38,032 bases of DNA from Bacteriovoracaceae bacterium (GTDB lineage: Bacteria; Bdellovibrionota; Bacteriovoracia; Bacteriovoracales; Bacteriovoracaceae), in the NCBI GenBank assembly GCA_003245675.1, contig QKCN01000092.1, positions 1 through 38,032 on the forward strand, in the 5' to 3' direction. Of the stretch, positions 1 to 38,032 are shown in pieces; the first letter of the stretch is position 1, and each line of letters opens with the position of its first letter. The position numbers and the translations under genes are program-made. Below the pieces are notes generated by a model. The model made no database searches. It was not told the DNA's origin and saw nothing but the letters and a program-made list of their open reading frames with translations.

Positions 1-1378
1 TTGCAAAGTGAGCTGAAAAGTGACGTAAAAAGGGCGGTTCTTCGGTTATTTTGATGCCCTTTAAGTTATTTCTATTTTTGAAAACTTCAAGTAGTACTTC
101 AATGACATAGTCCACGTGACTTTGGGTATAAACACGACGGGGAATGGCCAAGCGCACTAGTTCCATTGCCGCAGGAATTTCTTCGCCAGTTTGTGGATCT
201 TTTTTGCCAAACATAATTGAACCAATTTCACAGCTTCTAATTCCACCTTCGAGGTAAAGTTCACAAGCAAGGGCTTGTCCAGGGAATTGATTTACTGGAA
301 TATGAGGAAGCATCTTTTTGGCATCAATGTAAACGGCATGTCCTCCAACTGGGCGGATGATAGGGATTCCTGCTTTTGTTAAGGCATCGCCAAGGTACTG
401 AGTTGAGGTAATGCGATAACGCAAATAATCCTCATCCAAAACTTCTTCTAGTCCTTGAGCCAGTGCTGCAAGGTCGCGCCCTGCAAGACCACCATAAGTT
501 GGATAACCTTCAGTAAGGATGCCGAGGTTTTTAACTTTTACTGCCAATTCATCATCATTTAGGGCAAGGAATCCCCCCATGTTGACTAGAGCATCTTTTT
601 TGGCACTCATCGTGCAGCCATCGGCATAGGAGAACATTTCTTGGGCAATTTCTTTGATAGATTTATTTTTATAGCCTTCTTCTCTCATTTTGATAAAGTA
701 GGCATTTTCCGCAAAACGGCATGCATCGATAAAAAGTGGAATATTGTATTTTTGACAGATGGCCTTTACCTCGCGAATGTTCTGCATGGAAACAGGTTGG
801 CCTCCGCCTGAGTTATTGGTCACTGTGATCATGCAAAGTGGAATATTGGCTGGCCCCTTAGACTCGATAAAATTTTCCAATTTTTTGCAATCTAAGTTTC
901 CTTTAAAGGGATGCTCTAACTCAGGGATTTTCCCTTCATCAATAACGAGATCCACTGCTTCTGTTTTATTGAATTCAATATTGGCCCTTGTGGTATCAAA
1001 GTGAGTGTTGTTAGGGATTGCTTTGGTTTCGTCACAAATAGCACCAAAAAGAATTCTTTCCGCAGCACGTCCTTGGTGGGCAGGGAAAATATGTTTGAAT
1101 CCGGTTATATCTCTGATGACGCGTTCAAAGTCATAAAAAGAACGGCAGCCAGCATAAGATTCGTCGCCATCCATTATTTTTGCCCATTGGGCAGCACTCA
1201 TCGCTGAAGTTCCACTATCAGTTAAGAAGTCGATGAGAATGTCTTCCGCTTTGACTAAAAATAGATTGCTATGTGCTTCTTTAAGGATTTTTTCTCGTTG
1301 AGCTCTTGTATTCATTTTAATCGGCTCAACAGTTTTAATTCTAAATGGCTCAATAATTGTTTTAAATTTTGATTCCAT
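1..1378 (-). CDS. tnaA: Tryptophanase-like beta-eliminating lyase (3' end beyond window)
   Basis: PLP-dependent lyase that splits tryptophan (or tyrosine) into indole (or phenol), pyruvate and ammonia. I translated the minus strand from the ATG at 1378, which has GGAG just upstream. 459 codons are visible and the last residues (LRHFSAHFA) match the extreme C-terminus of the family, so only a few codons are missing. Visible motifs are LTDSGTSAMS near residue 53, HQGRAAE near 100, DACRFAENAYFIK, and the PLP-lysine motif SAKKDALVN near 255. Asp in THFDTT and Ile in IRSCEIG occupy positions that, from memory, are Asp/Ile in tryptophanase but Thr/Arg in tyrosine phenol-lyase, so tryptophanase is favoured. 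It is the last gene of the nucleoside-catabolism operon, 13 bases after the exonuclease. Family is sure; substrate is probable. Confidence 0.88.
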   Translation of the reverse strand, partial: MESKFKTIIEPFRIKTVEPIKMNTRAQREKILKEAHSNLFLVKAEDILIDFLTDSGTSAMSAAQWAKIMDGDESYAGCRSFYDFERVIRDITGFKHIFPAHQGRAAERILFGAICDETKAIPNNTHFDTTRANIEFNKTEAVDLVIDEGKIPELEHPFKGNLDCKKLENFIESKGPANIPLCMITVTNNSGGGQPVSMQNIREVKAICQKYNIPLFIDACRFAENAYFIKMREEGYKNKSIKEIAQEMFSYADGCTMSAKKDALVNMGGFLALNDDELAVKVKNLGILTEGYPTYGGLAGRDLAALAQGLEEVLDEDYLRYRITSTQYLGDALTKAGIPIIRPVGGHAVYIDAKKMLPHIPVNQFPGQALACELYLEGGIRSCEIGSIMFGKKDPQTGEEIPAAMELVRLAIPRRVYTQSHVDYVIEVLLEVFKNRNNLKGIKITEEPPFLRHFSAHFA

Positions 1379-1391
1379 GTGTTTCTCCAGT

Positions 1392-2738
1392 TTAAATATG
1401 ATCTAAGGGATAGTTTATTGGATATTGGTAGTTTTTTATAAATTGCGAGAGCCTTTTAAAAAAAGCGCGGTGGCTATTTTGAATTTCATCTTTTGTGGTG
1501 AACAGATAATGTTCTTTTTCGTTTGCGGGTAAGTTTTGTAAAAAGGAACTTGCTACTTTTCTCACTTGGGGAGTCAGACAATTTCTTCTTTTACTGCTAC
1601 GTTCTTCCTTTAAAAAATGTGACTGCATGTATTGTGAAAGTTTTTTCTTGTGGGAAGGGTAGCGGAAGATGAGAGGGTTACTCGAGCTGAGGTTGAGCAA
1701 TGAGAATGCGGTAAATTGATCCACGACCAAGTGAGGAGAAAAGATAAAGTCGTATTGATCGAATATATCTTGCTCCTCAGGGGTTTCCGTATGTTTAATT
1801 TCAGTACCTGCATTGTACTTTTTGTACAAGTAGTTGAGAACCATATCACCTGTATCTTTTTTCGATTTCGTATGGTGCTGATTAAATAGAAGAAGAGTTT
1901 CTAAAAAAGACCCCATCAGTCTAATTGTTAAATTTTTCCAAGGGAATTCAGAAAGACAAGTATTGAGAAAATCTTTCTCTTCGTCAGGGGTTTTAAGAGG
2001 GACAGAGGCAAAGAGGAGCCCTTGATCACCTTTAAACATGAGAAGCATAGGAGAATTTATATCCGTGAGTTTTTCGATGATTTCTTTGTCTGTTAATTCT
2101 TCCCTCATAATATTACAGCGATCCAGTTCAAATTTATTTCGCGGATAATACAGTTGGTTGATCTTTTTGATATCTTTTTCAATGAAAAAATAAATGTATT
2201 GCAAAAGAAGTTGAGCCGTTACGCGCGCATCAGCAACTGCGCGGTGCACTTGTTTGTGCTCTATTTTAAAGAGCTCGGCCATGTAGGGGAGATTGGAATT
2301 CATAATCCCGGGGATGAGATATTTGGTCATGATATTGGTACAGAGCACGGGATTTTTGAGTTCTTCTCTTTTGTTGCGTTTAAGAACCGAATTGAAAAAT
2401 GGAACATCAAAAGATGAATTGTGTGCAACTAAAACATCATCACCCATGAACTCGACAATTTCATCGAGCACTTCTTCAATGAGTGGTGCATTGACTGTAT
2501 CTTCTTGGGTAATTTGGGTTAGCTTTTGAATAAATTCGGGAATAATCATCTCAGGATTGATGAGAAAGTTTTTTTCATCAACAATCTTGAGATTCTTAAT
2601 TCGGACCATTCCTATTTCAATGATACGATCTGTTTTTTGATTACCGCCTGTTGTTTCAAGGTCAAAAACACAGAAAGATAGATCCTTAAGTAGTTTATAA
2701 GAATTAGAATGACTTTTCGCAATAGTGCTAAATTTCAT
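1392..2738 (-). CDS. DnaQ-fold (DEDDh) 3'-5' exonuclease with long unassigned C-terminal region
   Basis: 448-residue protein whose first ~180 residues are a DEDDh exonuclease domain as in the Pol III epsilon subunit: DLETTG (Asp26, Glu28), HNSSFD (Asp111) and HRAVADA (His165, Asp170), all catalytic residues present. Residues ~190-448 match nothing I recognise; they are Lys/Phe-rich and mostly soluble. The ORF could start 36 bases upstream, but the chosen ATG has a strong AGGGGA ribosome site at good spacing. It lies 51 bases after cytidine deaminase and 13 before the tryptophanase-like gene, so it is co-transcribed with nucleoside-catabolism genes. This hints at nucleic-acid degradation rather than proofreading, which is an inference. 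It could alternatively be a repair exonuclease. Confidence 0.85.
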   Translation of the reverse strand: MKFSTIAKSHSNSYKLLKDLSFCVFDLETTGGNQKTDRIIEIGMVRIKNLKIVDEKNFLINPEMIIPEFIQKLTQITQEDTVNAPLIEEVLDEIVEFMGDDVLVAHNSSFDVPFFNSVLKRNKREELKNPVLCTNIMTKYLIPGIMNSNLPYMAELFKIEHKQVHRAVADARVTAQLLLQYIYFFIEKDIKKINQLYYPRNKFELDRCNIMREELTDKEIIEKLTDINSPMLLMFKGDQGLLFASVPLKTPDEEKDFLNTCLSEFPWKNLTIRLMGSFLETLLLFNQHHTKSKKDTGDMVLNYLYKKYNAGTEIKHTETPEEQDIFDQYDFIFSPHLVVDQFTAFSLLNLSSSNPLIFRYPSHKKKLSQYMQSHFLKEERSSKRRNCLTPQVRKVASSFLQNLPANEKEHYLFTTKDEIQNSHRAFFKRLSQFIKNYQYPINYPLDHI

Positions 2739-2789
2739 AAAGTCCCCTTTCAGACATTCGCCTGAAATGCGCAAAAATAAAAAGAGTTC

Positions 2790-3191
2790 TTATTTTTGCA
2801 TATGCTCGGGTGTAAAAGCTAGAGGGAAAATTTCCCGAAAGCTTTTTATTTCCTCTTTGCCTGCAGCATCTCCAATAATAATTTCGCAATCTGGATCAGC
2901 AAACTCAGAAAGGACTTGTCGACATAGACCGCAAGGTGGCCATCCTTCCTGAGTATAGACATACAAATAGCGAATATGGGAGAAACGCTCTGAAATTGCC
3001 TTAAACATGGCAACGCGCTCTGCACAAACAGTTCCTCCAAAGCTGGAGTTTTCAATATTGCAACCCGAGTAAAAACGACCATCAGAAGTCATAAGCGCGG
3101 CTCCTACCTTCGCCTGTGAGTAGGGAGAGTAGGAGTTTTTTGAGCCTTCAATGGCCAAATCTCTGAGCTTGTTCAGCATTTCCTTATTCAT
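2790..3191 (-). CDS. cdd: Cytidine deaminase
   Basis: Converts cytidine/deoxycytidine to uridine/deoxyuridine plus ammonia, feeding pyrimidine nucleosides to the phosphorylase encoded upstream in the same operon. The 133-residue protein has the usual length of the homotetrameric class and carries the zinc site CAE (Cys56, catalytic Glu58) and PPCGLC (Cys87, Cys90), plus the substrate-binding CNIENSSF segment. A longer reading frame begins at 3224 inside the preceding gene. The ATG at 3191 is preferred because AAGGAG sits 5 bases in front of it and the protein then begins where the family normally does. Short 16-base gap after the purine nucleoside phosphorylase gene. Confidence 0.95.
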   Translation of the reverse strand: MNKEMLNKLRDLAIEGSKNSYSPYSQAKVGAALMTSDGRFYSGCNIENSSFGGTVCAERVAMFKAISERFSHIRYLYVYTQEGWPPCGLCRQVLSEFADPDCEIIIGDAAGKEEIKSFREIFPLAFTPEHMQK

Positions 3192-3207
3192 AAGTCTCCT
3201 TGCGCTC

Positions 3208-4035
3208 TTATTTGGAAAGAGCACCTATTCTTTTAATGGATTTGGAAAGAAGTTCAGCAAAACCTTCCATAACCAGTAGGGCCTGTTCTTTAACTTCATC
3301 GTGGTTGAGTTTGTTTTTGGTGATTCCTGCCGCCATATTGGTGATACAGGAGATACCAGCAACTTTGATTCCGAGATGATTAGCTGCAATTGCTTCAGGA
3401 ACAGTACTCATTCCCACCATGTCTGCCCCGATAACTCTGAGCATATGGATTTCTGCAGGAGTTTCATAAGTTGGGCCTAAGAGACCGCAGTAGATACCTT
3501 GCTTCAGATCCATATTGATTTCTTTTGCAGATTCGAGCAAAACTTTGCGAAGTTCTAGGTTATAAGCATAGGTCATATCGGGAAAACGAGGGCCAAGCTC
3601 TGCATAGTTCGGTCCAACCAGTGGATTTTTTCCCATGAGATTAATATGATCTTTAATAAGGACAAGATCTCCTGGTGTGAAATCTTCATTAATTCCGCCT
3701 GCGGCATTAGTGAGAATCAAGGTTTCAATACCAAGGGTCGCAAGTACGCGAGTGGCGAAGACAATGTCTTCCATATCATGTCCTTCGTAGGCGTGAATAC
3801 GTCCTTGGAGAACTGCAACATCAACTCCGTCTACTTTTCCTAAGATAAGGCGACCTTCATGCCCTTCGACAGCTGTTCCATGGAAAAATGGAATATCAGA
3901 GTAAGGGATATAAGTTTTGTCTTCAATTTTATCTACATAAATTCCCAATCCAGAGCCTAGGACCATTCCGACTTTGGGAACAACCTCTTTTACGGATTGA
4001 ATGTACTCAGCTGCTTTTTTTAATTTTTCAATCAT
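3208..4035 (-). CDS. punA: Purine-nucleoside phosphorylase (trimeric PNP/MTAP family)
   Basis: Phosphorolyses (deoxy)inosine and (deoxy)guanosine to the base and (deoxy)ribose-1-phosphate. At 275 residues it has the length and motifs of the low-molecular-mass trimeric class: MVLGSGLG phosphate loop near residue 25, HGTAVEGHEGRL (His of the phosphate site), LQGRIHAYEGHDM, TNAAGGI near 111, GPTYETPAE, and ADMVGMSTVPE followed by ITNMAAG near 230. It therefore belongs to the punA/xapA type rather than the hexameric deoD type; the symbol is my choice among synonyms. GGAG precedes the ATG. It sits 13 bases behind the deoB-deoA fusion, whose mutase domain consumes its sugar-phosphate product. Confidence 0.93.
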   Translation of the reverse strand: MIEKLKKAAEYIQSVKEVVPKVGMVLGSGLGIYVDKIEDKTYIPYSDIPFFHGTAVEGHEGRLILGKVDGVDVAVLQGRIHAYEGHDMEDIVFATRVLATLGIETLILTNAAGGINEDFTPGDLVLIKDHINLMGKNPLVGPNYAELGPRFPDMTYAYNLELRKVLLESAKEINMDLKQGIYCGLLGPTYETPAEIHMLRVIGADMVGMSTVPEAIAANHLGIKVAGISCITNMAAGITKNKLNHDEVKEQALLVMEGFAELLSKSIKRIGALSK

Positions 4036-4048
4036 TTCTTTCTCCAGA

Positions 4049-6583
4049 TTAGTTATTTGCCCATTTAGTAAGACGTTTGATTACTAATTGGGGCTTTTTT
4101 ACGGGTTTAGTTGAGAATGTTAGAACTTCATTTAAGATGCGTCTTTCGATATTTTTGACGATCTCCATTTGGTCAGCATCGTGATAAATGGTGAGGATTG
4201 TTTCACCTTTTTTCACTTTGTCTCCCACTTTTTTGAACACTTCAAAGCCTACTCCAAAGTTGATTTTGTCGGTAGCAACTTTGCGTCCTCCGCCAAGGTC
4301 TCCACAAAGGAAGCCCAAAAGCTCAGTTTCATAGCCTTTGATGTAGCTGTTACTTGGTGCTACGACATCGTAACGCTCTGTAGCCACAGGAAGACTCCAA
4401 GGATTTTCGACTTGTGCGAGGTTGCCACCTTGGTTTTTTATGAGTTCTTTGAATTTGGCAAAAGCTTTTCCGGATTTGACCATTTCTTTTGCTTTGGCCA
4501 CACCAGCACTATAAGTTTTGGTTACGCCCCCAAGGTAGATCATAGCCCCAGCTAATTCAATGGATAGGTCTGCAATGTCCTTAGGTCCTTTTCCGCGGAG
4601 TACATCGATACTTTCAATGATTTCCAAAGAGTTTCCGATCATATTGCCAAGTGGTTGGTTCATGTTTGTGATTAAAGACACCGCATTTTTTCCCATACGG
4701 GCCGCAGTGTTCATCAGACTATGGGCCAATTTTTCAGCATCGGGTAAGGTCTTCATAAAAGCGCCATTGCCACATTTTAGGTCAATGACCAGACCAGAAG
4801 TTCCTTCTGCCAATTTTTTACTCATAATAGATGCAGTGATAAGTGGAATAGAATCCACTGTGGCAGTGACATCGCGAAGCGAATAAATCTTTTTGTCGGC
4901 AGGTGCGATGTCGCCCGTTTGGCCAATCATGGCGATATTATCTTCTCTTACGCGAGTTTCAAATTCTTTAAGGCTAATATCAGTTTTGAATCCATCGATT
5001 GCTTCGATCTTATCAACAGTTCCTCCAGTGTGACCTAAGCCACGTCCGGCAATCATAGGAACCATTACACCAGCTGCCGCCGCGATAGGGGCGAGGATGA
5101 AAGAGGTTTTATCGCCTACCCCGCCAGTGGAGTGTTTATCGATACAGTTAAGAGCTTTGAAGTCCAAAGATTTTCCAGAGTAGAGCATGGCATCAGTGAG
5201 ATATGCTGTTTCTTCAGTGTCCATGCCATTGATCCAAATTGCCATCAGAAGAGCAGTCATTTGGTAGTCCGCGACATATCCTTTGGCCAAGCCTTCAATG
5301 AACCAAGTGATTTCTTTTTTACTGAGTTTTTGTTTTCTCTTCTTTTTGTCGATAATGGTATAAGGAGTGAACAGATTCACATCTTGATACTCAGAAACTT
5401 TAGCCTTATGGAGTAGTGATTTTCCAAAGGCGATGGTTTCTCCTGTCAAGGCTTCATAGATTGTTGCTCCAATCCCCATAAATCCACTAACATCTTTTAA
5501 AATTTTCCCATCTTGATAGCGTTTGGAATAGCAGAGCATAGGGACGGCTTCGCGGGTATGATCGGTGCCATGGGCCGTTGGATCGTTGCCGTGATCAGCT
5601 GTCAAAATGAGAAGATCATCTTCATCAAGCGCTTGCATAATTTCCACCAGTCTTTGGTCAAAATCTTCAAGACATTTATGATAGCCATTAACATCGCGGC
5701 GGTGACCGAAATTTTGGTCAAAATCAACCAAATTAATCATAAGGAGTCCTTGCTTTTCTTTTTGCATGAGCTCCAGCAATTTATTAACTCCGTCATTATT
5801 ATCTACACTTTTGACATTGGAGTGAATACCTTGGTGATTGTAAATATTGGATATTTTGCCGACAGTGTGAGTCAGAATATTTTTTTCTGCAAGATAATCA
5901 AAAACGAGCTTGCCGGGAACGGCTATCGAATAGTCTTTGCGATTGGCCGTACGGGCAAAATCTTTTTTACTTTTGCCAGAGAAGGGACGGGCAATTACGC
6001 GGATGATACCGTATTCATCGCAAAGTTTGCGAGCACTCTCACAGAGTGCATAAAGTTTTTCTAGTCCAAAATGATCTTCATGAGCGGCAATTTGGAATAC
6101 GGAATCGGCTGAAGTGTAGACGATGGGTTTTCCCGTCTTAATAGACTCTTCTCCCAACTTTTTAAGAACTTCTGTTCCTGAAGCTGGTTGATTGCAAAGA
6201 ATTCCTGGAAGATTATTTTCTTTAATGAAGCGATCTATCATTTCTTGAGGAAAGCCTTCAGGAAAGTAGGAGAATTTTTCTTTAACGTGAATCCCCGCAA
6301 TTTCCCAATGACCAGTGCTGGTATCTTTGCCATTACTTTTTTCGAGGAGTTTTACTGCAAATCCATTTTGAGGAACTTGCGCCTTAACTCCTTGTACGCG
6401 GGTCAAACTCCCTAAGCCTAGAGATTCTAAATTGGGAAGTTGAATACCCTTTTTCTTCTTGGCAATATTTCCTAATGTATTATAGCTGAGTTTATCTCCG
6501 AATTTAGCCGCATCCTTCATGGCCCCAATTCCCACTGAATCCATGATGACCAAAATGGCCCTTTTAAATTGATAATTATTCAT
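4049..6583 (-). CDS. deoB-deoA: Fusion of phosphopentomutase (DeoB) and thymidine/pyrimidine phosphorylase (DeoA)
   Basis: 844-residue bifunctional enzyme. Residues 1-~392 are phosphopentomutase: Asp15 in IMDSVG, the KDTSTGHWE segment with the active-site Thr (86-94), Asp289/His294 in DFDQNFGH, Asp330/His331 and His342, with the same spacing as the two-metal ligands of E. coli DeoB. Residues ~405-844 are a complete thymidine/pyrimidine phosphorylase: DKHSTGGVGDK (482-492), GRGLGHTGGTVDK, the KKLAEG segment and the C-terminal alpha/beta domain. The linker is only ~12 residues. The phosphorylase product, deoxyribose-1-phosphate, is the mutase substrate, so the fusion links consecutive steps. 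The ORF opens 36 bases earlier, but AAGG in front of the ATG at 6583 and the family's N-terminus favour this start. First gene of its operon. Confidence 0.95.
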   Translation of the reverse strand: MNNYQFKRAILVIMDSVGIGAMKDAAKFGDKLSYNTLGNIAKKKKGIQLPNLESLGLGSLTRVQGVKAQVPQNGFAVKLLEKSNGKDTSTGHWEIAGIHVKEKFSYFPEGFPQEMIDRFIKENNLPGILCNQPASGTEVLKKLGEESIKTGKPIVYTSADSVFQIAAHEDHFGLEKLYALCESARKLCDEYGIIRVIARPFSGKSKKDFARTANRKDYSIAVPGKLVFDYLAEKNILTHTVGKISNIYNHQGIHSNVKSVDNNDGVNKLLELMQKEKQGLLMINLVDFDQNFGHRRDVNGYHKCLEDFDQRLVEIMQALDEDDLLILTADHGNDPTAHGTDHTREAVPMLCYSKRYQDGKILKDVSGFMGIGATIYEALTGETIAFGKSLLHKAKVSEYQDVNLFTPYTIIDKKKRKQKLSKKEITWFIEGLAKGYVADYQMTALLMAIWINGMDTEETAYLTDAMLYSGKSLDFKALNCIDKHSTGGVGDKTSFILAPIAAAAGVMVPMIAGRGLGHTGGTVDKIEAIDGFKTDISLKEFETRVREDNIAMIGQTGDIAPADKKIYSLRDVTATVDSIPLITASIMSKKLAEGTSGLVIDLKCGNGAFMKTLPDAEKLAHSLMNTAARMGKNAVSLITNMNQPLGNMIGNSLEIIESIDVLRGKGPKDIADLSIELAGAMIYLGGVTKTYSAGVAKAKEMVKSGKAFAKFKELIKNQGGNLAQVENPWSLPVATERYDVVAPSNSYIKGYETELLGFLCGDLGGGRKVATDKINFGVGFEVFKKVGDKVKKGETILTIYHDADQMEIVKNIERRILNEVLTFSTKPVKKPQLVIKRLTKWANN

Positions 6584-6637
6584 CGAAATAAATCCTTTTG
6601 TTGTTAAAGTCATTTGCAAACTTAAAGAGCAAAACCT

Positions 6638-6666
6638 ATGATATTAAGGTTAGCTAGAATAAGCAA
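6638..6666 (-). promoter_or_regulatory. Sigma-70-like promoter of the deo operon
   Basis: Read on the minus strand: -35 TTGCTT (plus-strand 6661-6666), 17-base spacer, -10 TATCAT (6638-6643, five of six consensus). Predicted start near 6631 gives a leader of about 48 bases. The -35 is weak, so this is a candidate only. Confidence 0.4.
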
Positions 6667-6688
6667 ACCGGATTCGAACAATAAACAT

Positions 6689-6705
6689 AATCTAATTATT
6701 AGATT
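6689..6705. promoter_or_regulatory. Perfect 17-base inverted repeat, possible operator
   Basis: AATCTAATTATTAGATT: two 7-base perfect arms around TTA. It lies between the divergent deo operon and the plus-strand operon that includes the nucleoside transporter, 23 bases upstream of the candidate deo -35 box and 24 bases before the plus-strand start codon. That is a position suited to a shared regulator. No regulator gene is adjacent. Confidence 0.35.
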
Positions 6706-6728
6706 TTCTTGAAGAACAAGAGGCTGTT

Positions 6729-7157
6729 ATGCTCTGTATTATGCGAAAATTACTATTAAATCTATTCATCGTCGCTAGTCTTATTCCCTCTCTCTTGTGG
6801 GCCCAGTCACAGACCGACAAGGGGGCAGAGCGTCTTATTCAAGAATCGGCCAATGATTTATTAGTCGTTGCGGGTTCTGGTGCAGGGGGGGCCATTTTAG
6901 GGCTTTCCACTTTGCCTTTCTATGCTGAACCTGCAGATCATTTTAAGAATGTGATTGTCGGTGGTGCCATTGGTGTAATTGTCGGGGTGGCCGTAGTCGC
7001 TTATATGCAAGCCTCTCAGACGAAAGATATGTATTACGATACCGCAAAACACAATTTAAAACTTCTTCCTGTGGAAGGGGAAAAATACGCCTTTAGGATG
7101 AAGGGATTCGAGAAGCAGCCTGAGATACCTTATTTCATGCTTAATTTTTCGTTTTAA
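6729..7157 (+). CDS. Small membrane protein with signal sequence, unknown function
   Basis: 142 residues. An N-terminal hydrophobic stretch ending LLWAQS looks like a cleavable signal peptide. Two further hydrophobic, Gly/Ala/Val-rich segments (about residues 43-65 and 76-97, including VAGSGAGGAILGL and VIVGGAIGVIVGVAVVAY) suggest a glycine-zipper-like hairpin in a membrane. The C-terminus ends in an aromatic Phe-Ser-Phe. AGAGG precedes the first ATG; a second ATG 12 bases later is possible. First gene of a tight plus-strand operon (6 bases before the glycosyltransferase). I do not recognise a family. Confidence 0.7.
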   Translation: MLCIMRKLLLNLFIVASLIPSLLWAQSQTDKGAERLIQESANDLLVVAGSGAGGAILGLSTLPFYAEPADHFKNVIVGGAIGVIVGVAVVAYMQASQTKDMYYDTAKHNLKLLPVEGEKYAFRMKGFEKQPEIPYFMLNFSF

Positions 7158-7163
7158 ATAATT

Positions 7164-8108
7164 ATGCATATTGTTCAAGTCTATCACTCGCCAGTTCCTG
7201 TTGCCCTCTATGGGGGCATGGAGCGCGTTATTGAGTCCCTAATTGATGGATTTCTTGCGCTAGGGCATCGCGTATCTCTTATTTCCTATAAGGGAGACTA
7301 TGAGATTCCGGGAGTGAATCATTATTACTTAGACCAGTTTTCGAGTATGGAAGAAGCGTTAGAGCGTTATCCAGAATTGATACCAGAAGATGCTGATGTT
7401 TTGCACTATCATGTGCCTTTTCAATTTAAAGATTGTGGACTTCCTTACCTGATGACCTTACATGGCAATCTCAAGGAGGACGAAGACCCTTCTACTTTGC
7501 CTAAAAATACTATTTTTATTTCCAAGCGCCATGCTGAAAATCATAAAGGTGAGCGCTTTATTTATCATGGTATGGATTACAGCAAAGTTCCTTTTTCATC
7601 GGTATCCCTGAAAGAAAGGGCATTTTATGGGTTTCTGGGGCGTGCTTCCTTGCGGCGCAAGGGGCTCAAAGAAGCGAAGTCTTTGGCCAAACGTCTTCAG
7701 GTTCCTCTGCATGTTGGAGGAGGGCGAGGATTTTCCTGGTGTAATACGAAGTATTTGGGACATCTTAATAACGAACAAAAGTTTGATCTTCTGCAAAGAT
7801 CTAAGGCTTTGCTTTTTCCGATTAGCTGGGAAGAGCCTTTTGGACTTGTGATGATTGAAGCTATGTTTTGTGGAACGCCGGTCTTTGCTTTTGAGCGAGG
7901 CTCGGTGGGTGAAGTCTTGAATTTAGAAGGGGCAGAAGAGTTATTCTTACGTGCTCACAATGAAGATGAGCTTTTTGAAAAAATCAAAAAATATAATTTT
8001 AACAACGACCCTATGGCCATTCGCGAATATGCTATCAAACATTTTTCGCATACGGCTATGTGTGCTCGTTATATAGAAGAATTCGAAAGGGCAAAAATAG
8101 AAAAATAG
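7164..8108 (+). CDS. GT4-type glycosyltransferase
   Basis: 314-residue retaining glycosyltransferase of the GT4 (glycosyl transferases group 1) type, GT-B fold. The N-terminal half has the YGGMERVIESL loop after the first beta strand. The C-terminal half carries the sugar-nucleotide binding EX7E motif (EPFGLVMIE, near residue 230) followed by CGTPVFAFERGSVGEVL, typical of the family. It is short for GT4 (usually 350-400), with a compact N-domain. The ATG follows the previous stop by 6 bases without a clear ribosome site, so translational coupling is likely. Donor and acceptor cannot be read from sequence; lipopolysaccharide, capsule or a small-molecule acceptor are all possible. Confidence 0.85.
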   Translation: MHIVQVYHSPVPVALYGGMERVIESLIDGFLALGHRVSLISYKGDYEIPGVNHYYLDQFSSMEEALERYPELIPEDADVLHYHVPFQFKDCGLPYLMTLHGNLKEDEDPSTLPKNTIFISKRHAENHKGERFIYHGMDYSKVPFSSVSLKERAFYGFLGRASLRRKGLKEAKSLAKRLQVPLHVGGGRGFSWCNTKYLGHLNNEQKFDLLQRSKALLFPISWEEPFGLVMIEAMFCGTPVFAFERGSVGEVLNLEGAEELFLRAHNEDELFEKIKKYNFNNDPMAIREYAIKHFSHTAMCARYIEEFERAKIEK

Positions 8109-8118
8109 AGGAGTTTTT

Positions 8119-9333
8119 ATGGAAAGAGTTATTTCGTTTGTTGGACTTTTAGTCATGATTGGAATCGCTTTTCTTCTCAGTAAGAAGAAAAAGCAAGTGA
8201 ATTGGAAAACCGTTGCCATGGGGGTTTTGCTTCAAGTTATTTTCGGTTTGATTATTTTAAAGACAGCGCCAGGGCGTCTTGTTTTTACCTACGCTAAGGA
8301 TTTCTTTACGCAAATTCTTGCCTATACTAATGCCGGTTCTTCCTTTGTTTTCGGTGGTCTTATCGATACAGGAAAAGTGGGATTTGTTTTTGCGACAATG
8401 GTGCTTCCTACCATTATCTTCATGGGTGCTTTAATGGCCGTGCTTTACCACTTGGGCATTATGCAAAAAGTGGTTTCTGTTATTGCTCGTCTTATGATGA
8501 AAGTCATGGGAACAAGTGGTGCTGAAAGTTTAGCTTGTGCTGCCAACATCTTTATTGGTCAGACAGAAGCTCCTTTAGTTATTCGTCCTTATGTAAATGA
8601 TATGACAAAATCAGAGCTTCTGGCTTTGATGACCGGAGGGATGGCCACTGTTGCTGGCGGTGTTCTTGCTGCTTACGTGGGAATGGGAATTGATGCAGGT
8701 CACTTGCTTTCTGCTTCGGTTATGGCCGCACCTGCCGCCCTTTTACTTTCTAAAGTGATGCTTCCTGAAACAGAAGATTCTAAAACCGCAGGAAAAGTAA
8801 AGTTGGAACTTCCTAAAACAGCATCCAATGTCATTGAAGCTGCCGCCACTGGTGCTGCAGACGGGATGATGTTGGCCATTAACGTTGCCGCAATGTTGCT
8901 TGCCTTTATTGCTTTGATTGCTATGTTCAACGGAATTCTTTCTTGGGTCGGTGGCTTTTTTGGTTATTCGCAATTGAGCTTTGAACTCATCTGTGGATAT
9001 GTCTTTTCTCCTATTGCATTTTTGATCGGGGTGCCTTGGTCTGATGTGGTGACAGTGGGAAGTTTGATCGGAAAGAAAATTGTTCTCAATGAATTTGTAG
9101 CCTATACATCTTTACATGAAATGATGGCCAATATGAGTCCTCGCGCTATTACCCTTTCTACTTATGTACTTTGTGGTTTTGCTAACTTCTCATCAATTGC
9201 CATTCAAATTGGTGGGATTGGGACATTGGCTCCAGGACGTCGTAAAGAATTGGCTCAGTTGGGTCTTTATGCCCTTGTGGGTGGGACGCTCGCGGGATGT
9301 ATGACTGCTTGTATTGCCGGTATTTTCATCTAA
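8119..9333 (+). CDS. nupC: Concentrative nucleoside transporter (CNT/NupC family)
   Basis: 404-residue inner-membrane symporter importing nucleosides with H+ or Na+. Multiple membrane segments start at residue 4. Family signatures are visible: GQTEAPL near residue 155 (nucleoside/cation binding), the preceding SAESLACAANIF-like stretch, GGMATVAGGVLAAYVGMG, AADGMMLAINVAAMLLAF and, near the end, TYVLCGFANFSSIAIQIGGIG. GAGG ribosome site; 10 bases after the glycosyltransferase and 17 before RNase G. Lying a few kilobases from and divergent to the cdd/punA/deoB-deoA operon, it probably supplies the substrates of those enzymes. Confidence 0.95.
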   Translation: MERVISFVGLLVMIGIAFLLSKKKKQVNWKTVAMGVLLQVIFGLIILKTAPGRLVFTYAKDFFTQILAYTNAGSSFVFGGLIDTGKVGFVFATMVLPTIIFMGALMAVLYHLGIMQKVVSVIARLMMKVMGTSGAESLACAANIFIGQTEAPLVIRPYVNDMTKSELLALMTGGMATVAGGVLAAYVGMGIDAGHLLSASVMAAPAALLLSKVMLPETEDSKTAGKVKLELPKTASNVIEAAATGAADGMMLAINVAAMLLAFIALIAMFNGILSWVGGFFGYSQLSFELICGYVFSPIAFLIGVPWSDVVTVGSLIGKKIVLNEFVAYTSLHEMMANMSPRAITLSTYVLCGFANFSSIAIQIGGIGTLAPGRRKELAQLGLYALVGGTLAGCMTACIAGIFI

Positions 9334-9350
9334 TTTAAGAGAGGCCAGCA

Positions 9351-10916
9351 ATGGGAAAAGAATTAATTATTAATCAGACCCACACTGAGCAAAGAGTGGC
9401 ATTGATCGAGAACGGTGAAATTCTCGATCACCTCATTGAACGTGGAAGTGCTGATGAAAATTCTCCTCGCGTGGGGAATATTTATAAGGGAAAGGTTGTG
9501 CGTGTGCTTCCAGGCATGCAATCTGCCTTTGTCGACATTGGCTATGAGCGAGCCGCTTTTTTATATGTGGATGATGCTTATCTTCCAACTTTGGATGAGC
9601 AGCGTGAAATCATGGAAAAGTGCAAGCAGCATCAAGAGGAAAGTGCAGAAAAAATGGGGCAGTTGATTCCTGATGAGCTTAGTACTTTGCAAGAAGCTGT
9701 CGATATGAAGTTTCGCCCTGATGTAAAAATCGAAAGTTTTTTGAGGGAAGGCGATGAAATTCTCGTGCAAGTTGCCAAGGAACCGATTTCGACAAAAGGT
9801 CCAAGAGTCACTCGTCAAGTGACCTTAGCAGGACGCCATATTGTATTTATGCCCTTGATTGAGCATACAGGTGTTTCTCGCCGTATTGATGATGAAGAAG
9901 AGAGAGATCGTCTAAAGCAAATTCTCGATTCGATTCGCACTGAAGGCGTTGGTATTATTGCACGTACAGTGGCTGAGGGGCAAAGCTATAAAGTCTTGAA
10001 GTCTGATTACAATATGCTGGTTAAGCTTTGGAAAGAAGTTCAACAAAAGGGAGAAGACTGCAAAGCTCCTTGTGAAGTTTTTAGGGATTTGAACTTTGTG
10101 CAAAGGGCCCTGCGCGACATTACTGATGAAGAGGTAAAGAAAATTGTCGTCGACAGTAAATCCACCCAAAAGATCATTGAAAAATTTATGGATCGCTATT
10201 TGTCTGGAATTGAGGCGAAGGTCGAGTTTTACAATGGTGATGCACCTATTTTTGAACAATATGGCATTGATATTGAAATCGAAAGAGCTCTTTCCAATAA
10301 GGTTTTTCTAAAGTCTGGCGGTTCCATTAATATTGATCAAACAGAAGCTCTTGTTTCCATTGATGTGAATACCGGTAAATTTGTGGGTAAGCGCACATTA
10401 GAAGAGACGATTCTCAAAACGAATCTCGAGGCCGTAAAAGAAATTGCCTATCAGTTGCGTTTACGTAACTGTGGAGGAATTATCATTATCGACTTCATTG
10501 ATATGGAGAAGGAAGAGCACCGCGATCAAGTGTATCAGGCACTATTAGAGGCTTTGAAAAAGGATCGCTCTAAGACAAACGTTCTTCCGATTTCGGGTCT
10601 TGGACTTGTTGAAATGACCCGCAAAAGAACGCGTGATACTTTGACGCGGATTATGTGTACTACTTGTCCTTATTGTGAAGGAACGGGAAGGGTCAAGTCT
10701 GTTGAGACGGTTAGCTATGAGATCATTCGCAAGATTATGAATCTTCTTCCTAAAACTAAGCGCAGTAAAATTTCTATTTTTTCTCATCCTGAGGTAAGTG
10801 CGAAATTATCGACTGATGATATTGGCTTTTTAGAGACTCTCGAATTGACGTTTTCTAAGACGATTAGTATCCGCGCCGACAACAATTACCATATTGAGCA
10901 ATACGAAATTTTTTAA
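9351..10916 (+). CDS. rng: Ribonuclease E/G family endoribonuclease
   Basis: 521 residues, the length of RNase G and lacking the long C-terminal scaffold of RNase E. An S1-type RNA-binding region occupies about residues 35-130 (RVGNIYKGKVVRVLPGMQSAFVDIG) with a ~50-residue charged insertion inside it. The catalytic region includes SIDVNTGKFVG (Mg-binding Asp), LRLRNCGGIIIIDFIDM (second Asp) and, near residue 440, the zinc-link CPYCEGTG after RTRDTLTRIMC. It processes 5' monophosphorylated RNA, including rRNA precursors and mRNA. Last gene of the plus-strand operon and followed immediately by a strong terminator. Confidence 0.95.
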   Translation: MGKELIINQTHTEQRVALIENGEILDHLIERGSADENSPRVGNIYKGKVVRVLPGMQSAFVDIGYERAAFLYVDDAYLPTLDEQREIMEKCKQHQEESAEKMGQLIPDELSTLQEAVDMKFRPDVKIESFLREGDEILVQVAKEPISTKGPRVTRQVTLAGRHIVFMPLIEHTGVSRRIDDEEERDRLKQILDSIRTEGVGIIARTVAEGQSYKVLKSDYNMLVKLWKEVQQKGEDCKAPCEVFRDLNFVQRALRDITDEEVKKIVVDSKSTQKIIEKFMDRYLSGIEAKVEFYNGDAPIFEQYGIDIEIERALSNKVFLKSGGSINIDQTEALVSIDVNTGKFVGKRTLEETILKTNLEAVKEIAYQLRLRNCGGIIIIDFIDMEKEEHRDQVYQALLEALKKDRSKTNVLPISGLGLVEMTRKRTRDTLTRIMCTTCPYCEGTGRVKSVETVSYEIIRKIMNLLPKTKRSKISIFSHPEVSAKLSTDDIGFLETLELTFSKTISIRADNNYHIEQYEIF

Positions 10917-10949
10917 AAAAGGGAGGCTTTAAAACCTCCCTTTTTTTTT
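10915..10949. terminator. Bidirectional intrinsic terminator
   Basis: Perfect 12-bp stem (AAAAAAGGGAGG / CCTCCCTTTTTT) with loop CTTTAAAA, T-run on the plus strand and matching A-run on the other side. It sits between convergent rng and the minus-strand gene ending at 10955 and can serve both. Confidence 0.9.
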
Positions 10950-10954
10950 ATGAT

Positions 10955-11638
10955 CTACTCAAACAGAGGTAAAAATTCTCCATTGTGAGTGACTTGGTGA
11001 TTGAATTCGATGAATTTAATGTAATGTCCTAAATCTTTTTCTAAAATCTTTTTCACAATATGTTCTTTGAAGACATAGTTGGGATTTAGCTTAATTTTTA
11101 AAGCGCGAGATGTTTTTTCATAATAGTCAATAAAGGGGCTTTCGTTATTTTGGTAGAGTTCCTCTAGTTGAGCTTCAATGAATTCTAAATCTTTGGCGTA
11201 AATATACAGTTCACCAGGAATGACTCTGTCGCAGGGATAGCTATTTTGGTGATTGGAGAAGATATCTTTGAGTTCAAGTTGTCCATTTTTCAGCTTGGCC
11301 GTTCCGCAAAAGGACTCTTCTTGAAAATTAGGAACAGAAAAAACAAATTCAAAGCCACTTGTCGTGCAGAAAAGTCCCATTTGAATTTGTGAAGTATCAA
11401 AATCGTTCTTTCCTAGTTTTTCTAGCCTTTCTTGCAGTGATTGGTAGAAATGAGTCGAAGTTTCTGACCAGGAGAAATCCTCTACTTCCTTAGTATTGAG
11501 ACTCACAACGCGCCAATAGTCAGAGAACTCTTGCTTGATCCAGCAAGAACTATTGTTCAGTTCAATGATTTCTCCTGCCAAAATGGGGGCAGAAAAAAGA
11601 AAGACAAGCATAAGGTAGATTATTTTCGTCAACTTCAT
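10955..11638 (-). CDS. Secreted protein of unknown function
   Basis: 227 residues with a clear signal peptide (MKLTKIIYLMLVFLFSAPILA). The mature part has several cysteines (SSCWIKQ, LFCTTSGF, SFCGTAK, YPCDRV) that could form disulfides in the periplasm, then a helical acidic/lysine-rich C-terminal half. An ORF starting at 11683 exists, but the inner ATG at 11638 is preceded by AAAGAG and begins the signal peptide, so it is chosen. Monocistronic, ending at the bidirectional terminator. No family recognised. Confidence 0.75.
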   Translation of the reverse strand: MKLTKIIYLMLVFLFSAPILAGEIIELNNSSCWIKQEFSDYWRVVSLNTKEVEDFSWSETSTHFYQSLQERLEKLGKNDFDTSQIQMGLFCTTSGFEFVFSVPNFQEESFCGTAKLKNGQLELKDIFSNHQNSYPCDRVIPGELYIYAKDLEFIEAQLEELYQNNESPFIDYYEKTSRALKIKLNPNYVFKEHIVKKILEKDLGHYIKFIEFNHQVTHNGEFLPLFE

Positions 11639-11725
11639 AAACTCTTTATCGGAGTTCTTTAGTCGGACTTTAGCTTGAATCAAGAGAAAATATAGAATCT
11701 AATAATTACAGATGTTTATATCATA

Positions 11726-11750
11726 AAAAGGACGACCATTTAGGTCGTCC
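11726..11750 (-). terminator. Intrinsic terminator of the Cys-rich protein gene
   Basis: Perfect 8-bp stem GGACGACC/GGTCGTCC with a 5-base loop; on the minus strand it is followed by TTTTT. It lies 39 bases beyond the stop of the minus-strand gene at 11789. Confidence 0.8.
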
Positions 11751-11788
11751 CGTGTGAGATTATGCTTTCTGTTCAATAAGTTTGTCTT

Positions 11789-12157
11789 TTATTGGCAGGC
11801 CCAAGACTGGCCGGCATAGTGGCAGTCATTTACCATTTTTGATTTTCCTGAGCAGCAGGTATTGCAGCGATCAAAAGCTTTTCCGCCGGCATCGCCAGGA
11901 ATAAATTTACAGGCATAGCCTGATTCAATACAGTTTCTTTCTACTTTTTGAGTACAGGTGTAGTTATAGCCAAACCAATGATCACCGCTTTCTTCAGCTT
12001 CTTTAGAGCAGCAAGTTTTGCAAACATTATAGCTTTCACTACCTGCACCCGAGTCACCTTGAAAAAAACCACATTTTTCACCGGCCGGAATACAAGAGAG
12101 ATTAGCAAAAGCATTGAGACTTAATAAAATTCCAAGTAAAAGCATGAGTTTTTTCAT
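11789..12157 (-). CDS. Small Cys-rich secreted protein with a tandem-duplicated module
   Basis: 122 residues, signal peptide ending NAFA, then 13 cysteines in ~100 residues. Two copies of a ~54-residue module are evident: copy 1 has Cys22, 29, 46, 49, 50, 68 and copy 2 has Cys76, 83, 98, 101, 102, 121 (plus an extra Cys112). Each has the pattern C-x6-C-x(14-16)-C-x2-C-C, and GFFQGDSG aligns with KFIPGDAGG. Such patterns imply disulfide-stabilised extracytoplasmic domains. GGAGG lies 4 bases before the chosen ATG; the longer ORF start at 12193 has no ribosome site. Could be an envelope or released small protein; I do not recognise a named family. Confidence 0.8.
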   Translation of the reverse strand: MKKLMLLLGILLSLNAFANLSCIPAGEKCGFFQGDSGAGSESYNVCKTCCSKEAEESGDHWFGYNYTCTQKVERNCIESGYACKFIPGDAGGKAFDRCNTCCSGKSKMVNDCHYAGQSWACQ

Positions 12158-12259
12158 TTGTCCTCCAAAGTAGATTAGAAATTTTGCGTGCAAACTAACT
12201 CATTTTCTTTTTTAGTGATACCCTTTTTGTGAGCAGTGCATTATTTTCAGGGTTTGCGC

Positions 12260-12287
12260 TTTACAAATGCTTTAAATATGGTATTTT
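12260..12287 (+). promoter_or_regulatory. Sigma-70-like promoter for the S6-S18 operon
   Basis: -35 TTTACA (12260-12265), 16-base spacer, -10 TATTTT (12282-12287). A start near 12295 would give a leader of about 78 bases. Confidence 0.5.
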
Positions 12288-12318
12288 CCTCCCCAGATTC
12301 ATTTTAAATAGAGTTCTC

Positions 12319-12345
12319 GCTTCATTCGTGAATTGGAATTGAAGC
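12319..12345 (+). promoter_or_regulatory. Leader hairpin upstream of rpsF-rpsR fusion
   Basis: GCTTCA/TGAAGC stem extended by TTC/GAA across a bulged T, 8-base loop GTGAATTG, ending about 16 bases before AGGAGG. Possible autoregulatory element. The CCG-containing loop known from S6:S18-binding leaders of other bacteria was not found. Confidence 0.35.
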
Positions 12346-12372
12346 TTAATGTATAACCCAGGAGGAAAATCT

Positions 12373-12975
12373 ATGATCTACGAAGCAGTAGTCATGTTGC
12401 GTCCCGAACTAGCTGAGGATGCGCAAAAAGAAATCAAAGAAATGGTTCAAGAGACAATCTCATCTTTCGAAGGTGAAAGCCTTATTAATGATGATTGGGG
12501 TGTTAAATCTCTTGCCCAAGCAACAGAAACAGGTCTTTCTAAAGGTCATTTCTTTTACGTTATGTATCGTGCCAATGCTAATTGCAATGCCGAACTTGCA
12601 CGTAAAGTTAAGATTGATGAAAGAATTGACCGTCACTTGATCGTCAGCCTTGGTGAAGATCGTCACCAAGATAAATTGACTAAAGTTTACAAGCGCCCAG
12701 GTGCTTCTGCTGAAGGTGACAAAGGACGTTTTGATCTCGATAAAGAGAGAAAACTTCACGCCAAGAGAAGATCTTGCTGGTTCTCTGCTAATAAAACTAG
12801 CCCAGATTGGAAAGATCCTTCAACTTATGCATGGCTTGTAAATGAATTTGGGAAAATTTCACCAGCAAGAGTAACTGGTCTAACTCCTAAGTTTCAAAGA
12901 AAAGCAACAGAAGCAATCAAAAGAGGTCGTTGTATGGGATTCATCAGCTACCTTTCTAATAGGATTGCTCGCTAG
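12373..12975 (+). CDS. rpsF-rpsR: Ribosomal proteins S6 and S18 fused in one ORF
   Basis: 200-residue protein. Residues 1-~100 are S6: MIYEAVVMLRPEL, DDWGVKSLAQ, then KGHFFYVMYRA and the IDERIDRHLIVS strand. Residues ~125-200 are S18: HAKRRSCWFSANK, GKISPARVTGLTPKFQRKATEAIKRGR and an FISYL ending. They are joined by a ~20-residue charged linker without a stop, in-frame ATG or internal ribosome site, so S18 cannot obviously be made separately. S6 and S18 are direct neighbours on the 30S platform and bind as a pair, so a covalent pair is structurally plausible. AGGAGG decides the start at 12373 rather than 12349. Followed by DUF2232 and rplI, the conserved order for separate rpsF and rpsR genes. 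Confidence 0.95.
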   Translation: MIYEAVVMLRPELAEDAQKEIKEMVQETISSFEGESLINDDWGVKSLAQATETGLSKGHFFYVMYRANANCNAELARKVKIDERIDRHLIVSLGEDRHQDKLTKVYKRPGASAEGDKGRFDLDKERKLHAKRRSCWFSANKTSPDWKDPSTYAWLVNEFGKISPARVTGLTPKFQRKATEAIKRGRCMGFISYLSNRIAR

Positions 12976-12996
12976 TTGAGCGTGGATTAATAAGTT

Positions 12997-14028
12997 ATGG
13001 AATCTGTGGTTAAACCTCGCACATTAGAAGAAAGATTTGGACAAGCAAAAATGTTTTTGTTTGCCTTTCTTGCTCTTTTGCTTTCGATGAGTTTTTTCAT
13101 GGCCGTTTTTTCTCCTCTTGCGATGGGACTGGTTTTTATCATTTATGGTAAAAAGAAAGGTTTACTCATGGCATTGGCGACTTTAATTGTCATGACCATT
13201 GTTTCTTTAACTTGGCTACAGTCATCAGGATTTATTTTTGTGCATATTGGTGCCTTGGTGTTTGCCTACTTTATTGGCGATACCATTTTGAGCAATCTTC
13301 ACCCAATCAAAGGGATTATGAAGGCAGGAGCTTACATCCTTCTTGCTCTAACTGTTGTCATACTTTTTTCTGTTGGAATGAGCGAAAAAAGTATTCAAGG
13401 TCAGATGATCGGGCAGGTAGAGGAATTGGCAAAACCAATTCTCAAAGAGAAGGAAAAGTTTTTAGCGCAAGGTGGGAATGAAGCCCGTCAGTTTGTGGAG
13501 CTTTTGGAAAAGCCTGAAGTTCTTGCAGAGAAGCTTTTGCGTGTTATGCCAGCATATCTTTTTGTGGGCGTCTTTTTTGTATTATGGCTCAATATGTTTC
13601 TTTTGTTGCGGGGAATTCGAGGGGTGTTGATCTTTACCGATTATCCTTATCGAGACCGTGATTTGATGGGATTTAAACTGCCAGATCTTTTAGTCTGGGG
13701 GGTTATTGCGGGATTGGCCCTTTTCTTGGGTGCCGATTATTTTGGTTTGGGAAAAAATGCAGAAACTTTAGGAATGACCGTTCTTTATTGTTTAGGCATT
13801 TTCTACTTTTTCCAAGGTGTGGGCGTTTTGATGTTCACTATGAATATCTTTCGTTTCCCAGCAATGATGAAGTCCTTTATCTTGATGTTGATGATTGTAA
13901 CAATTCCGTGGTTACTTGCTGGTCTCGGTGTCTTTGACACTTGGGCCGATTTTAGAACTCTCATTCTCAAGAAAAAAATGGGAAGAGATAAAGAGAATAA
14001 AAATAATTCTGATAGTGATAAAGATTAA
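12997..14028 (+). CDS. DUF2232-type polytopic membrane protein
   Basis: 343-residue integral membrane protein with about eight hydrophobic segments: a cluster in residues 20-130, one near 185, and four more between 225 and 310. The tail is charged and Asn/Asp/Lys-rich. Position between S6/S18 and L9 is the classic location of DUF2232 (YybS-like) proteins in delta-proteobacteria and Firmicutes, and the segment FRFPAMMKSFILMLM near the last helices fits. Function unknown in the family; transporter-like folding has been suggested. 21 bases after the S6-S18 gene, so the same transcript. Confidence 0.75.
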   Translation: MESVVKPRTLEERFGQAKMFLFAFLALLLSMSFFMAVFSPLAMGLVFIIYGKKKGLLMALATLIVMTIVSLTWLQSSGFIFVHIGALVFAYFIGDTILSNLHPIKGIMKAGAYILLALTVVILFSVGMSEKSIQGQMIGQVEELAKPILKEKEKFLAQGGNEARQFVELLEKPEVLAEKLLRVMPAYLFVGVFFVLWLNMFLLLRGIRGVLIFTDYPYRDRDLMGFKLPDLLVWGVIAGLALFLGADYFGLGKNAETLGMTVLYCLGIFYFFQGVGVLMFTMNIFRFPAMMKSFILMLMIVTIPWLLAGLGVFDTWADFRTLILKKKMGRDKENKNNSDSDKD

Positions 14029-14044
14029 TTTGTAAGGAGTACTT

Positions 14045-14608
14045 ATGAAAGTGATATTGACAGAAAAAGTAAAAACCTTAGGAAATGTTGGCGAGATCGT
14101 TAACGTTTCTGAAGGATATGCAAGAAACTTCTTGATCCCTCAACAATACGCGATTTTAGCTGATGCGCGTAATACTAAAGAAGTTGAATTGGCCCAAAAA
14201 CGTTTGGCCAAGAAAGTTGAAGAAGAAAAGCAAGCAGCTTTGAACACTAAGAAGACAATTGAAGGAATCACAATCAACCTTATTAAGAGAGTTGGAAGTG
14301 ATGGTAAGCTTTTCGGTTCTGTAACAAATACTGAGCTTGCTAAAGTTTTAGAAAAAGAACATGGGCTTGAAATTGAGCGTCGTACAATTGTTATCGATAC
14401 TCCAATCAAAGCTTGTGGTAACTTCGAAACAAAAGTGAAGCTTTTTGTTGGTGTTGATGCTGTTTTGAAAGTTGCTGTGCAAATGGATGAGAAGCAAAAA
14501 GAAGAAATGAAACTTCTTCAAGCTCAAGCTTCTAAGAAAAAAGCTCAAGCGAAAGCTGAAGCAGAAGAGAAAAAAGAAGAAGAGACAACTGAAGAAGCTC
14601 AAGCTTAA
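14045..14608 (+). CDS. rplI: Ribosomal protein L9 with charged C-terminal extension
   Basis: 187 residues. N-domain MKVILTEKVKTLGNVGEIVNVSEGYARNFLIP is the diagnostic L9 rRNA-binding sequence, then the long connecting helix and the C-domain (GKLFGSVT, IDTPIKACGNFE). The last ~35 residues are an Ala/Lys/Glu-rich helix not found in the usual ~149-residue L9. AAGGAG precedes the ATG. L9 projects from the L1 side of the 50S subunit and helps restrain frameshifting. Followed by a terminator. Confidence 0.96.
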   Translation: MKVILTEKVKTLGNVGEIVNVSEGYARNFLIPQQYAILADARNTKEVELAQKRLAKKVEEEKQAALNTKKTIEGITINLIKRVGSDGKLFGSVTNTELAKVLEKEHGLEIERRTIVIDTPIKACGNFETKVKLFVGVDAVLKVAVQMDEKQKEEMKLLQAQASKKKAQAKAEAEEKKEEETTEEAQA

Positions 14609-14622
14609 TTTGTTTTTTTTAT

Positions 14623-14653
14623 AGGGCCCACGTCATGTGGGTCCTTTTTTTTT
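14623..14653 (+). terminator. Intrinsic terminator after rplI
   Basis: GGGCCCAC/GTGGGTCC stem (one G-T pair), GTCAT loop, run of nine T. It ends only about 9 bases before the next start codon, so the downstream gene depends on read-through or another promoter. Confidence 0.8.
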
Positions 14654-14661
14654 GGGTAGGC

Positions 14662-15513
14662 ATGCATATAGTAAGGCTGATCTTTCCTATTTTGATTATT
14701 CTTCTCGATCAAATTTCAAAATTTTGGATTGTGTCTCATACTGTCTCTTTAGATTCTTTCTGGGGGGGAATTTCTTTTCGGCCAAACTTTGGCTTTGCAT
14801 CTTCCTTCTTTACGGAAGCAGATGTCCTTTTAAAGTTATGTATCGTGTTATCTTTTTTCGCTCTTATGTTGGCCATTGTTTACCTCATCAATACTTTCTT
14901 TTTGACTAATAAACTCTTTTCGGGTCTTCGCCTTTCCCTGTGGTGTGTGATCGCAAGTATTGCTGGAAACCTAATTGACAAGATTCAGCTGGGATATGCG
15001 GTGGATTTTTTATATTTGAATGTTCCCTTTTTAAGAAATGCTATCTTTAACATTGCAGATATCTTTCTTGTTGCTTCTGTTTTGGTTTGTGTTTTTTGGG
15101 TGGCGAAGTATCACAAGCTTCTCTGGTATGATAACGATCGCAGAAGAGTCAAGCTTATTGATCGAGTATTTCAGATAAAATTTACCCTTTATATTGTCAG
15201 TTTTACGGTGCTTCTTGGCTTTCTTTTCGGCAGTTTGGGGCTGTCATTTCTTTTGAACTCCAACTCTGATGCGATTTGGACTTATATCCTGATGTTTTCT
15301 CTATATATGATTATGATTAGCTTTCTTTCATTACTTTTGGGGCTTATTCTTTCTTTTAGGATCGTCGGTCCACTTAAGGCCTTAAGTAATTTCATTGATA
15401 CTTTAGAGGGGGGAGAAAAAGAAATCTCCTTCACTTTGCGTAAAGGAGATTTGTTACAAGGGTCTCTTAAAAAGATTGCTCAGAAAGTTAAAGTTTTGAT
15501 TTTAGGGCGCTAA
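14662..15513 (+). CDS. Signal peptidase II (LspA)-like protein fused to a membrane/HAMP module
   Basis: 283 residues from the ATG at 14662; the ORF's earlier ATG at 14635 lies inside the rplI terminator. Residues 1-~148 resemble lipoprotein signal peptidase: LLDQISKFW near 15, PNFGFASSF near 42, AGNLIDKIQLGYAVDF with catalytic Asp115, and FNIAD with catalytic Asp133. Both aspartates are kept, so it may cleave prolipoproteins. Residues ~151-283 are extra: a basic DNDRRRVKLIDRVFQ segment, two membrane helices (~172-192, ~205-228), then a HAMP-like sequence with the VGPLKAL proline and RKGDLLQGSL. HAMP modules normally relay signals in receptors, so a link between lipoprotein processing and sensing is possible. 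Start site is the least certain point, as the ribosome site is poor. Confidence 0.78.
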   Translation: MHIVRLIFPILIILLDQISKFWIVSHTVSLDSFWGGISFRPNFGFASSFFTEADVLLKLCIVLSFFALMLAIVYLINTFFLTNKLFSGLRLSLWCVIASIAGNLIDKIQLGYAVDFLYLNVPFLRNAIFNIADIFLVASVLVCVFWVAKYHKLLWYDNDRRRVKLIDRVFQIKFTLYIVSFTVLLGFLFGSLGLSFLLNSNSDAIWTYILMFSLYMIMISFLSLLLGLILSFRIVGPLKALSNFIDTLEGGEKEISFTLRKGDLLQGSLKKIAQKVKVLILGR

Positions 15514-15527
15514 TACTGAGTTTTCTT

Positions 15528-16487
15528 TTAAAAGCTGCATTTCTTTGAGCTAGGGCTGCCACTGGCATACATATTCATAAGACGATCAAAAGTTTCATTT
15601 TCGTACACATTGGCATCGCTGGTGTATCCCACAACGAAGTGAGTGTCTTCTCTATCCCCAAAGTATACGTTCTTTTTAAGAAGTCCCGATAAATTATTTG
15701 ATTTAAGAATCGCGGAACTTGCTTCTGCTCCAGTTCTGCCAAATTCAGGGAGTTTCTCTTCCCAATTGCCTGAGGTCGAATTAACGATTCTCCAGTATCC
15801 ATCAGTAGATAAAACTGCGGCAACTTGATGACCATCCATGTTGCCTTCTTTTCTTGCTAGTCCTTTGACAGGGCATTTTTCTTTGTAGTTATCCCATTTC
15901 ACAGTATACAGGTAGACGGTTTTGAAGTTGTATCCTTTTAGCAAATGATTATAAACTTTGGCCATTCCGGTACAGCCAGTCATTTGGCCCACTTTATATT
16001 GCATAATTACATCAGAGGGAAGATGGAAAAAGAAATTTTTTGCTACCCAGAGCCTGCCAGCTGCCGTTTTCAACTGTACTGCATAGCTAGTCTTCATATA
16101 GTTTTGGTAGAATTGATATTCATTGCTGTTTGGGGATAACTTGTGAAAAACATCCCACTGGGGATAAGCTGCTGGATTTATTTTTATTTCCTCGTAAATG
16201 CTATCTGAAAGATTGTCACAATAAGATTTGCGTTGAGAGTCTGTTGGAGACATATTCAGGTCTGTACCACAGGCAATCAAGTAGCTCATTGACTGCCGAT
16301 CAAATCTTTTTGAATCGACCCCAAGCTTGGCTGGGTTTCTCATTTTGTCGAGAAGGTAATAAGCCGCATAATTTGATATGGGTTTTGCGGTATTCAAATT
16401 ATAGTTCAGAAACAAAAACATTGATGTTGTCAGAAGGACGCATAGGGTAGTTATAGCAAGAACTTTCTTTTTGTTTTTGAAATTCAT
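15528..16487 (-). CDS. Membrane-anchored transglutaminase-like protein
   Basis: 319 residues. An N-terminal segment after NKKK (KVLAITTLCVLLTTSMFLFLNY) is a signal anchor. The central and C-terminal region has a transglutaminase-like pattern: Cys in MTGCTGMAKVYNHLLKGY (with the helix and strand FKTVYLYTVKW that follow), His in MDGHQVAAVL and a polar third position in WRIVNSTSG, i.e. a Cys-His-Asn/Asp arrangement of the papain-like fold. Several other cysteines may form disulfides. AAGG 9 bases before the inner ATG supports this start over 16544. Divergent from the sigma-54-driven gene. Protease, amidase or cross-linking activity cannot be told apart here. Confidence 0.65.
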   Translation of the reverse strand: MNFKNKKKVLAITTLCVLLTTSMFLFLNYNLNTAKPISNYAAYYLLDKMRNPAKLGVDSKRFDRQSMSYLIACGTDLNMSPTDSQRKSYCDNLSDSIYEEIKINPAAYPQWDVFHKLSPNSNEYQFYQNYMKTSYAVQLKTAAGRLWVAKNFFFHLPSDVIMQYKVGQMTGCTGMAKVYNHLLKGYNFKTVYLYTVKWDNYKEKCPVKGLARKEGNMDGHQVAAVLSTDGYWRIVNSTSGNWEEKLPEFGRTGAEASSAILKSNNLSGLLKKNVYFGDREDTHFVVGYTSDANVYENETFDRLMNMYASGSPSSKKCSF

Positions 16488-16828
16488 GAGTAACGCCTTT
16501 GTTATTATTAAAGTTGATGGTTTAAAGATGTCTATATTTCTCAATTATATTGTCGGATCTTTTATTTTTTTATTTAATTATGGGTGAATAAGTTAACCAC
16601 CTAAATTTACAACAGAATATTCTGCTTTGGTCGATTGTTAGGTGCCTTAAAAATTTGTCAATGATTGATCAATTTTTAGACGGCCGTTAGGCTTGGTGAA
16701 TAAATTGATCTTAAACCTGAGTAATTTCACATCGTAACTTCCTAATAATACACATGTTGTTTTGGGACCTTCTGGCACGTTTCTTGCTTCATCTGTTCCT
16801 AAGACAGTTTTATGGCCAGGAGAAGCTA
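16488..16828. promoter_or_regulatory. Intergenic regulatory region with palindromes
   Basis: 341 bases without a gene, AT-rich, between divergent genes. It contains perfect palindromes CAGAATATTCTG (16613-16624), ATTGATCAAT (16664-16673) and ACGGCCGT (16680-16687), and the sigma-54 promoter at 16772-16788. The palindromes are 85-175 bases upstream of the sigma-54 core, where enhancer-binding activators usually sit. Confidence 0.5.
16772..16788 (+). promoter_or_regulatory. Consensus sigma-54 (RpoN) promoter
   Basis: CTGGCACGTTTCTTGCT matches the consensus YTGGCACG-N4-TTGCW at every defined base, with GG and GC at -24/-12. Expected start near 16799, 30 bases before the ATG of the small gene at 16829. 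Confidence 0.85.
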
Positions 16829-17050
16829 ATGAGGCTTTTCTTTTTGTGCGGTTTTGCCCCTATGTTGATGTGCACCTCCTATGAAAGGGAGTTTTGTACG
16901 ATTGTGGGCAAGATGGACATTAAGGGAGAAAAAATGGGAGGTGCTTTTAGCGCTTTCCAACAATTTGCAGTGATGAATGTAGAGCGACGGTGTTTGACTC
17001 TTGATGGAAAACTATCCATCAGTGAGTCGGGGAAGGCCTATAAATTATGA
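16829..17050 (+). CDS. Small exported protein behind the sigma-54 promoter
   Basis: 73 residues. MRLFFLCGFAPMLMCTS is a short hydrophobic signal; the Cys at residue 15 resembles a lipobox Cys, but the preceding residues (MLM) are not canonical. The mature part is ~55 residues with two more cysteines (EREFCTI, VERRCLTL) and no recognised domain. The ORF opens at 16754, but that start lies upstream of the sigma-54 transcription start. The ATG at 16829 has AGGAG at 6 bases and is chosen. A real gene is likely because of the promoter/ribosome-site arrangement. Confidence 0.6.
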   Translation: MRLFFLCGFAPMLMCTSYEREFCTIVGKMDIKGEKMGGAFSAFQQFAVMNVERRCLTLDGKLSISESGKAYKL

Positions 17051-17177
17051 TCTGCAGAGTTGTGCTCATCAGACAATTCCTGGAAGTATGCATTGTATTG
17101 TGGAGAAAAGGATATATGACCAATAACAATTTGAAATTCAAGGATGAAATTTCCTAAAACCCAGTAAGGAGGTATTT

Positions 17178-17735
17178 ATGAGAAAACTTTTATTAACCTT
17201 TTTCCTGCTGATTTTTGCAGGCTTGAGTTTAGCTGCTGATGATGTTCGTTTAAGTGATATCTCTACCCAAATTTCAAATTTGGGGAAAGTTTATTTGTAT
17301 GCAAATACTTGGGTGGGAGAAAAAAGAATTGCCACAGGTCATTTAAATGTTGGAACAGATGGCGCAGGGGATTTGACTGGTTTTCAATTTAAAGTTTCAG
17401 TTTTAGGTATTGGTATTGACGAGATCTTTACTTATTCCGATCTTGAGAACAGCGATTCGCGCACCTATTATGCAGATAAGGGGATGACGAAGCATTTACT
17501 GACCTTGAAGGCCTATGGATATACTTTTACACCTTCTGGGGGGATTATTTCCATTAGCTATGATGAAGTGGGCAAGGGACGCGTGAAAAAGCAATTGAAA
17601 CTTGATCTCAAGCGAAAAGGGGAAAAATTATTGGTTCTTGAAAATGGCAAATATGTGCCCTTTTCCAATTTGAAAATTGTAGGTTCTTTTGCTGGCGAGA
17701 CGAAAGGGCAAATGTATAAAGCGAGTTTCTACTAA
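17178..17735 (+). CDS. Secreted beta-rich protein of unknown function
   Basis: 185 residues with signal peptide ending LSLAAD. The mature protein has alternating hydrophobic strands and no cysteine, looking like a small beta-sandwich or lipocalin-like periplasmic protein: VYLYANTWVGEKRIATGHLNV, FQFKVSVLGIGIDEIFTYSD, LKIVGSFAGETKGQMYKASFY. AAGGAGG lies 6 bases before the ATG. It follows the sigma-54-driven small gene by 127 bases and may share its transcript. Followed by a terminator. Confidence 0.75.
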   Translation: MRKLLLTFFLLIFAGLSLAADDVRLSDISTQISNLGKVYLYANTWVGEKRIATGHLNVGTDGAGDLTGFQFKVSVLGIGIDEIFTYSDLENSDSRTYYADKGMTKHLLTLKAYGYTFTPSGGIISISYDEVGKGRVKKQLKLDLKRKGEKLLVLENGKYVPFSNLKIVGSFAGETKGQMYKASFY

Positions 17736-17746
17736 AAGATAATAGA

Positions 17747-17777
17747 GGAGAGGCCTTCAAGCGGCTTCTCCTTTTTT
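17747..17777 (+). terminator. Intrinsic terminator
   Basis: GGAGAGGCC/GGCTTCTCC stem (one G-T pair), 7-base loop, six T. It follows the secreted-protein gene by 11 bases. Confidence 0.85.
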
Positions 17778-17809
17778 ATTTAATTTCTACCAGTTACATG
17801 TAAGTCTTT

Positions 17810-17815
17810 TATAAT
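17810..17815 (+). promoter_or_regulatory. -10 element upstream of dnaB
   Basis: Perfect TATAAT, 56 bases before the dnaB ATG. The -35 at a 17-base spacing (CTACCA) is poor. Confidence 0.4.
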
Positions 17816-17870
17816 TGACTAAGCCATTCATTGAACGATAGACATAAGCACGAAAAATTTAGGAGTGTGA

Positions 17871-19211
17871 ATGTCTAAGGAAATGCCTCGAGATCTCATC
17901 TCAGAAAGGGCCCTTTTAGGTTGTCTTGTTCTAGATGGAAGTGCCTTTGATGAAATTATGGACTTGTCTCTTGTGCAAGAGGATTTTTTTCATCCCCAGT
18001 ATGGAATTATTTTTAATGCGATTCGCGAGTTGCACTTTGCTTCGAGTCCAATTGATTTTGTGACCTTAAGTGCCAAACTGAATGATCAAGGCAAAATTGA
18101 TCAAATCGGTGGGCAAGAAGCTTTACTTGCTTTGACAGAAGAGCAGGCATCTTCCGTTAATATTTATCACTATGGGAAGTCTATTAAAGATAAAGCGATC
18201 TTGCGCGATATCGTCAAAACGGCCGCTCAGGTGATGGATGAGGGAATGCAATTTAAAGGGGAGATGGAAGAATTTATCAACAAAGTTGAATCTAAATTTT
18301 TTCGCTTAACCAGTGAAACGAAACGCGGTGGTTTACGCAATATCAAAGAATTTTTGGCCGTCAATTTACGGCAGTTAGAAGATGAGCGACGTAAAAAAGG
18401 CGAGGCGCAGGGGCTTCCTACTGGCTTTCATGATTTAGACAAAAAATTGATGGGGCTTCAACCCGGTCAACTCGTGGTTTTGGCGGCCCGTCCGGCCATG
18501 GGAAAAACCTCTCTTGCATTAAATTTGGCGGTGAATGCCGCTTCCGCTACAGGCTTGCCGGTTGCTATTTATTCATTGGAGATGTTGGCCCCAGAACTTT
18601 CGATGAGAGTTCTTTCATCGGAAGCAGGGGTTGATGCAGGACGATTGCGTTCCAAAAGTTTTTTAGATACGGATCTTCGCAACATTGCTAAAGCGGTGCA
18701 GACTCTTTCTGACCTTCCTTTAGTGATCAATGATGCCGCAGATATTACTTTGGTTGATATTAGAAGTCAGTGTCGCAAAATTAAAACAGAGCAGGGTCTA
18801 GGGTTAGTAATTATCGACTACCTTCAATTGATGCAGCCTCATACTGCGACGATATCGCGCGAACAACAGATTTCAGAAATTTCGCGGGGTCTGAAAAATT
18901 TAGCAAAAGAATTAGAGTGTCCGGTCATTGCCCTTTCACAGCTTAACCGTGGAGTTGAATCTAGGGTTGATAAGCGTCCAATGGCCAGTGACTTGAGAGA
19001 GTCTGGTGCGATTGAACAAGATGCCGACATTATTCTTATGGTTTACCGAGATGAGGTTTACTACAAAGACAGTAAGGACAAAGGGGTGGCGGAAGTTATC
19101 GTGGTTAAAAACCGTGCGGGAGAGACTGGGACATCGCGCTTGGCGTGGATTGGTTCTCAAACGAAGTTTGCCAACCTTGAGATGAGTCGCTCATACAACG
19201 CAGAACAATAA
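17871..19211 (+). CDS. dnaB: Replicative DNA helicase DnaB
   Basis: 446-residue hexameric helicase that unwinds DNA ahead of the replisome. N-terminal domain SERALLGCLVLDGSAFDEI (residues ~10-28) interacts with primase. The RecA-like domain begins at GLPTGFHDLDKKLMGLQPGQLVVLAARPAMGKTS with Walker A near residue 206. Further motifs are SLEMLAPELSMR, Walker B LVIIDYLQLM, EISRGLKNLAKELECPVIALSQLNR, and DLRESGAIEQDADIILMVYR with the arginine-finger loop. GGAG ribosome site. It follows rplI by 3.3 kb instead of directly, the intervening genes being an insertion in a common gene order. Confidence 0.97.
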   Translation: MSKEMPRDLISERALLGCLVLDGSAFDEIMDLSLVQEDFFHPQYGIIFNAIRELHFASSPIDFVTLSAKLNDQGKIDQIGGQEALLALTEEQASSVNIYHYGKSIKDKAILRDIVKTAAQVMDEGMQFKGEMEEFINKVESKFFRLTSETKRGGLRNIKEFLAVNLRQLEDERRKKGEAQGLPTGFHDLDKKLMGLQPGQLVVLAARPAMGKTSLALNLAVNAASATGLPVAIYSLEMLAPELSMRVLSSEAGVDAGRLRSKSFLDTDLRNIAKAVQTLSDLPLVINDAADITLVDIRSQCRKIKTEQGLGLVIIDYLQLMQPHTATISREQQISEISRGLKNLAKELECPVIALSQLNRGVESRVDKRPMASDLRESGAIEQDADIILMVYRDEVYYKDSKDKGVAEVIVVKNRAGETGTSRLAWIGSQTKFANLEMSRSYNAEQ

Positions 19212-19336
19212 TTTTCTTACATTAAAGGAAACAGTTTGACTAATATTTGGGCTTCTCGATAAGCTCTAAAAAATTGGAAAGAGGAATCAAACACACACAA
19301 TATGGTTCCTCCTTCTGTAACATTGGGGAGAGTGTT

Positions 19337-19582
19337 ATGGAAAGCTATGAGGCTAATACTTGGCCGGATTTCACAGTGAATTCAAAAAAATCTTTGTCAA
19401 CGGCTTTTGCTAAAAGCGAGATTGTTTCGCGTAAATCCTTAGCAAAAATGGTTGGAGTATCAGAAAATTTTTTGAGCAGCGAATTAGGGATTGATGCTGG
19501 GGCCAGCAATTTATCACTAGATGAGCTCAGAATGCTCACGCTTAAATATCTAGATAAGGCGTTTGAGGTTTCTGAAATTTAA
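19337..19582 (+). CDS. Small protein with helix-turn-helix-like segment
   Basis: 81 residues from the ATG at 19337, where GGGGAG gives a good ribosome site; the ORF's ATG at 19247 lacks one. Residues ~35-55 (SRKSLAKMVGVSENFLSSEL) have the spacing of a helix-turn-helix: S-L-A..x-V-G-V-S-x-x-F-L. The rest is helical and acidic. Its stop codon directly abuts that of the convergent gene at 19583. Could be a DNA-binding or a structural small protein; no family recognised. Confidence 0.55.
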   Translation: MESYEANTWPDFTVNSKKSLSTAFAKSEIVSRKSLAKMVGVSENFLSSELGIDAGASNLSLDELRMLTLKYLDKAFEVSEI

Positions 19583-20221
19583 TTAGCGCCAACTTCCATA
19601 GCGGCTATTGTATCCGCCGTAGGAGCCACCGTAGGGGGAACCTAAGATTTGTTCCTCCTCTCGGGCAAAGCCAATATTCATTTTGAGTTCTTTGCGAAAA
19701 AAGTCTTTCACTTCTTGTGCCGCTTTACTGCATACCTTGCTTTCTCGACCACCAAGACCTCTTTCAAACATTGCTGCTCCTGACAAGTCATAAACTTCAA
19801 ATCCGCCCCCTTCAGCAGCTCTTAAATAGCCTCTTTGTACTTCTTTGAGTCCATCAGGAATAATGCGGTTATAGAGATCTCTTTCTCCTGGAGTTGTTTC
19901 AAAAAATTGATAAATGCCTTTATTAATAAAGCAGTGAGAACTGTCTTTAGATGGGTCTCTCCAACTTGTCATAAAAAGGAGTTGTTTGCCTGTCTTTTCA
20001 TCTTCCACAATGGCAAAAGCTCTTTTCCAGCTCGTGACTTCCTTAAAAAATTCCTTGGTTTTTACAACATAAACGGTATCTGTATAGCTTTTATCGGGGA
20101 CTTCTAGTTTGGTATCCTGAGCATTTTCTAGCAATTGGCTTCTTTTGAGCAACATATCATCGCAAGTAAAGCCGCTCAAATTCCATACAACGAGTAGGGA
20201 TAAAATCAAAATTAAACGCAT
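19583..20221 (-). CDS. Secreted protein with Gly/Tyr-rich C-terminus, unknown function
   Basis: 212 residues. A signal peptide (MRLILILSLLVVWNLSGFTC) could end at a Cys, but the lipobox is imperfect. The central region is a mixed alpha/beta domain (AFAIVEDEKTGKQLLFMTSW, EVYDLSGAAMFERGLGG). The C-terminal 16 residues are a Gly-Ser-Tyr-rich tail (SPYGGSYGGYNSRYGSWR). AGGA precedes the inner ATG chosen over 20257. Convergent with and touching the preceding gene; divergent from recD2 with ~93 bases between. Confidence 0.7.
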   Translation of the reverse strand: MRLILILSLLVVWNLSGFTCDDMLLKRSQLLENAQDTKLEVPDKSYTDTVYVVKTKEFFKEVTSWKRAFAIVEDEKTGKQLLFMTSWRDPSKDSSHCFINKGIYQFFETTPGERDLYNRIIPDGLKEVQRGYLRAAEGGGFEVYDLSGAAMFERGLGGRESKVCSKAAQEVKDFFRKELKMNIGFAREEEQILGSPYGGSYGGYNSRYGSWR

Positions 20222-20314
20222 CGTTATTCCTATTAAATTGAATTCACGGAAAGGCATTGAGACTTCTTCCTTTCCCTTTTTCTTTTCGGATAATTTGTGT
20301 TTTTATTGAGTTCT

Positions 20315-22756
20315 ATGGAAAAAATTGTGGGCGTGGTTGAGCGCATAACCTTTCAAAATGAAGAAAATGGTTGGACAGTTCTTAAGGCTTCGTTAAAGGG
20401 ATCTGTCGCCGGAGAGCTAGACACCATTCTTTTGCATCAAGAAAAAATATTTATAGGTCAGACTATTGAATTCACTGGCGAGTGGGTGATGAATGCCCGC
20501 TTTGGTCGTCAGTTTAAGGCCATTAAGGCCCTCGAAATTCGTCCGCGAGATATTGAAGCAATCAGAAAATACCTTGGATCGGGCATGATTTATGGGGTCG
20601 GTCCCAAGATCTCAGAGCGCATTGTTAATCATTTTGGCAAAGAAACATTAGACGTTTTCGAGTCAAATATGGAGCGTTTGACTGAAGTTCATGGCATTGC
20701 TCAAAGTAAATTAGAATCGATAAAAGAGTCTTGGGAGGCCCATCGGCATGTGAGAGAATTGATGATTTTTTTGCAGGCTCACGAAATCAATGCCTTCATG
20801 GGAACAAAAATTTATAAAACTTATGGACCTAAATCACTCGATATTATTCGCGAAAACCCTTACCGCTTGGCGCGAGATGTTTATGGCATCGGTTTTTTAA
20901 GTGCAGATAAAATGGCCTTGAAATTTGGGATGGAGGCTCATGCTCCGCAACGAATAGAGGCGGCTATTTTACATAGTTTACAGACGGCCAAAGAAGATGG
21001 TCATTGTTATTTATTGCATGATCAAATAAAAGTCAGCTTGGAAGAATTGATTGGTCTTAGCGATGAGGGAAAAATTGAGCAGGCGCTGCAAGTGCTATTG
21101 GAAAATGAACTTATTCGACAGCGTAATATCAAAGAAAAAGGTCAAAGCTTTGTGGCGACCTATTTAAAAAAGACATATTTTGAAGAACTAATGAGTGCGA
21201 AGCAATTGGCCATATTGCTCGAAGCTTCTCCTATTGTTGAACAAGCAAGAGTTAAAAGTTGGCTGGAGCGTTTTAATCAAACACGTCCTTTTCCTTTGAG
21301 TGATGAACAAATGGGAGCAGTGGCGGCCATCGTTGGCCATGGGGTTTCTATTCTTACGGGGGGGCCAGGCTGTGGTAAAACGACAACCACTCAAGCTGTA
21401 GTCAAATTATTGTTGGCCATGAAAAAAAGAGTTTGCCTGTGTGCACCGACAGGACGGGCCGCTCAGCGCATGGGAGAGCTTATTGGTCTCAAGGCTTCTA
21501 CCATCCATCGTTTGCTTGTTTGGGAACCGCGTAGTTTTTCTTTTCAAAAAAATGAAGAAGAGCCTTTAGACACTGATGTCGTTATTGTTGATGAAGTTTC
21601 GATGTTGGATATTTCTCTTTTTTACTCTCTGCTGAGGGCCATTAAGCAAGGGACTCAAGTACTGTTTATAGGAGATAAGGATCAGCTTCCTTCGGTTGGG
21701 GCAGGTAATGTTTTGGCCGATATGATTGCTTCGCAATTGATCCCTGTTTTTACTTTGACGAAAGTTTTTCGGCAAGGGCAAGAAAGTCAGATTATTGCGA
21801 ATGCGCATGCCATTAATCGTGGAGAGTTTATTCAAATACCATCACCTTTTGAATTTCCTGAAAAATGGGATGAAGAAGACTGTCTATTTATTGATACTGA
21901 TGAGCTGACCTCTGAGCAAATTCATTTTATTCAACGGGCCAAAAAGCATTTGGGGAAATGGGAATCAGAGGATGAACTCGACTTTTCAGATCTCAAAAGT
22001 AGTCTCAAGCTTCCCAAAAAGTTTTTGCATTTTGATTGGGAGAAATTGCATGAGGCAGATAGTGAAGTAGAGGAAATGAAGGCGATTCTAAAAAAAGTTC
22101 ATCCCCATTCTTCATTGCAATACGGATTTTCGGCGAAGATGATGATTGAGAAGTTGCTCTTGGAAACAATTCCGAAGTATTTTCCTGGAAGTGAAACTCA
22201 AATATTGTCTCCTATGATTCGCGGTAGTTTAGGCTCTGCTCAGCTCAATATGTTTGTACAACAAAAATTGAATGCTCCTACACGACATAAAAAAGACTTG
22301 GAGCAGGGAGGACGAACTTTTCGTGAAGGAGATCGTGTTATTCAAAAGCGCAATAATTATGAGCTTCAAGTTTTTAATGGAGACATTGGGCGAATTAAGC
22401 GTATTGATTTGATTAATCAGAAGCTTTTTATTGATTTTTCAGATAATCGCGAAGTGGAGTATGGTCGCGAAAACTTTGCCGAATTAGATTTAGCCTATGC
22501 GATTACTATTCACAAATCACAGGGAAGCGAGTTTGATGTGGTGATTATCCCCGTGCTTACCCAGCATTTTATTATGCTCTATCGCAATCTCATTTATACG
22601 GCCTTGACTCGGGCCAAAAAGATGGCCATCTTTTTGGGGACGCGCAAAGCTTTCTTTTTTGCCCTCAAAAATATTGATAGTCGACAGCGGCAGAGCTATC
22701 TTAAGCAACTGATATCTTTTGAGAGTGCAAATCTTGCCTCATCACAGCAAAATTGA
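20315..22756 (+). CDS. recD2: RecD2-type 5'-3' DNA helicase (RecD/TraA family)
   Basis: 813-residue SF1B helicase. The N-terminal OB-like domain MEKIVGVVERITFQNEENGW and the YLGSGMIYGVGPKISERIV helix-hairpin-helix region distinguish RecD2 from RecBCD RecD. Helicase motifs: LTGGPGCGKTTTT (Walker A, ~residue 350), CAPTGRAAQRM, DVVIVDEVSMLD (Walker B), GDKDQLPSVGAG, TKVFRQ, and C-terminal YAITIHKSQGSEFD with YTALTRAK. An extra ~70-residue charged segment lies between NRGEFIQI and QILSPMIRGSLG. ATG at 20315 gives the family N-terminus; an upstream in-frame GTG at 20297 is the alternative. Acts in DNA repair without RecBC. Confidence 0.93.
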   Translation: MEKIVGVVERITFQNEENGWTVLKASLKGSVAGELDTILLHQEKIFIGQTIEFTGEWVMNARFGRQFKAIKALEIRPRDIEAIRKYLGSGMIYGVGPKISERIVNHFGKETLDVFESNMERLTEVHGIAQSKLESIKESWEAHRHVRELMIFLQAHEINAFMGTKIYKTYGPKSLDIIRENPYRLARDVYGIGFLSADKMALKFGMEAHAPQRIEAAILHSLQTAKEDGHCYLLHDQIKVSLEELIGLSDEGKIEQALQVLLENELIRQRNIKEKGQSFVATYLKKTYFEELMSAKQLAILLEASPIVEQARVKSWLERFNQTRPFPLSDEQMGAVAAIVGHGVSILTGGPGCGKTTTTQAVVKLLLAMKKRVCLCAPTGRAAQRMGELIGLKASTIHRLLVWEPRSFSFQKNEEEPLDTDVVIVDEVSMLDISLFYSLLRAIKQGTQVLFIGDKDQLPSVGAGNVLADMIASQLIPVFTLTKVFRQGQESQIIANAHAINRGEFIQIPSPFEFPEKWDEEDCLFIDTDELTSEQIHFIQRAKKHLGKWESEDELDFSDLKSSLKLPKKFLHFDWEKLHEADSEVEEMKAILKKVHPHSSLQYGFSAKMMIEKLLLETIPKYFPGSETQILSPMIRGSLGSAQLNMFVQQKLNAPTRHKKDLEQGGRTFREGDRVIQKRNNYELQVFNGDIGRIKRIDLINQKLFIDFSDNREVEYGRENFAELDLAYAITIHKSQGSEFDVVIIPVLTQHFIMLYRNLIYTALTRAKKMAIFLGTRKAFFFALKNIDSRQRQSYLKQLISFESANLASSQQN

Positions 22757-22763
22757 GTATAAA
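22734..22763 (+). promoter_or_regulatory. Possible promoter overlapping the end of recD2
   Basis: TTGCCT (22734-22739), 18-base spacer, TATAAA (22758-22763), about 40 bases before the outer-membrane protein gene. Confidence 0.3.
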
Positions 22764-22803
22764 GGAGTAAAATACTAGTACGGGAAGGGCCCCGGAGGTA
22801 TTT

Positions 22804-23409
22804 ATGCGTCTCTTATGTATTTTCTTGTTTTTAATGTCTATGTCTTTGCAAGCCGCAGTCGAACTTTCTGCTGAATTTGGCTACGAAAAAGATGTTTACG
22901 GCGATAATGATCAGAATAAAAGTGTCACACGCTCTTATTCTGGATCTTTTGCTTGGTATCTTTTTACTCAGACGGCCATTGAAATCAATTACTCTCATGA
23001 TGAAGATATTGATACTCAGCATTTTGATACACCCGTTGAATATATTGAAAATGTCGACATTACAGGTATGCAAAGTCGTATTGAAACTCAATCTTGGGGT
23101 TTTGGTTTGCGTCAGGTTATTTGGCCGAGGGCAACATCGTTTCGCCCTATGATCAGTTTTGGCTATGCCAAGCAAAAAATTATCAGCCAAAATTCTTATA
23201 CATTTGATGTCTTCGGAGAAAAAATTATTCGCGATGGTAAGGAAGAACAGACTATATATAACAGTGCATTTCTTGCGTTCATTTTGCAATATCAGTTGAG
23301 CAAGTATTTTGCAATTAGTGGTTCTGCGCGAACCTCTGTTCCCGATATGCATTTTTCTCAGTGGGAACGTAGCATGAAATACACTGCGGGATTAACATTG
23401 AAATTTTAG
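22804..23409 (+). CDS. Outer-membrane beta-barrel protein
   Basis: 201 residues. Signal peptide MRLLCIFLFLMSMSLQAA, then alternating amphipathic strands (VELSAEFGYEKD, SGSFAWYLFTQTAIEINYSH, ETQSWGFGLRQVIW, PMISFGYAKQKI, AFLAFILQYQLSKYFAISGSA, KYTAGLTLKF) and a terminal Phe, as expected for an eight-stranded OmpA/OmpW-like barrel inserted by BAM. GGAGG 6 bases before the ATG. The next gene begins at the base after its stop codon, so they are co-translated. Ligand unknown. Confidence 0.8.
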   Translation: MRLLCIFLFLMSMSLQAAVELSAEFGYEKDVYGDNDQNKSVTRSYSGSFAWYLFTQTAIEINYSHDEDIDTQHFDTPVEYIENVDITGMQSRIETQSWGFGLRQVIWPRATSFRPMISFGYAKQKIISQNSYTFDVFGEKIIRDGKEEQTIYNSAFLAFILQYQLSKYFAISGSARTSVPDMHFSQWERSMKYTAGLTLKF

Positions 23410-24441
23410 ATGAGAGTTTTTCTTTTGATATCCTTTCTTTCACTTTTTTCATCCTGCGCCAAACTTGGTTATGTTTGGGATCAAGGCTTGGGTCAATTAC
23501 GCCTTATGAATCGCGCGCGTTTTAATGAAAAAGTGTTAAAGGATCCCAAAATTGCCAAAGAGTTTAAGGAGAAAATTAAAACGATAGAGAAGGCTAAAGA
23601 CTATTTCTTTTCATATTTTAAAGAAAAGCCCCGCAAAATTTATCGTAAGACTGTTATCCTTGAGGGAAAGGCCGTGAGTTATCTGGTAATATCTAGTCCC
23701 AAAGATCAGATTAAGGCAGAGACTGTTTCTTTTGGGCCATTTGGCACTTATCCCTATCTGGGCTTTTTTTCTGTAGAAAAGGCTAAGGCATTTCAAAAGA
23801 GCCAAGAACAGAAGGGACTGGCAACCTATTTGCGTCCTGTTTTGGCGTATTCAACACTTGGCTATTTGGAGGATAGTATTTTGTCCTCTTTTTTCCATAT
23901 GAGTGAAATTTCGATGGTCGAAATGATTTTTCACGAGCTTTTTCACACTGTCTTTTTTATTAAAGATGAAGTGGATTTAAGTGAGTCATTGGCCGTTTTG
24001 ATGTCGCAAAAGCTTATGGAACAGTATCTTGATTCTATTCAAAGGGATAGATACCTCGAAGAGTTAAGAGAACAAAAGCTTATTTCTTATAATCTTGTGA
24101 TGATGACTCAAAAATTAAATGAATCCTATGCTGAAAAGAAACAAGGTCCAGATGATATTTTACATTCTTTTATGAGTTCAGTTTTTTATCCTCATTTTAA
24201 AAAAGTTTGTCAGGAAGAAAAAATTAAAGAGTCTTCTTGTTGGCCTTTACAAAATGAGTTCAATAATGCGCGCTTAGCAGCTTATTTGACTTACGAAGGA
24301 AATAGTGATTTTTTGCGAACATTGTATGAAAAAAAATCTCATGGCCCTTTTGAATTTTTGGCATTGCTTAAAAAACTAAAAGCGGATTATGATGAGAAGG
24401 ATTTAGACATAAGTTTTAAAGAATTCCTCAAGGAGCAATAA
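23410..24441 (+). CDS. Aminopep-family (COG4324) putative aminopeptidase lipoprotein
   Basis: 343 residues. Short signal peptide with lipobox ending SSC (Cys16), so probably lipidated. The N-terminal part (GYVWDQGLGQLRLMNRARF) matches the start of the Aminopep/DUF2265 family. The zinc motif is EMIFHELFHTVFF near residue 175, followed by DLSESLAVLM with the third ligand Glu. Predicted aminopeptidase at the outer or inner membrane; activity is known only by prediction. Its ATG directly follows the stop of the barrel gene, and its stop is followed immediately by the TTG of the GshB-like gene. Confidence 0.82.
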   Translation: MRVFLLISFLSLFSSCAKLGYVWDQGLGQLRLMNRARFNEKVLKDPKIAKEFKEKIKTIEKAKDYFFSYFKEKPRKIYRKTVILEGKAVSYLVISSPKDQIKAETVSFGPFGTYPYLGFFSVEKAKAFQKSQEQKGLATYLRPVLAYSTLGYLEDSILSSFFHMSEISMVEMIFHELFHTVFFIKDEVDLSESLAVLMSQKLMEQYLDSIQRDRYLEELREQKLISYNLVMMTQKLNESYAEKKQGPDDILHSFMSSVFYPHFKKVCQEEKIKESSCWPLQNEFNNARLAAYLTYEGNSDFLRTLYEKKSHGPFEFLALLKKLKADYDEKDLDISFKEFLKEQ

Positions 24442-25389
24442 TTGCGCCATTTCTTTCTTATTAATCAAATTTCCAAGCTCAATATAAAAAAGGATTCTTC
24501 TCTATTTATGGCCCTTTCCTTTCAAAATGAAGGAGAGGAAGTCTATTTAGTATTAGAAAATGATTTTGCCATAACAAATAATCTTTTAGCGGAAGTTACG
24601 GCCTATACTTTTTCGGGGATTTTTAAGGAAGATAGTTTTTATCTCTCTGCTTTTGTTTTGGAAAAGAAAGTCATATTGACGATGAAATCTGGAGATATTT
24701 GGCATATGCGCCTTGATCCTCCTTTTGATGAAACATATCTCGCTTATTTATGGCAGTTGCAAATTTTGGAGCAGCAAGGGGCAAGAGTACTGAATTCCCC
24801 CCGTTCAATTTTACAAAATAATGAAAAAATATTTCCTTGTTTCAATGATACAAATGCAATCGCTACTTGGGTGGGCAGAGACTTTACTGTGGCCCAACCT
24901 TTTTTGGAGAAGCTTTTAGAAGAAGGTTATTCTTCTGTCGTTTGCAAGCCTTTAAACCTATTTGCAGGGCAAGGGGTGGTTAAATTCTCTCTTAATAATA
25001 AAGAAAATCTTAAAGCATTTTGTGATGAGCAGACTTCTCCCTTTATGATTCAAGCCTTTATGAAAGAGGTGATAGAAGGAGAGAAAAGGGTTTTGTTTTG
25101 GGACAAGACATTTTTGGGGGCCATTGAAAAAATTCCTCCTCAAGGTGATTTTGTTTCCAATATCGCCCATGGTGCCAGTTTTAGAATTTGTGATCTTTTG
25201 GATGAAGAGTTGCTTAGCTGTCAAAAGATGGCAGAATTGCTTAGCGCGAGAGGGGCCAGCTTTATTGCATTTGATTTACTTGCGGGGCATATCAATGAAG
25301 CGAATTTAACTTGTCCAGGATTGTTAGTGGAAGTATCAGAGGCGCACCAGCAGAATCTAGCACGCCTTATTTTAGAGCAAATTATTTAA
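24442..25389 (+). CDS. Divergent glutathione synthetase-like ATP-grasp protein
   Basis: 315 residues, starting at TTG right after the upstream stop with AAGGAG 6 bases before. It aligns with prokaryotic GshB along its length: KLNIKKDSSLFMALSFQNEG, MRLDPPFDETYLAYLWQLQILE, VLNSPRSILQNNEKIF, VCKPLNLFAGQGVVKF (ATP loop), EVIEGEKRVLFWD, EKIPPQGDFVSNIAHG, and NEANLTCPGL with the Glu/Asn metal ligands. The glycine-rich loop (LFAG instead of MGG) and the GRG segment (ASF) are altered. It may be a diverged GshB or use a different peptide substrate. No gshA in the window. Its 3' end overlaps the convergent lipoprotein gene by 8 bases. Confidence 0.75.
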   Translation: MRHFFLINQISKLNIKKDSSLFMALSFQNEGEEVYLVLENDFAITNNLLAEVTAYTFSGIFKEDSFYLSAFVLEKKVILTMKSGDIWHMRLDPPFDETYLAYLWQLQILEQQGARVLNSPRSILQNNEKIFPCFNDTNAIATWVGRDFTVAQPFLEKLLEEGYSSVVCKPLNLFAGQGVVKFSLNNKENLKAFCDEQTSPFMIQAFMKEVIEGEKRVLFWDKTFLGAIEKIPPQGDFVSNIAHGASFRICDLLDEELLSCQKMAELLSARGASFIAFDLLAGHINEANLTCPGLLVEVSEAHQQNLARLILEQII

Positions 25390-26185
25390 AATCTTGAGTG
25401 AAGTCTGTTGCTACTTGAAGTTCAATAGACCAACATTCGTTGTTCTTGATATACCAGCCGTCAGAACAGTATCCATTGTAGTCAACTCCACCATACCAAA
25501 CACAGGCGGCATCGCTTCGAACATTCTTAATATCGATGAATTGTGGAGTATCTGGGTCTGTGCTTGATTCTGCGGGAATTGTAATAACTTGAGAAGTACT
25601 GCCCACTGAGATCCAGTCTGTTTGCACTGTAGAACCTTCTACCATTGTGCCGTTAAGGCGACGCACTGATGTCACAATATCGAAGCGTAGGTTTCCATAA
25701 GAACTATTGAATTTATAGCCGTAGTAATCACCTCCACAGCTTGTCGGTTGAGTGTTGACTTTAATTCTAACTTTAATAGAGCTATCCGTTTGGAAAGCAT
25801 TGGCTTTGGTGCAAGTTAGCGGAATTGGCGAAGTGCAATAGTCATAAAGAGTTGACCAATAGAGATCATCATCAAGAGCTATTCCGTCATCTGCACTGCG
25901 CCCCACTTTATTAATCGTTTTACACCAAATGCGGTAGTTTGTTCCATTATCGCGATTGACTCCATCAATATCGCAATTTGGTTCCCAAGGATTATCAACA
26001 GCGATGAGATCACTGGAGTCGTCGTCATCATCGTCATCATCATCCGTGGTGGTTGTCGTTCCTGAAGTATCAGTCGTGCTCGATGCATCACTTGAAACTG
26101 TTTTTTCAATAACAGTTGTCTGCGGGGTACAAGCGGTGAGAACAAATAGCGCCAAGCAGATGATGAGCAAAAATAGATTTTTCAT
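25382..26185 (-). CDS. Lipoprotein with poly-Asp linker
   Basis: 267 residues. Classic lipoprotein signal (MKNLFLLIICLALFVLTAC, lipobox LTAC, Cys19). Then a Ser/Thr-rich spacer ending in nine consecutive Asp residues (~48-56), and a ~200-residue beta-rich domain with eight or more cysteines (NCDIDG, IWCKTI, YDYCTSP, PLTCTK, TSCGGDYYGY, AACVWYGG, GYCSDGW, NECWSIEL). The acidic linker could bind Ca2+ or extend the domain from the membrane. AAGGAG before the ATG. No family recognised. Confidence 0.8.
   Translation of the reverse strand: MKNLFLLIICLALFVLTACTPQTTVIEKTVSSDASSTTDTSGTTTTTDDDDDDDDDSSDLIAVDNPWEPNCDIDGVNRDNGTNYRIWCKTINKVGRSADDGIALDDDLYWSTLYDYCTSPIPLTCTKANAFQTDSSIKVRIKVNTQPTSCGGDYYGYKFNSSYGNLRFDIVTSVRRLNGTMVEGSTVQTDWISVGSTSQVITIPAESSTDPDTPQFIDIKNVRSDAACVWYGGVDYNGYCSDGWYIKNNECWSIELQVATDFTQDFK
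26018..26044 (-). repeat. GAT/GAC trinucleotide tract encoding nine Asp
   Basis: Nine consecutive Asp codons (mixed GAT and GAC) in the lipoprotein gene. The mixed codons make slippage less likely than in a pure repeat, but length variation between strains is possible. Confidence 0.9.
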
Positions 26186-26260
26186 AAGAGAACTCCTTCT
26201 AGTTCAATTCCTATGCTTATCGGATTTTTTTTGTCTAACTTTAGGTATTTAAGAAAAAGA

Positions 26261-26286
26261 GGCACTTTTTATTGGCACTTTTTATT
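26261..26286. repeat. Perfect 13-base tandem repeat in intergenic region
   Basis: GGCACTTTTTATT occurs twice head to tail, between the divergent lipoprotein gene and the giant orphan gene. Possible binding site or a recent duplication. Confidence 0.85.
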
Positions 26287-26448
26287 ATGTAAATTGTTTT
26301 TATTTTTGAGGGGATATTTCTTGTAATTTTAATATATTGCAATGCCGGTTTTTAAGAATCCTTAACATTTGAGGGTAGAAAAAAATGCTTTATTTGTGTC
26401 TTATTGGAATTCCATTAACATAATAAGGTAAATATATTTGGAGGCACT

Positions 26449-29400
26449 ATGAAGTTTTTAAAAACGAGATTTCAAATTTCTCTTTTTGTGTTGTTGGCCA
26501 GCAGTCTTTCTCTTGTATTAGTTATGACCTTTTCTGATCCAGGATATTCCGAGGGAGATTTAGAGTCGTTGATGGAGCAGCCTGATCCCAATAACTACCA
26601 AGGAAAAGAATGTGATCCTCAAAATCCAAGTTCTGTAAATAAATGTAAATCCCAGAGTCTGCGTTGTTCAAAATCGTCGATGACTGTTTTCACAAATCCC
26701 AAATTAGCTGAAATTACTGCTCCTATGATTAATGAAGTCCTCAAGGAAGATGCTGACTTAAAAACAGCATGGGAAGCAAGTGAGGATTATGTTTCAGATG
26801 CACCTTATAAAACAGAAAAGAAAACCTATGTAGAGCTTATCGGTATGACTTGTTCTGCGGCAGACTACGATTGTCTTGTTATACAAAATGAAGCAGTCGA
26901 ACAATTTATTGGCTGGGTTGAAAATACTAAAATTCTGCCATTAAGAGTTATTGATCGCACTAATTATGAAAAAGGAAATGCGGCAAAGGATAAGCAGCGT
27001 CTTTGTAACTCTCATGCCCAATGTCCTTCCTTTAATTGCGAAGGGAGAGGCGGGAATATTACGGGAGCAAGTTGTGATGCAATTTGTTCCAATTATCATT
27101 TTGAAACGAATGTTGGAGAATACCAGGCTGCCCTTAAGCTTGAATGGATAAAATTAAAATGTGTTGATCTTGTGGTACTGCATCCTTTAGGTTCTTTATC
27201 TGGAGGTGATCAAATAACCATTCGGGCACAATTGGCGAATCCTGAGGAGCCGAAGCTAGAGTGTCTTGCTTTATTTGATGATTATTATTCTGGTTCTTCT
27301 TATAAGCATTCAGATCTTCAAGGATGGTGCTCTACTTATACATCGAGTACGAGTACTAGCGACGCTAAGGATTCAGCTTGTAACTCGATTAAGTCTAGGA
27401 TTTCTAACGGAAAATTTGGCGTTTGTCGGCATGTGGGGCGTGCCTCTTATTCTTGTTCTTGTGTCACATCTGGAGAAATTTTAGCTGAGGGAGAGGTCTG
27501 TTGCGGGGGCTTAACCGTTGAAAATGGCAAATGTGTTGGTAAAATTCATGTGCCACCTGTTCCTTTTATCGATTATGAAATTGTTTGCGCAAAAGATGGA
27601 ACAACAGTGGGTACTGAGGTTTGTGAAAATGGTGGTGAATTTAAAGTTCTCGTGGATTCCGGTGCTAAGAATTTTGATAATGTGAAGAATGTTTTGGGGA
27701 CAATTGAAGAGGCGGATTTTAATTTTCCAATGCTCGAGCGCTATTTGGAAAACACAAATTATGTTCTCATGACAGCTGAATGGTTATTTAGTAATCAAAG
27801 TTATAATGGGGATTGTGTTGGACCTCATACCATGAAGCACTTTGGCGGAGGAAGCAGTGGTACTGATAATGCCAATATTCGTCTAGAGAAAAAAGAGGCT
27901 CTTGATTATGCAATCAAAATGGACTACGCGCGCGCTGCAATTCGCAATAATCCCGATTTAATTGATCCGGCAAAAAGTAAATTAACGATTAAACAAATTG
28001 CCAACCAGTATGGCAAAGGTAAAGATTCTTTCTTAGAAACATCAAATAACGAGGCAAAAACTCTTTATGCTTATATTAATCGCGATATTTCTCAGCCTCT
28101 GCGCGACATGCGATTCTTTGCACGTAAGTTCTATCAAAAATATTTAACAGAATTTAAAGATGATATGAGTACTATTTTAGGCGCCCTTGAAACTTGTAAT
28201 AGTGCTGAAAATGCTGGAGCCAATTGTCCAACCCTTACGAGCGAGCAAGTGCACAGTCCAAAATTATTAGAGGCATATACCAACGGTTATTTTGGAGTTG
28301 GAGTCGGGGAACTAATTGCTAAAGCGGAACAAGAAAAAGCATTGATGAAGTATGAAAATGCTTATTTGGGTTATACTTTTAATGAAGAAGGTTTTCCCGA
28401 TTTGGTTATGAGTGGAGCTAAATATACAGGAAAAGTTGCCGCAGTTTCGAATAAAGACAAAGGATATTATTTGCAGCCACTTTTTGGATTGTCGAGTTTG
28501 TTGGCCGTTGATAGCGATATGAATTTTGAGATTGATGAGGATGAAATTCCAACTTTTGCGGGGATTGATGCTGATGATCAGATTGAGGGCAAGGGCTTTC
28601 GTTATTTGGGGGAAGGCAGTGATTGTAAAAATGGCTGGATTTCGCCCAAGCGTTGTTCCGACTATCGAGGAGATGAGGGAAAAGATAATACGCGTAAGGA
28701 TAATCTAATGGGTGTTTTTCACCTCAATTATCACCGCTATCGTCAAATTCGTTATGAAAAGGATTATACGCAAGATATTACGAATACGGATTATGATGAA
28801 GATGATCATATGGATGGACAAAAAATTCTGTGGTGGTGGGATGCGCGTGATTACGAATGGAAGGATAAGTTTGACTGCGCAGGTCGCAATCACAAAACAA
28901 AGGCTAAAAACTCTTGGGCCGAGCGTTACAAGGTAAAAAATGCTGCTTGTTCAAAGAATTCGGCATGGCGTTGGTTAGGCACTGGAGCGCTTTTATTGAC
29001 TGCACCTGCAGGAGGGGCACTATCCTTGGCTGCAGCAGCAGGCTTTGCAGCTAGTTTTTGTGCGCTCGAGGATTGGCTAACAGATAAGCCAAAATATTTA
29101 GATCCCCCTCGCGGAAATATTAAGTCTTTTTATAATCCAGATGCTGGTATCCGACGCCGTAAGACTCTGACTATGGATAGCTGGTTAAACTATCTAATGG
29201 AGCCAAATTGTGCCGGTGGATATTTCGTTCCTCCACTAAAAGAGCAAAGAAGTGATAAGTGTGATTATGATAATTCAGTTTATGTTGAGCAGCTCGATGA
29301 TAAAGGTCAGGTCACCAAATTAGTTAAATTGAATGAGGCTGAAGGTGATCACTACGCAACTAATTTGTTCTTCCTTGGAGGCTATGTTGGCCCAGATGAG

Positions 29401-30567
29401 GGGCAGATTATGAAAGCTTCGTTAAAGGAAAAGGAAGAAAGTGAAGAAGTGAGAACCGCTTTGCGCGACTACCTAAATTTTATGATTGTTCAGGCGGCTA
29501 AGGACTTTATTTATTATTATTCATATAAAATAGATAAGGAAGAGCATACTGCCGATCACAAGCTTCCTGTTAAGCATGACCGAAAAGGACAATTTTTTAA
29601 GACCATTCAATCTGCGGTTGTTGAGTTGCAATACTTTTTCTTGCAAATGCAAAGAGCTCGAATTGGTCGAATAAATCATTACTTGAGGGAAGCCCAAAAG
29701 TTGCTTGAGGGGCTAGAGGGAGCGGGTGATGGTATTAATGGTTATGATCTTGACTTGTCTGATGCCAATAAATATGAAATGGAAAATTCTGGATCGACTG
29801 ATTACAATGGAAATGCGAACATAAATACCAATCGAAATGGTAGTGGCAACCGTAAAAGTGTAAGACTACCAACTTGGAGTCCTGGTTCATTTACTGTTGG
29901 AGGAGCAACGACAGGGGATGGAACAGGCAGTACAACTGGTTCTAGCAGTTATACTGAATTAGCTACAACCGCAATTAATGATAACTTGGCATCGTTGCGT
30001 CGTTTTAAAAAGGCGGCTCAAAAGGAGCGCGACGAGGCGGTTAAGTTAGGAGCGAAAGAAGATAGCTTTACTCATCTAAAGTCTGCAATGAATAATTTTC
30101 CATCTGCCGCAGCTCTGCGCAAAGCAACGAGTCAAGGTTTGGCGGGAATGAAAGGTCTTATGTCATCGGAAAGTACTGGTTCTGACTCCAAGTCTAGTAC
30201 CAAAAATCAGTCTTATGCAGGAGGAGGGAAGTCATCATCTTATAATTTTTCTTCGAATTTAGGACGAGGAAAGAAATCAAGTTATGGCTCTAAATCATCT
30301 AGTTCATCTGATTATAGTAGCAGTGGCTCAGACTATTCTGGAATGTCTGAAAGTGAACGATCTGATGTCTTAGACAATATTGGAGATAAAAAATATGCGT
30401 CTGGGGCAGGAGATAGCATTTGGGTGCAGGTAACGAATGCATACTTTAGAAGTTATAATCGCGTTCTGACCCGTAAGAATGGAAAGCCTGTTGAAAAAGT
30501 TTATAAAGAAGAGGACAAAAAGGCGGAAGGACGCAATTTGATGAATTCTTTTGATATTTCAGAATAA
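26449..30567 (+). CDS. Giant (1372-residue) exported or anchored protein of unknown function
   Basis: N-terminal hydrophobic signal/anchor (ISLFVLLASSLSLVLVM, residues ~10-27). Residues ~55-400 are rich in cysteines with several pairs and clusters (ECDPQNPSSVNKC, SYSCSCV, EVCCGG), fitting an oxidised extracytoplasmic domain. Residues 688-699 (DSDMNFEIDEDE) fit an EF-hand calcium loop (DxDxNxxIxxxE). Residues ~838-876 form a hydrophobic Gly/Ala hairpin (GTGALLLTAPAGGALSLAAA), a possible membrane insertion. Residues ~990-1110 are helical. Residues ~1150-1310 are Ser/Gly/Asn-rich low complexity, before a conserved-looking C-terminal end (SIWVQVTNAYFRSYNRVL). GGAGG ribosome site; uvrB starts 3 bases after its stop. 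I do not recognise the family; a large envelope or secreted machine component is the best guess. Confidence 0.8.
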   Translation: MKFLKTRFQISLFVLLASSLSLVLVMTFSDPGYSEGDLESLMEQPDPNNYQGKECDPQNPSSVNKCKSQSLRCSKSSMTVFTNPKLAEITAPMINEVLKEDADLKTAWEASEDYVSDAPYKTEKKTYVELIGMTCSAADYDCLVIQNEAVEQFIGWVENTKILPLRVIDRTNYEKGNAAKDKQRLCNSHAQCPSFNCEGRGGNITGASCDAICSNYHFETNVGEYQAALKLEWIKLKCVDLVVLHPLGSLSGGDQITIRAQLANPEEPKLECLALFDDYYSGSSYKHSDLQGWCSTYTSSTSTSDAKDSACNSIKSRISNGKFGVCRHVGRASYSCSCVTSGEILAEGEVCCGGLTVENGKCVGKIHVPPVPFIDYEIVCAKDGTTVGTEVCENGGEFKVLVDSGAKNFDNVKNVLGTIEEADFNFPMLERYLENTNYVLMTAEWLFSNQSYNGDCVGPHTMKHFGGGSSGTDNANIRLEKKEALDYAIKMDYARAAIRNNPDLIDPAKSKLTIKQIANQYGKGKDSFLETSNNEAKTLYAYINRDISQPLRDMRFFARKFYQKYLTEFKDDMSTILGALETCNSAENAGANCPTLTSEQVHSPKLLEAYTNGYFGVGVGELIAKAEQEKALMKYENAYLGYTFNEEGFPDLVMSGAKYTGKVAAVSNKDKGYYLQPLFGLSSLLAVDSDMNFEIDEDEIPTFAGIDADDQIEGKGFRYLGEGSDCKNGWISPKRCSDYRGDEGKDNTRKDNLMGVFHLNYHRYRQIRYEKDYTQDITNTDYDEDDHMDGQKILWWWDARDYEWKDKFDCAGRNHKTKAKNSWAERYKVKNAACSKNSAWRWLGTGALLLTAPAGGALSLAAAAGFAASFCALEDWLTDKPKYLDPPRGNIKSFYNPDAGIRRRKTLTMDSWLNYLMEPNCAGGYFVPPLKEQRSDKCDYDNSVYVEQLDDKGQVTKLVKLNEAEGDHYATNLFFLGGYVGPDEGQIMKASLKEKEESEEVRTALRDYLNFMIVQAAKDFIYYYSYKIDKEEHTADHKLPVKHDRKGQFFKTIQSAVVELQYFFLQMQRARIGRINHYLREAQKLLEGLEGAGDGINGYDLDLSDANKYEMENSGSTDYNGNANINTNRNGSGNRKSVRLPTWSPGSFTVGGATTGDGTGSTTGSSSYTELATTAINDNLASLRRFKKAAQKERDEAVKLGAKEDSFTHLKSAMNNFPSAAALRKATSQGLAGMKGLMSSESTGSDSKSSTKNQSYAGGGKSSSYNFSSNLGRGKKSSYGSKSSSSSDYSSSGSDYSGMSESERSDVLDNIGDKKYASGAGDSIWVQVTNAYFRSYNRVLTRKNGKPVEKVYKEEDKKAEGRNLMNSFDISE

Positions 30568-30570
30568 AGT

Positions 30571-32568
30571 ATGAGTTTTAAATTACAATCTAAGTTTAAG
30601 CCGACAGGCGATCAACCTCAGGCCATCGAACAAATTGTCGATGGCCTTTTACATAAGGCAGCTAAGCAAGTTTTACTCGGAGTAACGGGATCTGGAAAAA
30701 CATTTTCCATGGCCAATGTTATTCAGCGCCTGGGAAAGAAAACTCTGATTTTGGCACACAATAAGACTCTTGCTGCTCAACTTTTTGCAGAATTTCAGGA
30801 GTTTTTTCCAGAAAACGCAGTGGAGTATTTTGTCTCCTACTACGATTACTATCAACCAGAAGCCTATATTGCAGGCTCAGATACTTATATCGAAAAAGAT
30901 GCGGCCATCAATGATGAAATTGATCGTTTAAGGCATCGTGCGACTCAGGCTTTATTGGAGCGTGATGATGTCATTGTGGTGGCTTCTGTCAGCTGTATTT
31001 ATGGAATTGGCTCTCCCGAAGAATATAAAAAACAAAAACTAGAGCTTTTTACTGGTGATGAGTGGGAAAGGGATGATCTTTTAAAGGCATTAGTTGCCAT
31101 TCAATATCAGCGTAACGATATGGAATTTGCGCGAGGAACTTTTCGCGTAAGAGGTGATGTGGTTGACATTTTTCCGCCGCATGAAGATTCTCAGGTGGTG
31201 CGTTTAGAATTTTTTGGTGATGAACTTGAATCTATTTCAATTGTTGACCCATTGAGAGGAAAGGTTCTGCAAAAATTAACTAAAGTAACGATCTATCCCA
31301 AGTCTCACTATGTGGTAGGGGAAGAGAGGTTGGAAGCTGCCCTTAAAAGCATCCAAATTGAGCTTAGAGAGCGTTTGCAAGAGCTCAAGGAGCAAGACAA
31401 GCTGGTCGAAGCTCAACGCTTAGAGCAAAGAACGATGCATGATTTGGAGATGCTGGAAGAGGTAGGATATTGCTCGGGTATTGAAAATTATTCGCGGCAT
31501 TTTACGCAAAGTGCGATTGGTGAACCTCCTCCCACTTTGATTGATTTTTTTGGAGATGACTTTTTATTGATTATAGATGAGTCACATATCACAGTCCCGC
31601 AGGTTGGGGCCATGTATAAAGGCGATCGTTCACGCAAGGAATCTTTGGTTAATCATGGTTTTCGCTTGCCTTGTGCTCTCGATAATCGTCCCTTGAAATT
31701 TTCCGAATTTGAGAAGAAATTGGACAAGATCGTCTTTGTTTCTGCGACCCCAGCAGATTATGAATTAACACAGGTTCAAGGTGAGGTGGTTGAGCAATTG
31801 ATTCGCCCTACTGGACTACTCGACCCAGAAGTCGAGTTGCGCGATGCCGAAAATCAAGTTGAGAATTTGAGCAGTGAAATTAGAAAAGTTGTGACGAATG
31901 GAGGAAGAGTTCTTGTCACCGTCTTAACCAAGAAACTTGCTGAAAAACTAACCGCATATTATACCGAATTGGGTATAAAAGTTCGCTATCTGCATTCTGA
32001 TGTCAAAACCATCGAGCGTATTGAAATCATCAATGCCTTGCGACGAGGTGAATTTGATGTCTTAGTGGGTATTAATCTCTTGCGAGAAGGCTTAGATATT
32101 CCTGAAATTCAGTTGGTGGCCATTCTCGATGCGGATAAAGAAGGCTTTTTGCGATCAACTCGTTCTTTGATTCAGACAATTGGACGCGCCGCGCGTAATA
32201 GTTTGGGAAGAGTTATCCTTTACGCCTATCAAACAACCAAAAGTATGCAGGCGGCACTTGATGAAACGAGCAGGCGCCGAGCATATCAAGAAGAGTACAA
32301 TGAGAGAAATGGAATTACTCCTCAAACAGTGGTTAAAGACATTAAAGAGGGAGTGATCAGTCTTCTCAAGAAAAAAGAAGACAAGAAAAAGAAACTCAAA
32401 GATATTTACAGCGCCAGTCAGAGTTTGAAAGAGTTGTCTGAAGAGTTAAGGCTTGCTAAGCACAAAATGCAGGAAGCAGCGGCAGAATTGAATTTCGAAG
32501 AGGCGCTAATTCAGCGAGATCGCGTTCACGAATTGACTAAAATGATCATGGACTTGTCGGGGGACTAG
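30571..32568 (+). CDS. uvrB: UvrABC excinuclease subunit B
   Basis: 665 residues. DNA-damage-verification helicase of nucleotide excision repair: receives DNA from UvrA and recruits UvrC. Walker A GVTGSGKT (~residue 39), the [11 protein letters not shown] beta-hairpin start (~93), DNA-wrapping domains, [10 protein letters not shown] (Walker B), [39 protein letters not shown], and the QTIGRAARN arginine fingers. The C-terminal UvrC-binding UVR motif (~625-660) is [16 protein letters not shown]. It begins 3 bases after the giant orphan gene and has only a weak ribosome site, so it appears translationally coupled, an unusual partner for uvrB. No LexA-type box was noticed. Confidence 0.97.
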
Positions 32569-32582
32569 GAGAACTCTATAAT
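32554..32582 (+). promoter_or_regulatory. Sigma-70-like promoter at the 3' end of uvrB
   Basis: -35 TTGTCG (32554-32559), 17-base spacer, perfect -10 TATAAT (32577-32582). Start expected near 32589, 20 bases before the next ATG. Confidence 0.6.
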
Positions 32583-32608
32583 GGAACTTTGAGATTAAGG
32601 AGTTTCAT

Positions 32609-32983
32609 ATGAGATCTTTTCTTTTTTTGTCATTTTTTACTTTGTCTTTTTCGTTTGCCACTTGGGCCCAAGAAGTTTCCGAGGCTTTTTTGATTGATGT
32701 TTTTGACAAAAGTATCAAAGTTGTTGCTCCTCAAGGAAAATCTAAAAAAATTGCCGTAATTATCAAAAATCAAACACTGAGTGCATTGCGCGCTAAACTC
32801 ATTTCTGATGATGGTCTATATTTGAAAATGATGAACCTTGCTCCGCGAAAAGAATTGAGCTTGGAAATTGAAATTAAAGACAAGGAGCGTTATTTCTTTG
32901 TTCCACTAGCTCCTCCCATTCAAGAGGTTGAGTTGCAGTGGGGCAAGAAGACCTATGAAGTACCCTCTTTGCCCAGCCCTTGA
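32609..32983 (+). CDS. Small exported protein, possible Ig-like fold
   Basis: 124 residues. Signal peptide ends TWAQE; the mature ~100 residues are beta-strand rich (KSIKVVAPQGKSKKIAVIIKNQ, RAKLISDDGLYLKMM, ELSLEIEIKDKERYFFVPL), with spacing like an immunoglobulin-type domain. No cysteines. AAGGAG precedes the ATG and it has its own promoter. Its stop codon lies inside the stem of the following terminator. Not recognised. Confidence 0.7.
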   Translation: MRSFLFLSFFTLSFSFATWAQEVSEAFLIDVFDKSIKVVAPQGKSKKIAVIIKNQTLSALRAKLISDDGLYLKMMNLAPRKELSLEIEIKDKERYFFVPLAPPIQEVELQWGKKTYEVPSLPSP

Positions 32984-33004
32984 TTTTTTCAAGGGGGCCT
33001 TTTA
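32976..33004 (+). terminator. Terminator hairpin overlapping the next promoter
   Basis: GCCCTTGA stem with TCAAGGG(GGC), loop of T, then CCTTTTA. It includes the stop codon of the preceding gene and also the -35 box of the next promoter. Confidence 0.65.
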
Positions 33005-33008
33005 TACT
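32980..33008 (+). promoter_or_regulatory. Sigma-70-like promoter of the HD-GYP-like gene
   Basis: -35 TTGATT (32980-32985), 17-base spacer, -10 TATACT (33003-33008), 27 bases before the ATG. Confidence 0.55.
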
Positions 33009-33034
33009 CTTCCTAGTTATTTTAGGAGTGTACT

Positions 33035-33961
33035 ATGGATTTTCTTCCCGTGAGATTGTCGACCTTAAGGGCCAATATGGATTTTTCTTTTGATCTCTAT
33101 ATTAAGATGCCCCACAAATTTTTGCTATATATTCGGGAAGGAGATAGTTTGGATGGCGATCGTTTAGCCAATCTCAAAAGTAAAAAAGTTCGAAAGCTAT
33201 TTATTCCCAGCAATCATGAGATAAAATACCAAGGATTCATGGATCAAATTTTGGCAGCGGCGATGGACTCTTCTTCTAATATGGAAACAGTCGATCGCGC
33301 CTCTATCGTTGTTGATACCGCAGCTAATTCTGTCGCAGATTTTCAAAAAAATCCCAATAGTGAAAAGGCATATCATTCGACCACAAAAGCAGCTAAAGGT
33401 ATTATCGGTGCACTAGGAGCTGATCCAGCAGTGTTGAAGCATGTGTTTGAAATGGCCAAAGAGGAAAGCATTATTGTTCAGAGTGCAATTAATACCGCAA
33501 CTCTCGTGGGAAGGCTTGCTAAGCAAGTTGGTGTTGATGCTGCAAAAATTGAAACAATGGTAACAGCCGCACTGCTACGCGATGTTGGTATTTTGAAGCT
33601 TGATGAAAAAATTCAAAATATGATATCAAAGCCCTATGATTCTTTTGCTCCTGATGCTTGGAATGAATATAAAAATCATCCTCAGCTCAGTGTAGAGCTA
33701 ATGCAGGACAAGCCCTATGTGTCTCCTGATGTTATTAGCTTGATTTTAACTCATGAAGAAAAGAAATCGGGCAAAGGCTTTCCAAATAAAATCAGCAAAC
33801 TCTCGCTAGAACAGGAGATTGTGGCCCTTTGCTCTGCCTACGACAGGGAAGTTACGGCACTCGGCAAGAACTCTGCAGAGGTTATCAAGACAATGATGAT
33901 CGATGATTTAGGGAATTATGACCTCAAACTTTTGCAAGAACTCAAAAAAGTAGTGAAGTAG
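33035..33961 (+). CDS. Degenerate HD-GYP domain protein
   Basis: 308 residues. Residues 1-~75 resemble the N-terminal domain found before HD-GYP domains (PVRLSTLRANMDFSFDLYIKM, FLLYIREGDSLD). Residues ~145-290 follow the HD-GYP fold. The first His is absent (VQSAINTATL), the HD pair is Arg182-Asp183 (AALLRDVGI), and HHE is reduced to THEE (His240, Glu241). NHP (His215) remains, and GYP is GFP in GKGFP. HD-GYP proteins hydrolyse cyclic di-GMP; loss of key metal ligands suggests an inactive form that may bind the nucleotide or partners instead. GGAG ribosome site; just upstream of flagellin, fitting a motility role. Activity loss is inferred. Confidence 0.8.
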   Translation: MDFLPVRLSTLRANMDFSFDLYIKMPHKFLLYIREGDSLDGDRLANLKSKKVRKLFIPSNHEIKYQGFMDQILAAAMDSSSNMETVDRASIVVDTAANSVADFQKNPNSEKAYHSTTKAAKGIIGALGADPAVLKHVFEMAKEESIIVQSAINTATLVGRLAKQVGVDAAKIETMVTAALLRDVGILKLDEKIQNMISKPYDSFAPDAWNEYKNHPQLSVELMQDKPYVSPDVISLILTHEEKKSGKGFPNKISKLSLEQEIVALCSAYDREVTALGKNSAEVIKTMMIDDLGNYDLKLLQELKKVVK

Positions 33962-34025
33962 TTACTTGTAACTCGCTGAAATTGCTGGAACGCGTTTTTT
34001 TTTTTTAGTTCGTTAAGAAAATATC

Positions 34026-34052
34026 TCAAGAAAATTTTCCCAGCTCCGAAAT
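34026..34052 (+). promoter_or_regulatory. Sigma-28-like (FliA) flagellin promoter
   Basis: TCAA (34026-34029), 15 bases, TCCGAAAT (34045-34052), compared with TAAA-N15-GCCGATAA. CCGA is conserved and spacing is exact. Start near 34059, leader ~119 bases. Confidence 0.6.
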
Positions 34053-34058
34053 GTTGTT

Positions 34059-34177
34059 TGTAAGCGACGGATGCTTACGTGAAAAACGACTATGGATAGC
34101 AGTATGCTAATTGGTCCTCCAGGTGGAGTTCTAAACGCTAGTAAAGCGTGAAGTCAAAATCAACTAGGAGGATTTTT
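34059..34177 (+). promoter_or_regulatory. Hairpin-rich flagellin mRNA leader
   Basis: Four short hairpins in ~90 bases. The first is GTAAGC/GCTTAC at 34060-34078 with loop GACGGAT; then TAGCA/TGCTA at 34097-34109, CTCC/GGAG at 34117-34128, and ACGCT/AGCGT at 34135-34149. TCCTCC (34115-34120) is complementary to the ribosome site GGAGGA (34167-34172). GGA in a loop and at the ribosome site resembles CsrA targets. Confidence 0.45.
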
Positions 34178-35011
34178 ATGGGTTTTAGAATTGCTACCAA
34201 CGTCCCTTCTCTTTCAGCACAGAGAACTCTAGGGGCAAACAACCAATCACAATCAGACACTTTAGCGAAACTTTCTTCCGGTGAAAGAATTAACCGCGCA
34301 AGTGACGATGCCGCAGGACTTGCTATCAGTGAAAAATTGAAAGCACAAGTTCGTGGTTTGAATCAAGCGAACAGAAACGCCAACGATGCTGTTTCTATGA
34401 TCCAAACTGCAGAAGGCGGTTTGAATGAAACATCTAACATTTTGGTTCGTCTTCGTGAACTAGCTGTTCAATCTGCTTCAGATACAGTTGGTGACACAGA
34501 AAGAGAATTCACTGATCGTGAATATCAAAACCTTAAAGAAGAAATTCAAAGAATTGCTCAGGTTACTGAGTTCAATGGTAAGAAACTTCTTGATGGAAAA
34601 ACAGGAAACTATGATTTCCAAATCGGTATCAACAACAATGATTTCGAAGATAGAATTACTTACAAGGGTGATGTAGTTAATTCAACTCTTGAAAATCTTG
34701 GCGTTGATAGCCTTTCTGTTGGTAACAAAGCAAGTGCTCAAGAGTCTCTTGCCGTTATTGACAGCGCTATTCAAAGCGTTTCTGGACAAAGAGCAGAGCT
34801 TGGTGCGGTACAAAACCGTTTGACATCAACATCTACGAACTTACAAGTTGCAGTAGAAAACTTGTCAACAGCAAACTCTCGTATCAGAGACACTGACTAT
34901 GCAGAGATGACAGCGAAAAACACAAAGATGAACATCTTAACTGCTGCTGGTACATCTGTTCTTGGTCAAGCAAACACTTCTGCACAAAATGCACTGAAGT
35001 TGATTGGATAG
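34178..35011 (+). CDS. fliC: Flagellin
   Basis: 277 residues, a short flagellin with only the conserved D0/D1 core. The N-terminal part is GFRIATNVPSLSAQRTLGAN, LSSGERINRASDDAAGLAIS, then the ANDAVSMIQTAEGGLNE and LRELAVQSASDT segments. The C-terminal part has LTSTSTNLQVAVENLSTANSRIRDTDYAEM and ends GTSVLGQANTSAQNALKLIG. The variable D2/D3 region is reduced to ~60 residues. Exported by the flagellar type III system and polymerised into the filament. GGAGG before the ATG at 34178 decides the start over 34148. Preceded by a sigma-28-like promoter and followed by a strong terminator: a single-gene unit. Other flagellins may lie elsewhere. Confidence 0.97.
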   Translation: MGFRIATNVPSLSAQRTLGANNQSQSDTLAKLSSGERINRASDDAAGLAISEKLKAQVRGLNQANRNANDAVSMIQTAEGGLNETSNILVRLRELAVQSASDTVGDTEREFTDREYQNLKEEIQRIAQVTEFNGKKLLDGKTGNYDFQIGINNNDFEDRITYKGDVVNSTLENLGVDSLSVGNKASAQESLAVIDSAIQSVSGQRAELGAVQNRLTSTSTNLQVAVENLSTANSRIRDTDYAEMTAKNTKMNILTAAGTSVLGQANTSAQNALKLIG

Positions 35012-35028
35012 TAGATCCGAATATACTT

Positions 35029-35034
35029 TATAAT
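35029..35034 (+). promoter_or_regulatory. Isolated -10 element after the flagellin stop
   Basis: Perfect TATAAT 18 bases after the stop, with no good -35. TCCGAATA (35016-35023), resembling the flagellin promoter's TCCGAAAT, lies just before. Either could start a short RNA, but support is thin. Confidence 0.2.
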
Positions 35035-35044
35035 TACCCGGCAG

Positions 35045-35080
35045 AACGCCCCTTTCAAGTAGTGAAAGGGGCGTTTCTCT
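35045..35080 (+). terminator. Intrinsic terminator of flagellin
   Basis: Perfect 13-bp stem (AACGCCCCTTTCA / TGAAAGGGGCGTT), AGTAG loop, followed by a T-rich stretch interrupted by C (TTTCTCTTTT), which may allow some read-through. Confidence 0.9.
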
Positions 35081-35084
35081 TTTA

Positions 35085-35161
35085 TGTACAGGATGTACGG
35101 TATGTCTGCGAGAGGCATGGAGCCGGAGCAGACGATGTTACACAGGATGTACAAAATCATC
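35085..35161 (+). ncRNA. Structured GGA-rich segment, candidate CsrA-binding RNA
   Basis: Three consecutive elements on the plus strand. (1) GTAC-AGGAT-GTAC hairpin at 35086-35098. (2) GTCTGC/GCAGAC stem (35104-35109 with 35128-35133) enclosing GGC-ATGGA-GCC, with another GGA in the internal loop. (3) TAC-ACAGGAT-GTA (35139-35151) inside a GATG/CATC stem. CAGGATG occurs twice and there are four GGA in all, most unpaired; CAGGATG is the repeat of CsrB-type RNAs. It lies between the flagellin terminator and the convergent CBS gene. No clear promoter; existence as an RNA is unproven. Confidence 0.35.
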
Positions 35162-35178
35162 GAAAGATCAATTTCATT

Positions 35179-35709
35179 CTATGCACTTTCTCTGTGCTTT
35201 ACTCCACGGTAAGGATTTGCAGTATTCAACTGAATTCTCTCAGGCAAAAAAGAAACAATGTAATGCAAAAGATCTCGAACAGAGAGCATGTAGAGGGGAT
35301 GGCCTTCTTTGTCCACAATGGGAATATGGCGATATTGCCCCCAGTGCATATTTTGTAACGCATAGGAAATTGCATCATCATCTCGCAAAGTAAAAGGATC
35401 TGAGGTCATAACTTCTTTAAGCTTGAGCACATGGATGTTCGATCGCTCAGTATTAAGGCGATTGATGAAATCTCTTTCGGTAAAGATCCCTGTGATTTTC
35501 TTGTCTTTAACAACAATAATTGCTCCGATGTGATTATTTTTTAGAGTTTCCACAGCATGGGCCAGAGAGCTTTCTTCATCTAAAACAATTGCCTTGGGAA
35601 GATCAAGCTCTGCTATTGAGGAATCACAAAAAGCTTCGTTGATGCTGAGCGGAGAGTCTTCATAGATTTCATCCATCAGCTCAAGTTCCTCGGCTACTAA
35701 GTCCAACAT
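35179..35709 (-). CDS. CBS-domain-pair protein
   Basis: 176 residues consisting mainly of two CBS domains: residues ~42-95 (AIVLDEESSLAHAVETLKNNHIGAIIVVKDKKITGIFTERDFI) and ~103-160 (VMTSDPFTLRDDDAISYALQNMHWGQYRHIPIVDKEG, LYMLSVRDLLHYI). CBS pairs bind adenine nucleotides and act as energy or ligand sensors. The acidic N-terminal ~35 residues may bind a partner. AAGGAGG 4 bases before the ATG at 35709 decides the start. Monocistronic, convergent with flagellin and divergent from hflKC. Target unknown. Confidence 0.9.
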   Translation of the reverse strand: MLDLVAEELELMDEIYEDSPLSINEAFCDSSIAELDLPKAIVLDEESSLAHAVETLKNNHIGAIIVVKDKKITGIFTERDFINRLNTERSNIHVLKLKEVMTSDPFTLRDDDAISYALQNMHWGQYRHIPIVDKEGHPLYMLSVRDLLHYIVSFLPERIQLNTANPYRGVKHRESA

Positions 35710-35886
35710 AGTGCCTCCTTTGTTTGAATTTGTGCATACTGTCATTGTACTCTTTGCAGTAAAAAATTTAAGGAAAAAAATAACTTATTTGTCTATTTGA
35801 CCAATTTTTTCAGCCAATTAGAAGATTTGTTAATCTTTTCTTATTGAGTGACAATGCGGAGGATAAATGCTTTATTTTACTCTCAT

Positions 35887-35892
35887 TATAAT
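35887..35892 (+). promoter_or_regulatory. -10 element upstream of hflK
   Basis: Perfect TATAAT 62 bases before the hflK start codon; no convincing -35 at 16-18 bases. An alternative TTGTTA-N17-GACAAT lies slightly upstream. Confidence 0.3.
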
Positions 35893-35954
35893 GCGTGAAG
35901 GCTTATTAAAGTTCTTTTCTAACATTATCTATTTTTTTCATAAGAGGTGAGAAA

Positions 35955-36956
35955 ATGAATGTCAGACGACCCAGTGAATTGGAAATAGTGTTGGAGCAAT
36001 TGAAGAGAAATTTAGGTGGAAAATTCAAGGGAGCCTTTTTTATTCCCTTTGTCTTTCTTCTCTTTATTTTTGCGATGACTAGCTATTATACCGTAGGCCC
36101 TGATGAAGAGGCCGTTATTATCAGACTCGGTAAGTACCTTGGAACCTATTCTCCCGGACTTCACTTTAAGCTTCCTTTTGGAATTGACCGGCTCACTAAA
36201 GTAAAAACAACTCGTGTTCATCAGCTTGAATTTGGCTTCCGCACAGAAGGCTATCAAGGCGGAAGAACTTCTTATGATAGCAGTCAGTATAAAGATGAAT
36301 CTTCCATGCTCACCGGCGATCTGAATGTGGCCGATGTTGAGTGGGTCGTTCATTATAAAATTTCCGATCCTTATAAGTATTTGTTTCAAACCAAGACCCC
36401 TCTTAAAAATATAAGGGATGTCGCGGAGTCCATTATGAGAAGAGTTGTGGGGGATCAATTCGTGACACAGGTTTTGACCACTGGGCGTATGGGAATTGCC
36501 ATTGAAGCAAAAAGCTTAATGCAAGAAGTTCTTGATAAGTACGACATGGGCATAAACATTGTGACAGTAAAGCTTCAGGATGTGAATCCTCCTGATCTCG
36601 TGCGTCCTTCTTTTAATGAAGTCAATGCGGCGAAACAGGAGCAAGAAAAGCTCATTAATCAAGCGGAAGAAGCATATAATAAAGTCATTCCCGAAGCTCG
36701 TGGAAAGGCCAATAAGTTGGTTTCAGAGGCTGAAGGCCATGCCATGGCCGTTGTCAATCGCGCAGAAGGGGATGCTCAAAAATTTAATGCAGTTTTGCGC
36801 GAGTATAAAAAGGCGCCATCAATTACGCGTAAGAGAATTTATCTTGAAACAATGGAAGAGGTTTTTGCGCAGATTGAAAACTTTACGATTGTTGATCCGG
36901 AGATTAAAGGCTTGCTTCCCATTTATGGTGAGTCTTTAGGAACTAACACAAAGTAG
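35955..36956 (+). CDS. hflK: HflK, SPFH-domain membrane protein
   Basis: 333 residues. One N-terminal membrane helix (~residues 28-46), then the SPFH/band-7 domain: SYYTVGPDEEAVIIRLGKYLGTYSPGLHFKLPFGIDRL, the GDLNVADVEWVVHYKISDPYKYLF strand pair, RRVVGDQFVTQVLTTGR and VKLQDVNPPDLVRPSFNEVNAAKQEQEKLINQAE, then the coiled-coil SEAEGHAMAVVNRAEGDAQKF. With HflC it forms a large cage around the FtsH protease and modulates membrane-protein degradation. GAGG ribosome site; hflC starts 9 bases after its stop. Confidence 0.95.
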   Translation: MNVRRPSELEIVLEQLKRNLGGKFKGAFFIPFVFLLFIFAMTSYYTVGPDEEAVIIRLGKYLGTYSPGLHFKLPFGIDRLTKVKTTRVHQLEFGFRTEGYQGGRTSYDSSQYKDESSMLTGDLNVADVEWVVHYKISDPYKYLFQTKTPLKNIRDVAESIMRRVVGDQFVTQVLTTGRMGIAIEAKSLMQEVLDKYDMGINIVTVKLQDVNPPDLVRPSFNEVNAAKQEQEKLINQAEEAYNKVIPEARGKANKLVSEAEGHAMAVVNRAEGDAQKFNAVLREYKKAPSITRKRIYLETMEEVFAQIENFTIVDPEIKGLLPIYGESLGTNTK

Positions 36957-36965
36957 GAGAAAGAG

Positions 36966-37940
36966 ATGTTGAAAATACAAGTTGCAATTGGTGCATTTAT
37001 TTTGGGACTTATTGTCTTTTGGTCTTCCTTCTTTCTTGTGCGAGAAGGGCAACAGGCTATTATTACGCAATTTGGAAAACCTGTCGGTAATCCAATTACT
37101 GCTTCCGGCCCGCATTTTAAAATGCCATTTACGCAGGAAGTTCGTTTTGTCGAAAAGAAAATTTTGTCTTGGGATGGTTATCCGAATCAAATTCCAACAA
37201 AGGACAAAAAGTATATTCATGTTGATACGACAGCTCGTTGGAAAGTAATTGATGCTTTGAAATTCATTCAAACGGTACAAAACGAAACAGGGGCCAAAGG
37301 GCGCCTTGATGCCATTTTAGATGCGGCAACTCGTGATACCATTTCAAATCACAATTTGGTTGAGGCTGTTCGTAATTCCAATACTATTTTGGAAGAACTC
37401 GCGAAGCAAAAATCAACACGCAAAAAGAATCAAGAAGAAGGGATTCAAGTTGTAGAAGAAGAATTTTCTGGAGAGATTGAAAGCATTCAGGTGGGAAGAG
37501 AGCAATTGAGCCAATTGATTGCCCAGAAAGCATCGAAAGAGCTAAAAGAATTTGGTATTGAGTTAATCGATGTGCAGTTAAAGCGTATTTCTTATGAAAA
37601 AAGTGTACAGCGCAAAGTATATGAAAGGATGATTTCTGAACGTCAAAGAATTGCAGAAAAAATTCGCTCTATTGGTAAGGGGGAAAAGGCAAAGATTGAA
37701 GGACGTCTTACTAAGGACTTGCAGCAAATTGAATCTGCTGCCTATAAAAAAGCGCAAGTTGTTCGCGGAGAAGGAGAGGCTAAGGCCGTTGCTATTTTTG
37801 CACGTGCTCTTTCTGCTGATCCTTCATTTTATGAATTCATGCGCTCTATGGAAGCTTACAAAAGTACTTTTAAGGATAAGGGACGTTTTATCTTTTCCTC
37901 ATCTTCTGAGTTTTTTAAAAAATTTAAAAGGACAGAATAG
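36966..37940 (+). CDS. hflC: HflC, SPFH-domain partner of HflK
   Basis: 324 residues. N-terminal membrane helix (~5-24), then VREGQQAIITQFGKPVGNPITASGPHFKMPFTQEV, the band-7 domain, IHVDTTARWKVIDALKF, and the conserved FGIELIDVQLKRISYEKSVQRKVYERMISERQRIAEKIRSIGKGEKAKIEG and YKKAQVVRGEGEAKA coiled-coil. A ~25-residue charged insertion (STRKKNQEEGIQVVEEEFSG region, residues ~145-170) departs from E. coli HflC. Partner of HflK in the FtsH regulatory complex. GGAG ribosome site. Confidence 0.95.
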   Translation: MLKIQVAIGAFILGLIVFWSSFFLVREGQQAIITQFGKPVGNPITASGPHFKMPFTQEVRFVEKKILSWDGYPNQIPTKDKKYIHVDTTARWKVIDALKFIQTVQNETGAKGRLDAILDAATRDTISNHNLVEAVRNSNTILEELAKQKSTRKKNQEEGIQVVEEEFSGEIESIQVGREQLSQLIAQKASKELKEFGIELIDVQLKRISYEKSVQRKVYERMISERQRIAEKIRSIGKGEKAKIEGRLTKDLQQIESAAYKKAQVVRGEGEAKAVAIFARALSADPSFYEFMRSMEAYKSTFKDKGRFIFSSSSEFFKKFKRTE

Positions 37941-37945
37941 GCTTT

Positions 37946-38032
37946 ATGCAGACTGCTAATTTTGATTCAGAACATTTTATTGGGAAACTTAAAAATAAGA
38001 ATCCAGAAGCCATGGAAACTCTTATTCGTTCT
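37946..38032 (+). CDS. Start of a probable RNA polymerase sigma factor (truncated by window end)
   Basis: Only 29 codons are visible (MQTANFDSEHFIGKLKNKNP..., ending EAMETLIRS). The pattern F-x-x-K-L-K-N-K-x-P-E-A-M-E-x-L-I resembles the start of region 2 in ECF-type sigma factors. The frame is open to the last base. AGG lies 5 bases before the ATG, 5 bases after hflC, so it is co-transcribed. Family assignment is tentative given the short piece. Confidence 0.5.
   Translation, partial: MQTANFDSEHFIGKLKNKNPEAMETLIRS

Follow-up and report, generated by a model that had tools for sequence, protein, structure and literature searches.

In nearly all Bacteriovoracaceae, a single open frame encodes both ribosomal protein S6 and ribosomal protein S18, and this fusion is confirmed as the normal, conserved state of the family. 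The gene that we analyzed lies in a stretch of 38,032 nucleotides (the window) from a fragmented source genome assembled in 124 contigs. Sequence and comparative analysis suggest, with a probability that we put at roughly 0.8, that the fused bS6-bS18 protein stays one covalent unit on the 30S platform, which fixes the ratio of S6 to S18 at 1:1, and acts as repressor of the mRNA that encodes it. The gene, its parts and two downstream neighbors are listed here.

12373-12975, plus strand: S6-S18 fusion gene, a single open frame with Pfam and NCBIfam matches for both domains; 110 genomes of the family are alike
12379-12645, plus strand: S6 domain, residues 3-91 (PF01250, E 1.5e-17; AlphaFold2; Foldseek)
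12646-12792, plus strand: linker, made up of the S6 C-terminal tail (ending KVYKRP), a charged stretch and the basic S18 N-terminus (alignment A1)
12775-12786, plus strand: CWFS, residues 135-138, with serine for the second zinc cysteine; CxxC is absent from all fused S18
12793-12945, plus strand: S18 domain, residues 141-191 (PF01084, E 1.1e-14)
12997-14028, plus strand: gene of a DUF2232 membrane protein (PF09991), the downstream neighbor; order conserved across the family
14045-14608, plus strand: ribosomal protein L9 gene (TIGR00158, E 5e-38); order conserved across the family

The fusion frame runs from an ATG at 12373, preceded by AGGAGG at 12360-12365, to a TAG at 12973-12975, and its 200 codons specify a protein of 200 amino acids (22.9 kDa, pI 9.4). 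A second in-frame ATG is present upstream, at 12349, but it is an unlikely start because the MIYE start with its AGGAGG is conserved, MIYE being found in 24 of 24 homologues in alignment A1. Both halves are full domains that passed the cut-offs of the two databases. The bS6 half scored 64 bits against PF01250 (cut-off 27) and 52.6 against TIGR00166 (cut-off 42.9), and the bS18 half scored 54.7 bits against PF01084 (cut-off 21) and 55.1 against TIGR00165 (cut-off 38.75). The initial annotation, which had noticed S6 and S18 motifs in one 200-codon frame, was therefore right about the frame, the domains and the coordinates.

In the AlphaFold2 model, the pLDDT of the S6 domain was mostly about 80-93, and the top Foldseek matches of the model were S6 chains of solved 70S ribosomes (TMt 0.81-0.95), showing that the S6 fold is present. 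The S18 half was modeled poorly, with a pLDDT of about 50-60. Its basic residues K183, R184 and R186 are the counterparts of E. coli K60, R61 and R63, which contact 16S rRNA and the leader (PMC4647458). Equivalents of K183 and R186 were found in all readable fused sequences, and that of R184 in most. Residues 111-138 had a pLDDT below 50 and are predicted to form a disordered linker. Measured from YKxP to CxF in 71 homologues, the linker has 23-39 residues (median 31), and between the Pfam boundaries in the window it has 49; its sequence and length vary among the fusions (A1; family homologues). A charged linker of about 20 residues had been described earlier; the charged stretch is there, but the linker is longer.

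The survey of related genomes that had been proposed with the first description was performed by comparing the fusion profile A1 with 129 Bacteriovoracaceae genomes, 119 of which gave a match. A single-frame fusion without a stop was found in 110 of these 119, from about 40 genera. Three further matches were truncated at contig ends (G014, G110 and G120), and five genomes have separate S6 and S18 genes (G020, G059, G060, G061 and G065). S18 was detected in 118 of the 129 genomes, including all 73 of good quality. In the source genome (87.9% complete), a profile search found no other S6 or S18, and we rejected the idea of a separate copy of either protein elsewhere in it. The remaining case, G072, has a TAA in frame between S6 and S18 (L090:3795-3815, minus strand), at a position where its relatives encode Glu or something similar. 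No start codon lies between this TAA and the S18 core, and both the leader and the S18 are of the fused type; the sequence of G072 suggests a fused gene that carries a nonsense change (polymorphism) or an assembly error, or that is read through.

Among the matches listed for 240 genomes of other families (phylum set, 369), no one-frame fusion was found outside Bacteriovoracaceae, and most of these Bdellovibrionota genomes gave two separate matches, one for S6 and one for S18; a fusion there that scored too weakly to be listed is improbable. In three of them (G271, G288 and G300), S6 and S18 lie in the same frame with a single stop between, so the loss of one stop would suffice to make a fusion. 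A search for viral relatives found none. One family genome, G075, has beside its fusion a second, separate S6-like frame (C102:376-744, minus strand; E 1.5e-15), which could be contamination or a paralogue.

C- (zinc-free) forms of S18 are found in many bacteria, and in mycobacteria the C- form is an alternative copy. The fused S18 resembles these forms in having no CxxC...CxxH; unlike in mycobacteria, the C- S18 is here the sole copy, and its occurrence in the family matches that of the fusion. The CX2CXnCX2H form (C+), with which bacterial S18 binds zinc (PMC11791143), is absent from the window S18, which has CWFS and LTPKFQ instead. Every readable fused S18 lacks the second cysteine and has lost the zinc site, that of G072 likewise. 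All five unfused S18 of the family (5/5) keep the site as CWFC...C.xH, and four of six outgroup S18 have CxxC...CAxHQ. The fused lineages lost the zinc site, perhaps because a tethered S18 could do without it. Should there have been just one fusion event, however, the perfect match of fusion with zinc loss would amount to one coincidence and be no proof of a link.

We give even odds to a single ancient fusion event, the five unfused genomes then being either outside the fused clade or products of later fission; the alternative is at least two independent fusions, each followed by zinc loss. One fused clade was not rejected in the AU test with 961 columns (p 0.228), and p was 0.057 with 3437 columns that included RpoB and DnaG (TIGR01391). 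In addition, the unfused lineages hold the complete zinc site, as the four outgroup S18 do, and so they probably never passed through a fused, cysteine-less state. Against a single event, the best trees nest the unfused lineages among the fused ones, with three changes of fusion state, and no bootstrap tree had the fused rows as one side (G072 being counted as split). It is possible, if rather doubtful, that Bacteriovoracaceae acquired the fusion repeatedly, losing the S18 zinc site on every occasion, and that a covalent tether thereby took the place of a metal-stabilized S6-S18 module of the ribosome several times. If repeated fusion is true, it would have made the platform zinc-free and locked the stoichiometry of the autogenous repressor.

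How would the fused protein work? The S6 domain would fold, and S18 would fold onto S6 and 16S rRNA in the manner known from other bacteria, the flexible linker being long enough, judging from its length, to span the S6-S18 pair in most arrangements. The S6-S18 heterodimer would then form within one chain, at an exact 1:1 ratio; a repressor made from one chain needs no assembly of two proteins and is always 1:1. By analogy with E. coli, an excess of the free unit would bind its own leader, with S18 residues contacting the conserved CC that adjoins helix H1. Binding would stabilize H1, hide the Shine-Dalgarno sequence and block translation, as the E. coli S6:S18 dimer does. In Bacteroidia, the 3' tail of 16S rRNA is held in a pocket on the platform that is built from bS6, bS18 and bS21 (PMC9976891), and a tether between S6 and S18 at this pocket could be relevant to initiation as well.

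The first description had S6 and S18 made as one polypeptide, and conservation in the family, the lack of separate copies and the lack of a conserved internal start support this; a single polypeptide would probably be a covalent unit on the 30S platform. A different fate for the chain is that it is a precursor cut in the linker by a protease, leaving separate S6 and S18 in the ribosome, as with the ubiquitin and FUBI fusions of eukaryotic ribosomal proteins. The linker varies in both sequence and length and is predicted to lack order, so it would be accessible to a protease, and eukaryotic ribosomal-protein fusions that are cleaved do exist. No cleavage motif was evident across 72 linkers, however, and S6 and S18 sit side by side on the platform, so there is no evident need to cut. 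We consider such processing unlikely.

That the covalent unit represses its own mRNA is suggested by the RNA upstream of the gene, in which we recognized the following elements.

12312-12372, plus strand: S6:S18-type leader RNA (alignment A2, covariation)
12312-12318, plus strand: 5' arm of H1, AGTTCTC, with the core CUC (A2 columns 5-7 pair with 64-66 in 62-63 of 63 sequences)
12319-12327, plus strand: 5' arm of H2 (A2 pairing)
12337-12345, plus strand: 3' arm of H2 (A2 pairing)
12358-12359, plus strand: conserved CC, the E. coli counterpart of which contacts S18 (A2; role from PMC4647458)
12360-12368, plus strand: Shine-Dalgarno sequence AGGAGG, overlapping the 3' arm of H1 at 12362-12368 (sequence, pairing)

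The leader lies directly upstream of the S6 start. H1, whose two arms are 12312-12318 and 12362-12368, is stacked directly on H2 and holds part of the Shine-Dalgarno sequence, and the 3' loop ends in CC just before AGGAGG. Alignment A2 contains this leader and those of 62 other fused genomes (63 sequences). Paired cells made up 83.5% of A2 versus 65.2% in shuffles, and 215 cells had changes on both sides versus 87.5 in shuffles. The covariation score was 0.490 versus 0.177 (sd 0.012) in shuffles, and fell to 0.155 or less when the pairing was shifted by one column. In H2, 91.9% of the cells were paired and seven of nine pairs had changes on both sides. The H1 core is nearly invariant, as is loop cytosine C47, and C48 is invariant.

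Since Rfam 15 scans of the window and its neighbors gave no leader family match for fused or outgroup leaders, we built our own model, R1, from A2 and thus only from fused genomes. Within the source genome, 12312-12370 was the sole strong match (E 1.5e-8), and the leader of G072 (L090) was matched as well (E 4e-6). R1 also matched leaders that precede a stand-alone S6 gene: L172 (E 7.7e-5), L165 (E 0.008) and L089, that of the unfused G065 (E 0.005). The E. coli leader itself was not matched by R1. Many outgroup leaders read CCTTGCTC...GGGGCTTTAACCGAAAGGA, and the E. coli leader reads CCTTGCCTCC...GGAGGCTGAATAATCCGTAAGGAG; both have a layout like that of the fused leader. As in the described rpsF_leader or S6:S18 motif (Matelska 2013, Fu 2014, Babina 2015), there is an H1 with the Shine-Dalgarno sequence, an H2 and a CC in the 3' loop by H1, directly before S6. 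It differs from rpsF_leader in that H1 is CUC/GAG rather than CCUU/AAGG, in that CC is followed by A, C, G or T rather than forming CCG, and in having no Rfam 15 match. Judged by sequence and pairing, the hairpin at 12312-12372 belongs to the S6:S18 (rpsF) leaders already described, as a variant form. Repression by S6:S18 in E. coli requires the CC pair, which is the mutated and functionally tested part, as well as H1 and H2 (PMC4647458). Because the fused leader shares this layout, the feedback loop is most likely retained in fused genomes.

It had been claimed at first that the autoregulatory circuit may have changed, with no CCG loop and a different hairpin in the leader. The CCG triplet is indeed absent, the window having CCA after H2, but the hairpin is not a different one. 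Across fused leaders the third base of the triplet is A, C, G or T, with CCG in only 7 of 68, and UC replaces CC in 3 of 68. Three unfused genomes, moreover, have another hairpin upstream of S6, which reads CCGCACACAAT...ATTGTGTCC in G059 and G060 (L086 and L087) and GCCGTGCGCACA...TGTGCGCCC in G061 (L088), and R1 found no leader match in these three; from their sequences, these hairpins are possibly another S6:S18 leader. Such differences would fit a loss of the feedback, or its replacement by some unrelated hairpin. The fused genomes, however, keep the H1/H2 layout, the Shine-Dalgarno pairing and the CC with strong covariation, and this element is shared by relatives whose S6 and S18 genes are separate. 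We therefore rejected loss of the leader on the covariation and the model search, and consider a loss of the feedback very improbable.

Another reading of the single frame is that S18 is made also, or only, from an internal start in the linker, giving two proteins. An in-frame ATG, GTG or TTG lies between S6 and CxF in 42 of 72 fusions, and in six a start is near an upstream purine-rich site. The other 30 have no such codon, and the positions of the starts differ. In the window, the stretch from the S6 domain to the S18 CxF has only one possible start, a TTG at codon 102 without a ribosome site, which agrees with the initial annotation's finding of no internal start with such a site. Unfused family members give S18 its own ATG, most with an AAGGA-type site; with junction starts absent or unconserved in the fusions, internal initiation is not the rule, and it would leave the missing stop codon unexplained. 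We thus rejected a conserved internal start, and hold internal initiation to be highly improbable. Finally, although the window comes from a fragmented 124-contig genome, a stop codon hidden by assembly or sequencing error is ruled out by the same frame in 110 independent genomes, some assembled in 1, 2 or 6 contigs, and in three public MAG records.

Compared with the separate bS6 (rpsF) and bS18 (rpsR) of E. coli, B. subtilis and others, the fusion has the same two domains in the same order and the same S18 basic residues; it differs in being one chain, with a linker (median about 31 residues by family landmarks) and no start of its own for S18. E. coli has priB between rpsF and rpsR. In the human mitoribosome, bS18m and bS6m are bridged by a [2Fe-2S] cluster (PMC11791143), and there too S6 and S18 are tied beyond surface contact; the tie in the fusion is a peptide linker and not a metal cluster, and there is no cysteine bridge. 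Ribosomal proteins also occur within longer chains in the GdpP-type protein-L9 (NCBIfam NF011110), ubiquitin-eL40/eS31 and FUBI-eS30 fusions. These, unlike S6-S18, join a ribosomal to a non-ribosomal protein, and the eukaryotic ones are cleaved.

We found no description of an S6-S18 fusion in the open-access papers searched; as far as those papers go, two ribosomal proteins fused as the conserved state of a bacterial family are rare or undescribed. The fusion offers a naturally occurring test of whether the two proteins must ever act separately. It also bears on feedback by a two-part repressor that has become one chain and on how the S18 zinc site relates to pairing with S6, and unfused relatives within Bacteriovoracaceae serve as controls. 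There is a practical side too: marker pipelines, for which S6 and S18 are standard genes, may miscount the fused protein.

The gene order rng, S6-S18, DUF2232, L9 (window 9351-14608) and dnaB (17871-19211) is largely conserved in the family, and L9 is in the same operon as rpsF and rpsR in E. coli also. Divergent from the fusion gene, 11789-12193 (minus strand) encodes a small protein that is rich in cysteine, has two repeats and probably carries a signal peptide; no Pfam match was found for it. Between L9 and dnaB, 14635-15513 (plus strand) encodes a divergent LspA (signal peptidase II), extended at its C-terminus by a membrane and HAMP-like part. A similarity search found no LspA at this position in relatives. 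The source genome has two more LspA matches besides this one.
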